Origin: Methylotenera oryzisoli | GTDB taxonomy: Bacteria; Pseudomonadota; Gammaproteobacteria; Burkholderiales; Methylophilaceae | Length of the DNA: 64,000 nt | Direction: 5' to 3' | Assembly: GCA_945881735.1 (NCBI GenBank) | Contig: CAMCVF010000001.1 | Coordinates: 124,001 to 188,000, forward strand | Shown: positions 1 to 64,000 of the stretch, piece by piece | How the letters are laid out: each line of letters opens with the position of its first letter | Position numbering within the stretch: the stretch's first letter is position 1 | Notes under the pieces: generated by a model | Told to the model about the DNA's origin: nothing | Seen by the model: only the letters and a program-made list of their open reading frames with translations | Database searches by the model: none | Program-made: the position numbers and the translations under genes

Positions 1-113
1 AAACATATCCGTGCCATTGATTTATCATTAAGAATCAAATAGTGTACTCATAGTTAAAATATTAATATTTGCGTTTCAAGATTACTATTAAGCCATTTTA
101 AATAAAGCAATCA

Positions 114-1979
114 ATGACCAAATTACCAGATACTGTCAGTAACCCTACCTTACTAAACGCTGCAAGCTTAGCAAAGCAAACTGGGCATTCTATTAGCAAG
201 CCTGCTGGGGTATCAAAAGCAGGCGGAAAATCCAAATTAAGTTTGGGCGATGTGTTGCGCATGCTGGTGAATGATGGCAGATTAGATAAAGCGCAAGCCG
301 AAAAGCTTTATAAGGATCGCCAACTTGATAGCTCTAACCTACACCCATTAGTGGTGATTGGAGATCAAAACTGGAAAGATTTGCGCCCGCCACACAAATC
401 GTTAACGGTAGATTATTTAAGCCGCTGGCTATCAATACAAACAGGGCTGGATTTTTATCCTATTGATCCATTAAAACTGGATTTTACTTCTGCCGCGCAA
501 ATCGTCTCAAAAGCCTATGCCGAAAGGTTAAGAATCATGCCTATTTCGGTGCAAGGTGATGAAGCTACTGTGGCCACCTCTGAGCCTTATCAGCTAGATT
601 GGATACCCGATTTAGAGCGTATATTAAATATGCGCATCAAGCTAGTGTTTGCTAACCCGCTAGAAATTAACCGTTATTTGCCAGAAATTTACAGCCTCGC
701 CAGCTCGATTAATCAAGCCAACGTGGCTAAAGCAGGGCAAATTGTTGGTGTGCAAAATTTTGAGCAACTGGTGGAGCTAGGCAAAGATAAAAACTTAGAT
801 GCAAATGAGCAGCATGTGGTGAATATTGTGGATTGGCTGTTTAAATACGCGTTTGAACAGCGCGCCAGCGATATTCACCTAGAGCCAAGGCGTAATATGG
901 GCATGATGCGCTTTAGAATTGATGGTGTATTGCACCAGGTATATCAGTTACCCAGCAATATTATGAACGCGATTACCAGCCGCATTAAATTACTTGGCCG
1001 TATGGATATGGTAGAAAAGCGTCGCCCACAAGATGGCCGGATTAAAACGGTTAGCAATACTGGCGCTGAAGTCGAATTACGTTTGTCCACCATGCCTACC
1101 GCATTTGGTGAAAAATTGGTCATGCGAGTTTTTACGCCAGATGTTATTGTGCAAGATTTTGTGCAATTGGGATTTTCCAAAAAACAAGCCGATTTATGGG
1201 AGAAATGGACTAAATTGCCTAACGGCATTATTTTAGTCACGGGGCCAACAGGCTCCGGAAAAACCACCACTTTATATTCCACCCTTAAACAGCTGGCAAC
1301 GCCAGAAGTAAACGTAAGTACCGTTGAAGACCCGATTGAGATGATTGAGCCTGCGTTTAACCAAATGCAAGTTACCAGTAATATTGGGCTTAATTTTGCG
1401 GATGGTATTCGCACGTTAATGCGGCAAGACCCAGACATTATTATGGTAGGTGAAATTCGCGATATTGAAACCGCCGATATGGCGATTCAAGCCGCCTTAA
1501 CCGGCCATTTAGTGCTCTCTACATTACATACTAACGATGCGCCCGCGGCTATTACGCGACTTTTAGATTTAGGCGTAGCGCCTTATTTAATTCATTCTAC
1601 CGTGCTAGGCATTATGGCTCAGCGCTTAGTGCGGACTTTATGCCCCGCTTGCAAAGCGCCACACGAAATTACAGATGATGAATGGAAATCCATCACCTAT
1701 CCATTTAAAGCAGCCAAACCCACCACTTGCATGAAAGCTGTTGGCTGCATTGAATGCCGCAACACAGGCTACCGTGGCCGCAGCGGTATTTATGAAATGC
1801 TGACCATGACACCCAAATTGCGAAAGTTGATTAGTGCAGATACCGATTTACCCATGATTAGAAACATGGCTTACCAAGATGGCATGCAGCCACTCATGTT
1901 AAATGGTGCCGAAAAAGTGGCGGCAGGATTAACTACGGTAGAAGAATTGTTAAAAGTAGCTCCACCGTTAGAATCTTAA
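114..1979 (+). CDS. GspE/PilB-family secretion or pilus assembly ATPase (stand-alone paralogue)
   Basis: Cytoplasmic hexameric ATPase of the type II secretion/type IV pilus family. An N-terminal T2SSE_N-like domain lies at about residues 45-200. The catalytic core has Walker A GPTGSGKT at 377-384, an Asp box, Walker B DPDIIMVGEIRD at 439-450 and a His box (TLHTND). A zinc-binding tetracysteine is visible at C510, C513, C545 and C548. Length (621 aa) is slightly above ordinary PilB because of a Ser/Lys-rich N-terminal extension of about 40 residues. The window holds a second ATPase next to pilC (23063-24781), so this one is the paralogue. No pilC, secretin or pseudopilin gene is adjacent, and its partner system is unknown. 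It could serve as an alternative PilB, an MSHA-type ATPase or a GspE; the sequence alone does not decide. Confidence 0.9.
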   Translation: MTKLPDTVSNPTLLNAASLAKQTGHSISKPAGVSKAGGKSKLSLGDVLRMLVNDGRLDKAQAEKLYKDRQLDSSNLHPLVVIGDQNWKDLRPPHKSLTVDYLSRWLSIQTGLDFYPIDPLKLDFTSAAQIVSKAYAERLRIMPISVQGDEATVATSEPYQLDWIPDLERILNMRIKLVFANPLEINRYLPEIYSLASSINQANVAKAGQIVGVQNFEQLVELGKDKNLDANEQHVVNIVDWLFKYAFEQRASDIHLEPRRNMGMMRFRIDGVLHQVYQLPSNIMNAITSRIKLLGRMDMVEKRRPQDGRIKTVSNTGAEVELRLSTMPTAFGEKLVMRVFTPDVIVQDFVQLGFSKKQADLWEKWTKLPNGIILVTGPTGSGKTTTLYSTLKQLATPEVNVSTVEDPIEMIEPAFNQMQVTSNIGLNFADGIRTLMRQDPDIIMVGEIRDIETADMAIQAALTGHLVLSTLHTNDAPAAITRLLDLGVAPYLIHSTVLGIMAQRLVRTLCPACKAPHEITDDEWKSITYPFKAAKPTTCMKAVGCIECRNTGYRGRSGIYEMLTMTPKLRKLISADTDLPMIRNMAYQDGMQPLMLNGAEKVAAGLTTVEELLKVAPPLES

Positions 1980-1993
1980 AAAGCCGCTTTTTT
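1978..1993 (+). terminator. Weak hairpin with T-run after the ATPase gene
   Basis: A short AAAAAG/CTTTTT stem with a 3-base loop ends in a T-run and overlaps the stop codon of the upstream ATPase gene. The stem is AT-rich and weak, so termination here is tentative. Confidence 0.35.
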
Positions 1994-2091
1994 GTCTGGC
2001 TTATTTTGATCACTTTCAATTCGAAATTTTGCTACCTACTTCAATTTTCTCTTCTCACTAGGTTTAATCACGTAATTACAATGGACTAAAC

Positions 2092-2120
2092 TTGACCAAT
2101 TTCGAGTAAACGGTTATGGT
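2092..2120 (+). promoter_or_regulatory. Candidate sigma-70 promoter of the ilvIHC operon
   Basis: TTGACC, a 17-base spacer and TATGGT lie 38 bases before the ilvI start. The upstream gene ends at 1979, so a promoter is expected in this gap. No leader peptide rich in Ile, Leu or Val codons and no attenuator hairpin was seen. No strong Shine-Dalgarno precedes the ATG at 2159. Confidence 0.45.
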
Positions 2121-2158
2121 TTAGGGTTAATCATTTAATCGTAAAAAATCAAGTTTTT

Positions 2159-3928
2159 ATGAATCCACAAAATAGTAATACGACATCTGCTAATGATGCA
2201 AACAGCACCAACCCGACCATTAGAGGCGCAGAGATTGTTATTCGATGCTTAAACGAGGAAAAAGTTAAATTTGTATTTGGCTATCCTGGCGGCGCAGTAC
2301 TGCATATTTACGATGAAATTTACAAGCAAAACGGCTTTAAGCACATTTTAGTGCGTCATGAGCAAGCGGCTGTTCATGCTGCCGATGCCTACTCACGAGC
2401 GACTGGAGCGGTGGGCGTAGCTTTGGTTACCAGCGGACCAGGCGCCACGAACGCGGTAACAGGCATTGCTACCGCTTACATGGATTCCATTCCAATGGTC
2501 ATTATAAGCGGCCAAGTACCTGTTCCCGCTATTGGCTTAGACGCTTTTCAAGAAGTAGACATGGTGGGCGTAACACGCCCATGCGTAAAACATAACTTTC
2601 TAGTTAAAGATGTAAAAGACATTGCTGGTACCCTTAAAAAAGCTTTTTACATTGCTGCCACAGGCAGGCCTGGCCCAGTTGTAGTGGATATTCCAAAAGA
2701 TATTACGGCGCATTTGGCTGAATATATTTACCCAAAAATGGTAGAGATGCGCTCGTACAACCCAGTGCTAAAAGGCCACAGTGGCCAAATTAAAAAAGCC
2801 ATCAAGTTGTTGCTTGAGGCTAAACGCCCAATGATTTACACAGGCGGCGGCTTAGTATTGGGTGACGGTAGCCACGAATTAGTAAAATTAGCTCGCGCGC
2901 TTAATTATCCGGTCACCAACACCTTAATGGGCTTGGGTGGCTACCCTGCTACAGACAAACAGTTTGTTGGTATGTTAGGAATGCACGGAAGCTATGAAGC
3001 CAATATGGCCATGCAAAACTGCGATGTATTAATTGCCGTTGGCGCTCGCTTTGATGACCGCGTAATTGGTGACCCAAAAGATTTTTTAAGCAAACAACGT
3101 GCGATTATTCATATTGATGTGGATCCGTCTAGCATTTCTAAACGTGTAAAAGTGGATGTGCCAATTGTTGGCCATGTGCAATCGGTATTAGCTGAAATGA
3201 ATGAAGCGCTTGCATTAGAAAAAACCACAAATGACATTAGCGCGTGGTGGAAGCAAATCGATGAATGGCGTGGCGTTGAGTCCATGGTATATGCCAACTC
3301 AGACATCGTGATTAAGCCTCAATATGTCATTGAAAAATTGTGGGAAGTGACCAAGGGCGAAGCTTATGTGACCTCTGACGTGGGTCAACACCAAATGTGG
3401 GCGGCACAATATTACAAATTCGATCAACCACGTCGCTGGATTAACTCTGGCGGTCTGGGCACCATGGGCGTTGGTTTGCCTTATGCAATGGGCTGTCAGT
3501 TTGCTGATAAAAATGCACAAGTGGCCTGCGTAACAGGTGAGGGCAGCATTCAAATGAATATTCAAGAGCTTTCTACCTGTGCGCAATACAGCTTGCCAAT
3601 TAAAGTGATTATGTTAAATAACCGCTATTTAGGCATGGTGCGCCAGTGGCAAGAGTTTTTCTACGAAAACCGTTATTCAGAATCGTATATGGATAGCCTG
3701 CCTGATTTTGTTAAATTGGCAGAATCCTATGGTCATGTAGGCATGAAAATCACCAACCCTGCTGACGTTGAAGGCGCATTAAAAGAAGCATTTACCAAAA
3801 AAGATAAATTCGTGTTTATGGATTTTATTACCGACCAAGATGAAAATGTATTCCCTATGATTGCGGCAGGTAAAGGTTTATCAGAAATGGTTCTTAAAAA
3901 AGATAATAAAGAAAGACATGAGGATTAA
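2159..3928 (+). CDS. ilvI: Acetolactate synthase large (catalytic) subunit
   Basis: Thiamine-diphosphate enzyme that condenses two pyruvates to acetolactate, or pyruvate with 2-ketobutyrate, as the first common step of valine, leucine and isoleucine synthesis. The three TPP-family domains are in order: N-terminal pyrimidine-binding domain with the catalytic glutamate E68 in RHEQAAVHAADAY, a central domain, and a C-terminal pyrophosphate domain with the metal motif starting GEGS at 460 and the partner LNNRYLGMVRQWQ. The 589-residue length is normal; about 20 Asn/Thr-rich N-terminal residues precede the family core. The stop lies 8 bases before the small-subunit gene, so the two are co-transcribed. 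Confidence 0.97.
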   Translation: MNPQNSNTTSANDANSTNPTIRGAEIVIRCLNEEKVKFVFGYPGGAVLHIYDEIYKQNGFKHILVRHEQAAVHAADAYSRATGAVGVALVTSGPGATNAVTGIATAYMDSIPMVIISGQVPVPAIGLDAFQEVDMVGVTRPCVKHNFLVKDVKDIAGTLKKAFYIAATGRPGPVVVDIPKDITAHLAEYIYPKMVEMRSYNPVLKGHSGQIKKAIKLLLEAKRPMIYTGGGLVLGDGSHELVKLARALNYPVTNTLMGLGGYPATDKQFVGMLGMHGSYEANMAMQNCDVLIAVGARFDDRVIGDPKDFLSKQRAIIHIDVDPSSISKRVKVDVPIVGHVQSVLAEMNEALALEKTTNDISAWWKQIDEWRGVESMVYANSDIVIKPQYVIEKLWEVTKGEAYVTSDVGQHQMWAAQYYKFDQPRRWINSGGLGTMGVGLPYAMGCQFADKNAQVACVTGEGSIQMNIQELSTCAQYSLPIKVIMLNNRYLGMVRQWQEFFYENRYSESYMDSLPDFVKLAESYGHVGMKITNPADVEGALKEAFTKKDKFVFMDFITDQDENVFPMIAAGKGLSEMVLKKDNKERHED

Positions 3929-3936
3929 TTAATTTT

Positions 3937-4428
3937 ATGAAACATATTATTTCTTTGCTAATGGAAAACGAAGCTGGCGCTTTATCGCGCGTGGCAGGCT
4001 TATTTTCAGCTCGCGGCTACAACATTGAATCGCTGACCGTGGCGGTAACTGAAGATCCAACTTTGTCGCGTATGACCATCGTGACAGCAGGTTCTGATGA
4101 AGTGATTGAGCAAATCATCAAACAACTTAACAAATTGATTGATGTGGTTAAAGTGTTGGACTTAAACGATGGAAAATACATTGAACGTGAATTGATGCTG
4201 GTTAAAGTGAAAGCAAATGTAAACTTTAAAGACGAAATGAAACGTATGTGCGACATTTTTCGTGGTCGTATTATCGATGTGGCTGATAATAGCTATACCA
4301 TTGAGCTTACTGGCTCATGCAGCAAATTAGATGCTTTTTTAGAAGCGATTGATAAAACCGCGATTCTAGAAACGGTACGAACAGGTGCATCCGGCATTGG
4401 CCGTGGCGACAGAATTTTAAAAATTTAA
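3937..4428 (+). CDS. ilvH: Acetolactate synthase small (regulatory) subunit
   Basis: Regulatory partner of the upstream large subunit. It gives full activity and valine feedback inhibition. The N-terminal ACT domain (about residues 2-75) begins with the typical start MKHIISLLMENEAGALSRV, followed by the C-terminal ALS_ss_C domain (about 85-160). The 163-residue length is exact for the IlvH class. It lies 8 bases after ilvI and 71 bases before ilvC, consistent with one operon. Confidence 0.97.
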   Translation: MKHIISLLMENEAGALSRVAGLFSARGYNIESLTVAVTEDPTLSRMTIVTAGSDEVIEQIIKQLNKLIDVVKVLDLNDGKYIERELMLVKVKANVNFKDEMKRMCDIFRGRIIDVADNSYTIELTGSCSKLDAFLEAIDKTAILETVRTGASGIGRGDRILKI

Positions 4429-4478
4429 GTGTGATTGAAACAGTAATTAATCAAGTTAAGTAATCTATTAATAAATAA

Positions 4479-5516
<1,038 letters not shown>

Positions 5517-5585
5517 TCAACTTCTAAAGTGCAATCAAAAACTAAGCAAAAACAGATTTTTGCTTTAAGTTTAAGCTAAACTAAA

Positions 5586-5616
5586 GGGTGAAACGCAAAA
5601 CGTTTTACCCTTTTTT
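5586..5616 (+). terminator. Rho-independent terminator after ilvC
   Basis: A stem of about 10 bp (GGGTGAAACG against CGTTTTACCC, one G-T wobble) with a small loop is followed by TTTTTT at 5611-5616. It separates the ilv operon from psd, which therefore either needs its own promoter or depends on read-through. Confidence 0.8.
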
Positions 5617-5670
5617 ATTTTTAATTATCAATCGCATTTTTGGGGCTGATAACAAAACTGGAAAATATAA

Positions 5671-6525
5671 TTGAAACTGAGCATTCTTTTACAATACCTA
5701 CTCCCTAAACAAGCCATTACTGGCCTTGCAGGCAAGCTTGCCAACTTAAGAGGCGGCGCAACAACAACCAAAGTGATTGCATGGTTTGTGCAGCGCTACC
5801 AAGTAAACATGGCTGAAGCAGCGAATCCAGATATTAGTAGCTACGCTACTTTTAATGATTTTTTTACGCGCCCATTAAAAGCAAACGCACGACCTATTGA
5901 AGATGCCGATTTTATTTGCCCTGTAGATGGTGGGATTAGTCAGCTTGGAAATATTAAGCAAGATCAAATTATCCAGGCAAAAAATCACCATTACTCAAGC
6001 CTAACTTTGCTGGCAGGCAATCAGGCACTAGCCAACAAATTTCACAATGGCAGTTTTGCTTGCCTTTACTTAAGCCCCAAAGATTATCACCGCATTCATA
6101 TGCCTTGTGATGGCACATTAAAAAGCATGGCTTATGTGCCAGGGGATTTATTTTCAGTGAACCCAAACACCGCTGCCAATGTGCCGAATTTATTTGCACG
6201 TAATGAGCGTGTAGTTTGTGAGTTTGAATCGGCACAGCACGGCACCATTGTAATGGTGTTGGTTGGCGCCACCATTGTGGGTAGCATGGCAACTGTTTGG
6301 CATGATTCGCCCAATAAAGTGATCAATCCGCCACGAAGCAAAAATATCCGCACTTGGTCATATGAAAATATCTCACTAAAAAAAGGCGATGAAATGGGCC
6401 GATTTTTATTGGGCTCTACGGTGGTGATGTTATTTGAAAAAGATGCGCTGCAATTTAATAGCGATTGGCAGCCTGCACGCGCCATTAAATTTGGGGAGAA
6501 AATGGGTAGTAAACAAGCTTATTAA
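5671..6525 (+). CDS. psd: Phosphatidylserine decarboxylase proenzyme
   Basis: Membrane-associated pyruvoyl enzyme that makes phosphatidylethanolamine from phosphatidylserine. The self-cleavage motif LGST is present: cleavage between G248 and S249 would give a beta chain of 248 residues and an alpha chain of 36 residues carrying the pyruvoyl group on S249. The start is a TTG; the following sequence KLSILLQYLLPKQ aligns with the usual N-terminus of long-form Psd, so no later start is better. It follows the ilv genes as in many betaproteobacteria, but the pssA and leuA genes that often come next are absent and a strong terminator follows instead. Confidence 0.95.
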   Translation: MKLSILLQYLLPKQAITGLAGKLANLRGGATTTKVIAWFVQRYQVNMAEAANPDISSYATFNDFFTRPLKANARPIEDADFICPVDGGISQLGNIKQDQIIQAKNHHYSSLTLLAGNQALANKFHNGSFACLYLSPKDYHRIHMPCDGTLKSMAYVPGDLFSVNPNTAANVPNLFARNERVVCEFESAQHGTIVMVLVGATIVGSMATVWHDSPNKVINPPRSKNIRTWSYENISLKKGDEMGRFLLGSTVVMLFEKDALQFNSDWQPARAIKFGEKMGSKQAY

Positions 6526-6540
6526 AGTTATTATTAATAA

Positions 6541-6570
6541 AAAAGGCCTGCTGATTTAGCAGGCCTTTTT
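6541..6570. terminator. Bidirectional terminator between psd and rppH
   Basis: A perfect 12-bp stem, AAAAGGCCTGCT paired with AGCAGGCCTTTT, has a 5-base loop and A/T tails on both sides. It lies between convergent psd (+) and rppH (-) and can serve both. Confidence 0.9.
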
Positions 6571-6597
6571 AATTTCAGCATTTAAATAGATGTATAG

Positions 6598-7101
6598 CTA
6601 ACTATGTTTAGAGGGATGCGTTTTGATTTTGTGATGCAGATGCGTTGCAAGCTCATTTAACGCGGCTTTATACACATCGCGTTTAAACTCAATCACATCT
6701 TCTAGTGGAACCCAGTAATCACTCCAACGCCATGCGTCAAATTCAGGATGCTCAGAAGCGCGCAAAGAAACATCGGTATCACGCCCAACCATGCGCAATA
6801 AATACCAAATCTGCTTTTGGCCTTTATAGCTACCGCGCCATTCACGCTTAATCCAGCTACTTGGCACTTCATAACGCAGCCAATCACGCGTGCGACCCAA
6901 AATTTCCACGTGTTTAGGCTCTAAACCAACTTCTTCCATCAGCTCACGATACATGGCCTGCTCTGGGCTTTCGCCATATTTAATACCACCCTGTGGAAAC
7001 TGCCAAGCGTGCTCTCTTATACGCTTGCCCCAAAACACTTGATTTTGAGCGTTACACAGGATTATCCCAACATTGGGACGGAATCCGTCACGATCTAACA
7101 T
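6598..7101 (-). CDS. rppH: RNA pyrophosphohydrolase (Nudix)
   Basis: Removes pyrophosphate from the 5' end of triphosphorylated mRNA, which starts RNase E-dependent decay. The Nudix box spans G38 to L60, with the metal-binding REL-MEEVGL core (R52, E53, E56, E57). The N-terminus [17 protein letters not shown] is typical of RppH rather than other Nudix proteins. Length 167 aa is normal. It is a single gene, convergent with psd and divergent from the YVTN lipoprotein gene. Confidence 0.95.
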
Positions 7102-7207
7102 ATTGCAAACTACCTAAAATATTTAATGCAATTTTTTCATATTTTTGCCACTATTGAAAGCTCCCATTTGCAAACTAACCTTTATTTAAGCTTAAAACCC
7201 CTTATTT

Positions 7208-8170
7208 ATGAAAAATTTAATTTTATTCACTGCATTTAGCATGATATCGACACTAAACGCCTGCACATCCACCAAAAATGAAACTAGTTTTGCTTACATT
7301 AGCAATCAAGGCGATCACACAGTTTCGGTGATTGATAATGCAGAATCTAAGGTCATTAAAACAGTGAAAGTGGGCAAAGGACCTGTTGGAGTGGCTGTGT
7401 CACGTGCTTTAAATAGAGCTTTTATTACCAATGTTGAAGGCCAAAGTATCTCAGTGATTGATACCAACACGAACACAGTGATTGAAACAATTGGGATTAA
7501 AGGTTCCCCAGTGGGCATTGCCATTACCCCTAACAGTAAAACTTTATATGTGGCCGATTGGTTTAGTGACCGCATTTTAGCAATTGACACCAATAACTAT
7601 CAAAATCGGCATGAAGTCATTGTGGCTAAAGCACCAGCAGGCTTAATTGTAAGCTCAGACAGCAAAACACTATACGTTGCAGCCCGCGATTCCAATGATA
7701 TTGCTGTAATTGACACATCCACCTTTAGCGTCACAAAACGCATTCCTACAGGCAAGCACCCTTTTGGATTAACGTTAAGCGCTGATGACAAAATGCTGTT
7801 AAGTGTAAATGTTTATGACAACACCATATCTATTACAAATACCGATTCCTTTAAACTAGAAACCATTAAAGTGGGCGAACATCCTTATTGCGTTGCGCTA
7901 AACGCTAATAATCAAACGATTTATGTGACAAATACGCAAGATGATACGGTTTCGGTAATTGATTTAGCCAGTAAAAAAATCATGGCGACAATCGATGTTG
8001 GCATGACGCCTGAAGGTGTTAGCTTTGATGCATTGAATAATCAAGTTTTAGTTGCCAGCTGGGGGCAAAATCAAGTCAGCGTAATTGATGCGAAGACTAA
8101 TCAAATTTTATCGTCAATCAAAACTGGTGATAAAAGCCGCGCATTTGGTCAATTTATATTGGTAAAATAA
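7208..8170 (+). CDS. YVTN-family seven-bladed beta-propeller lipoprotein
   Basis: Predicted lipoprotein with a signal peptide ending in lipobox LNAC (C19 lipidated). After it come seven repeats of about 40 residues, each with the pattern (Y/F)V-N..-D-TVSVID-..-TI-VG--P-G. Examples are TVSVIDNAESKVIKTVKVG, SISVIDTNTNTVIET and TVSVIDLASKKIMATI. Seven repeats make one closed YncE/PQQ-type propeller. Such proteins are usually periplasmic or surface binding scaffolds, and some accompany PQQ-dependent dehydrogenases; no such enzyme is here. No obvious Shine-Dalgarno precedes the ATG. The next gene, an SRPBCC protein, is 206 bases away with its own promoter, so co-function is only a guess. Confidence 0.88.
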   Translation: MKNLILFTAFSMISTLNACTSTKNETSFAYISNQGDHTVSVIDNAESKVIKTVKVGKGPVGVAVSRALNRAFITNVEGQSISVIDTNTNTVIETIGIKGSPVGIAITPNSKTLYVADWFSDRILAIDTNNYQNRHEVIVAKAPAGLIVSSDSKTLYVAARDSNDIAVIDTSTFSVTKRIPTGKHPFGLTLSADDKMLLSVNVYDNTISITNTDSFKLETIKVGEHPYCVALNANNQTIYVTNTQDDTVSVIDLASKKIMATIDVGMTPEGVSFDALNNQVLVASWGQNQVSVIDAKTNQILSSIKTGDKSRAFGQFILVK

Positions 8171-8304
8171 CAAATAGCACAATTTTTTTAAGTAAGTAAT
8201 TATAGAACTCTCCTACTGAGTCTTAAATAATGCGCAACATTAAAGTCAACGCCGCGCATAACCACGCGTTAAGGCTAAACATAGGCTTATTTAGCTAACT
8301 CATT

Positions 8305-8371
8305 TATAATAGTGCGCTAACCAAATTGATTAGTTCGTTATTTAGTTTATTTTTTGTCATTTAATGGAGAG
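8305..8371 (+). promoter_or_regulatory. -10 element and ribosome binding site of the SRPBCC gene
   Basis: A consensus TATAAT lies at 8305-8310 with only a poor -35 (around 8282-8287). A good Shine-Dalgarno GGAGAG at 8366-8371 is placed for the ATG at 8377. A second ATG at 8373, four bases earlier, is out of frame. Confidence 0.45.
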
Positions 8372-8376
8372 CATGC

Positions 8377-8904
8377 ATGAGAAAGTTTTTAACATTATTA
8401 GCCCTAGCGACATTATCGCTTAACGCGGCTGCACACGGCCCATCGCCACAAAAAGTAGAAAAAACCATCGTTATTAAAGCAGCGCCAGCAAAAGTGTGGG
8501 CAATGGTAAAAGACTTTGGAAATCTGCAAGCATGGCATCCAGCTATCGCCAGCACAAAACTAGAAAAAAAAGGCGAAGAAACACATCGCACATTAACCTT
8601 AAAAAATAATGGTGGCGAAATCACTGAAAAATTACGTTCATCTGACGACAAAGAAATGAAATTGAAATATGAAATCACTGGTGGCGCAGCCCCAATAGCA
8701 GATTACAACTCATTTATTCAAGTAACACCTGGCCCAGGCGCTGGCGAATCATCAGTAACATGGGTTGGTCGTTTTTATCGGACTTATAAACTAAATCCAC
8801 CAATTCCTGCTGGCCAAGATGACGAAACAGCGGTTAAATTCGTAACAGGTTTGTATGACGGCGGTTTAGCCAATTTAAAAAAGGTACTTGAAAACTCAAA
8901 GTAA
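8377..8904 (+). CDS. Secreted SRPBCC (START/Bet v1-like) protein
   Basis: Small periplasmic protein with a cleavable signal peptide (about residues 1-19, ending NAAAHG). An SRPBCC fold follows: the opening VEKTIVIKAAPAKVWAMVKDFGNLQAWHP is the classic polyketide_cyc2/MxaD-type start, with a hydrophobic ligand cavity expected. Members of this group include MxaD-like proteins of methylotrophs, but identity to MxaD cannot be claimed from this alone. Length 175 aa. It is transcribed alone and followed by a strong terminator. Substrate unknown. Confidence 0.8.
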   Translation: MRKFLTLLALATLSLNAAAHGPSPQKVEKTIVIKAAPAKVWAMVKDFGNLQAWHPAIASTKLEKKGEETHRTLTLKNNGGEITEKLRSSDDKEMKLKYEITGGAAPIADYNSFIQVTPGPGAGESSVTWVGRFYRTYKLNPPIPAGQDDETAVKFVTGLYDGGLANLKKVLENSK

Positions 8905-8984
8905 CGGGCCAGGCAGCTGGTGCAACAACTAAAAAACCATGGTGGAAGTTTTAGTAGTTTTATAAACCTTAACTAAACCTTACT

Positions 8985-9020
8985 AAAGGGGTTGTAAGCG
9001 ATGCTTACAACCCCTTTTTT
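8985..9020 (+). terminator. Strong rho-independent terminator after the SRPBCC gene
   Basis: A perfect 15-bp stem AAAGGGGTTGTAAGC / GCTTACAACCCCTTT with a 3-base loop (GAT) runs into a T-run. It insulates the pilin promoter downstream. Confidence 0.92.
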
Positions 9021-9373
9021 GTTTAATCATTTTAAGAAGTTTATCTTTTTTTGCTATTTTATGGGGCAATAATCAATAACAAGCCAAGCGAATTACAGGT
9101 GACATAATTGGTAAATACTGACACTTTTTGTCATCTAGTTATTTAGTAAATTCACTTATAAATCCAATTTTTAACTTAAAAAAAGAATTAAAATGTCGTA
9201 AAACAGACCATAAAAACTATTTAATCCATACAAATCATTCACTTAATTAAACTATTAAAAAGTTGGCACAACCATTGCTAATATAGATTAAACAATAGCA
9301 AAAAAACTTAAAACAGTTTGTGATTACTTGGTGTAAGCAACTTAAATTTAAAATTTAATTAAAGGGATTTAAA
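9021..9373 (+). promoter_or_regulatory. pilA control region
   Basis: An AT-rich stretch of 350 bases without a gene. It holds the sigma-54 promoter listed separately and, upstream of it, TGTC-type words at 9129-9132 and 9194-9197 and the inverse GGTGACA near 9098. PilR-type activators bind TGTC-containing sites upstream of pilA in pseudomonads, so these are candidate enhancer sites; this is inference from position and short words only. The first pilin copy has an AAAGGGA Shine-Dalgarno at about 9361-9367. Confidence 0.4.
9264..9278 (+). promoter_or_regulatory. Sigma-54 (RpoN) promoter of pilA
   Basis: TGGCAC-N5-TTGC, with the invariant GG (9265-9266) and GC (9277-9278) separated by exactly ten bases, is a textbook -24/-12 element. 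It would place transcription start near 9290, about 85 bases before the pilin ATG. Type IV pilin genes are classically transcribed by RpoN with PilS/PilR, which supports the call. Confidence 0.88.
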
Positions 9374-9825
9374 ATGGATATGAATAAAATGAAACAAACA
9401 GCACAAAAAGGTTTTACATTAATCGAGTTAATGATTGTGGTGGCCATTATCGGTATTTTGGCAGCTGTAGCAATTCCATCTTATCAAGATTACACCGCAA
9501 GAGCACAAGTAACTGAAGCAGTAAACCTACTTGGGGGTGCTAAAACAGATGTCGCATCAAATTTCGATCAAGATGCATCTTGTGTTGCTCCAGTAGTTCA
9601 AGCCGGTAAATATGTAGCTACTATTACGGCGACAGGTACTGCAACTACTTGTACAGTAGTTGCTACATTTAGAGCAACTGGAGTTGCAGCACCCCTCGCG
9701 AGCGGCACTTTAACTATGGTTTACACTCCTGCAAATGCAACACAATGGACCCGCTCATCTAGCCTTGCTGCTAAATATCTTCCAAAAGCATGGAGCTAAT
9801 TTGCAAAGAAGTTAGCCAGCAGGAG
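9300..9825 (+). repeat. Tandem duplication unit, copy 1 (pilin)
   Basis: The stretch from about 75 bases before the first pilin ATG to about 25 bases after its stop recurs 661 bases downstream (about 9961-10486) with high identity. The shared downstream piece TTTGCAAAGAAGTTAGCCAG marks the 3' end. The sigma-54 promoter lies just outside the unit. Confidence 0.9.
9374..9799 (+). CDS. pilA: Type IV major pilin (copy 1)
   Basis: Prepilin with a 13-residue basic leader cut after G13. Mature F14 begins the conserved [20 protein letters not shown] helix with the key glutamate E18 (E5 of the mature protein). A variable globular domain follows, with one likely disulfide C70-C93. At 141 residues it is a short pilin. 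It is first behind the sigma-54 promoter and has the better ribosome binding site of the two copies. The assembly ATPase and platform genes pilB and pilC lie 13 kb away in this window; the prepilin peptidase is not here. Confidence 0.95.
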
Positions 9826-9873
9826 CAACCTCGATGCAATCAAATGAAATTGCGGTTCAATGGTAACAACAAT

Positions 9874-9895
9874 CCCTGCAATTTGCGGGGGTTTT
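9874..9895 (+). terminator. Terminator between the two pilin copies
   Basis: The stem CCCTGCA / TGCGGGG with a 3-base loop is followed by GTTTTGTTTT. It lies outside the duplicated unit. With no visible promoter for copy 2, partial read-through here would set its expression. Confidence 0.7.
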
Positions 9896-9960
9896 GTTTT
9901 GGGCGCCGCATTTAGCCCAGAATCTCATCAAGGCTGCAGAATTTAATTTCAATCTCCAGC

Positions 9961-10486
9961 AAAAACACTTAAAATAATTTGTGATTACTTGGTGCAAGCA
10001 ACTTAAACTTAAAATTTAATCAAATGGATTTAAAATGAACATGAATAAAATGAAACAAACAGCACAAAAAGGTTTTACATTAATCGAGTTAATGATTGTG
10101 GTGGCCATTATCGGTATTTTGGCAGCTGTAGCAATTCCATCTTATCAAGATTACACGGCAAGAGCACAAGTAACTGAAGCAGTAAACTTACTTGGCGGTG
10201 CTAAAACAGATGTCGCAGCAAATTTCGATCAAGATAGAACTTGTGTTGCTCCAGTAGTTCAAGCCGGTAAATATGTAGCTACTATTACGGCGACAGGTAC
10301 TACAACAACTTGTACAGTAGTTGCTACATTTAGAGCAACTGGAGTTACAGCACCCATTGCGAGCGGCACATTGACTATGGTTTACACTCCTGCAAATGCA
10401 ACACAATGGACCCGCTCATCTAGCCTTGCTGCTAAATATCTTCCAAAAGCATGGAGCTAATTTGCAAAGAAGTTAGCCAGCAGCGG
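9961..10486 (+). repeat. Tandem duplication unit, copy 2 (pilin)
   Basis: Second copy of the 9300-9825 unit, offset 661 bases. It keeps GTGATTACTTGGTG and the rest of the leader, but its Shine-Dalgarno has changed from AAAGGGA to AAATGGA, and it lacks the sigma-54 element. Confidence 0.9.
10035..10460 (+). CDS. pilA2: Type IV pilin (copy 2)
   Basis: Same length (141 aa) and nearly the same protein as copy 1: leader cleavage after G13, glutamate E18, Cys pair C70-C93. Visible substitutions are D2N, S62A, A68R, S69T, A90T and, near residue 110, GVAAPLASG to GVTAPIASG. The changes cluster around the disulfide-bounded region, the part usually exposed on the pilus surface. It may be a minor or silent copy, or a donor for gene conversion. 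No terminator with a clear T-run follows, though an inverted repeat (10481-10491 with 10556-10566) is present. Confidence 0.93.
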
Positions 10487-10601
10487 CAATAGCTCGTCTA
10501 AACGACTGGGCGATGATATGGCATTCGGCTAAAAATGCAACAATACGTTTTGGCTTATTGCTGCTGCAACTGAGTTTTGTAGTTAAGTAATAAGATTTAA
10601 C

Positions 10602-11366
10602 TTATAAATTAAAAATTTGTTGTTGTTGCAAGGCTGTGCAGTGCTGTGTTTGAGGGTTGGCGGCAATTTCTTGCATAATCGTGGCATCTTCGCCTGGTTT
10701 TAAATGCGTGATGTATATTAATGGCTTACTTTGCAAGTGCGCTAACTCGGTTGCCAAGGTTGCAGGGCATAAATGCTTAGAAAGCCTTGCTAATTCAGCC
10801 TCGACATTACTAAAGGCGGTTTCTATAATCAACACTTTTAAATTATTAATTTGATTGATATCGTGCCAAAAAGCGGCGCTACCCATGGTGTCACCCGTAA
10901 ATACTAAACTATTTATGCCATTATCGATTTGGTAGCCAACCGCCGGAATTACATGGTTAGCGGGCATCGCAGTAATGATTTTTCCGCCAATTTGTACACC
11001 ATTGCCCACGGAGATTTCGTTGTATTTTAAAAACGGCGCAGCAGGATCGGGAATTAAATTAAAATTAGGCCAAATAAGCCAATTAAACACATGCTGTTTT
11101 AAAATATTTATTACTTCATGTGTGGCATGTACGGTGACAGGTTCCCTGCGCAGACTCATGACTGTATCTAATAGCAACGGTATGGATACAATGTGGTCAA
11201 GATGCGAATGCGTGACAAAAATATGGTCAATTTTTAATAAGGCATCCAGCAATAAATCACCCACGCCAGTGCCTGCGTCAATTAGCACATCGTCATCCAC
11301 CAATATAGACGTGGTACGCATATCTCCGCCAATACCTCCGCTACAACCTAAAATTTTAATTTGCAT
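10602..11366 (-). CDS. Metallo-beta-lactamase-fold class II-type 3',5'-cyclic-nucleotide phosphodiesterase
   Basis: Zinc hydrolase of 254 residues. It begins MQIKILGCSGGIGGDMRTTS and carries the metal motif THSHLDH (H53, H55, D57, H58), a further Asp in FTGDTMGSAAF and a late His in THLKPGE. This architecture matches the proteobacterial group annotated as class II cAMP/cGMP phosphodiesterases rather than glyoxalase II or RNase Z. Immediately upstream on the same strand is a wrecked CHASE2-type nucleotide cyclase gene (stop 54 bases before this start), a known neighbour of this family. The enzyme thus appears to have lost its cognate cyclase while keeping an intact frame. Substrate is inferred, not shown. 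Confidence 0.75.
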   Translation of the reverse strand: MQIKILGCSGGIGGDMRTTSILVDDDVLIDAGTGVGDLLLDALLKIDHIFVTHSHLDHIVSIPLLLDTVMSLRREPVTVHATHEVINILKQHVFNWLIWPNFNLIPDPAAPFLKYNEISVGNGVQIGGKIITAMPANHVIPAVGYQIDNGINSLVFTGDTMGSAAFWHDINQINNLKVLIIETAFSNVEAELARLSKHLCPATLATELAHLQSKPLIYITHLKPGEDATIMQEIAANPQTQHCTALQQQQIFNL

Positions 11367-11419
11367 TTGTTTATCTTTGATATTGTCTAGTCGCCATTTT
11401 TTATTGTGTAAATTTCTAA

Positions 11420-11925
11420 CTACTTCGTTTCAACATTAAAAGCGCCATCCCAATCCGCTCTTGCTATTGCTTGCCTTAGCTGACCACTACTTGATATAAA
11501 GCGCGTAAAGAAATTTTTGTGGGTGCCTATTTTTCAGATTAATAAACTGTATTTGACTTAAATTAAACTGTTGATTGTGCTGCAACTTAAATGCCCCGCG
11601 ATACAGTTTCAGCTCATCAATAGTTGCCGCCAACAACAGACTTTTTATATCCAACGACTCACATACCGGTACTGGAATATCTTTACCTTTCACCCTGACC
11701 AAATCTAGTTCGAGATATACAAACCGCGGCGTTTGCGCCTTTAAACAATCACAACACGGTTATCTTGTGTGCGAGGCATTAAAAAATTAAGCCGCACGAC
11801 ATGGCTAAAATTTTCAAATTTTGAACAAAGCCCAGCGGCAAGTTTCCGCTAATACTCAACAACATGAGTAAAATAATTGCGATAATTAGCTCAAATGGTA
11901 CTCCATGTTGTTTTAAAAGGGACAA
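11420..11925 (-). pseudogene. Remnant of a CHASE2-sensor adenylate/guanylate cyclase (large internal deletion plus frameshifts)
   Basis: Only the two ends of the protein remain. 5' end (11925 to about 11744): LLKQHGVPFELIIAIILLML, then LSISGNLPLGFVQNLKILA, then in a shifted frame VVRLNFLMPRTQDNRVVIV. This matches the N-terminal membrane helix and first strand of CHASE2 domains (usual form YDARLRL-PRTQD-RIVIVDID). 3' end (about 11740 to 11420): QTPRFVYLELDLVRVKGKD, then IPVPVCESLD and ELKLYRGAFKLQHNQQF, which is the C-terminus of class III cyclases of this type; after a further frameshift ARADWDGAFNVETK and a stop. The middle (most of CHASE2, the transmembrane helices and the whole catalytic core) is gone: about 0.5 kb is left of a gene normally near 2 kb. 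Confidence 0.8.
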
Positions 11926-12034
11926 AAAAACATAATGATTAATAAAATGATTTTAATGTTATTTTACAACTTTTATAATCTATAGCATAACGGATAAACT
12001 TCCTAGTGAATAGGCGGTTTATAATGAATAACAA

Positions 12035-12730
12035 ATGATTTTTATACAGAATAAACCAACAAAATTGACGGATAAACCAATAGAAATAGCCAGTAAACAA
12101 GCAGCAAATGCCAGCGTTATTTGGATGCATGGCCTAGGCGCTGATGGCAACGATTTTGTGCCAGTAGTTGAGATGCTTGACTTACCCCATGTGCGCTTTA
12201 TTTTGCCACATGCGCCCTACCGAAATATCACGCGTAATAATGGCTATGAAATGCGTGCTTGGTACGATATTTATGGATTATTACCCATTAGCCGCGAAGA
12301 TGCGACAGGCATCAGCGAAAGCCAAGCCGCTATTAACGCATTGATTGCACAAGAAATAAACCGTGGCATAGCGCCAAAGCGCATTGTGTTGGCTGGATTT
12401 TCACAAGGCGGTGCGATTGCATTGTATACGGCGTTACGCTACCCAAAACAGCTTGCAGGAGTTCTGGCGCTTTCAAGCTATCTTCCACTTAAAAATAATT
12501 TAGCGCATGAAAAAACCAGCGCAAATCAGCACATCCCCATTTTTATGGGGCATGGCGTGGATGACGACATTATTACCATGGAAACCTGTCAAGCTTCATT
12601 GGCAGCTTTACAAGCTCAAAATTACAATATTGTTTGGCACGAATATCCAATGGCACATTCTGTTTGCATGCCAGAAATCGCGGATATTAAGCAATTTCTC
12701 AAGCAGATTTTAATCGATTCCACTATTTAG
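12035..12730 (+). CDS. Phospholipase/carboxylesterase family alpha/beta hydrolase
   Basis: Cytosolic serine esterase of the acyl-protein thioesterase/EstB family. The oxyanion-hole motif is HGLGADG (32-38) and the nucleophile elbow GFSQGG has S123. The acid is D176 in HGVDDDI and the base H208 in MAHSVCMPE. All catalytic residues are present and the length (231 aa) is normal. The ATG at 12035 is used; the following 25 residues are a short lead-in before the fold. It stands alone between the cyclase ghost and the xseB operon. The physiological ester substrate is unknown. Confidence 0.9.
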   Translation: MIFIQNKPTKLTDKPIEIASKQAANASVIWMHGLGADGNDFVPVVEMLDLPHVRFILPHAPYRNITRNNGYEMRAWYDIYGLLPISREDATGISESQAAINALIAQEINRGIAPKRIVLAGFSQGGAIALYTALRYPKQLAGVLALSSYLPLKNNLAHEKTSANQHIPIFMGHGVDDDIITMETCQASLAALQAQNYNIVWHEYPMAHSVCMPEIADIKQFLKQILIDSTI

Positions 12731-12868
12731 TGAATTTTTACAGAATAAAGTGTGAATAAATTCGGAATTAATCCGCAACTATTGATTGTTTTGTTAAAAT
12801 CTGAAAAAAAGGTTTTTGCTAAAAAAAATCTTTTTGCACAATAAGTTACTTTAAAGTTATGTTAAAAA

Positions 12869-13156
12869 ATGACAGTTTCTACAAAATCGCCTGCTAAAAA
12901 AACGCAAGCCAGCGCGGCTGACGCTGCTGCTAACAATCCGCTTAGCTTTGAGCAAGCGGTACAAGAACTGGAAACGATTGTCCAGCAAATGGAGTTGGGC
13001 AATTTAGCGTTAGATGAATCGTTCAACGCTTATAAACGTGGTGCCGAACTGCTACTAAGCTGCCAAACATCTTTAAGCAATGTAGAGCAACAAGTGCGCA
13101 TTTTAACTGACGCCAGTAAATTGGCGCCATTTAACGTAGACAATGCATCAAGCTAA
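12869..13156 (+). CDS. xseB: Exodeoxyribonuclease VII small subunit
   Basis: Small helical subunit that binds the XseA catalytic subunit in exonuclease VII. The conserved core LSFEQAVQELETIVQQME and LALDESFNAYKRG lies at about residues 25-60. It is preceded by an Ala/Lys/Ser-rich tail of about 24 residues, typical of betaproteobacterial homologues. xseA is not in the window. The gene starts the block xseB-ispA-dxs, 43 bases before ispA, an arrangement common in proteobacteria. Confidence 0.95.
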   Translation: MTVSTKSPAKKTQASAADAAANNPLSFEQAVQELETIVQQMELGNLALDESFNAYKRGAELLLSCQTSLSNVEQQVRILTDASKLAPFNVDNASS

Positions 13157-13199
13157 TAGCTCATTAATACACGGCCAATTAAAAACAATCGCTAACTGA

Positions 13200-14114
13200 A
13201 TGACTGAACTTAATTTAGATCAAAAAGAAACATTTGCTATTTGGTCGGCAAGCCTGCAAGCGCGTGTGGAAGATGTATTAAACACCCATATGCCAAGTGC
13301 CGAAACAATACCAACCCGATTGCATGAAGCCATGCGTTACTCAACTTTGGGTGGTGGCAAACGTGTTCGCGCATTGCTGGCCTATGCAGCGGGTGAGTTT
13401 TGCGGCGCCAAAACAGGCGCCATTGATCTACCAGCAGCTTCAGTTGAATTAATTCATGCATTTTCGTTAGTGCATGATGATATGCCGTGCATGGATGACG
13501 ATAATTTGCGTCGAGGCAAACCTTCTACCCACAAAAAATACGGCGATGCCATGGCATTACTGGTGGGTGACGCCTTACAAAGTTTAGCCTTTCAATTTAT
13601 CTCACAAGATAAATTACTAAAAAATGACACGCAAAAATTACAAATGTTGCACATTTTGGCATTGGCCAGTGGCTCACGTGGCATGGCGGGTGGTCAGGCC
13701 ATTGATTTAGATAGTAATGGTATTCTGCTCACGCGCGAAGAACTTGAACATATGCATATCCACAAAACAGGTTCACTCATTCTAGCAGCGGCATTATTGG
13801 GTGCCTATAGTGCAGAATCGCCATCTGAAGACAAATTAAAAGCCATTGACCATTTTGCCAAATCCATTGGCTTGGCTTTTCAGGTAGTGGATGACATATT
13901 AGATGCTGAGGCAGATACAAAAACCTTAGGTAAAACAGCCGGCAAAGATGCTAGGAACAACAAATCTACCTATGTCACCATATTAGGTTTATCAGAGGCT
14001 AAACAATTATCGACTGAGCTGCACGCTAATGCCATGGCGGCTTTGTCTTATTATGGCCGTGAAGCTGATTTGCTTCGTCAACTAGCTAGTTACATCATGC
14101 TGCGCAGATTTTAG
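13200..14114 (+). CDS. ispA: Farnesyl diphosphate synthase (geranyltranstransferase)
   Basis: Condenses IPP with DMAPP and GPP to give farnesyl diphosphate for ubiquinone and undecaprenyl phosphate. The first aspartate-rich motif DDMPCMDDD spans D93-D101, and the second DDILD spans D231-D235. The substrate motif [10 protein letters not shown] is at about 51-60. Length 304 aa is normal. It overlaps no gene and is followed 13 bases later by dxs, which supplies the same pathway. The C-terminal [13 protein letters not shown] is usual. Confidence 0.96.
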
Positions 14115-14127
14115 TCCCTTTTTCCGC

Positions 14128-15993
14128 ATGTTTAATTTATTAGATTCGATTCAGTCGCCGGTAGACCTGCGCAAGCTAAACCGCGATGAACTAGCTGTTT
14201 TAGCTAGCCAATTAAGAACCTTTTTAATTGAAAGTGTGGCTAAAACAGGCGGCCATTTAGCCTCCAATTTAGGCGTAGTTGAGCTCACAATCGCCTTACA
14301 CTATGTATTTAACACGCCTGACGACCGCTTGGTGTGGGATGTTGGTCATCAAACCTATCCGCATAAAATTTTAACAGGCCGTCGCGAAGCGATGGCAAAT
14401 TTGCGTAAACCCAGCGGTATAGCAGGCTTTCCAAGGCGCTGCGAAAGTCCATTTGATACTTTTGGCACGGGCCACTCTAGTACCTCAATCTCTGCGGCAC
14501 TCGGCATGGCAATTGCCGCTAAACAAGCAGGATTAGAACGTCGTAGCGTAGCAATAATTGGCGATGGTGCTATGACTGCGGGCATGGCGTTTGAAGCATT
14601 GAACAATGCAGGTGACATGGATGCCAACTTGTTAGTAATTTTAAATGATAACGACATGAGCATTTCTAACAACGTTGGCGCGCTCAATAATTATTTGGCG
14701 CGTTTATTATCAGGGCGTTTTTACGACACCGTGCGCCGCAGCGGCAAAAAAGTGTTGGGCGTAATGCCTAATGTAAAAGAATTTGCCAAACGTGCCGAAG
14801 AACACGCCAAAGGCATGGTCACGCCAGGCACTTTGTTTGAAGAATTTGGTTTTAATTATATTGGCCCGATTGATGGACATGATTTGCCTGTATTACTGGA
14901 TACTTTAGCTAATATTCGTGAATTAAAAGGTATGCAGTTTTTGCATATTGTCACGCAAAAAGGTAAAGGTTTTGAGCCTGCTGAGGTCGACCCAAATAAA
15001 TACCATGGTGTAAGCAAATTTGATCCTTGCAATGGCGTTTCTAAAAGCACTTCTCAAGCAAAAACCTACACACAAGTGTTTGGTGATTGGTTGGTGGACA
15101 TGGCTGATGCAGATAGCCAATTAGTGGCAATTACTCCCGCCATGTGCGATGGTAGCGGCTTGAACACTTTTGCCAAAAAATATCCAAAACGCTATTTTGA
15201 TGTAGGCATTGCAGAGCAACATGCCTTAACCTTTGCGGCAGGCTTGGCCTGCGATGGACTTAAGCCAGTGGTTGCCATTTACAGCACGTTTTTGCAACGC
15301 GCTTACGATCAACTTATCCATGATATCGCTATACAAAATTTAAACGTATTATTTGCAATTGACCGTGCTGGCTTGGTTGGTGCCGATGGGCCAACGCATG
15401 CGGGCACGTTTGATTTAAGCTTTTTGCGTTGCATTCCCAATATCATTATCATGGCGCCCAGCAATGAAAACGAATGCCGCCAAATGCTCACAACGGGTTA
15501 TCAATACAATGGTGTAGCCGCTGTTCGCTATCCACGTGGCTCAGGCCCCAATATGCCAATTGATGCGACATTAAGGACTTTGCCAATCGGCAAAGGTGAA
15601 ATTGTGTGTCAATCATCTATTCAAGCAGATAAAAAAGTTGCTATTTTAAGTTTTGGCAGTATGCTCGGCGTAAGCTTAAAGGCGGCTGAGGCACTAGATG
15701 CCACCGTTGCAAATATGCGTTTTGTTAAGCCGCTAGATAATGTACTTATTCAGCAATTAGCGAATAGTCACGATTTAATTGTTACCATTGAAGAAAATGC
15801 GTTAATGGGTGGCGCAGGCGCCGCCGTATTAGAAGCCATGCAGGCTCTCAATTTGACGAATCCCACTTTATGTTTAGGCCTACCAGACGTATTTATTGAA
15901 CACGGTGTGCATGACGCCATGCTCGCGGAATGCGGCTTAGATACCGCAGGTATCATTAATGCGATTCAATTGAAACTAAATATTAAAAATTAA
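14128..15993 (+). CDS. dxs: 1-deoxy-D-xylulose-5-phosphate synthase
   Basis: TPP enzyme for the first step of the MEP isoprenoid pathway: pyruvate plus glyceraldehyde 3-phosphate to DXP. The metal/TPP motif GDGAMTAG starts at G145, and the catalytic glutamate E363 sits in [14 protein letters not shown]. The transketolase C-terminal domain follows from about 490. Length 621 aa is complete. It directly follows ispA, placing the entry step and a prenyl-chain step of isoprenoid synthesis in one transcript. Confidence 0.97.
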
Positions 15994-16063
15994 GCCTTAT
16001 TGAATGTAACAGCTATTGATTTAACAAAATTCAACCACAACATTAATTCTACAACTAAAATAG

Positions 16064-16091
16064 TTGACTCATTTGCGCAAGCGAGTAAATT
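16064..16091 (+). promoter_or_regulatory. Candidate sigma-70 promoter of folE2
   Basis: TTGACT, a 16-base spacer and TAAATT lie upstream of folE2. A 6-bp palindrome CAACTA-AAA-TAGTTG (16052-16066) overlaps the -35. No clear Zur box was recognised, although folE2 is Zur-controlled in some bacteria. Confidence 0.4.
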
Positions 16092-16184
16092 TAATGTTAA
16101 ATTAATATCTAGTACTAGTCTTATAATTTTAGTTTTTTGTTGCCTCTGTTTAACATTGCGCCAATTTTAAGTGAGCACTTTACA

Positions 16185-17000
16185 ATGAATTTACCTTTAC
16201 CAGACGTTGCCAGCACCAGCATTGAAGACACGCAAAACTTGCACGATGTGCGCCACCTAGACATTAACAAAGTTGGCATCAAATCGATTCGTCACCCGGT
16301 GGTGGTTAAAGATAAAAGCGGAGGCGAACAAAGCACTGTAGCGGTGTTTGATATGTATGTATTTTTGCCGCACAACTTTAAAGGCACGCATATGTCGCGG
16401 TTTGTTGAGATTCTCAACACAAACGAGCATGCCATATCAATTGAGTCGTTTGAGTCTATTTTGCGCGAAATGGTGAGGCGCTTAGAAGCCGATTCTGGCT
16501 ATGTCGAAATGCGTTTTCCATACTTTATAAGCAAATCTGCACCCATTTCTGGCGTAAAAAGCCTGTTGGATTACGATGTTACTTTTATTGGTGAAATTAA
16601 AAATGGAAAATTTGATATCACCATCAAAGTTTTAGTGCCTGTAACCAGCCTTTGCCCTTGCAGCAAAAAAATATCCGATTACGGCGCGCATAATCAACGT
16701 AGCCATGTCACTGTTACGGCGTTAATTAATGATTTTATTTGGATTGAAGATATTATTAGCTTGGTCGAAAAACAAGCATCTTGTGAGTTATATGGCTTGC
16801 TTAAACGCCCTGATGAAAAATTTGTAACCGAGCGCGCCTATGACAACCCTAAATTTGTTGAAGACATGGTGCGAGATGTGGCCACACAATTAAATAATGA
16901 AAAACGGATTGATAAATTTACAGTAGAGTCGGAGAACTTTGAAAGCATTCATAACCACAGCGCCTATGCTTTGATTGAGAACGATAAGCGCGTTAAGTAG
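16185..17000 (+). CDS. folE2: GTP cyclohydrolase I type 2 (FolE2/FolE1B)
   Basis: Converts GTP to dihydroneopterin triphosphate for folate or queuosine synthesis without needing zinc specifically. The diagnostic FolE2 signature [20 protein letters not shown] carries the metal-ligand cysteine region (C157, C159). An in-frame TTG at 16137 would add 16 residues; I chose the ATG at 16185 (271 aa) because the family length is about 260-275 and NLPLPDVAS is a usual start. It follows dxs as in related genomes but has its own promoter-like region. Confidence 0.94.
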
Positions 17001-17014
17001 CTTTTAACGCAAAT

Positions 17015-17043
17015 AAAAAACGGGCTAATTAGCCTGTTTTTTT
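17015..17043. terminator. Terminator between folE2 and the retropepsin gene
   Basis: The stem AAAAAACGGGCT / AGCCTGTTTTTTT (one wobble) with an AATT loop lies between two convergent genes. A-run and T-run on the two sides allow use in both directions. Confidence 0.85.
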
Positions 17044-17059
17044 ATTCAGAATATATGTT

Positions 17060-17746
17060 TTAATACTTTTTCGTCAGCGTCATAATCGAATTATCACGCT
17101 TCATTTCCACACGATTGAGTGCCGTCATGCCCAATAATACATAAGGTGGAGAACCACCTTCGGTGACCACTGCATCAATATTATTGAGTATGATGGTGCC
17201 AATTTTTAATGTATTTAATTTCACCAAATACGCAGCAACTTCACCGTTGGCGGTAGACATGGTGACTTTTTCACCTTTTTCGTAATCTATTTTGGCAAAT
17301 TTTGCATCGCCGCTATTGATTGAAACACTAGTCGCGCCTGTATCTACTACATATTTTAGTGAGGAGCCATTAATGCTTAAATTGCCGTAAAAATGACCTT
17401 GGCTATCGGCATATAAGCTCACAGGGGCATTATTAACAGGGCCAGCGGTGGCAGCAACTGAAACCGCCTGCCCCATTTTAAGAACTTGCCGCTTGCCTTC
17501 CACCATAAAAGTGGCCGACTCGCTATCGGCAGAAATCAGTTTGACGCCATTTTTGGTTTGGCCAGCCGAAATACTCAGCGGGGCCCCGCCGTTAATGGCA
17601 ATCAGTGCTTTATTGTTGAATAAGCCAACTACGTTAATTTGCGTAGCGGCAACTGCCAGCATTGCAACGCTTAGCATTAAAAAACTCAAGCTTTTAAATA
17701 TGAGGTTTTTAAACATGCTATCTTTGAACATTCTGTCTTTAAACAT
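17060..17746 (-). CDS. Retropepsin-like aspartic protease (TIGR02281 family), secreted or membrane-anchored
   Basis: Single-domain clan AA aspartic protease with the active site VDTGATSVSI (D135), expected to act as a dimer in the periplasm. The N-terminus has a hydrophobic segment (about residues 15-34). It is followed by a module INVVGLFNNKALIAINGG to about residue 92 that resembles the periplasmic homology region of GspC/PulC, a usual partner of this protease fold. The N-terminus repeats MFKD-RMFKD-SMFKN, giving three ATG starts at 17746, 17731 and 17716. The functional start is unclear; the true one may be the third. Substrate unknown. It lies 18 bases after the MFS gene on the same strand. 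Confidence 0.8.
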   Translation of the reverse strand: MFKDRMFKDSMFKNLIFKSLSFLMLSVAMLAVAATQINVVGLFNNKALIAINGGAPLSISAGQTKNGVKLISADSESATFMVEGKRQVLKMGQAVSVAATAGPVNNAPVSLYADSQGHFYGNLSINGSSLKYVVDTGATSVSINSGDAKFAKIDYEKGEKVTMSTANGEVAAYLVKLNTLKIGTIILNNIDAVVTEGGSPPYVLLGMTALNRVEMKRDNSIMTLTKKY

Positions 17747-17764
17747 AAGGACTTCTAAGTCATT

Positions 17765-18934
17765 TCAACTAAAAATACCGGCTTTTGCGTATGTGCTAGC
17801 CAACTTTAAACCTAACGCAACAACAATAAAACCGGCGAGCGGAAACAACGCCGTTAATAAGAATGTATTCTCACCACCTAAAAACTGCAAGGAATATCCG
17901 CCAGCAAGTCCACCAATAGTGCCACCTACGCCATATGCCACACTATTGTAAATGGCCTGGCCTTTGGCTTGATGGCGGCCATTAAAAAATTGCGTGATAA
18001 CCTCAACCGAAGCGGCATGAAAGCTGCCAAATGTGGCGGCATGTAAACTTTGTGCAATAATTAAAAGTACAAGGTTATCTACTGCAACGCCTATCATACT
18101 AAAACGGATTACCGCCAGCACAAGACTCACCAACATAATATTTTTTAAGCTAAAGCGCTGCATTAATTTTGGCATCAGCATAAAAACCACAATCTCAAAA
18201 ATCACCCCAACAGCCCACAGCAAGCCAATCATGGCTTTGCTGTAACCATGATCTGCCAAATAAATAGAATAAAAGTTATATAGCACGCCATGCGCCGTGA
18301 CCATTAATGAGCAACCAACCAGTAAAGTAATCACCGCAGGCTGTTTAATGATTTGCCATATTGAAAATGAATCATGCGCGTGCGGCGCAATAATGGCTTC
18401 GGGCAATCTAAAAGTAAGCGCAAATAACAAGATTTGCACACCTAGCAAAAACCACAATAAACTTTTAATGCCGTAAACATCAATTAAAAAGCCCAATATA
18501 ACGGCCGCTAGAATAAATCCCATCGAACCCCACATACGGATGCGGCTGTAATGGCCGTTAGTGGTTGCTAAATGGGCTAGTGTTAAGGACTCTGAAAGAG
18601 GCAAAGTAGAGCTGGTAAACAAGCTAAGTGAGGCCATGACAAAAAATAGCCAAAAGAAACTATGTGCCCAAAACACCGCCACAAAACCGCATAAACCCAA
18701 AAATGCAGTGAGCTTAATCCATGTAACACGCTTGCCCGTGTGGTCTGCCAGCCAGCCCCAAAAATTTGGCGCAAAGATGCGGCTAATTTGAAATAGCGAC
18801 ATAAGAATTCCGATATCCGACGCCGAAAATTGCTCGGATTGCAGATACAACCCCCAATAAGGCACAAAAGCACCTACAAAGAAGTAGTATATAAAGTAAA
18901 AACGAGAAAGATTGGCGTGCAGACTGTGGCTCAA
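17765..18934 (-). CDS. MFS transporter (MFS_1-like, HcaT/LacY-type)
   Basis: Inner-membrane transporter of 389 residues with about 11-12 transmembrane helices. The N-terminus RFYFIYYFFVGAFVPYWGLYLQ and the loop FAPNFWGWLADHTGKR are typical of the PF12832 group (3-phenylpropionate/nucleoside-type permeases). Related betaproteobacterial genes are annotated only as MFS transporters. The start is a TTG at 18934; no ATG with a better site occurs nearby. It lies between aroC and the retropepsin gene on one strand. Cargo cannot be predicted. Confidence 0.85.
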   Translation of the reverse strand: MSHSLHANLSRFYFIYYFFVGAFVPYWGLYLQSEQFSASDIGILMSLFQISRIFAPNFWGWLADHTGKRVTWIKLTAFLGLCGFVAVFWAHSFFWLFFVMASLSLFTSSTLPLSESLTLAHLATTNGHYSRIRMWGSMGFILAAVILGFLIDVYGIKSLLWFLLGVQILLFALTFRLPEAIIAPHAHDSFSIWQIIKQPAVITLLVGCSLMVTAHGVLYNFYSIYLADHGYSKAMIGLLWAVGVIFEIVVFMLMPKLMQRFSLKNIMLVSLVLAVIRFSMIGVAVDNLVLLIIAQSLHAATFGSFHAASVEVITQFFNGRHQAKGQAIYNSVAYGVGGTIGGLAGGYSLQFLGGENTFLLTALFPLAGFIVVALGLKLASTYAKAGIFS

Positions 18935-18964
18935 AATAGGTTCTCTAAAATTATTTCATACCAC

Positions 18965-19004
18965 TTAATTTGCCATTACTGCGTGGCCAGGAATGGCAAA
19001 TTAA
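18965..19004. terminator. Inverted repeat downstream of aroC, possible terminator
   Basis: Perfect 13-bp arms TTAATTTGCCATT and AATGGCAAATTAA are separated by 14 bases. They lie in the short gap between the aroC stop and the MFS start. There is no long T-run, so a role in mRNA stability or a protein binding site is equally possible. Confidence 0.5.
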
Positions 19005-19016
19005 ATATTCAAAATA

Positions 19017-20102
19017 CTAGATTTTCGGTACGTTCGAAACTACGTCAGCATTTTGCGCGCGATGGCGTAGCGCATGATCTATCAAAGTGAGTGCTAACAT
19101 TGCTTCTGCAATTGGCGTGGCGCGCACGCCTACGCATGGGTCATGTCGACCTGTAGTTTGCATGTTGACGGCGTTCCCATCTTTATCAATCGAACGGCGT
19201 TCTTGCGGAATGCTAGAAGTGGGCTTTAAGGCAACGTTAACGCGAATTTGTTGACCCGTAGAAATACCGCCCAAAATACCACCTGCGTGATTAGTCACAA
19301 AACCCTGCGGAGTCATTTCATCGGAATGCACACTCCCCCGCTGGCTAATAGATTCAAAGCCTGCACCGATTTCCACGCCTTTTACTGCATTAATGCTCAT
19401 CATGGCATGTGCGATATCGGCGTCTAATCGGTCGAATACTGGCTCACCCCAGCCGACTGGCATGCCATCTGCCACCACGGTGATACGCGCGCCGACTGAA
19501 TCACGTTCAGCGCGGATTTTGTCTAGATACACCTCTAACTGCGGCAACACTTCAGTATTCGGTGAGAAAAATGGATTTTTATTTACACAATCCCAGCTTT
19601 GAAATGGAATCGCAATTTCGCCCAGTTGGCTCATATAACCGCGCACGGTTACACCAAAACGCTCAAACAACCATTTTTTTGCAATGGCACCTGCCGCTAC
19701 ACGCACGGCTGTTTCGCGCGCACTACTTCGCCCGCCACCGCGGTAATCGCGCACACCGTATTTTTGGCTATAGGTATAATCGGCGTGCCCAGGGCGGAAA
19801 GTATCCATGATTTTGCTGTAATCTTGGCTGCGATGGTCGGTGTTGCGAATCAGTAAGCCAATCGGTGCGCCTGTGGTTTTACCTTCAAATATACCCGATA
19901 AAATCTCTACCGCATCAGCCTCTTGGCGTTGAGTGACGTGACGCGATGTGCCCGGTTTACGGCGGTCTAAATCGATCTGCAAATCCTCTGCGCATAAACT
20001 TAAACCGGGTGGACAGCCATCTACAACGCCGCCAATTGCTGCGCCATGCGATTCGCCAAAGCTAGTTAAGGTAAACAGAGTGCCGAATGTGTTGCCAGAC
20101 AT
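19017..20102 (-). CDS. aroC: Chorismate synthase
   Basis: FMN-dependent trans-elimination of phosphate from EPSP to give chorismate, the branch point for aromatic amino acids, folate and ubiquinone. The three family signatures are visible: [19 protein letters not shown] near the N-terminus (H18), [12 protein letters not shown] around residue 50, and [20 protein letters not shown] near 125. Length 361 aa is complete. It is the first gene of a minus-strand run with the MFS and retropepsin genes. Confidence 0.97.
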
Positions 20103-20500
20103 AATGAATTCATCTAAATTAAGTTTTCACCATTTTATCATGTTTAACTATGTCTACTATAAGTGCGATTAAACAGCCGCCAATAGCTACCAATTCAGAC
20201 CAACAAAGTGAACAAATTTACCAAGCTGGTTAAAACGCACCAGAATAGCGATTTTAAAAGCGCTCGAACACTATTCAGACGCTATCAATAGACACCTAAC
20301 TCATATTAAAGCCAATTATTTATTTGGTGTTTTGTGCTGCCAAATGCATCAATTTATAGATGCTGGCAGCGGCTCATTTTCGTCCTCTTTGACCAGCTCC
20401 CATGCAATTTGTTGCACATCTAAAAAATCACCCCAAATAGCCTGGGCCTTCATGCGCAATAAATCTAAAAATAATAACTAGTTTCATGTCATTTATATCT
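20103..20500 (-). other. Gap between rluE and aroC with coding-like fragments, no identified gene
   Basis: On the minus strand this 398-base stretch contains short frames with natural amino acid composition. One (about 20442-20362) reads MKAQAIWGDFLDVQQIAWEL and continues VKEDENEPLPASIN before a stop. Another, in a different frame just before aroC, reads LVAIGGCLIALIVDIVKHDK. Neither has a family I recognise, and no frame joins them. They may be remains of one or two lost genes. No RNA gene or palindrome of note was seen. Confidence 0.3.
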
Positions 20501-21052
20501 TTACTTAACAACCTTAAATTGACCATTTTCAATATCGCCTATGTTGTATTTTCCGATGGCGTAACGAATCAAACGTAAAGTTGGAAAGCCGATTTTGGCG
20601 GTCATACGACGTACTTGGCGATTCTTTCCCTCACTGATTTTAATTTCCAACCATGTTGTAGGAGTTGCTTTGCGTTCACGGATAGGTGGATGACGTGCCC
20701 AAAGGTTGGCAGGTTCATCAATCACACGAATTTCAGCAGGCATTGTGACAAAATCACCCAAATCAACCCTTTGTCTTAATGCTTGTAAATCAGCATCCTG
20801 AGCAACCCCTTCAACTTGTGCCCAATAAGTTTTAATTTCTTTGTGTTTTGGGTGACTTAATTGGTGTTGCAATGCGCCGTCATCGGTTAAAATAAGTAAA
20901 CCTTCGGAATCCGTGTCTAAACGCCCAGCGGCATATACATTCGGAATACCGATAAAGTCTTTTAACGTGGGGTGCCCTGATTGACCGTTTTTTGGGTCAT
21001 GCGGGCTAAACTGGCACACGACGTTAAAAGGTTTATTAAATAAAATTATCAT
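20501..21052 (-). CDS. rluE: 23S rRNA pseudouridine(2457) synthase
   Basis: RsuA/RluE-family enzyme converting U2457 of 23S rRNA to pseudouridine. The catalytic aspartate D46 sits in [15 protein letters not shown], and the RsuA-type C-terminal [20 protein letters not shown] is present. The open frame runs 34 codons further upstream, but those residues would overlap the icd gene. I chose the ATG at 21052 (183 aa), which gives the usual RluE start [15 protein letters not shown]. RluE without an S4 domain fits this short length. The divergent rluE/icd pair is also found in Escherichia coli. Confidence 0.92.
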
Positions 21053-21065
21053 TTTAGGAAATGTA

Positions 21066-22349
21066 ATGGTTTCAAAAACAGTGAATTCAAAGATTGTTAT
21101 TCCCGCTGGTGACAAAATTACCGTCAATGCCGACAATTCGCTTAACGTGCCCAATCACCCTATTATCCCATTTATTGAAGGTGATGGCATAGGTGTGGAC
21201 ATTACGCCGCCAATGAAAAAAGTAGTGGATGCCGCCGTTGACAAAGCCTACAGCGGCGCACGCAAAATCGCGTGGATGGAAGTTTACGCAGGCGAAAAAG
21301 CCGTTAAAACATACGGTGAAGATAAAGAGGGCAAAGATAGTTGGTTACCGCAAGAAACCATGCAAGCGGTGCGCGATTATGTGATTTCCATCAAGGGTCC
21401 ACTCACCACACCAGTTGGTGGCGGCATTCGTTCACTCAATGTATCGCTTCGCCAAGAGCTTGATTTATATGTTTGCATGCGTCCTGTGCAATATTTTACT
21501 GGCGTACCAAGCCCCGTTAAACATCCAGAAAAAACGAATATGGTGATTTTCCGTGAAAATACGGAAGACATTTACGCGGGTATTGAATGGGCGGCTGGCA
21601 CTGATGAAGTGGCAAAAGTGATTCAATTTTTAAGTGACATGGGCATGCGTAAAAAAATCCGCTTCCCAGAAAACTCAGCAATAGGCATCAAACCAGTATC
21701 AATCGATGGTAGCAAACGTTTGATTCGCAAAGCGATTCAATACGCCATTGATAACAATCGCAAAAGTGTCACTATTACCCACAAAGGTAATATCATGAAA
21801 TTTACCGAAGGTGGTTTTAGAGATTGGGGCTACGAATTAGCCAAGCAAGAGTTTGGTGCGGTTGAAATTGATGGCGGCCCATGGCTAGAGATTAAAAATG
21901 AAAATGTGCCAAACGGCATTGTCATTAAAGATTGTATTGCCGATGCATTTTTGCAAGAAATTTTATTGCACCCAAGTGAATATGATGTAGTAACAGCCAC
22001 CAACTTAAATGGCGATTACATGAGTGATGCGTTAGCCGCACAAGTAGGTGGCATTGGCATTGCTCCAGGCGCTAATTTAAGCGATACGGTTGCGATGTTT
22101 GAAGCGACGCATGGCACGGCACCTAAAATTGCAGGTAAAAATCTTGCTAATCCTAGCTCTATTATTTTGTCAGCCGAAATGATGTTGCGTCATATGGGTT
22201 GGGTTGAAGCGGCTGATTTAATATTAGCTGGTGTGGGCAAAGCGATTCAAGCTAAACGCGTGACTGGCGATTTTTCAAGTCAAATGGCTGATGCGACGCA
22301 AATAGGTACGGCTGAATTTGGGGATGAAATTATTGCTAATATGGGCTAG
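21066..22349 (+). CDS. icd: Isocitrate dehydrogenase (NADP)
   Basis: TCA-cycle enzyme converting isocitrate to 2-oxoglutarate with NADP. The substrate motif [10 protein letters not shown] carries S123, the residue equivalent to the phosphorylatable Ser113 of E. coli Icd. The C-terminal [16 protein letters not shown] nucleotide loop is present. Length 427 aa is normal for the E. coli-type homodimer. A Shine-Dalgarno AGGAA lies at 21056-21060. Only 13 bases separate this ATG from that of divergent rluE, so each promoter must lie inside the other gene. Confidence 0.96.
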
Positions 22350-22372
22350 TAGCGCATTTTAATTAGGCAAAA

Positions 22373-22400
22373 AAAATGGCTCGCAGTTGCGAGCCATTTT
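22373..22400. terminator. Bidirectional terminator between icd and the cold-shock gene
   Basis: A perfect 12-bp stem AAAATGGCTCGC / GCGAGCCATTTT with loop AGTT. The flanking A-run and T-rich tail suit both convergent genes. Confidence 0.9.
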
Positions 22401-22451
22401 AGTTTTAAGCTTAATATTTAAACGCTTAACTCGAAGGCAAGCAAAAAGGCT

Positions 22452-22655
22452 TTATGCCTTTTGAATATTAGAAGCTTGTTTACCTTTTGGGCCTTCAGTC
22501 ACTTCGAAGCTCACGCGCTGACCTTCTTTAAGACTTTTATAACCAGCTTCAACAATTGCAGAGAAGTGAGCGAATAAATCGTCACCACCATCATCTGGCG
22601 TAATAAAGCCGAAGCCTTTTGAATCGTTAAACCATTTTACGGTACCTAATGCCAT
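22452..22655 (-). CDS. cspA: Cold-shock domain protein (CspA family)
   Basis: Single-strand nucleic acid chaperone of 67 residues. RNP1 is KGFGFI and RNP2 DDLFAHF, with the usual opening [16 protein letters not shown] and close [13 protein letters not shown]. It acts on mRNA structure in the cytoplasm. Whether it is cold-induced cannot be told from the protein; the upstream untranslated region is AT-rich. It is a single gene convergent with icd. Confidence 0.95.
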
Positions 22656-23062
22656 TTCTTCATTCCTAACAAAATACTTAACGCATCACAAGGATGCGCT
22701 CCAAAAAGTTTGTTTCAAGCACTCTTATATTGCAACAACAAATAACCATTTATCTCAATGTTTAAAGTAACCGTTACACATAGAAACTTAAATACAAACA
22801 CCTATCCACTTTATATGTTACAAATTGTAAAAAGTCAAGCTTAATATATAACAAGCGATTTAATTGCAAAAGTTTATTGTTGAAAACAAATTTGATTTAC
22901 AAAAAATTAACACGTGAATTTTGCATTAACTTTACAAAAAAACATAAAGTGCATTATTATGGACAATAAAATATTGTTTAACTACAATAGTTTAAATAAC
23001 ACTAATTAAAAACTAGATTAAAAGCTATTAACAATTAAATAATCATCGGTGAGCAATCAATA
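22656..23062. promoter_or_regulatory. Divergent control region of cspA and pilB
   Basis: 407 bases, very AT-rich, without a gene. The first part is the leader of the cold-shock gene (minus strand), long enough for a structured 5' UTR as in cspA. For pilB (plus strand) TTTACA (22931-22936), an 18-base spacer and TATTAT (22955-22960) form a candidate sigma-70 promoter. No sigma-54 element is present, unlike pilA. Confidence 0.4.
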
Positions 23063-24781
23063 ATGACTGCAAATGCAACTTCAATTAAATTAAGTGGTTT
23101 GGCGCGAATGTTAGTGCAAGAAAAATTGCTTTCTGAAACAGAAGCCAATTTAGCGCAAGCTCAGGCAAACACGTCGCGTGTGCCATTTATTTCGCAAATT
23201 ATTGCGGGCAAACGAATAACGGCCGAAAAAATTGCAGAAGTATCATCACACGCTTTTGGATTTCCCTATTTTAATTTAGATGCATTTAATCCAGATTATT
23301 TACCAGCCAAATCCATCGATACCAAATTAATGCAGACCAATCGCGTGATTGCATTACAAAATCGCAATAATGTATTGTTTGTGGGCATTTCCGACCCCAC
23401 TAATTTGCACTCCTTAGATAGCGTGCAATTCCAAATGGGAATGACTTTATCGCCAGTAGTGGTCGAGGACGACAAACTAGGTCGCTGGATTGACCGATTA
23501 GTTGAATCTAAAGATACCAGCATGAAATCGCTTGATATGGACGGTGACTTTGATTTGGATATGGGTGGCGACGACTTAGAAAAAGAAGTCGAAATATCGC
23601 AAGAAGTGGATGATGCTCCTGTCGTTAAATTCTTAAACAAAATGCTGATTGATGCAATTAATATGGGTGCCTCCGATTTGCATTTTGAACCTTATGAAAA
23701 ATTTTATAGGGTACGATATCGCGTCGATGGAATTTTAAAAGACATTACGCAGCCGCCACTAGCCATTAAAGACAAGCTTGCATCACGTATTAAAGTTATA
23801 TCAAACATGGATATTTCGGAAAAACGCATTCCACAAGATGGTCGCATGAAATTGGTATTATCTAAAACGCGCACCATTGATTTTAGGGTGAGCACTCTAC
23901 CATTGATTCATGGTGAAAAAATCGTGATGCGTATTTTGGATCCTTCCAGCGCTACGCTTGGAATTGAAGCCCTAGGTTATGAACCTCTTCAGAAGGAGCG
24001 TTTGTTAAATGCGGTAAGTCGTCCTTATGGATTGGTTTTGGTGACCGGCCCAACTGGTTCTGGTAAAACGGTTTCACTTTACACTTGCCTTAATATTTTG
24101 AACAATCCAGGCGTAAATATTGCTACCGCTGAAGATCCTTGCGAGATTCCACTAGCAGGCATCAATCAGGTAAACGTGAATGACAAACAAGGCTTAACCT
24201 TTGCTGCCGCCTTAAAATCCTTTTTACGGCAAGATCCAGACATTATTATGATTGGTGAAATTCGTGATCTTGAAACAGCCGACATGGCAATTAAAGCGGC
24301 ATCTACAGGCCATATGGTGCTATCAACTTTACACACCAATGATGCACCATCAACCTTAACTCGATTACTTAATATGGGTGTTGCGCCATTTAATATCGCC
24401 TCTGCCGTATCACTAATTACCGCGCAACGTTTAGCGCGTCGACTATGTAAAAACTGTAAAGTGCCCATCGACGCACCTAAAGAAGCATTATTGGACGTAG
24501 GATTTATTGAAGAAGATTTTAACGAAAAATGGCAATTGTACGGCCCAAATATTAATGGCTGCGAGATGTGTAACGCCGGCTACAAAGGTCGCGTGGGCAT
24601 TTATCAAGTAATGCCAATCACCGATGCGATTAGCCGCATTATCATGTCGCATGGCAATTCAATTGACATTGCTGACCAAGCCAAACGCGAAGGCGTGAAC
24701 GATTTGCGTCGCTCTGGCATATTAAAAGTCATGCAAGGCTTAACTTCAGTTGCAGAAGTAGAAGCTTGTACTAATGAATAA
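23063..24781 (+). CDS. pilB: Type IV-A pilus assembly ATPase PilB
   Basis: Hexameric extension ATPase that drives pilus polymerisation at the inner-membrane platform. Order: T2SSE_N domain (about 10-150), acidic linker around 155-175, catalytic core with Walker A GPTGSGKT at 329-336, Walker B DPDIIMIGEIRD, His box TLHTND. A zinc tetracysteine is formed by CKNC and CEMC. Length 572 aa is standard for PilB. It is followed by pilC in the same direction. The linker DGDFDLDMGGDDLEKE is typical of PilB and absent from the paralogue at 114-1979, which supports this copy as the genuine PilB. Confidence 0.96.
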   Translation: MTANATSIKLSGLARMLVQEKLLSETEANLAQAQANTSRVPFISQIIAGKRITAEKIAEVSSHAFGFPYFNLDAFNPDYLPAKSIDTKLMQTNRVIALQNRNNVLFVGISDPTNLHSLDSVQFQMGMTLSPVVVEDDKLGRWIDRLVESKDTSMKSLDMDGDFDLDMGGDDLEKEVEISQEVDDAPVVKFLNKMLIDAINMGASDLHFEPYEKFYRVRYRVDGILKDITQPPLAIKDKLASRIKVISNMDISEKRIPQDGRMKLVLSKTRTIDFRVSTLPLIHGEKIVMRILDPSSATLGIEALGYEPLQKERLLNAVSRPYGLVLVTGPTGSGKTVSLYTCLNILNNPGVNIATAEDPCEIPLAGINQVNVNDKQGLTFAAALKSFLRQDPDIIMIGEIRDLETADMAIKAASTGHMVLSTLHTNDAPSTLTRLLNMGVAPFNIASAVSLITAQRLARRLCKNCKVPIDAPKEALLDVGFIEEDFNEKWQLYGPNINGCEMCNAGYKGRVGIYQVMPITDAISRIIMSHGNSIDIADQAKREGVNDLRRSGILKVMQGLTSVAEVEACTNE

Positions 24782-24831
24782 GTCATTGAACAAATTATTA
24801 TTGAATTTGCAGAATCGAATAAGGAAGCGCA

Positions 24832-26043
24832 ATGGCTGTCACTGCTAATAAACAAATTACCTACCTATGGGAAGGCAAAGATAAAAAAGGTAAAGTTCTT
24901 AAAGGTGAGATGCGTGCGTCTGGCGAAGCGGTTGTGAACGCTACCCTTCGCCGCCAGGGTATTACTGTTACTAAAGTCAAAAAACAAAGTGCATTTGCTA
25001 GCAAAGGTAAAATTAGCGATAAAGACATCACCCTATTTACTCGTCAATTAGCCACTATGATGAAGGCTGGAGTTCCATTATTACAAGCTTTTGATATAGT
25101 TGGAAAAGGTCATAACAACCCTGCTGTTGCCAAATTATTAGGTGATATTAAAGCCGATGTTGAAACTGGTAGTAGTTTAAGCGCAGCTTTTCGTAAGTAC
25201 CCCTTATATTTCGACGCCTTATTCTGCAATCTGGTTGGAGCTGGAGAACAGGCAGGCATTTTAGACACCTTACTTGATCGCCTTGCCACTTATAAAGAAA
25301 AAATCCAAGCGATTAAAAGCAAAATTAAATCAGCACTGACTTATCCAATATCAATTATTGTTGTCGCTTTTATCATCACTGCCGTGATTATGATTTTTGT
25401 GATTCCTGCATTTAAAGAATTATTCAGTAGCTTTGGCGCTGACTTGCCAGGCCCAACTGTAGCAGTAATGGCAATCTCTGACATATTTGTAGAGTGGTGG
25501 TGGGCAATATTTGGCTCAATAGGCTTCGGACTTTGGTTTTTCTTTTACACTTGGAAACGCTCTGAAAAAATGCAATCAACTATGGATCGATTGATGCTTA
25601 AAATGCCAATTTTTGGAGAACTGATTCGCAAAGCCACTATTGCACGCTTTGCACGTACATTATCCACTATGTTTGCAGCGGGTGTCCCTTTAGTTGAAGC
25701 ATTAGACTCCGTGGCAGGCGCCGCAGGAAATCGCGTCTACTATGATGCAACTAAAAGGATTCAAAGTGAAATCAGCACTGGCACCAGCTTAACTGTTGCC
25801 ATGCAAAATGCGCAAGTTTTTCCGAATATGGTGTTACAAATGACGGCAATTGGTGAAGAATCTGGTGCGCTAGATTCGATGCTAAGTAAAGTAGCCGATT
25901 TTTTTGAGGCTGAAGTAGATGATGCGGTTGCCGCTATATCTAGCCTAATGGAACCCGTGATTATGGTGGTATTAGGGGTATTAATTGGCGGCTTAGTGAT
26001 TGCCATGTACTTACCAATCTTCAAAATGGGACAGGTTGTTTAA
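24832..26043 (+). CDS. pilC: Type IV pilus inner-membrane platform protein PilC
   Basis: Polytopic platform protein on which PilB acts. There are two T2SSF domains (about residues 70-195 and 275-395), each with the QAG/EESG signature (GAGEQAGIL, AIGEESGAL), and membrane helices near 175-200, 220-240 and 375-397. Length 403 aa is normal. pilB-pilC is conserved, but here the transcript ends in a strong terminator and the prepilin peptidase gene pilD, which usually comes next, is absent. Confidence 0.96.
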   Translation: MAVTANKQITYLWEGKDKKGKVLKGEMRASGEAVVNATLRRQGITVTKVKKQSAFASKGKISDKDITLFTRQLATMMKAGVPLLQAFDIVGKGHNNPAVAKLLGDIKADVETGSSLSAAFRKYPLYFDALFCNLVGAGEQAGILDTLLDRLATYKEKIQAIKSKIKSALTYPISIIVVAFIITAVIMIFVIPAFKELFSSFGADLPGPTVAVMAISDIFVEWWWAIFGSIGFGLWFFFYTWKRSEKMQSTMDRLMLKMPIFGELIRKATIARFARTLSTMFAAGVPLVEALDSVAGAAGNRVYYDATKRIQSEISTGTSLTVAMQNAQVFPNMVLQMTAIGEESGALDSMLSKVADFFEAEVDDAVAAISSLMEPVIMVVLGVLIGGLVIAMYLPIFKMGQVV

Positions 26044-26080
26044 CACGAAAACTTTAATTTAGTAATTAAACCCGATGCCT

Positions 26081-26120
26081 AAAAATCAAAGAGCCACATT
26101 TATGTGGCTCTTTGATTTTT
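26081..26120. terminator. Bidirectional terminator between pilC and dsbC
   Basis: A perfect 18-bp stem from AAAAATCAAAGAGCCACA to its complement around a TTTA loop. It is A-rich at one end and T-rich at the other and lies between convergent genes. One of the longest perfect stems in the window. Confidence 0.93.
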
Positions 26121-26138
26121 GAAGTAATTGATTGATTA

Positions 26139-26885
26139 TTATTTTCCAGAGGATTTGCTACTAGCCGCCTGCAAATACCGCTCAATCTCTTTATAAGGTA
26201 CTGCACCAGGTATTTTTTTACCATCTGAAAAAATCAATGCTGGCGTACCGGTAATACCAAATTTACGCGCCAATTCACCTACTTTTTCTAACGGGACTTC
26301 ACATTTACCTGTAGTTGTAGGCAATTGGTCTTTTAAAATCCAATCAGTCCAAGCCTTTTCACGGTTTGTTGCGCACCAAATACTTCTAGACTTATTAGCG
26401 GCATCTGGATGCAATTGATCAATCGGATACAAAAAAGTATAAATGGTGACGTCAGTAATATTACTAAGTTCTTTACGCTCTAATTGCTTGCAATAAGGGC
26501 AATCTACATCCGAAAATACCACCAACTTACGACTACCATTACCTTTAACAATCTTAATCGCCTTATCTAACGGCAGACTATTAAAATCAATTTTGGTCAG
26601 CTCTTCTAAACGCTCACCTGTCACATCCTTTTTTGTCTTTGGATCGACTAGTCGGCCTTCTGCAATGATAAAACTGAGCTTTTCGTCCGTATAAATAATC
26701 TGCCCGCCCATAAAAACTTCATATAGGCCTGCATATGGCGTTTTAAGAACGCTATCTACTTTAAATTTTGGATAAGCCGCTTCTATGGCTTTTTTAAGAC
26801 TCGCTTCATCTGCGACGGCAAAGTGACTTAAGGCCATCATTGATAGCAGAGCGAAGGATTTAAGTAGCTGAATTTTTAGCTTCAT
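26139..26885 (-). CDS. dsbC: Thiol:disulfide interchange protein DsbC
   Basis: Periplasmic disulfide isomerase. A signal peptide (about 1-25, ending SHFAVA) is followed by the N-terminal dimerisation domain (about 30-85, with YEVFMGGQIIYTDEKL) and a thioredoxin domain with the active site CPYC (C129, C132), with the cis-Pro loop GTPALIF. A second cysteine pair typical of DsbC is present (IWCATN and GKCEVP). I chose the ATG at 26885 (248 aa) over a TTG at 26897. Substrates may include LptD, encoded 6 kb away. Confidence 0.94.
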   Translation of the reverse strand: MKLKIQLLKSFALLSMMALSHFAVADEASLKKAIEAAYPKFKVDSVLKTPYAGLYEVFMGGQIIYTDEKLSFIIAEGRLVDPKTKKDVTGERLEELTKIDFNSLPLDKAIKIVKGNGSRKLVVFSDVDCPYCKQLERKELSNITDVTIYTFLYPIDQLHPDAANKSRSIWCATNREKAWTDWILKDQLPTTTGKCEVPLEKVGELARKFGITGTPALIFSDGKKIPGAVPYKEIERYLQAASSKSSGK

Positions 26886-26922
26886 GTGTACTTTCAAAAT
26901 AGTATGAATAGGTGAATCTTTA

Positions 26923-28101
26923 TTAATGTGCTGCTTGTTTTATTAGTAGTCTCTTCAGGCTAGGTTGCCGTGCAATGGATCGCAAGCCCCAATTGGTTAA
27001 TTTTTTCAGCATTGTTTGCTCTGTTGCAAATAAATAATCCAAGCCGCTTGTTAAGGTATTCATGCTCATCACATCGGCTTTTCTAGCGCGCTCATATTGA
27101 CGCAAAAATGCGCGCTCGCCAATATCATGCATCGGATGTAGCTTAGTCGTTAATTGTGCCAATTCTATTACATCCCTAAAACCTAAATTGACACCTTGCC
27201 CTGCCATTGGGTGTACTTGATGCGCCGCATCGCCCACCAAAACTATACGTTCACCTATCAACTGTGATGCGGTTTGCTGTCTTAACGCGGCGGTTTTTGT
27301 TTCTCCAATTTGTTTTAATTTCCCCATTGATTCTTGCGATTGCATCTGCACTTGTTCACAAAGCGCATCACTGGTTAGTGCTAACAGTTGAGCAGCTTTT
27401 TCGGTTGACACTGACCATACCATGGATACATGTTGATTAGGCAAAGGCAGTAGCGCCAAAATATCATGCGCGTTAAACCATTGTTTTGCTTCATTATTAT
27501 TTGGATTCTCTGCTAGAAAATTGGCGACGACCGCCACTTGATCATAATTTTTTACACTTACACCAATATTAACCTGCTGCCTAACCCATGAATGCAAACC
27601 ATCCGCCGCCACAATCAGCTTAGCATTAATTTGCAAGGCTGAGTCTGTACGCAAAATTACATCATTTGTAGTATGTTCAATTTTTGTGCAACGCGAGTCT
27701 GTAACTAATGTCACATCAAGCGACTGCAATTTTCGCCATAAAGCCGCCATTAATTGCTGATTTTCGATTATCAAACCCAACTTTGCCAGATTTGCATCGG
27801 CTGCTTTTAGAACCAAATCAGTTTGTGACCCCCATATATGCATGGCATCAATCGAGCTCACTCGATTTTCATCCACAAAATCCCATACACCAATCGATTT
27901 AAGCCATACTTCTGTACTAGAAGTTAATGCGTATACGCGCTCATCCCAACTATAAGCACTAAATGTGGGTTTTGTTTCTAAAACAGGCTTATCCGAAACT
28001 AACACTACATTTTTATGTTTGTCAGCCAAAGCGATTGCTGCCGCCAATCCCACCAGACCTGCACCCGCAACAACCACATCACAATCCATTTTATTTGCCA
28101 T
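26923..28101 (-). CDS. UbiH/UbiF/COQ6-family FAD hydroxylase
   Basis: Flavoprotein monooxygenase that adds a ring hydroxyl in ubiquinone synthesis. The FAD motif GAGLVG is at 13-18, the DG motif is ADGLHSWVRQ, and the GD motif GDAAHQVHPMAGQGVNLGFRD is near 290. The GDAAH form resembles UbiI/UbiF more than UbiH. Length 392 aa. Its 5' end overlaps the 3' end of the next hydroxylase by 11 bases, so the two are translated from one message. Which ring position it modifies cannot be decided. Confidence 0.88.
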   Translation of the reverse strand: MANKMDCDVVVAGAGLVGLAAAIALADKHKNVVLVSDKPVLETKPTFSAYSWDERVYALTSSTEVWLKSIGVWDFVDENRVSSIDAMHIWGSQTDLVLKAADANLAKLGLIIENQQLMAALWRKLQSLDVTLVTDSRCTKIEHTTNDVILRTDSALQINAKLIVAADGLHSWVRQQVNIGVSVKNYDQVAVVANFLAENPNNNEAKQWFNAHDILALLPLPNQHVSMVWSVSTEKAAQLLALTSDALCEQVQMQSQESMGKLKQIGETKTAALRQQTASQLIGERIVLVGDAAHQVHPMAGQGVNLGFRDVIELAQLTTKLHPMHDIGERAFLRQYERARKADVMSMNTLTSGLDYLFATEQTMLKKLTNWGLRSIARQPSLKRLLIKQAAH

Positions 28102-29263
28102 AGCTCATTTTACTGACTAAAAATTCGCGTGCTGGCTTAAACATTGAGAGCGCACCAAGACCAAAACCACGCGCGCCAGAAATGCCTATCCAATCATTGG
28201 AAAATAGTTCTAGCAAACTATCGGTAAATTTAAGACTACCGCGGGCATCTCGTGCTCGCTGCTTTTGATAGTCTTGCAGCATCTGTTCACTCCCCCACCG
28301 CTCGCTTGAAACTGAAATTAACAATTTAGCTAATGCTTCTGCATCGCGCAGTCCCACATTAAAGCCTTGTCCAGCCACTGGATGCATGGTTTGGGCCGCA
28401 TTTCCAATAATTGCCAAATGCGGAATAGCCACTGACTTCAATGTGCTCAATTTAAGCGGAAATCGATTGCGCTTTTCTGTGGATAAAAACTGACCTACAC
28501 GGTCACCAAAAGCTAGATGTAATGCCTTTAAAAATGCATCATCATCCAACGCCATTAAGGCGTCAATTTTGGCTTTTTCACCTGTCCACACCAAATTAAA
28601 GACGTGCGATTCTGGACTTTTACCATCAGGCAATAAAGCCATCGGCCCTGTTGGCGTAAAGCGTTCATAAGCAGTATTGGCATGAGGTAACTCTGTTTTT
28701 ACTTTACTGACCAAGGCATCATGGCCATAGTCTTTTGTATTACGCTTAATAATTGGAATATCTTCCAGACTGCGCCCACCATCGGCGATTACCGCTAAGG
28801 AGCTACTGATGCTTATTTCAATATCCACTTGCTTAAAAAAAACTTCTGTCATTTTTGGCAATTGGCGCACTTCTGTAGCAACCGCATCATATAGAACATG
28901 ATTCAAATCTAGCGCCGCATCGAGCGCTTTAGTTAACGCGCCATATGGCAGCACATAGCCCAGCGCAGGCAATTTATGTTCGGCGGCTTCTAACTTGGTG
29001 CGGCCAAAGCCACCGTGTTGCGAAACATGAATGCTTTTAATCTCGGTGGCTTGCCCTTCAATTTCAGACCAAATATTGAGTTTTTCTAAAATTAAGCGGC
29101 TACCATCCGATAACGCCAGCGCACGTGTGTCGCTGTGTGAGGCGCCTTTTGCACGCGCTTCTAACATGCTAAAAGGTATACCATTTTGCTGCAGGCTAAG
29201 CGCCAATAAAGCGCCAACTGGCCCACCACCCACAATAACAATAGAGTCTGCTTGCGCCATCAT
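28091..29263 (-). CDS. ubiH: 2-octaprenyl-6-methoxyphenol hydroxylase-type enzyme UbiH
   Basis: Second FAD monooxygenase of ubiquinone synthesis. The FAD motif GGGPVG is at 12-17, and the C-terminal GNAAQTMHPVAGQGFNVGLRDAE (GNAAQ instead of GDAAH) is the form usual in UbiH. Length 390 aa. It begins with two consecutive ATG codons (29263 and 29260). It lies 11 bases after pepP and overlaps the following hydroxylase. The pepP-ubiH-ubiF/I order is conserved in many proteobacteria. Confidence 0.92.
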   Translation of the reverse strand: MMAQADSIVIVGGGPVGALLALSLQQNGIPFSMLEARAKGASHSDTRALALSDGSRLILEKLNIWSEIEGQATEIKSIHVSQHGGFGRTKLEAAEHKLPALGYVLPYGALTKALDAALDLNHVLYDAVATEVRQLPKMTEVFFKQVDIEISISSSLAVIADGGRSLEDIPIIKRNTKDYGHDALVSKVKTELPHANTAYERFTPTGPMALLPDGKSPESHVFNLVWTGEKAKIDALMALDDDAFLKALHLAFGDRVGQFLSTEKRNRFPLKLSTLKSVAIPHLAIIGNAAQTMHPVAGQGFNVGLRDAEALAKLLISVSSERWGSEQMLQDYQKQRARDARGSLKFTDSLLELFSNDWIGISGARGFGLGALSMFKPAREFLVSKMSYGK

Positions 29264-29274
29264 TTAAGTATTTT

Positions 29275-30600
29275 TTAGCATGAGTTTTGCATTAGTTGCT
29301 CAATATCAGCTATATTTTTCACCGCATTCTTAGTCAGCACTTCATTGCCCGTTGCGGTAATCAGCACATCATCTTCAATGCGAATGCCGATATTCCAAAA
29401 ATGTTCAGAAACATTATCGGCTGGACGCACATAGCAACCTGGCTCAACCGTCAAGGTGTTGCCTGCTTCAAGCGTCGCCCAATCTCCTGCTTTATTTTTA
29501 TAGTCACCGGCATCATGTACATCTAAACCCAGCCAATGGCCGGTACGGTGCATGTAAAATTGACGATAACTGCCGTTTTCCAGCACTTCTTCAATACTAC
29601 CTTTACACAATTTAAAATCGATAAAGCCTTGCACCAAAATATTCAGAGCTGCTTCATGTGGCGCATTCCAATGATTCCCTGGCTTAGCAGCATCAATCGC
29701 AGCCAGCTGCGACTGCAATACCATCTCATATAAATCGGACTGTATATTGCTAAACTTACCATTCACAGGGAAGGTGCGTGTAATATCGCTGGCATAGCCA
29801 TCTAATTCGCAACCTGCGTCAATTAGTAACAAATCGCCATCATTAAGGACACAATTATTGCCGTTGTAGTGCAAGGTGCAGGCATTGGCGCCACCGGCAA
29901 CAATACTTTTGTAGGCAGGCGCTTGCGCGCCATTTCGATAAAATTCGTATAGAAATTCAGCTTCGATTTCGTATTCTTTTTTATTGACCTGCGTTACTTG
30001 CATGGCGCGATTATGTGCGCCAGCTGCAATATTGGCGCTGCAGCGCATTAAATCAAGTTCAAATGGTGTTTTAACCAAGCGTTGTTTATCAACTAATTGG
30101 CGCACATCCAACACGGCTTCTGGCGCCGAAACGCCAGTGCGCGATTTGTCTTTAACTTTATTAAGCCAATTTATGATGCGCGCATCCCAGGCCGCATCAA
30201 AACCCAAACTATAAAATAATTGGTTTTGATTAGCCATTAAATCTGGCATAAGCGCGTCCAGCTCTTGAATACTGAAGGTTTCATCAAAACCAAACTGGAT
30301 TTTGGCGGCGCCTGGCCCAAAGCGAAAGCCATCCCAAATTTCACGCGTCTCATCTTTATCGCGGCAAAATAAAATACTCCTAGGCGACTCACTTTTGGCA
30401 GTATTGCCTGCAATTAAAATCAGCACACTTTCAGGCTCGGTAAATCCCGTTAAATAATAAAAATAGCTGTCAAAACGGTAGGGGTAGTAACTATCACGAT
30501 TGCGCACCGCTTCTGGCGCGGTGGGGATAATGGCGATGCCGCTGCCCATTTTGCTTAAAAGCTGGTTGCGGCGTTGCTGAAATTCGTTTATTTTAAACAT
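29275..30600 (-). CDS. pepP: Xaa-Pro aminopeptidase P
   Basis: Dinuclear-metal peptidase (M24B) that removes N-terminal residues preceding proline. An AMP_N domain occupies about residues 1-135 and the pita-bread catalytic domain follows. Metal ligands are visible in LLIDAGCELDGYASDITRTF (two Asp), HRTGHWLGLDVHD (His), TVEPGCY (Glu) and GIRIEDDVL (Glu). Length 441 aa is normal. First of the pepP-ubiH-ubiF/I run; 46 bases separate it from murU upstream on the same strand. Confidence 0.95.
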   Translation of the reverse strand: MFKINEFQQRRNQLLSKMGSGIAIIPTAPEAVRNRDSYYPYRFDSYFYYLTGFTEPESVLILIAGNTAKSESPRSILFCRDKDETREIWDGFRFGPGAAKIQFGFDETFSIQELDALMPDLMANQNQLFYSLGFDAAWDARIINWLNKVKDKSRTGVSAPEAVLDVRQLVDKQRLVKTPFELDLMRCSANIAAGAHNRAMQVTQVNKKEYEIEAEFLYEFYRNGAQAPAYKSIVAGGANACTLHYNGNNCVLNDGDLLLIDAGCELDGYASDITRTFPVNGKFSNIQSDLYEMVLQSQLAAIDAAKPGNHWNAPHEAALNILVQGFIDFKLCKGSIEEVLENGSYRQFYMHRTGHWLGLDVHDAGDYKNKAGDWATLEAGNTLTVEPGCYVRPADNVSEHFWNIGIRIEDDVLITATGNEVLTKNAVKNIADIEQLMQNSC

Positions 30601-30646
30601 AAGTTTTATTTAATAATCGATGGCTGTAATAGAGAGTTCAAAGCTT

Positions 30647-31321
30647 TTAAAGCATCAACTTATTTAGAGCCTGTAATCGCTCAGGCGTTCCAATATCGTG
30701 CCACACGCCTTGATAATACTGCGCGGTAGCTTTTTTTTCAGCGATGGCTTGGCGTAATAATGGCGCTAACTTTGCGTTATCACCAGCTTTAATAGATGAA
30801 AATAAATAAGGGTGGTAAATGCCAACGCCTGAAAAGGTATGCATAGGCGCGCCTTGATTGATTAACATACCTGCTTCAATTGCAAAATCGCCATTTGGAT
30901 GCTGTGGCGGATTTTCCACCAACACCAGATGAGCCAGCATATTGGGTGCCAGCTTAATTTTCGCAAAATCAATATCGGTAAATACATCGCCATTTACCAC
31001 TATGAATGGCTCATTTTCGCTATCATTTTGAGTAAGAAAATGCAGCGCATTGGCGATACCGCCAGCCGTTTCTAAGGCTTTCTGTTCTGGACTATAGGTA
31101 ATTTTCAAACCCCATTGGCTGCCATCGCCTAGTGCTGCTTCTATTTGGTTGCCTAAATGCGCATGGTTAATGATCACTTCTTTAAAACCAGCTTTAGCCA
31201 GATTTTCTAAATGCAAAACAATTAATGCTTTACCTGCCACTTTCAATAGCGGCTTTGGCGTATGATCTGTAAGTGGACGCATGCGCTCACCTCGACCTGC
31301 GGCTAAAATCATCGCCCTCAT
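30647..31321 (-). CDS. murU: N-acetylmuramate alpha-1-phosphate uridylyltransferase
   Basis: Sugar-nucleotide transferase of the fosfomycin-bypassing peptidoglycan recycling route: MurNAc-1-P plus UTP gives UDP-MurNAc. The nucleotidyltransferase signature ILAAGRGERMRPLTDHTPKP is at residues 5-24, and the metal-binding VNGDVFTDID is further on. Length 224 aa matches MurU rather than the longer GlmU or RmlA. It follows amgK by 28 bases, and the pair is divergent from lptD exactly as in Pseudomonas, which supports the specific assignment. Confidence 0.9.
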   Translation of the reverse strand: MRAMILAAGRGERMRPLTDHTPKPLLKVAGKALIVLHLENLAKAGFKEVIINHAHLGNQIEAALGDGSQWGLKITYSPEQKALETAGGIANALHFLTQNDSENEPFIVVNGDVFTDIDFAKIKLAPNMLAHLVLVENPPQHPNGDFAIEAGMLINQGAPMHTFSGVGIYHPYLFSSIKAGDNAKLAPLLRQAIAEKKATAQYYQGVWHDIGTPERLQALNKLML

Positions 31322-31349
31322 GATACGGTTTCTATTGAAATTGCTAGCA

Positions 31350-32357
31350 TTAAAAGGTAAAACCTTCTTGTGACTTAATGTTTTCTAACTGATTTAACAA
31401 TAGCAACATTGGGCGCAATTCCACATAACGCTCACACGCTTTGCGCAAATAATGCATCACTAATGGCATATCTTTTAAGTAGCCATTTTTGCCGTCCCTA
31501 TGATAAAGCCGCGCAAAAATACCCAGCACTTTAATATGGCGCTGAGCACCCATCCATTCAAAATCGCGATAAAAATCACTAAAATCCGCCGGCACAGGTA
31601 AGCCTGCTTTTTTGGCGGACTGCCAATAGCGCACTGCCCAGTCAATCACATGTTCCTCATCCCACTGAATATAAGCATCTTTTAATAAAGACACCAAATC
31701 GTAGGTAATGGCGCCGTGCACGGCGTCCTGAAAATCCAACACACCAGGATTATGCTCTGTAGTGACCATTAAATTGCGAGCGTGATAGTCACGATGCACC
31801 GTCACACGCCCTTGCGCCAAAATATTTTGAATCAGCAAAGAAAACGTATTTTGTAACACCTTCTCTTGCTCAACGGTTAGCATGATACCTAAATGCTTGC
31901 TGATATACCAATCAGGAAAAAGCTGCATCTCACGTAACAATAAAGCCGCATCGTAATTCGGTAAAATACCTTCTTGGCTGGCTAATTGCATTTTAATTAG
32001 TGCATCAGTAGCATCTGAATATAATTTTTTTGCATTTTCAATAGTTAGCACGCTCAAATAAGTGTCATCGCCTAAATCGCTAATCAGCAAAAAGCCTTGG
32101 GTAACATCTTGCGCCACTATCTTAGGTACATTTAAACCTGCCGCCAACAGCAATTCTGCAATCTTAACAAAAGGCCTACAATCTTCTTGTGGCGGCGGCG
32201 CATCCATGGCAATTAATGTGCGGGTTTCTGGGTGGGTATCCGCCAGATGCACCCTAAAATATCGCCTAAAACTCGCATCGGCTGAGGCAACAGTTAAAGT
32301 AAAAGGGTGTTTTAGCGTCGCATTCAACCAAGTTGTTAATTCTGATAATCTATCCAC
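31350..32357 (-). CDS. amgK: Anomeric MurNAc/GlcNAc kinase AmgK
   Basis: Aminoglycoside-phosphotransferase-fold kinase that phosphorylates MurNAc or GlcNAc at C1 for recycling with MurU. The catalytic loop VHRDYHARNLMV and the metal motif GVLDFQDAVHG are intact. Length 335 aa is normal. The start is a GTG at 32357 (reading MDRLSELTTW). It is divergent from lptD with 189 bases between, the same arrangement as in Pseudomonas. Confidence 0.9.
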   Translation of the reverse strand: MDRLSELTTWLNATLKHPFTLTVASADASFRRYFRVHLADTHPETRTLIAMDAPPPQEDCRPFVKIAELLLAAGLNVPKIVAQDVTQGFLLISDLGDDTYLSVLTIENAKKLYSDATDALIKMQLASQEGILPNYDAALLLREMQLFPDWYISKHLGIMLTVEQEKVLQNTFSLLIQNILAQGRVTVHRDYHARNLMVTTEHNPGVLDFQDAVHGAITYDLVSLLKDAYIQWDEEHVIDWAVRYWQSAKKAGLPVPADFSDFYRDFEWMGAQRHIKVLGIFARLYHRDGKNGYLKDMPLVMHYLRKACERYVELRPMLLLLNQLENIKSQEGFTF

Positions 32358-32546
32358 CGCTAACCTTTAAAATGTTGACTTTTTTCAATTAAAGCAATTG
32401 CCTTAAAGTGACTATTTAAATACAGTTATATACGATTTTATCATTCATCTGTAAAATAAACCCTCTAGGATTTGTGTGAGCAAAAACATTTATTACCTTG
32501 CGCCCTTTTATTCGTTGCACTAATGTAGATTGCGCCAAAAAAGAAA
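32358..32546. promoter_or_regulatory. Divergent promoter region of amgK-murU and lptD
   Basis: An AT-rich gap of 189 bases that must carry promoters for both operons. I could not pick one -35/-10 pair with confidence. No sigma-E consensus (GGAACTT-N-TCTAA) was recognised before lptD. Confidence 0.3.
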
Positions 32547-35000
32547 TTGCCATTGCACTATACTTTTTTAAATATTATTCGTTCAAATGTTGATTATGCG
32601 CGGCTTTTTTGCGCGCCAATCGCAGCCCTATTGCTTTCTAGTTTTAGCCTTATGGCGTTTGCAGAAACCTTAACGACCGAACTTTTCCAAATCCCCGAAA
32701 CTGCCCTACCAACTGCCCAGCGAGATGCCATTGAAATTGAAGGCGACAAAATGGATTTATACTTAGACCGCAAAATGCGCGCCAGCGGCAATGCTTCTAT
32801 TAGTAAGGGTGATCAAAAAATATATGGTGATAATATTGAATATGATTTGCAAAATGATGAGTTGCAGGTCAATGGCAATGCGCGTATCGAGCTAGGCGAA
32901 GGCCAAATCACCGGGCCTGCACTCAAAATGCGCCTATCCGATAGCATTGGCGAAATGCGGGACGCTTCTATTACATTGAAGAAAAGTATCAGCAACAACT
33001 CTTTGCCCTACAGCCCCCAAACTGGACCCAGCGTTTATACGCAATCTAAATTACTTAACTCGCAGACCAGCTTAACAGACGACCCAAAACTGTATCAAGA
33101 TAATTATCGCGAACCAGCAATCCCCATTGGGCAAGCTTCTATCGACCCCCAAATTAATTCATCGCGCGGTGATGCTGAAGCGGTAATTTTTGAGGGGGAA
33201 GATAAAAAACGTTTAAAAAAAGCGCGCTACACAACTTGTGAGCCAGGTGTTGATGATTGGTACATTAAAGCGCGTGAAATTTCATTAGATGATTACACGC
33301 AATCTGGAACAGCCACCAACGCTCATATTGAATTTAAAGGTATTCCTCTGTTGTATATGCCTTGGATGAGTTTCTCGTTTAACAATGAACGCAAATCAGG
33401 GTTTTTAGCGCCCACTGTTGGCACCACCAGCCGCAGTGGTTTTGAAACCTTAATCCCTTATTACATCAATATTGCACCAAATGTGGATGCCACATTAGGC
33501 ACACGTTACCTAAGTAAGCGCGGATTACAATTTCAAGGCGAATTACGTTATTTAAACGATAATTTTTCGGGTGTAAATAATGTCGAGTATTTGGACAATG
33601 ATAGCCAAAGCGGCCAGCAGCGCTACTATGCCAACCTTAACCACAGCCACAGGCTAAGCGATCGCTGGTCGGCTAGCTATAACATCGAGAAAGTGTCTGA
33701 TGACCAATACTTTTCTGATACCACTACCCGTATTGTGAGCACCAGCCGCGTTAATCTGCAGCAACAGGGCAATATTGATTATGTGGGCGATGTATGGCGA
33801 TTTAACGGTTTAGTGCAGCGCTATCAAAATTTAGACCAAATCAACTACGCCTACCAACGTTTACCCCAACTAACGCTTTCAGCCGATAAAAACTGGGGTG
33901 CCGTTAATACCAATTTGTATAGCCAATGGGTTTATTTTAATCGAAACGGCGAGGCACCAATAGCACCAACAGGCAGCCGCCTCACCATGCACCCTTCTAT
34001 TACTGTACCGCTTACAAAACCATACGGTTTCATTACACCTAAAATCGGCGTACATGCCAGCCATTACAACTTAAACGACAATAATTATATGGTTAATGGC
34101 AGTAATGTTAGCAACAATTCTGCCACGCGCACGCTGCCAATTTTTAGTTTAGACAGTGGCTTGTATTTTGAGCGCGATGTGAATATTGTTAAAAATAGCT
34201 ATACGCAAACCATTGAGCCACGCCTGTTTTACGTTTACATCCCTGATAAAAAACAAGATTTACTGCCAGTATTTGATACTGCTTTGGCCGATTTAAACTT
34301 AACCACTTTATTTACCGAAAATCAGTTTACGGGTAATGATAGAGTCAATAACGCTAACCAGCTTAGCTTGGCCGTTACATCACGCATGATTGATAAAGAT
34401 ACAGGTATTGAGCGTTTATCTACAACCGTTGGTCAGCGTTTCTATTTTGCAGATCAAAACGTGACGTTACCAGGCAGCATACAATCGCAAAGCAATTCTT
34501 CCGATGTAATTGCCGCCGTTACTGCTAGGCTTTCTAACAAATGGAATTTAGATTCTTTTTGGCAATACAACACGGATGATGCCGGGATTGTGAGAGCAAA
34601 CTTGCTGGCGAGATACAACCCAGAACCAGGCAAATTAATGAATGTTGGCTACCGTTACACCCAACAATTTTTAGAGCAAATTAACATATCAGGTCAATGG
34701 CCATTAAGCCGCGGCTGGTATGGCGTTGGTAGACTTAACTACTCCATCCGCGATAAAACGTTAATTGAAAGCTTAGCAGGTGTGGAATATGATGCAGGAT
34801 GCTGGCAATTACGAACCGTATTTCAACGTGTAGAAACCGCGACTGCTGAAGCTAACTATGGCTTCTTCTTACAACTTGAGCTAGGTGGCTTAGCATCAAT
34901 AGGATCTAATCCACTTAACTTATTACGCCGCGATATTCCAGGCTATTTAAGCTCCAGTGAAATTCCAAACATTTACAGGCAGCAAAATTACAACCAATGA
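32547..35000 (+). CDS. lptD: LPS-assembly protein LptD
   Basis: Outer-membrane beta-barrel that inserts LPS with LptE. A signal peptide (about 1-40) is followed by an OstA/LptA-like jellyroll domain (about 60-275), then the LptD barrel to residue 817. The mature protein has just two cysteines, C231 (YTTCEP) and C752 (AGCWQ), so one inter-domain disulfide is possible instead of the two of E. coli. A segment of about 60 residues (about 147-207), rich in Ser, Pro and Gln, interrupts the jellyroll domain. The start is uncertain: the frame begins with TTG at 32547, another TTG follows at 32553, and there is no ATG before the signal peptide core. The stop overlaps the surA start by 4 bases. Confidence 0.95.
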   Translation: MPLHYTFLNIIRSNVDYARLFCAPIAALLLSSFSLMAFAETLTTELFQIPETALPTAQRDAIEIEGDKMDLYLDRKMRASGNASISKGDQKIYGDNIEYDLQNDELQVNGNARIELGEGQITGPALKMRLSDSIGEMRDASITLKKSISNNSLPYSPQTGPSVYTQSKLLNSQTSLTDDPKLYQDNYREPAIPIGQASIDPQINSSRGDAEAVIFEGEDKKRLKKARYTTCEPGVDDWYIKAREISLDDYTQSGTATNAHIEFKGIPLLYMPWMSFSFNNERKSGFLAPTVGTTSRSGFETLIPYYINIAPNVDATLGTRYLSKRGLQFQGELRYLNDNFSGVNNVEYLDNDSQSGQQRYYANLNHSHRLSDRWSASYNIEKVSDDQYFSDTTTRIVSTSRVNLQQQGNIDYVGDVWRFNGLVQRYQNLDQINYAYQRLPQLTLSADKNWGAVNTNLYSQWVYFNRNGEAPIAPTGSRLTMHPSITVPLTKPYGFITPKIGVHASHYNLNDNNYMVNGSNVSNNSATRTLPIFSLDSGLYFERDVNIVKNSYTQTIEPRLFYVYIPDKKQDLLPVFDTALADLNLTTLFTENQFTGNDRVNNANQLSLAVTSRMIDKDTGIERLSTTVGQRFYFADQNVTLPGSIQSQSNSSDVIAAVTARLSNKWNLDSFWQYNTDDAGIVRANLLARYNPEPGKLMNVGYRYTQQFLEQINISGQWPLSRGWYGVGRLNYSIRDKTLIESLAGVEYDAGCWQLRTVFQRVETATAEANYGFFLQLELGGLASIGSNPLNLLRRDIPGYLSSSEIPNIYRQQNYNQ

Positions 35001-36319
35001 AATTCACTTCTATGATTCAATTTTTTAAACCTTTATTGTTAAGCCTGCTGTTAGCATCCAATATGCTAATGGCGGCAACCAACACTGATAGCGCCGTTAA
35101 AATGGATCGCATTATTGCTGTAGTCGATCAAAGCGTCATTACTGAGCAAGAATTAACCGATAGAATTAAGACGGTTAACGCCCAGCTAGAAAAACAAGGC
35201 ACAGCATTACCACCTGCAGAGACACTTCAAAAACAAATTTTAGAGCGATTAATTGTTGATAGTTTACAGCTCCAACTAGCCAACCAATCCGGTATTAAAG
35301 TCGATGACACGCAGCTTGATAAAACCATCGACCGTATAGCCTCCCAAAACAAACTGACTGTGGATGAGTTTAAAAAAGCCTTAGAAGCAGATGGTTTAAC
35401 TATGCGTAAATTTCGCGAAGATATTCGCAGTGAGATTACGATTGCGCGTTTACGCGATCGCGATGTGGATAATAAAATAACGGTTTCAGATGGCGAAATT
35501 GACAACTACTTAACCACGCAGGCTAATCGCGGTGATGAACAAGACGAATTTGAGATTGCGCATATCTTAGTGCGTTCACCAGAAGATAGCTCGCCAGATG
35601 ACTTGGAGAAAGTACGCGCAAAAACCGAAAAAGCTATGCAAGAGCTATCAAGTGGCAAAGATTTTGCACAAGTATCGGCGAGCTATTCCGATGCACCCAA
35701 CGCATTGGAAGGTGGCAAACTGGGCTGGAAAAACAGTACCCAAATCCCCGCATTATTTCTAGACGCCCTTAAATCCATGCAAATGGGTGAAATCTCACAA
35801 CCGTTGCGTAGCCCAAATGGTTTTCATATTTTAAAACTGACCAATCGTCGCGGTGGAGCATCTACTTTGATGATAGACCAAACACGTGCACGCCATATTT
35901 TGATTAAACTAACCGAGGTTGTCTCTGAAAAAGACGGTAAACAAAAAATGGATGCCATCAAAGAACGTTTGGATAATGGTGTCAAATTTGAAGAAATGGC
36001 GCGTCAGTATTCTGAAGACGGCAGTTCCAGCAATGGCGGTGATTTAGGCTGGGTAAACCCAGGCGACACCGTACCGCAATTTGAAAAAGTCATGAATGAG
36101 CTAGGTCTTAGTGAAATTAGCGAACCAGTACGTTCACCGTTTGGCTGGCATATCATTCAAGTTTTAGAACGCCGCAAACAGGATATGAGCAAAGAAGCCG
36201 CCCGCTTAAAAGCGCGCCAGGAAATTCGCGCCCGAAAATCCGATGAAGCGTATCAAGATTGGGTACGCGAATTGCGTGACCGCGCTTTTGTTGAGCTGCG
36301 CTTAGAAGATAAGTTTTAA
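34997..36319 (+). CDS. surA: Periplasmic chaperone and peptidyl-prolyl isomerase SurA
   Basis: Escorts outer-membrane proteins such as LptD through the periplasm. Signal peptide about 1-26 (ending NMLMAA), SurA_N chaperone domain about 33-160, two parvulin (PpiC) domains near 180-285 and 295-395, C-terminal helix. Length 440 aa is normal. The start ATG overlaps the lptD stop (ATGA), which gives translational coupling of the chaperone to its client. Confidence 0.96.
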   Translation: MKFTSMIQFFKPLLLSLLLASNMLMAATNTDSAVKMDRIIAVVDQSVITEQELTDRIKTVNAQLEKQGTALPPAETLQKQILERLIVDSLQLQLANQSGIKVDDTQLDKTIDRIASQNKLTVDEFKKALEADGLTMRKFREDIRSEITIARLRDRDVDNKITVSDGEIDNYLTTQANRGDEQDEFEIAHILVRSPEDSSPDDLEKVRAKTEKAMQELSSGKDFAQVSASYSDAPNALEGGKLGWKNSTQIPALFLDALKSMQMGEISQPLRSPNGFHILKLTNRRGGASTLMIDQTRARHILIKLTEVVSEKDGKQKMDAIKERLDNGVKFEEMARQYSEDGSSSNGGDLGWVNPGDTVPQFEKVMNELGLSEISEPVRSPFGWHIIQVLERRKQDMSKEAARLKARQEIRARKSDEAYQDWVRELRDRAFVELRLEDKF

Positions 36320-36342
36320 TTACTTGTCATAAATAGGTCGCT

Positions 36343-37338
36343 TTGAGCTCGCACATACCTCGCATTGCAATTACCTCTGGCGAACCAGCTGGCATTGGGC
36401 CAGATATCTGCGTACTGCTATCGCAACTGGACATTGAGACTGATATCACCATTATTTGCGATAGTGAATTATTAAAAAATCGCGCCAATCAACTAAATAT
36501 TAAGTTAGATATCGTGCCATATGAAATTTCGCAAGAGATTCAGCCGCACATTAAAAATCAACTTAAAGTATTACATATTCCAACCGATTCACCAGTTACG
36601 GCAGGCATGTTAAATCCTGCCAATAGCCGTTACGTGTTAAACACCCTCACTTGCGCTATTGATGGCGCTCTTAGTCATGCGTTTGATGCAATTGTGACTG
36701 CTCCTGTTCATAAAGGCGTGATTAATGATGCTGGCATTGCGTTTACAGGTCATACCGAATTTTTAGCTGAACATACCAATACTCCACATGTAGTGATGAT
36801 GTTAGTTGGTAGTGGTTTGCGCGTGGCGTTAGCCACTATACATTTAGCTCTAAAAGATGTGCCAGCGGCTATTACGCAATCTGGCTTAGAAACAACTATT
36901 CGTATTTTGCATCACGATTTAGTGACCAAATTTGGGCTTAAAAACCCACGCATTCTAGTGGCCGGCCTAAACCCGCATGCGGGCGAAGACGGCTATTTAG
37001 GATGTGAAGAGATTGAGGTTATTAATCCAGTGCTAAATAAATTGCGCCATGAAGGCATTCTATTAATTGGCGCGCTACCTGCAGATACGTTATTTGCCAA
37101 ACACCATTTAAGCCAAGCTGACGCCGTGCTAGCCATGTATCACGATCAAGGTTTGCCCGTATTAAAACACGCCAGTTTTGGGGAAGGCGTAAACGTCACT
37201 TTAGGTTTACCTATTATCCGCACCTCTGTTGATCACGGTACTGCGCTGGATTTAGCAGGCACAGGCAAAATCGATATCGGTAGTATGCTAAGTGCCATAC
37301 GCTTGGCCATAGAATTAGCAGGCAACCAGGCGTCATGA
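36343..37338 (+). CDS. pdxA: 4-hydroxythreonine-4-phosphate dehydrogenase
   Basis: NAD-dependent enzyme of the DXP-dependent pyridoxal phosphate route. The family start RIAITSGEPAGIGPDI is present, as are the metal ligands (HTEFLAEH region, NPHAGEDG and AMYHDQGLPVLK). Length 331 aa is normal. The start is a TTG at 36343, with a weak AGGT about 6 bases upstream; no ATG lies near. It overlaps rsmA by 4 bases (ATGA). DXP for this pathway comes from dxs at 14 kb. Confidence 0.95.
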   Translation: MSSHIPRIAITSGEPAGIGPDICVLLSQLDIETDITIICDSELLKNRANQLNIKLDIVPYEISQEIQPHIKNQLKVLHIPTDSPVTAGMLNPANSRYVLNTLTCAIDGALSHAFDAIVTAPVHKGVINDAGIAFTGHTEFLAEHTNTPHVVMMLVGSGLRVALATIHLALKDVPAAITQSGLETTIRILHHDLVTKFGLKNPRILVAGLNPHAGEDGYLGCEEIEVINPVLNKLRHEGILLIGALPADTLFAKHHLSQADAVLAMYHDQGLPVLKHASFGEGVNVTLGLPIIRTSVDHGTALDLAGTGKIDIGSMLSAIRLAIELAGNQAS

Positions 37339-38126
37339 AACACGCCGCAAAAAAAAGATTCGGCCAAAATTTCTTAACCGATCAAGGTGTAATTAGCAGC
37401 TTAATTGACGCTATTAATCCACAAGCCAACCAAGTGATTGTCGAAATTGGACCTGGCTTAGGCGCGCTAACCAAGCCACTTTTGGCCAAGATTGAGCACT
37501 TACATGTAGTGGAGATTGATCGTGATATTGTGGCTTGGATGCAAACAGAATATGCAAAACCTGCCTATGCCAAAAATACTTTAAGCATTCACAATGTGGA
37601 TGCGCTGAAATTCGATTTTTCAATTTTAAGCAGCAGTCTTAGGGTGACTGGCAATTTACCTTATAACATTTCCACGCCTATTTTATTTCACCTGCTAGAT
37701 AATGTTAGCCGCATTACCGATATGCATTTTATGCTGCAAAAAGAAGTGGTCGAGCGCATGGTTGCACTGCCTTCAATGCCAGAATATGGGCGGCTATCGG
37801 TAATGTTGCAATATTACCTGGCAATGGAATATTTAATTACGGTGCCGCCAGAAGCGTTTGACCCAGCACCAAAAGTTGAATCTGCTTTTGTGCGTTGTGT
37901 GCCACATACTGCGTTACCTTTTGTTGCCAAAGACACCGCATTATTTTACAAAGTAGTGTTAGCCGCCTTTGGCCAGCGCCGCAAAACCTTACGCAATACC
38001 CTAAAAGGGTTGCTTGATGATGCTGGCTTTAGCGCATTAGGCATTAACCCACAGTTGCGCGCCGAAAATCTTAGCGTGGCAGAATTTGTTACCATTAGCA
38101 ATTATGTTGGCAATTCGCTTGTTTGA
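37335..38126 (+). CDS. rsmA: 16S rRNA dimethyladenosine transferase
   Basis: KsgA methyltransferase dimethylating two adjacent adenines (A1518/A1519) near the 3' end of 16S rRNA in late ribosome assembly. The SAM motif VEIGPGLGALTKPL is near residue 37, the catalytic motif GNLPYNISTP is near 107, and the C-terminal small domain has FGQRRKTLRNTLKG. Length 263 aa is normal. It overlaps pdxA by 4 bases. This is the last gene of the lptD-surA-pdxA-rsmA operon, an order shared with E. coli and Pseudomonas. Confidence 0.96.
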   Translation: MKHAAKKRFGQNFLTDQGVISSLIDAINPQANQVIVEIGPGLGALTKPLLAKIEHLHVVEIDRDIVAWMQTEYAKPAYAKNTLSIHNVDALKFDFSILSSSLRVTGNLPYNISTPILFHLLDNVSRITDMHFMLQKEVVERMVALPSMPEYGRLSVMLQYYLAMEYLITVPPEAFDPAPKVESAFVRCVPHTALPFVAKDTALFYKVVLAAFGQRRKTLRNTLKGLLDDAGFSALGINPQLRAENLSVAEFVTISNYVGNSLV

Positions 38127-38155
38127 TATAATCCCCTTTACCCAAAACTCCTTAA

Positions 38156-38830
<675 letters not shown>

Positions 38831-38957
38831 GTGATTTAACGCTTATTTAGATGCTAATTAAGCGTAACTAGGATTAAACTATAGGGCTACTGATTATAGT
38901 TTTGATATGCAGTCCTGCATTTTTAACGCTTAATCATTTTCAAGCAAGAATACCTAT
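38831..38957 (+). other. Gap between adk and the LapA-like pseudogene
   Basis: 127 bases, AT-rich. A weak 7-bp stem AAATAAG / CTTATTT spans the adk stop and could end transcription. No gene is seen. Confidence 0.3.
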
Positions 38958-39432
38958 TTGAAAGTTAGCGCATTAATTTACTCGGCGTTTTGGCCTTATT
39001 TTTTTAGCATTTATAATACTCAATTGGTTTACCATTATTCCGCCAACCACCCTTAATTTAACGGTTGCCGAAGTTAATGCACCACTTGGTTTGTTGATGC
39101 TAGGCATATTAGGTGTACTCTACGCCGTGTTTCTTACTTTTATGGTTTATTTACAAACATCGGTGCTATTTGAAGCGCGTCATTCCAAAGAATTATAAAC
39201 GAATTGTGAATTAGCTAATAAAGCCAAAGCGTCTCGTTTCACCGAATTGCGTCAGCTTATGGATGAAAAATACATAAACAAGCGGCAAGCCAAGCCGAAA
39301 CCAAGTCTGCGTCATTAACCAAATTAAATGCACGATATTAATCGTGCGATTGATATTTCTGGTATCTCACTTTCGGCTTATATTAGCGAGCTTGAAAACA
39401 GCTTAGAATCTAAACTCCCCATTCAAATGTAA
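38958..39432 (+). pseudogene. Decayed LapA-like (DUF1049-type) small membrane protein gene
   Basis: A TTG at 38958 opens KVSALIYSAF. A frameshift near 38985 leads to GLIFLAFIILNWFTIIPPTT, then LNLTVAEVNAPLGLLMLGIL and VYLQTSVLFEARHSKEL. This gives two membrane helices and the start of a cytoplasmic coil. A TAA at 39196 follows where homologues usually read on. The same frame continues as NCELANKAKASRFTELRQLM, meets TAA codons at 39316 and 39325, and resumes as INRAIDISGISLSAYISELE to a final TAA at 39430. The reading-on pattern (ELxANxELAxxAEASRFTELR) is that of a betaproteobacterial two-helix membrane family. At least three stops and one frameshift make it non-functional. Family assignment is from memory of the pattern. 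Confidence 0.65.
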
Positions 39433-39446
39433 GCCTCTAAGTAAGC

Positions 39447-39484
39447 TTAACCTCCCCGCTATTCTTTGGTAGCGAGGAAGTTAA
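39447..39484. terminator. Imperfect inverted repeat upstream of leuS
   Basis: Arms of 15 bases (TTAACCTCCCCGCTA and TAGCGAGGAAGTTAA) around an 8-base loop have two mismatches that become G-U pairs in a minus-strand transcript. It may be the old terminator of the decayed upstream gene. No T-run follows. Confidence 0.45.
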
Positions 39485-39584
39485 TTTAAAACTCAACAAC
39501 TTAATCTCATCGTGCTTACTCATATGTAAAAACACGAGCCCCTGCACAACTATCACAGGCCATGCCAAAGCTGATGCCTTCAAG

Positions 39585-39590
39585 TATAAT
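39585..39590 (+). promoter_or_regulatory. -10 element of the leuS operon
   Basis: TATAAT lies 46 bases before the leuS ATG, with only a weak -35 candidate near 39562. It is the best promoter signal in the gap. Confidence 0.35.
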
Positions 39591-39623
39591 TTCGATATTT
39601 CTAATTTAAGACAACTAAGTTAA

Positions 39624-42161
<2,538 letters not shown>

Positions 42162-42164
42162 AAC

Positions 42165-42665
42165 TTGAATCTTTCGAATATAAACGCAACGCTATGCACA
42201 CTTTTTTTTGTAGTTATATTAGCAACCTCAACCAGTTGTGGCTTTAAGTTACGCGGATCTGCAAACATTGCTTTTGAAAGCATCTATATTCAAGGTAACA
42301 CTTTAACTATTTCAAAAAAATTGGTTGAATCGCTTAAATTAAATGATATCAAAGTGTTAAATTCGGCAGATAACGCGAGTTTACAGCTTGAGCTAATGGG
42401 CGAGGAAAACGAAAAACGTATTCTTTCCTTAAGTGGTAGCGGTTTAGTCAGAGAGTTTGAATTATTTTATCGCATTCATTACCGCACAAGACAGGCCGAT
42501 GCCGCACTTTGGAGCCCAGTGCAAACGATTGAAGCTAGACGTGATTTTTCTTACAGTGATGCCAACATACTCGCCAAACAAGCTGAAGAAAGACAATTAA
42601 ACGAAAATATGCAAACAGATGTATTAAGCAATTTAATGCGTCGTCTTTCTAGACTTAAAAAGTAA
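42165..42665 (+). CDS. lptE: LPS-assembly lipoprotein LptE
   Basis: Outer-membrane lipoprotein that plugs the LptD barrel. Signal peptide with lipobox STSC (C25), followed directly by GFKLRGSANIAFESIYIQG, the LptE signature. Length 166 aa. The start is a TTG at 42165, three bases after the leuS stop; no ATG is available before the signal sequence. It works with LptD encoded 7 kb upstream. Confidence 0.93.
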   Translation: MNLSNINATLCTLFFVVILATSTSCGFKLRGSANIAFESIYIQGNTLTISKKLVESLKLNDIKVLNSADNASLQLELMGEENEKRILSLSGSGLVREFELFYRIHYRTRQADAALWSPVQTIEARRDFSYSDANILAKQAEERQLNENMQTDVLSNLMRRLSRLKK

Positions 42666-42684
42666 TCTTGTTGTAGGCTAGCCA

Positions 42685-43698
42685 ATGCAGTTAGATTCAA
42701 ATCAACTCAACTCTCATCTGACTAAAACACTAGCCCCTTTATATGTTTTGGTGGGTGATGAACCACTGGCTCAGAGTGAATGCCTTGACAGCATTCGCAA
42801 AGCGGCGCGCAAGTCAGGAGCAGATGAACGCAATAGTTTTATTGTAGAGCGGAACTTTAACTGGCAACAAATCAACCAGTTTGCGCATGCGCTTTCTCTG
42901 TTTTCTAGCTTACGCATCTTAGAAATTATAATCCCCAGCGGCAAACCAGGTGTTGAGGGCGGCAAAGCATTAATTGAGCTGTGTGCAAACTTAATACCTG
43001 ACACCACCATCATTATTGTATTGCCAGCATTAGAGCGTGACGTTAAAAATAGCGCTTGGTTTAGCGCCTTGCAAAAAGCGGCAGTAGTCATTGATTTAAA
43101 AGAAATAGCGCCCGCTCAATTACCACAATGGCTAGCGGCAAGATTAGCACTTCAAAATCAAACAACAGATGCCATTTCACTCGCCTTTATTGCGCATCAG
43201 GTTGAAGGCAATTTACTGGCAGCGCATCAAGAAATTCAAAAGCTAGCCTTGCTGCATCCCGCTGGTGAAATTAGCCATGAAGCGATACGTGAGGCAGTTT
43301 TAAATGTATCGCGTTTTGATGCGTTTCAATTAGGTGAGGCCTTAATGGCCGGCGACACCAGTCGCGTAACGGCTATTTTGCAAGTTTTACAAGATGAAGG
43401 TGAAAACGCTGTGGCGGTGATGAATCCATTAATGTGGGTACTGCGGCCTTTGTTACGTATTAAACAGGCAGAATCACATAATGAAAACATCGCATCTGCC
43501 ATGGCCAATGCGCGTATTTATGGCGATAGACAAACACTGGTGAAGCGTGCCTTAAGCCGTTTAAGCTTGCGTCAACTGGAAGCAGCGTTGCAAAAATTAT
43601 GCGATATTGATCAAACGGCCAAAGGCATGATGCAAGGCGATGCTTGGCTTGAACTTTCCAGGCTATGCTTTGGTTTAGCCAAAGTGCGCGGGCGTTAA
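42685..43698 (+). CDS. holA: DNA polymerase III delta subunit
   Basis: Clamp-loader subunit that opens the beta clamp. Its N-terminal AAA-like domain lacks a functional P-loop (PLYVLVGDEPLAQSECLDSI at about 17-36), as normal for delta. The conserved SRFDAFQLGEALMAGD and PLMWVLRPLLRIKQ are in the middle and C-terminal regions. Length 337 aa is normal. It lies 19 bases after lptE; lptE-holA linkage is general in proteobacteria. Confidence 0.95.
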   Translation: MQLDSNQLNSHLTKTLAPLYVLVGDEPLAQSECLDSIRKAARKSGADERNSFIVERNFNWQQINQFAHALSLFSSLRILEIIIPSGKPGVEGGKALIELCANLIPDTTIIIVLPALERDVKNSAWFSALQKAAVVIDLKEIAPAQLPQWLAARLALQNQTTDAISLAFIAHQVEGNLLAAHQEIQKLALLHPAGEISHEAIREAVLNVSRFDAFQLGEALMAGDTSRVTAILQVLQDEGENAVAVMNPLMWVLRPLLRIKQAESHNENIASAMANARIYGDRQTLVKRALSRLSLRQLEAALQKLCDIDQTAKGMMQGDAWLELSRLCFGLAKVRGR

Positions 43699-43745
43699 TC
43701 ACTCAAATTTAACCTAGCTAGTCTAGTGCTTAGCAAAACCGTATA

Positions 43746-45011
43746 ATGTCTTTTATGGATATTAAAAATTACATGCAAACGGTTGGTATTAACGCGCGTG
43801 CCTCATCACGCCTCATGGCAGCAGCCGAGACCAGCACTAAAAACCAAGCACTAATCTATATTGCCAGTGCTATCTTGCGCGAAAAATCGGTATTAATTGC
43901 AGCTAACCAGCAAGACTTAGCCGCCGCGCGTGCCAACGGTTTAGATGATGTAATGTTAGATAGATTAACGCTATCAGAAAAATCGATTCTGACCATGGCT
44001 GAAGGCTTGCAACAAATTGCTAATTTAGCCGATCCAATTGGAGAAATGAGCAATCTTAAATACCGCCCAAGTGGTATTCAAATCGGGCAAATGCGTGTGC
44101 CATTAGGTGTAATAGGTATTATTTATGAGGCACGTCCGAACGTAACAGTAGACGCGGCTGGACTTTGTATCAAGTCAGGCAATTCTTGTATTTTGCGTGG
44201 TGGAAGTGAAGCGATTCACTGTAATCAGGCATTATCAAAACTAGTGCACGAAGGCTTAGAAAAAGCAGGTTTGCCAACATCGGCGGTACAAGTGATTGAA
44301 ACGACTGACCGTGCAGCCGTGGGCGAGTTAATCACCATGAAACAATATGTGGATGTGATTGTGCCACGAGGCGGCAAAGGTTTGATTGAGCGCATTTCGA
44401 ATGATGCCCGCATTCCTGTGATTAAACATTTAGATGGCAATTGTCATGTATATATTGACGATCAAGCCGATTTTTCTAAAGCATTGCCTGTTTTAGAAAA
44501 TAGCAAAACACAGCGTTTGGGCACTTGCAACACGGCAGAATCATTGCTGATTGCACGCTCAGTGGCAAAGGATATGCTACCAAAATTAGCCGCCATGCTC
44601 ACTGAAAAAGGCATTGAGATTCGTGGCTGTTTGGAAACATTAGCTTTGGTAGCTAATGCTAAACCTGCTACGGATGAAGATTTCTATACGGAATACTTGG
44701 CCGCTATTATTTCTTGTAAAGTCGTTGATGGCTTAGAAGAAGCCATTACGCATATCAATCAACATTCTAGCCAACATACTGAAGCGATTGTGACTGAAAA
44801 CTACACCAAAGCCAGACGCTTTTTACGCGAAGTGGATTCTAGCAGTGTGATGGTAAATGCCTCTACACGTTTTGCCGATGGCTTTGAATATGGCTTAGGT
44901 GCAGAAATCGGTATTTCTACCGATAAGTTGCATGCGCGTGGCCCAGTAGGTTTAGAAGGCCTCACTTCACTTAAATATATCGTACTTGGTGATGGCCAAG
45001 TACGTCGCTAA
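43746..45011 (+). CDS. proA: Gamma-glutamyl phosphate reductase
   Basis: Second step of proline synthesis: glutamyl-5-phosphate to glutamate-5-semialdehyde with NADPH. The aldehyde dehydrogenase fold has the catalytic cysteine in [12 protein letters not shown], the family motif [20 protein letters not shown], and the end [27 protein letters not shown]. Length 421 aa is normal. A second in-frame ATG lies four codons in. proB is not in the window. Confidence 0.96.
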
Positions 45012-45020
45012 TTTTAAGTT

Positions 45021-45662
45021 ATGCGGCTCATAGGGCTTTTGGGTGGGACATTTAACCCCATCCATTTTGGCCATTTACGCATGGCACAAGAACTAGCCGA
45101 AGTACTTAGCTTGGATGAAGTGCGCTTTATTCCTTCCGCCAATCCACCTCACAAAACAGCACCAAGCGTCTCTGCTAAACATCGTGCCAATATGGTGCAA
45201 TTAGCTGTTGAAAACAATCCACTTTTCAAACTAGACACCCGTGAGCTACAGCGAATTGGCGCATCCTATACAATAGATACCTTAACATCGCTACGTCATG
45301 AGTTGGGTAATAATGTGGCTTTATGCTTAATGATGGGCAGCGATGCGTTTACCAAGTTAAACTCGTGGCACCGCTGGCAAGAGTTGCTAAATTTTTGTCA
45401 TCTTATTTTAGTACAAAGGCCGAATAACCGAACAAAGCAACCTTTAGTTAAAGAACTGGAGTCTATCTTACATCAGCACTACACACAGCATAGTGAGGAT
45501 TTGACTTCGTATGCTGCTGGCTATATTCACATGCAAGCGATTACAGAATTAGATATTTCCTCAACCACAATTAGGGAAACTTTTAAAAGAAAATTAATGC
45601 CGCGTTACTTAATGCCCGAAACGGTAATTAACTATATTCAAGCAAATCAGTTATACGTTTAA
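45021..45662 (+). CDS. nadD: Nicotinate-nucleotide adenylyltransferase
   Basis: Makes deamido-NAD from nicotinate mononucleotide and ATP. The N-terminal nucleotidyltransferase motif GGTFNPIHFGHLRMA and the C-terminal DISSTTIRE motif are both intact. Length 213 aa is normal. It follows proA by 9 bases. The genes rsfS and rlmH that usually follow nadD in proteobacteria are absent; a strong terminator comes instead. Confidence 0.95.
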   Translation: MRLIGLLGGTFNPIHFGHLRMAQELAEVLSLDEVRFIPSANPPHKTAPSVSAKHRANMVQLAVENNPLFKLDTRELQRIGASYTIDTLTSLRHELGNNVALCLMMGSDAFTKLNSWHRWQELLNFCHLILVQRPNNRTKQPLVKELESILHQHYTQHSEDLTSYAAGYIHMQAITELDISSTTIRETFKRKLMPRYLMPETVINYIQANQLYV

Positions 45663-45676
45663 AAGTTGTTAAAGAA

Positions 45677-45710
45677 AATATAAAAGCCTCCAATTGGAGG
45701 CTTTTATATT
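45677..45710. terminator. Bidirectional terminator between nadD and the PEP-CTERM gene
   Basis: A perfect 15-bp stem AATATAAAAGCCTCC / GGAGGCTTTTATATT with loop AATT lies between convergent genes. Confidence 0.93.
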
Positions 45711-45742
45711 AAAAAAACTAAGACCATTGATTTAAAAATTAA

Positions 45743-46384
45743 TTATTTGGCAGCTTTTGCTTTGTTACGACGACGTGCAATACCGAAAGCTCCTAATGCA
45801 GAAGCCAATAGAGGCAATGCAGCTGGGACTGGTACAGCGCTAACACCAATCACGTAGTCATCATAATCTCCATCTAAATCACCGCTGTCGTTAAAGCCGA
45901 TCAGGAACTGATATGGTAAGCCTGTAGCTGCATCAATGTAACTGCCATTATTTAAGATGTATGCGATCTTATTAATATTATCACCAATGTTTGAAGCACT
46001 AACGCCTGTTGTTGTATCGTTAAAGCCAAAATTGATTGCACCTGCTGAAACAGCGAACTCAAATGATTGACCAACAGTTACACTGCCAGGATCTACGTTA
46101 ATTCCCGATTCAGTTACGTCAGTGCCGTTTGCTACATAGAAGTTAACATCTTTAGCTTCTGCACCTAAGAAAGTTGCTCTGAAAATTGCGGCTTCATCAA
46201 TTGAAAGCGTGCCAAAATTACCACCTAATGCACCAGTAATAACATCATGCGCTCCAGTGGGAGAGTAGGTGCCTTCAACTGTTGTAAAAAAAACTGGACC
46301 AGATACATCTAATGACAACGTGGCTGCTTGAGATGACATTGATGCTAAAATAAAACCTAACGCTACTAAAAAATTTTTCATCAT
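45743..46384 (-). CDS. PEP-CTERM-type sorted extracellular protein
   Basis: Secreted protein of 213 residues with signal peptide about 2-21 (ending SMSSQA). A beta-rich body has no recognised enzyme motif and is poor in cysteine. The C-terminal sorting signal is VPVPAALPLLASALGAFG followed by IARRR: the short VPxP motif, one hydrophobic helix and a basic tail. Such tails are processed by exosortase; no exosortase or EPS genes are in the window. Two adjacent ATG codons start the frame, preceded by an AGGG site. It is transcribed alone. Function is unknown; proteins of this class usually end up in the matrix or on the cell surface. Confidence 0.88.
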   Translation of the reverse strand: MMKNFLVALGFILASMSSQAATLSLDVSGPVFFTTVEGTYSPTGAHDVITGALGGNFGTLSIDEAAIFRATFLGAEAKDVNFYVANGTDVTESGINVDPGSVTVGQSFEFAVSAGAINFGFNDTTTGVSASNIGDNINKIAYILNNGSYIDAATGLPYQFLIGFNDSGDLDGDYDDYVIGVSAVPVPAALPLLASALGAFGIARRRNKAKAAK

Positions 46385-46584
46385 GAACCCTAATTCAAGT
46401 TTAAAAACTGAGCTTACTTAAACTTATTTGTTAAATATTTAAACATTATAAAAACATAATAGGCAGGTAGGTAATTCGCGTCAATAGCCCGTATGGGCTA
46501 ACACTGAATAATCGGTAGATAAAATATTTAATAATATTCTAATCTATTGATTTAAAAGATTAACTGATGTTTATAGATGGCCAT

Positions 46585-47199
46585 CTAAATGTTAATTCTA
46601 TTAATTGAATATAATTTCTTTTCAATACTAGCAATATTGTCACTAGCGCACTGCATTTGTGAGTCTATAAGATTCGCAACCCAGCCTTTTATGGGGCAAT
46701 TACGTGCTTTAATTGATTCAATTGTGAGTAGCGCATGGTTGATACAACCAAGTTTTATGCCAACCACCACTATTATAGGGATGTTTAATGCCTTTGCCAA
46801 ATCCGCAATATCGTTTGAATTGTTTAAAGGCACCAAAAAACCGCCAGCACCTTCTACAATCACTATATCTGCGAGCTTGCATAACTCGTCAAACGCTTGC
46901 TTGATTATCGTAATCTCTATTGTTTTGCCTTCAAGATCAGCGGCGATATGTGGCGCGATAGCTTCTTTAAAACTATACGGATTGGTTAGCTCGCGCGGGA
47001 CTTTAATATTGCTGGCAGCTTCTAGTTTTAGCACATCATCATTGATCCACTCGCCGTTTACCCAATCGCATCCAGCAGCTACAGGCTTCATGCCAACCAC
47101 CTTGTAGCCTTGCGCAACATATTGCTTTATCAACTTGCAAGCAATATAGGTTTTACCTATGCCAGTATCAGTACCAGTAATAAAAAATGCTTGTTTCAT
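46585..47199 (-). CDS. bioD: Dethiobiotin synthetase
   Basis: ATP-dependent ring closure of DAPA with CO2 to dethiobiotin. The P-loop is GTDTGIGKTY near residue 8, the substrate loop MKPVAAGCD is near residue 38, and the nucleotide motif EGAGGFLVPLN is near 115. Length 204 aa is slightly short but complete. It is the last gene of the bioB-F-H-C-D operon, 10 bases after bioC. Confidence 0.95.
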   Translation of the reverse strand: MKQAFFITGTDTGIGKTYIACKLIKQYVAQGYKVVGMKPVAAGCDWVNGEWINDDVLKLEAASNIKVPRELTNPYSFKEAIAPHIAADLEGKTIEITIIKQAFDELCKLADIVIVEGAGGFLVPLNNSNDIADLAKALNIPIIVVVGIKLGCINHALLTIESIKARNCPIKGWVANLIDSQMQCASDNIASIEKKLYSINRINI

Positions 47200-47209
47200 G
47201 GGTGACGCA

Positions 47210-48088
47210 CTACTTATAGGTTTTAAAGGTAATAGGCGAAACGCCGATACCTAAATCTTGCTTTGCTTCTGATTTCCAAGCATGCCCATATACCACTTCA
47301 AATGTGGCTGGTAGTTTGCCATCTGCTCTAAACTGCTCATAATTTTGTGCTAGTTTTTGTAGAAAGCCACGCCCTTGTAAGACGCGTGCGCGGCCTTCTG
47401 TTGCGTTTTGCGCGCCAATTGCTTTTAAATCTCGCATTAAAGCTTTTACATCGTCATAAGTTAGTGTGTAATGCTCAACATCCAGCACTGGCGAGCTAAA
47501 ACCAACACGGGTTAAGGCATCGCCAATATCATGCATGTCGATAAAACGGCTGACGTGTGTATTGCCGTTATTAGTGGCAGTACGCAACTCTTTTAGTGTA
47601 TCTGGCCCAAACGTACTAAACATTAACAAGCCATTAGGCTGCAAAACGCGGGCTATTTGGTTGAATGCTCCATCTAAATCATTGCACCACTGCAAAGCTA
47701 AATTTGACCACACCATGTCAAGGCTACTGTTAGCAATTGGCAAGTCCTCAATATCGGCACAGATTAAATTTTTTTGCTTAAAGAACCTGCTTAACAGTGG
47801 CTGTTGTTGATGCGTTTTTTGCAACATGCCAAGCGCAATATCCAGCGACACTACTTGCGCGCGGTCAAACTTTTTTTGCAGTGCAAAGCTACCATGTCCT
47901 GTGCCACAACCTGCATCGAGTATCATTTGTGGTTTAATTTTAACTAAATCTAGGCGGCTAAGCATCTCTGTACGAATCAGTTTTTGCAAGATGGCAGCAG
48001 CGTCATAAGTCTTTGCGGCGCGATTAAACGATGCGCGCACGCGAGCTTTATCCAAATAATAGTTATCTTGCACTTTCAAATCTGACAT
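47210..48088 (-). CDS. bioC: Malonyl-[ACP] O-methyltransferase BioC
   Basis: SAM methyltransferase that caps malonyl-ACP and starts pimeloyl synthesis on fatty acid enzymes. The N-terminal VRASFNRAAKTYDAAA is diagnostic for BioC, SAM motif I is LDAGCGTGHGS, and motif III is near FSTFGPDTLKEL. Length 292 aa. It lies 10 bases before bioD and follows bioH, which removes the methyl cap this enzyme adds. Confidence 0.95.
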   Translation of the reverse strand: MSDLKVQDNYYLDKARVRASFNRAAKTYDAAAILQKLIRTEMLSRLDLVKIKPQMILDAGCGTGHGSFALQKKFDRAQVVSLDIALGMLQKTHQQQPLLSRFFKQKNLICADIEDLPIANSSLDMVWSNLALQWCNDLDGAFNQIARVLQPNGLLMFSTFGPDTLKELRTATNNGNTHVSRFIDMHDIGDALTRVGFSSPVLDVEHYTLTYDDVKALMRDLKAIGAQNATEGRARVLQGRGFLQKLAQNYEQFRADGKLPATFEVVYGHAWKSEAKQDLGIGVSPITFKTYK

Positions 48089-48104
48089 TAAGGGCTATTT
48101 AAAA

Positions 48105-48869
48105 TTAAGGTTCTAAAAATTGATTCATTGCGGCAATAAATTGTTCTGAATGAGAAAGAAAAGGCGCATGCGCGCTACCAGATATCACGCGCAAAAAACC
48201 GCGTGGAAGTTGTTGCATCATCCAATGTGCCGCTTGCACAGGGGCTAATGTATCGCGATCGCCATGGATAAGTAAGGTGGGCTTGCGAATATTGGCAATC
48301 TCATCGCGTAAATCGGTATCAAGCAAAATCTGCAAAGCTCGTTGCAAGGTGGTTTGTGTGGGTGTTGGCCGTGTTTCAAAGCTGGCACGCAATTGCTTGA
48401 GCGTGCTACGTGCATCATCGGCTTTCATGCATTGAAGGGTTAAAAACTGCAATATAGTGGCTTTGTAATCGCTATTCACGTTTTCTGCAAAGGTCTCAAA
48501 ATTACTGGGGTCTATACCAGCATCCCAGCCATCTTTATCTACAAAGCATGGCGTTGAGCCGACCAAAACCAAGCGTCTAATACGGTCTGGCTGGTTTAGC
48601 GCGATACGCTGCGCCACCAAACCACCCAGCGACCAGCCAAGCACATCTGAAATACCCGGAATCACCTGTGCCACTTCATCGGCAAGTGCATGCAAATGAT
48701 AGGGCTCAATCGGGCGGCTATTACCCATGCCGGGCAAATCCACCAAATACAACATATATTGCGCCGATAATTTTTTAATCAGTGGCTGCCAAACTCCGCT
48801 GTGCATACCCCAGCCATGCAGCATAACCAATGGTTGGCCCTGGCCAATTATTTCAACATATGCGCTCAT
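48105..48869 (-). CDS. bioH: Pimeloyl-[ACP] methyl ester esterase BioH
   Basis: Alpha/beta hydrolase that cleaves pimeloyl-ACP methyl ester and ends chain elongation for biotin. The nucleophile elbow is GWSLGG with S80, the acid Asp is in HGDRDTLAP, and the base His is in SGSAHAPFLSH. Length 254 aa is normal. Its start overlaps the bioF stop by 4 bases. Presence of bioH beside bioC shows the BioC-BioH pimelate route. Confidence 0.94.
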   Translation of the reverse strand: MSAYVEIIGQGQPLVMLHGWGMHSGVWQPLIKKLSAQYMLYLVDLPGMGNSRPIEPYHLHALADEVAQVIPGISDVLGWSLGGLVAQRIALNQPDRIRRLVLVGSTPCFVDKDGWDAGIDPSNFETFAENVNSDYKATILQFLTLQCMKADDARSTLKQLRASFETRPTPTQTTLQRALQILLDTDLRDEIANIRKPTLLIHGDRDTLAPVQAAHWMMQQLPRGFLRVISGSAHAPFLSHSEQFIAAMNQFLEP

Positions 48870-50074
48870 ACGGTTTCTAAACTTTCAGTTATCAACTTTT
48901 CAGCCTCGTTAATCGCATTCGCTAATCTTAATACATCGTCAACAGAATGAGCTGCCGATAAAGAAATACGAAGCCGCGCCGTTTTCATTGGCACCGTGGG
49001 CGGGCGTATAGCTGGCACTAAAATACCTTGCGCTTGCAAGTACTCACTTAAGGCCAAAGCCTCACGGTTACCGCCAATGACTAAAGGCTGAACGGCGGTA
49101 TCAGATGGCAATAACTGCCAATTTTTTAAATCTAAATTCGCTTTAAGTATGGAAATTAATATGCGTAAATGTGCGCGCAAATCATTACCGTTTTCAATTA
49201 ATGTTACCGCTGCCGACAATGTCGCTGAAAGAGCAGGCGGCGCTGGCGTTGAATAGACATAGCTATTAGCTTTTTGAATCAAGTAATCAATCACAACCTG
49301 CTCGCCTGCCACAAATGCACCGGCAACACCTGCTGCCTTGCCTAACGTAGCCATCATAATAATGCGTGGCGATTTTAACTTAAGGTGACTTAAACTACCC
49401 TTGCCATGCTCACCCAAAACGCCAAAACCGTGTGCATCATCGATATAAAGATAGGCGTCATACTTTTCGCACAAGGCTAAATATTCCGCTAACGGCGCAA
49501 TATCGCCATCCATACTAAAAACGGCGTCTGCCGCAATTAGCTTATGGTTTGCCGTGCTTTCTTTAAGCAACTTTTCTAGTGCAATCACATCGTTATGCGC
49601 AAATCGATGAAACGCGGCGCGTGATAAATAAGCGCCTTCGTTTAAACAAGCATGATTTAATTTGTCAGCAAAAATTGCATCATGCCTACCCATTAATGCG
49701 CCAATCACACCAATATTAGCCATGTAACCATTCGAAAATAATAGCGCAGCGGGCATTTCTACAAACTTTGCTAACTGTTTTTCTAATGCATCGTGAAAGC
49801 GATGATGACCTGTAATTAAGTTAGACGCACCGCTACCCACACCAGAATCGCCAGCCGCTTTTTGCATGGCAGCAATTAGCTCTGGGCAATTCGCCAAACC
49901 TAAATAATCATTGCTGCAAAACGATAAAAAATGTGTATCGTTAGCAATAATATGCTCAGCTTGAGGCGAGTCCAACAATCTGCGCTGACGCAATAAACCG
50001 TCTGCTTTACGCTGAATAAGCTCTTTTTGTAAGCCAGAAAACAGGCTCAACACTTGATTTGATGACGCAAACAT
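48866..50074 (-). CDS. bioF: 8-amino-7-oxononanoate synthase
   Basis: PLP enzyme that joins pimeloyl thioester and L-alanine. The PLP lysine K246 is in MATLGKAAGVAGAF, the phosphate site region is SNGYMANIG, and the cofactor Asp/His pair is IDDAHGFGVLG. Length 402 aa. It lies 21 bases after bioB and overlaps bioH. The gene for the next step, bioA, is not in the window. Confidence 0.95.
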   Translation of the reverse strand: MFASSNQVLSLFSGLQKELIQRKADGLLRQRRLLDSPQAEHIIANDTHFLSFCSNDYLGLANCPELIAAMQKAAGDSGVGSGASNLITGHHRFHDALEKQLAKFVEMPAALLFSNGYMANIGVIGALMGRHDAIFADKLNHACLNEGAYLSRAAFHRFAHNDVIALEKLLKESTANHKLIAADAVFSMDGDIAPLAEYLALCEKYDAYLYIDDAHGFGVLGEHGKGSLSHLKLKSPRIIMMATLGKAAGVAGAFVAGEQVVIDYLIQKANSYVYSTPAPPALSATLSAAVTLIENGNDLRAHLRILISILKANLDLKNWQLLPSDTAVQPLVIGGNREALALSEYLQAQGILVPAIRPPTVPMKTARLRISLSAAHSVDDVLRLANAINEAEKLITESLETV

Positions 50075-50095
50075 TGCTTAAATTAAACTTGATGG

Positions 50096-51130
50096 TTATA
50101 TTTTGTTAATGCCAAGTTTGTCGAATAGTTTTTTATCTGTCGTCGCTTGTGGATTGCCCGTCGTCAGTAGTTTTTCACCATAGAAAATACTATTCGCGCC
50201 CGCTAAAAAGCATAACGCTTGAATGCCTTCGCTCATACTTTGGCGGCCTGCAGACAAACGCACAAAACTATTTGGCATGGTAATACGCGCGGCGGCAATG
50301 GTGCGTACAAACTCAATCGGGTCTAATTCCTCGGTGCCATGCAATGGCGTGCCTTCAACTTGCGTTAGCAAGTTAATTGGCACGCTCTCAGGCGGCTTTT
50401 CCATATTAGCCAGTTGCGCCAATAAGCCAGCGCGCTGATTGCGCGACTCACCCATGCCGATAATACCACCACTGCATACATGAATATCCGCATTTCTAAC
50501 GCGGCTTAAAGTATCTAATCGGTCTTGATAAGTGCGCGTGGTAATCACATCACCATAAAACTCTGGTGCGGTATCTAAATTATGGTTGTAATAATCCAAA
50601 CCGGCTTCCTTTAACTGCTCAGCTTGGCCCTCTTTTAACATGCCTAAAGTGGCACAGGTTTCTAAGCCCATCGCTTTTACTTCTTGAATCATTTTCAATA
50701 CCGGCTCCAAGTCACGCTGTTTTGGGCCACGCCAAGCGGCACCCATACAGAAACGACTAGCGCCATTGTCTTTGGCCTCTTGAGCAGCCGCTAGCACCTC
50801 GCCCAACCTCATTAATGGCTCGTTTTCCACTTCAGTATGGTAGCGCGCGGCTTGTGGGCAGTAGCCACAATCCTCACTACAGCCACCCGTTTTAATCGAC
50901 AAAAGCGTACTGACTTGAACCGCATTAGGGTCAAAATTGGAACGATGAATGGTTTGCGCTTGATGCATCAAATCACTAAATGGCAGCTCAAATAAAGCCA
51001 CAATCTCAACTACACTCCATCGATTAGGAGTATTGGCCTCCGCATCACTTTGGCATGCGCGACGTTTCAATGTGTCTATCTTAATAACAGACTCTGACTC
51101 TTGTGTTTGCTGTTTAATCGTTTCAAGCAT
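50096..51130 (-). CDS. bioB: Biotin synthase
   Basis: Radical-SAM enzyme inserting sulfur into dethiobiotin. The SAM [4Fe-4S] cysteines are C84, C88 and C91 in [10 protein letters not shown]; the second cluster ligands lie in the CMGAAWRGP and CATLGM segments. Length 344 aa includes a 35-residue N-terminal extension before [16 protein letters not shown] good Shine-Dalgarno AAAGGGA precedes the ATG (51137-51143). First gene of the biotin operon. No BirA operator of the E. coli type was recognised in the 112-base gap to divergent comF. Confidence 0.96.
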
Positions 51131-51242
51131 GATGCATCCCTTTGATAATACTTAGATTTGGCTTATATTTGATAGTACGCGGATTTTAAAATGGCTAATT
51201 AATTAGAATATTGATGATGGAATTATAAGCTGTAAAGACAAT

Positions 51243-51992
51243 ATGAGGCAAATAATAAACAACTGGTTAAAAAATAGTCACTTGTCAAAATTAAAGTTTT
51301 TTTCTGCAACTGTTTTGCGCGAAAACTGCTTTTTATGTGCCGCCAGTCGGATTAAAAATCATGGATTATGCGAAGCCTGTTTGAAAGATTTACCTTGGTT
51401 ACCCGCCAACAGTTGTACAAAATGCAGCTTAAGCTCTGGCGGACAAGTTTGCGGCAGTTGCCTAAGCACACCTCCCTATTTTGACGCCACCCACGCTGTG
51501 TTTTTATATAATTATCCAATCGATGCCTTGATTCAACGCTATAAATATGGCGATACAGTTAGCTTAAGCCATACTTTTGGGCAACTTATGAGCGAAAAAA
51601 TTTGTTTGGTTAATAGCCAAGAAAATATAGATTTAATGATTCCCATGCCGATGCATCCAACGCGATTAAAACAACGCGGCTTTAACCAGGCGCTTGAAAT
51701 AGCTAAAGTCACCAACCAAGCTCTTAACAAAAATAACAAAACAAAATTAGATTACAAAAGCGTCAAACGCCAAACCTTAACCCCGCCCCAAGCCAGTTTA
51801 CCGCTTAAAAAACGCGTTAAAAATATCAAAGGCGCATTTATGGTGAATGCTGACTTTAGTGGCAAACGTATCGCCATTGTGGATGATGTAATGACAACTG
51901 GCGCTAGCTTAAACGAGCTAGCTAAAACCTTAAAACAAGCAGGCGCAACACATGTAGAATGCTGGGTAATTGCACGTACTCTGCCTCACTAA
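51243..51992 (+). CDS. comF: ComF family phosphoribosyltransferase-like protein
   Basis: Homologue of ComF/GntX, needed for DNA uptake in naturally competent bacteria. An N-terminal zinc-ribbon-like cysteine array (ENCFLC, LCEAC, CTKC, CGSC at about residues 27-80) precedes a type I PRTase domain with the PRPP loop IAIVDDVMTTGASLNEL near the C-terminus. Length 249 aa. Together with type IV pili in the same window it hints at competence, but no comEA or comEC is here. It is divergent from bioB and 12 bases before trmL. Confidence 0.9.
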   Translation: MRQIINNWLKNSHLSKLKFFSATVLRENCFLCAASRIKNHGLCEACLKDLPWLPANSCTKCSLSSGGQVCGSCLSTPPYFDATHAVFLYNYPIDALIQRYKYGDTVSLSHTFGQLMSEKICLVNSQENIDLMIPMPMHPTRLKQRGFNQALEIAKVTNQALNKNNKTKLDYKSVKRQTLTPPQASLPLKKRVKNIKGAFMVNADFSGKRIAIVDDVMTTGASLNELAKTLKQAGATHVECWVIARTLPH

Positions 51993-52004
51993 GATACATA
52001 AAAC

Positions 52005-52469
52005 ATGTTTACGATCTCCTTATTTGAACCCGAAATTCCACCCAACACTGGTAACATCATCCGCCTATGTGCCAATACTGGCGCCAACTTACACCTAATT
52101 GAGCCGTTAGGTTTTAAGCTGGAAGATAAGCAATTAAAGCGTGCGGGGTTGGATTATCACGAATATGCCAATATAAAAGTACATAAAAATTGGGCAGATT
52201 TTAAAGAGGCCATGGCAGACAGACGCCTATTTGCAATTACCACTAAAGGTAGCAAAAATTACGCAAAAGTCGATTTTAAGGCAGAGGATGTGTTTGTTTT
52301 TGGCCCAGAAACGCGTGGCTTGCCAGAAGAAATTCGTGCAGAATTTACGCCAGAGCATAGGTTGCGCTTGCCTATGTTGCCAGACAGCAGAAGTTTAAAT
52401 TTATCGAATAGCGCTGCCGTGTTGCTATATGAAGCTTGGCGGCAGATTGGGTTTGGGGGCGGAGTTTGA
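52005..52469 (+). CDS. trmL: tRNA (cytidine/uridine-2'-O-)-methyltransferase TrmL
   Basis: SPOUT methyltransferase that modifies wobble position 34 of tRNA-Leu. The start ISLFEPEIPPNTGNIIRLCA, the motif VFGPETRGLPEEI and the knot LRLPMLPDSRSLNLSNSAAV are all present. Length 154 aa is exact. Co-directional with comF. Confidence 0.95.
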   Translation: MFTISLFEPEIPPNTGNIIRLCANTGANLHLIEPLGFKLEDKQLKRAGLDYHEYANIKVHKNWADFKEAMADRRLFAITTKGSKNYAKVDFKAEDVFVFGPETRGLPEEIRAEFTPEHRLRLPMLPDSRSLNLSNSAAVLLYEAWRQIGFGGGV

Positions 52470-52524
52470 AGCTCATCCTCCATTTTAGTGGGAAGGATGA
52501 GATAGGGGATTGAATCTCGCAAAT
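52470..52524. repeat. Hairpin downstream of trmL
   Basis: Arms CTCATCCT and AGGATGAG (52472-52502) flank a 15-base middle that itself pairs partly (TCC/GGA). There is no T-run. Hairpins of this style often sit next to DUF559 genes, and a decayed DUF559 gene follows directly. Confidence 0.4.
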
Positions 52525-52792
52525 TTGTTTGTGAACCTCAGATAGCACTGCCTAAGTATTTGTAAGTTCATCATTGTTCCAAAACCTAAGCACTTTCCAG
52601 ACTGCTCGGTTTAGTGTTTTAGTTCTAATTTCATCAAAATAAATACATCAAAATCAATATTAGTGGCGTGTTGACCTCTAACTAATTCTGTTGATAATCT
52701 AATATCAATAAAAGCAAAATCTAGAATATAGTCATATGCTAGATGCTGGCGACCAAACTTTAATACTGTTTTCTGGCACGTACGTTCGTATC
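52525..52792 (-). pseudogene. Decayed DUF559 (VSR-like endonuclease fold) gene
   Basis: The minus strand reads QKTVLKFGRQHLAYDYILDF, then AFIDIRLSTELVRGQHA, and stops at 52611. A shifted frame continues RAVWKVLRFWNNDELTNT, stop, AVLSEVHKQI. The series FRRQH..YIVDF....LVIELDGGQHA, then GFRVLRFWNNEVL.NT.AVLE is the hallmark of DUF559 proteins, which have a PD-(D/E)XK nuclease fold. The catalytic-strand ELDGGQH has become ELVRGQH, the N-terminal MTxAExxLW part is missing, one frameshift and one in-frame stop are present. DUF559 proteins are about 110-130 residues. Confidence 0.72.
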
Positions 52793-52933
52793 GTCATAGG
52801 TGTCGCTAGGCATCAGCTATATTGGTAAGAAGTTGCCTTTAGTTGGGCGCCAAAGATGGTATTTCTTGCTATTTCAGCCCTGAACCTTACATTCCACTCA
52901 AGCGCTCCCTCTTAAAGCATGACAGAGTAAGAA
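52793..52933. other. Gap upstream of the DUF559 remnant, after gpsA
   Basis: 141 bases with no supported gene on either strand; a 62-codon frame starting at 52843 (+) runs antisense into gpsA and shows no motif. This may include the lost N-terminal part of the DUF559 gene. Confidence 0.3.
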
Positions 52934-53941
52934 CTAAAATCCTTCGGCTTTCTGATTGCGCCCTAATAAATCCATCACCGCATCGCGCGCTGATTTGCCA
53001 TGTGTTAAAGCTTGATTTACTTCAAACGTAATCGGCATATCGATACCCATACCATATGCGCGGCGCATTACTTCGCGTGCAGTGTTTACCCCTTCGGCCA
53101 CATGACCTAACCCTTGTAGAATATCTTCCAGCGATTTTCCGCTGGCTAACTGCAAGCCTACTTCACGATTTCTGGAGTATTGACCTGTACAGGTTAAAAT
53201 TAAATCACCAGCCCCAGCTAAGCCCATAAAGGTTTCAGTTTTTGCACCTAAAGCCACGCCAAAACGGGTGATTTCAGCTAATCCACGGGTAATCATGGCG
53301 GCGCGCGCGTTATTGCCAAAGCCCATACCATCACTAATGCCTGCGGCAATAGCCATTACGTTTTTTACTGCTCCGCCAACTGAAACTCCCACCACATCGG
53401 TGCTGTTGTAAACGCGTAAATTATTGCCATGAATTAAATTAGCTGCCGTAATTGCAAAATCAGCATCAGTTGCTGCCAAAGTAACCGCTGTTGGCAAGCC
53501 GCGCACTAATTCGGCAGCGAAACTAGGACCAGATAAGGCACCCCACTTTTGACCAAGACTTAATTCTTCAAGCGCTACTTCATGCGGGAGTTTTGCGGTT
53601 TTTGGCTCTAAACCCTTGTGCGCCCAGACAATAGGTTGATTGGATTTTAAACTTTTGATTTGTTTTAAAATATCGCGGAAACCAGCGGTGGGCACAACAG
53701 ATAAAATAATATCGGCGCCATCAATGGCAACACCTAGATCATCTTCCACCTGCAAATTAGCATTAAATTTAAAATCGCCCAAATACATGGGGTTTGCGCG
53801 TGCTTTGCGCATGCCTGAGACGTGCCCGCTATTACGCGCCCATAAAGATACCTTGTGTTGATGGCTGATTTGGATGGCAAGCGCTGTTCCCCAAGCACCT
53901 GCGCCCAAAACAGCAATTTTAGAGCCGGCAATTTTAGTCAT
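52934..53941 (-). CDS. gpsA: Glycerol-3-phosphate dehydrogenase (NAD(P)+)
   Basis: Reduces dihydroxyacetone phosphate to sn-glycerol 3-phosphate for phospholipid synthesis. The Rossmann motif is VLGAGAWGTALA, the catalytic lysine region is SVGGAVKNVMAIAAGISDGMGFG, and the C-terminal domain has NNARAAMITRGLAEI. Length 335 aa is normal. It follows the SH3 gene by 35 bases on the minus strand, part of the rhodanese-grxC-secB-SH3-gpsA run. Confidence 0.96.
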   Translation of the reverse strand: MTKIAGSKIAVLGAGAWGTALAIQISHQHKVSLWARNSGHVSGMRKARANPMYLGDFKFNANLQVEDDLGVAIDGADIILSVVPTAGFRDILKQIKSLKSNQPIVWAHKGLEPKTAKLPHEVALEELSLGQKWGALSGPSFAAELVRGLPTAVTLAATDADFAITAANLIHGNNLRVYNSTDVVGVSVGGAVKNVMAIAAGISDGMGFGNNARAAMITRGLAEITRFGVALGAKTETFMGLAGAGDLILTCTGQYSRNREVGLQLASGKSLEDILQGLGHVAEGVNTAREVMRRAYGMGIDMPITFEVNQALTHGKSARDAVMDLLGRNQKAEGF

Positions 53942-53976
53942 TTAATTCAAATAACGTATTCACGAAAAACACATTT

Positions 53977-54444
53977 TTAATTTAAACCCCACAGCACACT
54001 TCTAGGCAGAAAGCCAGTTACGCCATCTCTGTGTTTGACTTTTACCCAACCTGTTTTATTGCTAATACTAAGCAACTCTAACACTACATCTTTTTCGACT
54101 GTTGCCACCAAACTGGATGAGGTATCATCTGTTGATTTAATATCGGATTTAACCATCACCAATACGGTGCGTTTTTCACTTAATTGCTTGCCTTCTATCC
54201 AACTTAAGCTACCTGCAGCATCACGGATTTTGATCCACTCACCTAGACTCACAATCACCTCAACAGGATAGCCTTGCCCAAGAATATAGAGTTTACTGCC
54301 TTCAACCGATGGCGCGTCATACAAAATAGCTTTTGCAGGCACAATTGAGCTGTACTCTAGGGCAAATGCTACAGAGGAAGATGCCAAGCCTACCATAAGG
54401 CCCAGCAAATACTGTCTTATTATATTAGTTTGCTTTTGCGGCAT
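53977..54444 (-). CDS. Exported protein with two bacterial SH3 domains
   Basis: A signal peptide (hydrophobic LLGLMVGLASSSVAFA) is followed by two SH3-like modules: about residues 37-95 (ILYDAPSVEGSKLYILGQGYP to WIEGKQL) and 100-155 (VLVMVKSDIKSTDD to VTGFLPRSVLWGL). Such domains often bind peptidoglycan peptides; no enzyme domain is present. The open frame extends to 54483, but I chose the ATG at 54444 (155 aa), which leaves a normal signal peptide. Even so it overlaps the secB 3' end by 20 bases. Between secB and gpsA, a common position for this protein in betaproteobacteria. Confidence 0.82.
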   Translation of the reverse strand: MPQKQTNIIRQYLLGLMVGLASSSVAFALEYSSIVPAKAILYDAPSVEGSKLYILGQGYPVEVIVSLGEWIKIRDAAGSLSWIEGKQLSEKRTVLVMVKSDIKSTDDTSSSLVATVEKDVVLELLSISNKTGWVKVKHRDGVTGFLPRSVLWGLN

Positions 54445-54904
54445 TTTCAGCTTGTTGCTTTTGCTGCATAAACAAAGCTTCAAAGTTGATTGGGTTTAAT
54501 AAAACTGTAGCAAAACCAGCGCGTGTTACTAAATCAGATACCACTTCGCGCGCATAAGGGAACAAAATATTAGGGCAAGTCACACCCATAATCATTTCGA
54601 TATTTTCTTCTGGAATATTGCGAATCGCAAAAATACCAGCTTGTGTCACTTCTACCAAAAAGGCCACTTTATCACCGATTTTTGCAGTCACTGTCACTTT
54701 AATGGCTGACTCATAAATACCATCACTCAATTTTTGTGCGGCATTGCCTAGCTCTACGTTTACTTGTGGTGCCGTGCGATCGGTAAAAATTTGTGGAGCA
54801 TTAGGGATTTCTAATGAAGCATCTTTTACATAAAGTTTTTCAATTGCAAAGCCAGGTTGTGCTTCTTGCGGCTCTTGGTTTGTTGCGTTATCTGCTGTTG
54901 TCAT
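54425..54904 (-). CDS. secB: Protein-export chaperone SecB
   Basis: Tetrameric cytosolic chaperone that delivers unfolded pre-proteins to SecA. The core FAIEKLYVKDASLEIPNAPQIF and the conserved MGVTCPNILFPYAREVVSDL and GFATVLLNPINF are present. Length 159 aa is normal, with a short Asn/Gln-rich N-terminus. It is upstream of the SH3 and gpsA genes, and about 115 bases downstream of grxC. Confidence 0.96.
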   Translation of the reverse strand: MTTADNATNQEPQEAQPGFAIEKLYVKDASLEIPNAPQIFTDRTAPQVNVELGNAAQKLSDGIYESAIKVTVTAKIGDKVAFLVEVTQAGIFAIRNIPEENIEMIMGVTCPNILFPYAREVVSDLVTRAGFATVLLNPINFEALFMQQKQQAENAAKAN

Positions 54905-55020
54905 ATTGTTTTCCTAAAACGGTGATTATTTTTAATTAAAAATGGTAATAAAATTAAGCAAAAGTATTTTAGCTTTTAATTGATTTTTGTTCATTACATT
55001 ATTGTGACAATCTGCCGTCA

Positions 55021-55293
55021 TTACGCAAGGTTAAGCAAGGGGTCTAGTTGGCCCGCTAAATCTAGCGCACGCAAATCATCATAGCCACCCACATGTTTGT
55101 CATTGATATAAATTTGCGGCACTGTGCGGTGACCGGTTTTTTTGGTCATTTCCGCCCTCAACTCTGGCTGTAAATCTACGCGAATTTTATTAATGACAAC
55201 GCCTTTTAACGTTAAAAGGCGTTCTGCATTGATACAATAGGGGCATGTACCAGTCGCGTACATCAACACATTAGGTGTGCTTTTGGCTTCCAT
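55021..55293 (-). CDS. grxC: Glutaredoxin 3
   Basis: Dithiol glutaredoxin of 90 residues. Active site CPYC (C17, C20), the cis-proline TVPQIYIN and the glutathione-binding GGYDDLRALD are all present. It acts in the cytoplasm with glutathione. It lies 12 bases after the rhodanese gene and before secB, a conserved grxC-secB arrangement. Confidence 0.95.
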   Translation of the reverse strand: MEAKSTPNVLMYATGTCPYCINAERLLTLKGVVINKIRVDLQPELRAEMTKKTGHRTVPQIYINDKHVGGYDDLRALDLAGQLDPLLNLA

Positions 55294-55305
55294 TTTATTG
55301 ACAGT

Positions 55306-55737
55306 CTAGCTTTTAACTAAAGGTAATTTAGCATCTTGCCAAGCGTTTAAACCACCTTGCAAATTATTAAGCTGGCTAAATTGCTGCGCTTTTAAAATAG
55401 TGCAAGCGGTTTTAGAGCGCATACCACGTTGGCAATGCACAAGAACCGGCTTATCTTTAAACTTTTCAATTTCTTTTAAGCGGCTTGCCAGCTCCGCTAC
55501 TGGGATATGTTTTGCGCCTTGAATATGGCCGCTGGCAAATTCAGCCGCATCGCGCACATCCAAAATCAAAGGCTTGCCGCGACTCAACATTAATACCGCC
55601 TCTGTGGCTGTTAAGTTATTTACGCCACTAGCGCCACGATTCATCAGTGGCCACAACAAAGCAGCACCAGAGCCAATTGCCAAGCCAATTAGTAATGCGT
55701 TTTCTTTCACAAATTCAAACAGGGATATTTCGGTCAT
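55306..55737 (-). CDS. Membrane-anchored rhodanese-like sulfurtransferase
   Basis: One N-terminal membrane helix (about residues 12-31, NALLIGLAIGSGAALLWPLM) anchors a single rhodanese domain with the active-site loop HCQRGMRS (C102) and the approach motif LILDVRDAAEFASGHI. Length 143 aa. The catalytic cysteine is present, so sulfur transfer is possible. It heads the minus-strand rhodanese-grxC-secB run and is divergent from gpmI, the usual betaproteobacterial layout (YibN-like). Confidence 0.9.
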   Translation of the reverse strand: MTEISLFEFVKENALLIGLAIGSGAALLWPLMNRGASGVNNLTATEAVLMLSRGKPLILDVRDAAEFASGHIQGAKHIPVAELASRLKEIEKFKDKPVLVHCQRGMRSKTACTILKAQQFSQLNNLQGGLNAWQDAKLPLVKS

Positions 55738-55798
55738 ATTGTTTCCAAAAATGTATGCATTGGCACGATAATTACATGCGCATTAACTAACCAACTAT

Positions 55799-55804
55799 TA
55801 TAAT
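55799..55804 (+). promoter_or_regulatory. -10 element before gpmI
   Basis: TATAAT lies 34 bases upstream of the gpmI ATG in the 100-base gap to the divergent rhodanese gene; the -35 region (about 55776) is poor. Confidence 0.35.
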
Positions 55805-55837
55805 GGATAACTTAAATTTGATTTAGAAGATTTTGAC

Positions 55838-57388
55838 ATGTCAAGCATCACTGCTATTACACCCGCCATATTATTAATTTTAGATGGCTTTGGTCATCGC
55901 GAAGATGTTACAAATAATGCAATTGCGCAAGCCAAAACACCTAACTTAGATGCATTAAAAAGCACAGTGCCGCATATGTTGATTAATGCTTCTGAGCATT
56001 ACGTGGGTTTGCCAGATGGGCAAATGGGCAACTCAGAAGTTGGCCACTTAAATATAGGCGCTGGGCGCATAGTGTTTCAAGATTTTGAGCGCATTAACAA
56101 TAGCATTACCAATGGCGAATTTTTCAAGCATGCTGATTTGGTTAAGGCCTTACAAAACCTAAAAGCCAGCAATAAAGCGTTGCATATATTCGGCTTACTA
56201 TCGGACGGTGGCATACATAGCCATATCAATCATATTCTTGCCATGCTAGAAATGGCCACGCAGCAAGGCCTGCAAAAAGTGTACGTGCATGCTTTTTTAG
56301 ATGGTCGGGATACTCCGCCAATTAGCGCTGTACCTTATATCGCGATGCTTGAAGATAAAATTCAAATGCTAGGAGTTGGTAAAATCGCGTCTATTTCTGG
56401 TCGCTTTTACAGTATGGACAGAGACAAACGCTGGGAGCGCGTAATGCCAGCCTACAATATGATTGTAAACGGCATAGGCGAATTTACAGAAGCCACCGCA
56501 AGTGAGGCAATGCAAAATGCTTATGCCAGAGGTGAGCAAGACGAATTTGTAAAATGCACCGTTATTCGTCAGGGAAGTGAGCCAGCAGTGCGCTTAGAAG
56601 ATGGCGATTGTGTGGTGTATATGAATTTTAGAAGCGACCGTGCGCGCCAATTAACCGATGCTTTATTAAAAGATGATTTTACTGGGTTTACTCGCAACCG
56701 CTTACCAAAACTATCTGGCTATTTCACCCTAACACAATACGACCAAAACCAAAAAAGCGCGACGCCTATTTTTGCCGCCACCTGCGTTCCTAATACCTTT
56801 GGCGAATATGTGTCTGGGCTGGGTTTAAAACAATTGCGTATCGCAGAAACCGAAAAATATCCGCATGTGACCTTCTTTTTTAACGGCGGTGATGAGGCGG
56901 TATTTACGGGCGAAGACCGTATATTAGTGCCTTCACCCAAAGTGGCTACTTACGATTTGCAGCCAGAAATGAGCGCACCAGAGTTAACTGATAAATTAGT
57001 TGCAGCAATTGACAGTCAACAATACAGCGCCATTATTTGCAATTATGCCAATGGCGATATGGTTGGCCACACGGGCAACTTAGCCGCAGCCATTAAAGCA
57101 GTAGAAACACTAGATACCTGTGTGGGCCGCGTGGTGAAAGCAGCTAAAAAAAATGGCGCTGAAGTGATTATTACTGCTGACCATGGCAACGCCGAAATGA
57201 TGTTTGACAGCATGAATAATCAAGCACACACCCAACACACCACCAATTTAGTGCCCATGTTTTATGTGGGGCGCAAAGCTAAATTAGCGGATTCAGGCGC
57301 ACTTTCTGATTTGGCACCTACTTTATTAAAGATGATGGGCTTGCCACAACCAATTGAGATGACAGGGAAAAGCTTGCTTAGCTTTTAA
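55838..57388 (+). CDS. gpmI: Phosphoglycerate mutase, cofactor-independent (Mn)
   Basis: Interconverts 3- and 2-phosphoglycerate. The alkaline-phosphatase fold has the metal ligand D16 in LLILDGFGHRED and the phospho-serine S66 in MGNSEVGHLNIGAG. Further ligands are in NYANGDMVGHTG and TADHGNAEMM. Length 516 aa is normal. It is followed 86 bases later by envC, as gpmM-envC in E. coli. Confidence 0.97.
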   Translation: MSSITAITPAILLILDGFGHREDVTNNAIAQAKTPNLDALKSTVPHMLINASEHYVGLPDGQMGNSEVGHLNIGAGRIVFQDFERINNSITNGEFFKHADLVKALQNLKASNKALHIFGLLSDGGIHSHINHILAMLEMATQQGLQKVYVHAFLDGRDTPPISAVPYIAMLEDKIQMLGVGKIASISGRFYSMDRDKRWERVMPAYNMIVNGIGEFTEATASEAMQNAYARGEQDEFVKCTVIRQGSEPAVRLEDGDCVVYMNFRSDRARQLTDALLKDDFTGFTRNRLPKLSGYFTLTQYDQNQKSATPIFAATCVPNTFGEYVSGLGLKQLRIAETEKYPHVTFFFNGGDEAVFTGEDRILVPSPKVATYDLQPEMSAPELTDKLVAAIDSQQYSAIICNYANGDMVGHTGNLAAAIKAVETLDTCVGRVVKAAKKNGAEVIITADHGNAEMMFDSMNNQAHTQHTTNLVPMFYVGRKAKLADSGALSDLAPTLLKMMGLPQPIEMTGKSLLSF

Positions 57389-57474
57389 ACCAAGTGAACT
57401 TCAAAACAAGTGAATTTCAAGCAAGGTAAAATTCAATGTCAGCAAAACTGTTGAATATATTTTAAATAAACTGA

Positions 57475-58740
57475 ATGCTTAATTTATACCGTGCGTTTTA
57501 TATTTTAGTAGCAGCCTTAATGCTAAATGGCGCCTTGATTGGCAGCACTTTTGCGGCAAAAAAAATAGATGTCGCTAAAGAAGATTTAGGCGATTTGCAA
57601 CAAAAAATTCACGCCTTAAAACAAGAGTTAGATAACAAACAAATGGCGCACAAAGATGCGGCGGATGCGTTAAAAGACTCTGAAACCGCTATTAGCCTAG
57701 CCAATAAAAAATTATTTGAGATTAATCAAAAGCAGCAACAAAACAAAAGCGCATTGGTTTCTTTAAAAAAAGAATCACTCACCTTAAACGAAAAACTACT
57801 TGCGCAACAAAAGCAATTGAGCAGCTTAGTAAAGCAGCAATATGTAGAAGGCAATCAAAGCTACACTAAACTATTATTACAAAACAAAAACCCCAGCCAA
57901 ATCTCGCGCGACATTCAATATTATTCTTACATAGCCAAAGCGCATGCAAGGCTAATTAATGAAATGCAGGACAGTCTTGTAAAAGTAAATGCATTGAATA
58001 ATGAAACTGCGGCTACCTTGCATGCGGTTGCCGATTTAAAAGCTAAGCAATTGGCGGAACGTAAGGAACTGGTAAAGCAAAAACAAGAGAAATCTAAAGT
58101 GGTTAAATCGCTTTCCAACCAAATTGCAGCGCAGCGTAATGAAATTAAAAAACTGAAACGTGATGAACAAAGTCTATCTAACTTAGTACAACGTTTGACT
58201 AAAATTATGGCTAAAAAACCACCAAAAACAGTGGAAAAGCAAACAAACGTTGCCAAAAAATCGGGCAACCCTATTGATGAAACTGAAAACAAAACCATTG
58301 CCAAAAATGACGAAACGCCAACTAACGCCTATGCTGGCAGCAACTTTTCCTCATTAAAAGGTAAACTAAATTTACCTGTGCGAGGCGATGTAATCAATCG
58401 TTTTGGCAGCAGCCGTAGCGATACTGGTGTTTCATGGAAAGGTTTATTTATTCGCGCCAGTGAGGGCTCAGAAGTTAAATCAGTTGCTAGCGGACGAGTG
58501 GTATTCGCCGACTGGATGCGCGGTTTTGGCAATTTGATTATTGTAGATCATGGTAGCGGTTATATGAGCCTGTACGGCAATAACCAAGCAGTGCTTAAAC
58601 AAGTGGGCGATGAAGTAAATGCAGGTGACAATATTGCAGCAGTGGGCAATACTGGCGGTAATGAAAGTAATGGACTTTATTACGAACTTCGCCGCGCTAG
58701 TAAACCTTTAGACCCTTTAAGCTGGAGTGTGATTCGTTAA
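57475..58740 (+). CDS. envC: Murein hydrolase activator EnvC
   Basis: Periplasmic activator of septal amidases. A signal peptide (ending STFAA, about residue 28) is followed by a long coiled coil (about 32-255, Gln/Lys-rich), a linker, and a C-terminal LytM/M23 domain (about 300-421). The LytM metal residues are degenerate: the usual HxH is replaced by LYYELR and the first histidine is missing, so it is an activator, not an endopeptidase. Length 421 aa is normal. The ctpA protease gene that often follows in betaproteobacteria is absent. Confidence 0.94.
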   Translation: MLNLYRAFYILVAALMLNGALIGSTFAAKKIDVAKEDLGDLQQKIHALKQELDNKQMAHKDAADALKDSETAISLANKKLFEINQKQQQNKSALVSLKKESLTLNEKLLAQQKQLSSLVKQQYVEGNQSYTKLLLQNKNPSQISRDIQYYSYIAKAHARLINEMQDSLVKVNALNNETAATLHAVADLKAKQLAERKELVKQKQEKSKVVKSLSNQIAAQRNEIKKLKRDEQSLSNLVQRLTKIMAKKPPKTVEKQTNVAKKSGNPIDETENKTIAKNDETPTNAYAGSNFSSLKGKLNLPVRGDVINRFGSSRSDTGVSWKGLFIRASEGSEVKSVASGRVVFADWMRGFGNLIIVDHGSGYMSLYGNNQAVLKQVGDEVNAGDNIAAVGNTGGNESNGLYYELRRASKPLDPLSWSVIR

Positions 58741-58788
58741 TTGTAAAGCCATAACTTGCAATAATCATTTGCAAAAATGCTAGGCGAC

Positions 58789-58816
58789 AGAAAAGCGTGC
58801 ATAAGCACGCTTTTCT
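58789..58816. terminator. Bidirectional terminator between envC and the Ala-rich lipoprotein gene
   Basis: A perfect 12-bp stem AGAAAAGCGTGC / GCACGCTTTTCT with loop ATAA lies between convergent genes. Confidence 0.9.
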
Positions 58817-58848
58817 CCACTTTTAAGAGTCAGTGGCGATCTAAATCA

Positions 58849-59118
58849 TTACTCTGCAGGTGCTGCCTCAGCTGGTGTTGCTTCTGCAGCGGCTGCGTCC
58901 ACTGTAATGCCTGGCACTCGCTCTTCAGCTGTTGGCTCATAGCCGCCTGCTGATTCAGCTGCAGGTGCCGGAGCTGGTGCTGCCTCGGCTGCTGGTGCTG
59001 GGGCTACTTCCACTGGTGCTTCAGCTGGTGCTGGCGCTTCTGCTGTTTTTTCACCACAAGCTGTTAACAATAATGCGCCTAATAATGTTGGAACTACTAA
59101 AAATGCATATAATTTCAT
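58849..59118 (-). CDS. Small Ala/Pro/Glu-rich lipoprotein
   Basis: 89-residue lipoprotein: signal peptide with lipobox LTAC (C21), then a low-complexity stretch of APAPAE-type repeats, interrupted by the only ordered-looking segment GYEPTAEERVPGITV. The repeats are direct at DNA level (GCTGGTGCTG words), so length may vary by slippage. An AGGGG site precedes the ATG. Similar tiny lipoproteins occur in betaproteobacteria; function is unknown, perhaps envelope spacing. Confidence 0.8.
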   Translation of the reverse strand: MKLYAFLVVPTLLGALLLTACGEKTAEAPAPAEAPVEVAPAPAAEAAPAPAPAAESAGGYEPTAEERVPGITVDAAAAEATPAEAAPAE

Positions 59119-59614
59119 CTTATACCCCTGAATTGTTCTAAAAAAAGGTTATATTTAACCCGTATCTGCAATCATATCAAAACTCCTCTCAATGTCATAC
59201 TGCAAGGTTCATTGTGTTGTTTTAATGCAATAAATTAAAGGATTTGTCGCAAAATCAGCAGCGACTTAGCGCCCTTTTGCATAAGCCTCTATCTCATAGG
59301 TGCTTATATAATAGCCCTAGCAGCAAGATCACAGATAGTTTAACAAGCTCATCCCATGCAAAAATTGTGATACATATATTAATTAGTGCCCTAATAACTC
59401 GGCATCGAGCTTGATATTGGACAAATTAGACCCTCTGCGCAAATAAATAGTACGCTCCATTAGAACCGCACACATACTTCAGCGTATCCCAAAAGGCACT
59501 TTTCCATACATAACTCGAGTCTCTTTTATCACAATATATGCAAAATATGGGTTAAAAATGGCGCGCACTTGCTGGCTTAAAGTGCGGTCTTTACGCTGAT
59601 TAATCACTTTAAAA
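59119..59614 (-). other. Gap with a coding-like fragment and a mini-ORF upstream of the lipoprotein gene
   Basis: 496 bases without an intact gene. On the minus strand right after yjbQ, one frame reads QRKDRTLSQQVRAIFNPYFA, then YIVIKETRVMYGKVPFGIR, a TGA, then MERTIYLRRGSNLSNIKLDA and ELLGH before a TAA. This looks like a gene interrupted by one stop; I do not recognise the family. Nearer the lipoprotein, ctcctc at 59183-59188 (GAGGAG on the minus strand) is a fine ribosome binding site for a six-codon frame MIADTG (59175-59155), a possible leader. Confidence 0.35.
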
Positions 59615-60034
59615 TCAATCGCCTAAAGCATGTAGAATAATACATCTGGTGGCTGGCATATGCCTATGCTCAAATAAGAATATACCCTGCCACTGCCCAA
59701 GCGCAAGTTTGCCTTGCAGAATGGGAATAGACAAACTGGTTTGGGTTAAAGCGCTTCGCACATGAGCAGGCATGTCATCTGGGCCTTCAACGGTGTGAAT
59801 AAATAAATCATCACCATCTGGGACCAAACGCTTAAAAAACGCTTCCATGTCAACTAGTACATCGTCATCATAATTTTCATTAATCAGCAAACTGGCGGAC
59901 GTATGTTGAATATACAAAGTAAGTAAGCCGGTATTAAAACCTAGCTGATTGGCCCAGTCTAATACTTGCGGAGTAATGTCATACAGCTTACGCCCTTGCG
60001 CGTTAGTGCTAATTTGTTGTGTATATTGCTGCAC
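59615..60034 (-). CDS. yjbQ: YjbQ/UPF0047 family protein (secondary thiamine-phosphate synthase-like)
   Basis: Single-domain protein of 139 residues with the family motifs LLTLYIQHTSASLLINENYD and GDDLFIHTVEGPDDMPAHVRSALTQTS. The conserved His residues form a metal-like site. The gene is widespread in bacteria and archaea. Weak thiamine phosphate synthase activity is reported for the family, but its real role is unclear. The start is a GTG at 60034. It is transcribed alone in a gene-poor area. Confidence 0.9.
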   Translation of the reverse strand: MQQYTQQISTNAQGRKLYDITPQVLDWANQLGFNTGLLTLYIQHTSASLLINENYDDDVLVDMEAFFKRLVPDGDDLFIHTVEGPDDMPAHVRSALTQTSLSIPILQGKLALGQWQGIFLFEHRHMPATRCIILHALGD

Positions 60035-60322
60035 TTGCTTGAATGCCTAGTTTTTAAATAAGGGGTAGATTAGCACAATCTATTTTTTTATAGATAGCTA
60101 AAATACTAAAAAAATTTAATTCCGCTTCTCATTGTAGACTTTAATATCCGCCCTAATCACTGGCTAAGAAGAAGCTTAATGCAACTGCATAGGCTCAATA
60201 CAGCCTGAATCAATGAGCTTTAAAGTGGGCTGGAGAATATGCCTAGACCAGTTTTTTGAGATAATTAAAGATGGCAATCACTAATATAAATGAGCCTAAG
60301 GCTTTTAATATTTAACCAGTCA
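60035..60322. other. Gap between the 179-residue lipoprotein gene and yjbQ
   Basis: 288 bases. The minus strand carries one short frame, KNWSRHILQPTLKLIDSG then CIEPMQLH and a stop, that reads like the C-terminus of a lost protein. I could not identify it. No other structure of note. Confidence 0.25.
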
Positions 60323-60862
60323 CTACCAGTCAAACGGGTAGCCGTAATTTAAACCAAACCCAAAGCGGCTTCCAAGACCTCTGTTGTAACGATAAAAGGG
60401 ATGGCCATAAAAACCACCAAAACGTGGGCCCCAAAATGGGTCGTAATAGCTATTGCGAGCTGCATCGCGCTCGCGTTTCAGTATTTTTTCAGCGGCTGCG
60501 CGCTCTTTTTCGCGCTTATTTATTTCATCTGCAATAGCATTTTGTTTCGCCAATTCATTGCTTTGGTGAATGTAATCCAACACTTTGATATTTAAACCTT
60601 GCCTACTTAAATCCAAAGTTTGTGCAGGCGTTAATTCATAGCGCGAATTACTGGCTTTAATTTTTTCAATAATTTGCTCTGGGGTTTTGCTTTCTTTAGA
60701 GTCATTAATAATTTCATCTAAACTCACAGTGGCAACAGGCAGCGGCAATAATAAGGCCAACTCTTCTGGCGTAATCCGTTTAATCTGCGCGGGCGGCTGG
60801 GCTGTGGTGGCGCAACCAGCAAATAGCATGGCACTAATGATTAAAATTAACACCTTTGTCAT
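60323..60862 (-). CDS. Lipoprotein of unknown function with a charged helix and an aromatic Gly-rich tail
   Basis: 179 residues. Signal peptide with lipobox FAGC (C17). A helical region follows (about 30-105), with IIEKIKASNSRYELTPAQTLDLSRQGLNIKVLDYI, a motif seen in many small proteobacterial lipoproteins of unknown function. A highly charged helix (EINKREKERAAAEKILKRER) comes next. The tail is Tyr/Phe/Gly/Arg-rich (YYDPFWGPRFGGFYGHPFY and RFGFGLNYGYPFDW). The tail composition suggests a surface or binding region. A single gene between the Sel1-like ghost and yjbQ. Confidence 0.8.
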   Translation of the reverse strand: MTKVLILIISAMLFAGCATTAQPPAQIKRITPEELALLLPLPVATVSLDEIINDSKESKTPEQIIEKIKASNSRYELTPAQTLDLSRQGLNIKVLDYIHQSNELAKQNAIADEINKREKERAAAEKILKRERDAARNSYYDPFWGPRFGGFYGHPFYRYNRGLGSRFGFGLNYGYPFDW

Positions 60863-60888
60863 TTAACAATCACTTTCTTTAAAGCGGG

Positions 60889-61462
60889 TTACGCCTGCTC
60901 AATGCTGGCATCAAAATCGTGGCATTTAGCTTCGTGTAGGCCCAACACATTTTTCAAATGAGCGCACATTTCTTTGCAAGTTAGAACGTCTTTGTATTTC
61001 TCTGCATGGCATTCGCCCGCTTTAAAGGCCTCTCAGCTTAGGTCACATCGCCCCTAAAATAAGACAACAAATAGCGCAAATAGGCATTTCAGCCGTTTTA
61101 ATCTCTATGGTTTACAACATTTTATGCGCTTAAAAAAACCATGCTTTAAAGCAATACCAAACAAATTGGATGCATAATCACAGTTAGCTGGTATGCCACG
61201 TCCAAACGCATAAAAGATACCTAAGCGAGAAACGCCTTCTGCACTGACATAATGTGTCACTTTAAATATAAATTAGTTGCTTTCCAAGCCGAATCTACTT
61301 TATCGGCATCACCCATTAATACAATGGCACACTCTAGTAAATATTTAATAATCGGCGGCTCATTATCAAAGAGTTCTAATTCACTGGCCGCATAAGCCGC
61401 ACAAACTCCAACGCCCACTATTAGGTTTGAAATCACAACTAAATAATAATAGGTGTTTTCAT
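60889..61462 (-). pseudogene. Decayed secreted protein with a Sel1-like repeat
   Basis: From an ATG at 61462 the minus strand starts a signal peptide, MKTPIII. After a one-base shift it continues LVVISNLIVGVGVCAAYAAS, then ELELFDNEPPIIKYLLECAI and VLMGDADKVDSAWKATNLYL. A second shift near 61260 leads to THYVSAEGVSRLGIFYAFGR then GIPANCDYASNLFGIALKHG. This part fits the Sel1 pattern (LG.LY..GRGVP.DY..A..L...A...G). In-frame stops at 61105-61107, 61054-61056 and 61033-61035 follow. The same frame then closes with a Cys-rich end, ECHAEKYKDVLTCKEMCAHL then KNVLGLHEAKCHDF, stop at 60889. Two frameshifts and three stops in about 190 codons. It sits 22 bases after the clpB stop. Confidence 0.6.
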
Positions 61463-61483
61463 CTATGCCAGCTTACGCGCTAA

Positions 61484-64000
61484 TTAGCCTTTTACAAACG
61501 ACATCTTGCCACCTTTTTTATCAACTAATATGGTATCTTTCGCCACAAAACTGCCTGCCAAAATCTCACGCGCCAGTGGGTTTTCAATCTCACTTTGAAT
61601 CGCTCGTTTAAGTGGTCTTGCACCATAAACAGGGTCAAAACCCGCATTAGCTATTTCGGCAATCGCAGACTCTGTAATATTTAATGTCATATCCATTGCT
61701 GCCAAACGCTTAGCCAACAGCTGAATCTGAATCTGCGCAATCGCTTTGACCTGTGCCTTACCCAGGCTATGGAAAACGACAACTTCATCAATACGGTTGA
61801 CGAACTCTGGCCTGAAATGTGTTTTGACTTCACTCATCACCGCCAGTTTCACTAATTGGTAATCTTGGTCGGCCATGCTTTGAATCATCTGGCTACCAAG
61901 ATTAGAAGTCATGATAATCACCGTATTTTTAAAGTCTACCGTGCGGCCTTGGCCATCGGTTAAACGACCATCGTCCAGAACTTGCAACAGCACATTAAAT
62001 ACATCTGGGTGCGCTTTTTCCACCTCATCCAGTAAAATTACACTGTAAGGTTTGCGGCGCACCGCTTCTGTCAGCGTGCCACCTTCTTCATAGCCCACAT
62101 AGCCAGGCGGCGCACCAATCATGCGAGCCACACTGTGTTTTTCCATAAACTCGCTCATATCAATGCGAATTAAATGTTCTTCTGAATCAAACAAAAAGCC
62201 TGCTAATGCTTTGCAAAGTTCCGTTTTACCCACGCCTGTTGGGCCTAAGAACAAAAAGCTGCCATAAGGGCGGTTGGGGTCGCTTAAGCCGCTACGCGAT
62301 CTGCGAATCGCATCTGAAACCAAGCGCACTGCTTCATCCTGACCAACCACACGTTCATGAAGTTTGCTTTCCATGGTCAGCAATTTTTCACGCTCACCTG
62401 TGAGCATTTTGCTAACTGGAATTCCAGTAGCACGACTGACCACTTCGGCAATTTCATCTGCGCCTACTTCTGTACGTAACATTCTATTTTTGCTTGGCGT
62501 TGCGTTAGCATCAGAGCTTGAAGCTTCTTTTAATTGCGATTCTAAAGCCGGTAATTTGCCATATTGTAGCTCAGACACTTTTTGCCATTCGCCCTTACGC
62601 GTGGCTTCTTCCATCTCGAACTTTACCTTTTCAATAGCTTCTTTAATATGGCTTGTGCCTTGCACTTGCGCTTTTTCAGAGGTCCAAATATCTTCTAAAT
62701 CGGCATATTCTTTCTCAAGCTTTTCAATCTCTTCTTCAATCAAACCAAAACGTTTACGGCTACCTTCATCTTTTTCACGGCGCACGGCTTCACGCTCAAT
62801 TTTGAGTTGAATAGTCCTGCGCTCGAGCTTATCCAACTCTTCTGGCTTAGAGTCAATTTCCATTTTGATTCTAGAGGCGGCTTCATCAATCAAATCGATG
62901 GCCTTATCAGGCAAAAAACGGTCAGTAATATAGCGGTGTGAAAGTTCTGCCGCTGCCACAATCGCTGGGTCAGTAATCTCTACACCATGATGCAATTCGT
63001 ATTTTTCTTGTAAACCACGCAAAATCGCAATCGTCGCTTCAACCGTTGGTTCATCAACCAATACTTTCTGAAAGCGGCGTTCTAACGCGGCATCTTTTTC
63101 AATGTATTTGCGGTACTCGTTCAATGTGGTCGCACCTACGCAATGCAACTCACCACGTGCTAGGGCGGGTTTGAGCATATTTCCTGCATCCATAGCACCT
63201 TCGGCTTTGCCTGCGCCCACCATGGTGTGTAGCTCATCGATAAACACAATGGTCTGCCCTTCATCTTGCGACAATTCTTTTAGCACCGATTTCAAGCGCT
63301 CTTCAAACTCACCTCGGTATTTAGCGCCAGCCAATAAAGCAGCCATATCCAAACTTAAAACCTTTTTGCCTTTAAGCGAGTCAGGTACTTCTTCATTAAT
63401 AATGCGCTGTGCCAAACCTTCTACAATCGCGGTTTTACCCACACCTGGCTCACCAATCAATACTGGGTTATTTTTGGTGCGGCGCATTAAAACCTGAATC
63501 ACGCGGCGAATTTCATCATCGCGGCCAATCACAGGGTCTAGTTTGCCTAGTTTGGCACGTTCAGTTAAATCTACTGTGTATTTTTTTAACGATTCGCGAT
63601 TGCTTTCGCCTTCTTGGTCGTTTACATGTTCAGCACCACGCACCGCCAATACCGCCGCTTCTAGCGCATTTTTCGTTAAGCCATTTTGTTTTAAAAGCTT
63701 GCCAGTTTCGCCTTTATCTTCAGCAAGCGCTAATAAAAACATTTCACTGGCAATGTAAGCATCGCCGCGTTTTTGCGCCAATTTATCGGTTACGTTTAAT
63801 AGATTATTCAAATCACGTGAAATCGCAATTTCGCCATTATTTGCAGTGGATTTGGATAGATTAGCAATCACGCTATTTAATTGTGTTTTAAGTGGCGTCA
63901 GATTAACGCCAGCACGCGCAAGTAATGACGAAGCGCCGCCGTTATCTTCTTGCAGTAATGCCAATAATAAATGTTGTGGCTCAATTGCCGTATTGTCGGC
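61484..64000 (-). CDS. clpB: ATP-dependent disaggregase ClpB (5' end outside the window)
   Basis: Hexameric AAA+ chaperone that extracts proteins from aggregates with DnaK. The visible 838 residues lack only about 20 at the N-terminus: the frame is open to the window edge and reads [11 protein letters not shown] there, part of the Clp_N domain. AAA-1 has GEPGVGKT and VIFIDELH. The coiled-coil middle domain (about residues 400-530) is rich in Glu and Lys. AAA-2 has [15 protein letters not shown] and the SNLGSQMIQ region. The ClpB C-terminal D2-small domain ends with FVKG. The arrangement is that of ClpB, not ClpA or ClpC. Promoter and start lie beyond position 64000. Confidence 0.97.

Follow-up and report, generated by a model that had tools for sequence, protein, structure and literature searches.

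The window analysed here is a stretch of 64,000 nucleotides from the genome of Methylotenera oryzisoli, and the features of interest in it are listed in Table 1. Among them is the gene of an MBL-fold phosphodiesterase (PDE), which sits between the remains of both partners of a former operon, since the genes of the CHASE2 adenylate cyclase upstream and of the effector downstream are both present as ghosts. The divergent neighbour, which serves as the synteny anchor, is a putative esterase-like gene.

Table 1. Features around the phosphodiesterase gene, in window positions.
Feature	Position	Strand	Description
Ghost of the downstream effector gene (cNMP-binding and rhodanese protein)	10481..10573	-	About 31 codons, in-frame stop
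Intact MBL-fold phosphodiesterase (PDE)	10602..11366	-	254 aa, atypical class-II type
CHASE2 adenylate cyclase ghost, C-terminal piece	11420..11752	-	Residues about 634-745, one frameshift, finishes at the original stop
Junction of the internal deletion	11745..11752	-	Aligned to G007, about 1.71 kb missing; short GTGA common to both ends
CHASE2 adenylate cyclase ghost, N-terminal piece	11745..11933	-	Start codon and about 62 N-terminal residues with the first membrane helix; internally frameshifted
Region upstream of the old operon	11934..12034	-	Block of about 50 columns well conserved, probable promoter region
Divergent esterase-like gene	12035..12730	+	Conserved neighbour, synteny anchor

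A first-pass annotation, made from the sequence alone, had claimed that both ends of one CHASE2 cyclase lie in three minus-strand frames and that the catalytic core is missing. This is what we find from 11933 to 11420: the N-terminal helix is in one frame, MPRTQDNRVVIV and ADWDGAFNVETK are in a second and LELDLVRVKGKDIPVPV is in a third, and the pieces match, in order, the two ends of a single 745-aa CHASE2 cyclase of the genus relatives. In G006 and G007 this cyclase is one intact gene, flanked, as at the window site, by the divergent esterase-like gene and the PDE. Searching the whole window with the G006 cyclase recovered residues 634-722 (the larger piece, E-value 2.9e-29), 709-745 (6.1e-5), 35-62 (2.3e-5) and 8-44 (0.011), and such E-values, taken with the colinearity of the pieces and the synteny, exclude a chance resemblance. 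At the DNA level, the window aligns to the intact G007 locus on either side of a gap, with an identity of 75% in a stretch of 293 bp and of 77% in one of 359 bp; by the alignment coordinates, the gap amounts to 2021 less 310 bp. Residues from about 63 to 633, including the catalytic core, are thus absent from the window copy; small frameshifts also occur in the ghost, one of them right behind the start codon, and the cyclase stop ends 53 bases ahead of the PDE start. Judged from the sequence, the copy is a pseudogene that would no longer yield a functional CHASE2 class III cyclase. Two other readings of the pieces were considered and rejected. They cannot come from different genes, as one intact gene in the relatives bears both, and replacement by another CHASE2 protein finds no candidate, as the window genome (92.7% complete) gave no match to the CHASE2 domain.

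On the other side of the PDE, the relatives carry a gene of about 365 aa with cNMP-binding and rhodanese domains. Its ghost in the window shows 61% identity to the G006 protein (E 1.5e-4 in a search of the whole window) and lies at the expected position, and a search for an intact effector copy elsewhere in the window genome found none. In the window lineage, then, the cyclase and the effector are both pseudogenes. The earlier statement that the synthesis half of a signalling pair was lost while the PDE was kept is right about the cyclase, but the loss was not of the cyclase alone, since the receptor is gone as well. Two tandem pilin genes on the plus strand (9374-9799 and 10035-10460; 95% DNA identity across 532 bp) directly adjoin the effector ghost, and more diverged pilin genes are found near the same place in several relatives.

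The complete three-gene operon, that is, CHASE2 adenylate cyclase, MBL-fold PDE and cNMP-binding/rhodanese effector, is present in 6 of the 15 Methylotenera genomes (G003, G006, G007, G008, G009 and G010, with the effector of G003 truncated at a contig end). The intact G006 cyclase scores 209.5 bits for CHASE2 and 85.4 bits for Guanylate_cyc. A full-length PDE occurs in 12 of the 15 genomes, the window genome included, and in six of these PDE-bearing genomes the cyclase is broken or gone at the site, with different pieces kept: both ends in the window genome, a frameshifted but nearly whole gene in G004, two middle pieces in G014, the first 25 residues in G013 and small middle remnants, the weakest of all, in G002 and G005 (best E 0.001 and 4e-6). 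When regain is excluded, a four-gene tree implies at least four separate cyclase losses in the genus, and so does this tree once the PDE is removed. The upstream block is well conserved across two intact and three ghost loci of the window clade, a comparison that covers 5 of the 12 PDE-bearing loci of the genus; consequently, the PDE is probably still expressed from the old promoter.

Similar decay is seen in the family. Among 51 PDE-bearing family loci, the cyclase is intact in 16 (one of them, in G107, cut by a contig end), present as remnants in 8 and absent from 27. Dollo counting on the PDE gene tree (49 family sequences, with the distant G061 and G029 left out and no regain by transfer assumed) gives 14 cyclase losses in the family, a number whose rooting is uncertain because the chosen outgroup is not monophyletic in this tree. 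We also collected the 80 nearest loci in named genomes, family included, with cyclase presence counted by open frame; 7 are cut by contig ends, and the remaining 73 comprise 61 with an intact upstream cyclase in one frame, the frameshifted G004 copy, 6 with a partial match and 5 without any, the last including G013, G005 and G002 of the genus and probably G109 of the family. The organisms include Methylotenera versatilis 7, Gallionella, Sideroxydans and Sulfuricella. Some of these loci have peculiarities of their own. In five loci of Gallionella, Gallionellaceae and Gallionellales (L151, L154, L157, L173 and L175), the cyclase match extends over 48-59% of the query within open frames of 852-895 aa, where another sensor domain perhaps replaces CHASE2. 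At L179 (7001-7762), a PDE with an internal stop at codon 166 adjoins an intact CHASE2 cyclase, the sole such PDE of the 80; this is either a loss in the other direction or an error in the sequence. Besides its main locus, where the cyclase is a ghost and the effector is broken, G025 carries a second, diverged PDE homologue (G025:C1:628374-629081, E 1.3e-79). Among the best-listed matches in the open-access literature, none describes the three-gene operon or its cyclase loss.

As for the enzyme itself, the predicted metal ligands of the window PDE are H53, H55, D57, H58, H138, D159 and H221, of which the last three are the remaining H, D and H ligands of the MBL fold. All seven are identical in 54 of 54 sequences, 5 of which are outgroup sequences. 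Residues 52-58 read THSHLDH and fit the metal motif [T/S]HXHXDH, which one report gives for atypical class-II PDEs together with the Pfam family PF12706 (PMC9293780). The window PDE passes PF12706 with 53.7 bits (cut-off 27); PF02112, whose match is confined to residues 46-103, is passed as well with 52.1 bits (cut-off 23.7). Its AlphaFold model (pLDDT 94.5) resembles YhfI (6kns, best E 7.4e-15, TM 0.76-0.81, 16-17% identity over the fold match) and yeast PDE1 (4ojv, E 3.9e-14), and the nearest solved folds, which include an ELAC homologue, RNase Z, YhfI, yeast PDE1 and Apyc1, have similar scores. The protein stays below the cut-off of the NCBIfam family of cyclic nucleotide-degrading phosphodiesterases (NF041851, 34.7 of 400 bits). 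The assignment as RNase Z was rejected on the family score (TIGR02651, 72.5 of 292.95 bits), a cut-off that no protein of the window genome exceeds. Because both family cut-offs fail and the fold scores are similar, the substrate has to be deduced, and the window PDE probably destroys cyclic AMP.

A role of the PDE in defence is not supported: PADLOC profiles gave no match to the PDE or the effector at E 1e-5, although this library covers defence and not counter-defence and is weak evidence on an anti-Pycsar function. The CHASE2 cyclase and a second cyclase of the window genome, described below, both match the PycC cyclase-domain models of PADLOC (best E 1.2e-31 and 6e-12), which is to be expected of related class III domains.

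This second cyclase, AC1, is a 413-aa membrane adenylate cyclase encoded on another contig than the window (G000:C3:135897-137126, match E 1.4e-61), and its residues 66-413 resemble the solved cyclase 7yzi (E 5e-60). A lysine determines adenylate specificity in cyclases of this kind, and the lysine of adenylate cyclases is found in both proteins, within KIKTIGD in AC1 and DKYMGD in the CHASE2 cyclase. The window genome also encodes a protein of 431 aa whose match to class III cyclases is marginal (L105 1594-2889 on G000:C11, 22.2 bits, cut-off 21.9). Only one cNMP domain was found to exceed the Pfam cut-off in the window genome, and it belongs to a BrkB-type membrane protein with which it is fused (L101 494-1840 on G000:C20). 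What is probably this gene, an open frame of 433-457 aa that matches cNMP, was seen in 14 of the 15 genus genomes, the exception being G006.

AC1 is present in 13 of the 15 genus genomes, namely in all 12 with the PDE and in G011 (75% complete), which has no PDE match, while G001 and G012 have neither. Methylotenera versatilis 7, where the cyclase is a ghost, retains the PDE, the effector and AC1. For the family, 88 genomes were picked at a completeness of at least 95%, the window genome excepted, and the PDE is found in 44 of them, AC1 in 41, the CHASE2 cyclase in 11 and the effector in 36 (broken copies included), with presence decided by E-value thresholds that we chose. The PDE and AC1 occur together in 38 genomes, the PDE only in 6, AC1 only in 3 (G035, G083 and G088) and neither in 41 (Fisher 8.8e-15), and the association holds within genera (exact test, P 4.4e-6, with genomes of the same genus treated as independent). 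By the same test the PDE goes with the effector (P 0.0013) and the effector with AC1 (P 0.002), whereas the PDE and the CHASE2 cyclase do not track each other within genera among the 88 genomes (P 0.23); the broken or partial effector matches of G023, G025 and G112 were dropped before the tests, and that of G104, which is cut by a contig end and has a TAG in the match, was kept. Since the effector tracks both AC1 and the PDE, the link is not unique to these two.

The genomes without the PDE are instructive in this respect. In genera with a close PDE, that is, with the genus g16 and its distant PDE excluded, eight genomes lack it (G012, G020, G071, G075, G099, G106, G118 and G123), and AC1 is found in none of them. 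In the class III cyclase census, which covered 14 of the 88 genomes, six of the eight have no class III cyclase match at all; at least one such match is present in 43 of the 44 PDE-bearing genomes, G113 being the exception. Five of the eight genomes are small (1.5-2.2 Mb), so that genome reduction could have taken the PDE and AC1 together, and the co-occurrence is a correlation. Among the eight, G012 has kept a cyclase remnant and an intact effector, and there the loss of the PDE went together with that of AC1; hence the PDE does not always outlive its cyclase. G012 (L213 3560-5258) is an inverse orphan, whose effector open frame begins within the remnant of the cyclase core.

The selection on the PDE was estimated by codon likelihood. 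Over 12 genus sequences omega is 0.098, and on the window branch it is 0.074, where omega = 1 is rejected (2dL 46.1) and lnL drops by 4.25 at an omega of 0.03 and by 2.86 at 0.15. The PDE is intact and under purifying selection. Relaxed selection in the cyclase-less lineages was rejected, as their omega is 0.082 against 0.114 in the rest (2dL 4.36); the lower value is no sign of tightened selection, because the neighbouring esterase-like gene shifts in the same direction (0.132 vs 0.159, 2dL 1.14, 11 sequences). A further point of the first-pass annotation is borne out: it had described an intact 254-residue PDE with all metal ligands. Of the roles that it had left to the PDE, which were service to another cyclase, a different cyclic nucleotide or an imported signal, the first is favoured by the co-occurrence with AC1.

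Could the window PDE, then, be a mere passenger of an operon that died so recently that there was too little time for its decay? The ghost does look young, with 161 codons free of stops in the frames read, an omega of 0.21 on the branch close to the background of 0.17, and omega = 1 rejected (2dL 24.9), from which it follows that the cyclase died late on the window branch. The PDE value on this branch is compatible with a short neutral phase, and the loss of the PDE beside the cyclase remnant of G012 is what a passenger would undergo. Consequently, the window genome alone cannot show a long retention of the PDE under constraint after the loss, and the argument rests on the relatives. In clades where the absence of the cyclase is common to all members, the PDE is constrained: omega is 0.15 in the genus g18, whose three species have neither operon partner at the site, 0.081 in G002/G005, which have a common remnant, 0.059 in G013/G014 and 0.107 in G072/G074, and omega = 1 is rejected in each of the four (2dL 102-180). 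That the absence predates the split of each clade is likely; a common loss is not proved for G013/G014 and G072/G074, the case being weakest for G013/G014, whose remnants differ. Moreover, none of 45 PDE matches in the family has an internal stop, in a search that strongly decayed copies would escape. We therefore consider the passenger explanation improbable, while the window PDE may still decay later. The youth of the ghost also bears on the 71-aa open frame at 11487-11702 within it, which might be a small gene that has been kept. It is open, and the ghost codons show the omega given above; the recent death of the cyclase explains this, the frame has no ATG start, and G013 and G014 lack the ghost piece that carries it, so that a kept gene is not proved.

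Another possibility is that the PDE acts on a different substrate, such as another cyclic nucleotide, the 2',3'-cNMPs of RNA turnover or, like RNase Z, a tRNA end, and that the cyclase was never the main reason for its presence. The type has a broad specificity, as extracts with Rv1339 removed 2',3'-cAMP, 3',5'-cAMP, 3',5'-cGMP and 2',3'-cCMP according to PMC9293780; RNase Z, YhfI, yeast PDE1 and Apyc1 are about equally near in fold, and none of the proteins of the window genome reaches the RNase Z cut-off. We hold a different substrate to be a little less probable still than a passenger. That the ghost is an error of assembly or sequencing is very improbable. The assembly of the window genome consists of 34 contigs, and sequencing errors typically take the form of single-base lesions in a run of T; but here the effector stub and several small lesions accompany a large deletion, and different remnants occupy the same site in other genomes, among them G014 with a single contig and G013 with three.

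The preferred reading, in which the PDE was kept when its operon partners decayed, can be compared with known systems. The atypical class-II PDEs Rv1339, CpdA of Corynebacterium glutamicum and YhfI of Bacillus subtilis have the MBL fold and the [T/S]HXHXDH motif in common with the window PDE. According to PMC7026483, CpdA counteracts one single membrane adenylate cyclase, and cAMP rises when CpdA is deleted; by analogy, this would be the same arrangement as that proposed for the window PDE and AC1. Unlike these enzymes, the window PDE is below the NF041851 cut-off, has low identity to YhfI and had a CHASE2 cyclase as its ancestral operon partner. According to PMC13001267, CyaD1, CyaD2 and CyaK of Sinorhizobium meliloti are CHASE2-sensor adenylate/guanylate cyclases whose cAMP feeds the receptor Clr, so that a CHASE2 sensor on a cyclase is combined with a cAMP receptor as in the ancestral operon; however, that receptor is a regulator of the CRP family, whereas here it is a cNMP-binding/rhodanese protein and the cyclase was lost repeatedly. 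The Apyc1 anti-Pycsar nucleases also share the MBL fold (7u2s, E 1.5e-13, TM 0.73-0.75), and the window PDE matches phrog_392, a phage family of metal-dependent hydrolases (E 2.2e-15), but unlike Apyc1 it adjoins an adenylate cyclase in bacterial chromosomes. RNase Z (ELAC) has the fold (1y44, E 5.5e-15) and some N-terminal sequence similarity in common with the PDE, which differs from it in the family score and in its patchy distribution.

Taken as a whole, the operon partners have become pseudogenes while the PDE was kept, and we think it probable that the PDE now serves AC1. The anatomy of the operon is seen in the relatives, and the roles of its components are suggested by their domains: in the ancestral state, the CHASE2 membrane sensor-cyclase would sense a signal and make cAMP, the PDE would remove it and the effector would read it. 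Today, cAMP would be made by AC1, and the PDE, probably expressed from the old operon promoter through the ghost, would most likely act as the sink of the AC1 pool, as its co-occurrence and co-loss with AC1 suggest. With the old effector gone, any remaining receptor would have to be another cNMP-binding protein, for which the BrkB-type fusion is a candidate.

For the family, the chances seem about even that cAMP signalling in Methylophilaceae was rewired repeatedly in this way (at least 4 times in the genus and about 14 times in the family), with the sensor-cyclase being unplugged, the PDE and usually the receptor joining the global pool of an unlinked cyclase, and the PDE being dropped mainly together with cAMP synthesis. 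Decay of this kind is ordinary in itself, whereas none of the literature matches listed describes a sensor-cyclase that is lost repeatedly while its PDE stays constrained and tracks an unlinked cyclase. Operon neighbours are usually read as functional partners. The adjacency of CHASE2 cyclase and PDE is widespread in the nearest genomes, yet within genera the PDE is kept or lost with the unlinked cyclase. If the rewiring is true, the PDE would go with cAMP synthesis wherever in the genome it is encoded, and not with its operon mate. The genomes form a natural series, with the whole operon, the PDE and the effector, the PDE alone or the effector alone, which can be used to test which enzyme sets the cAMP pool and what the cNMP-binding/rhodanese effector does with or without cAMP.
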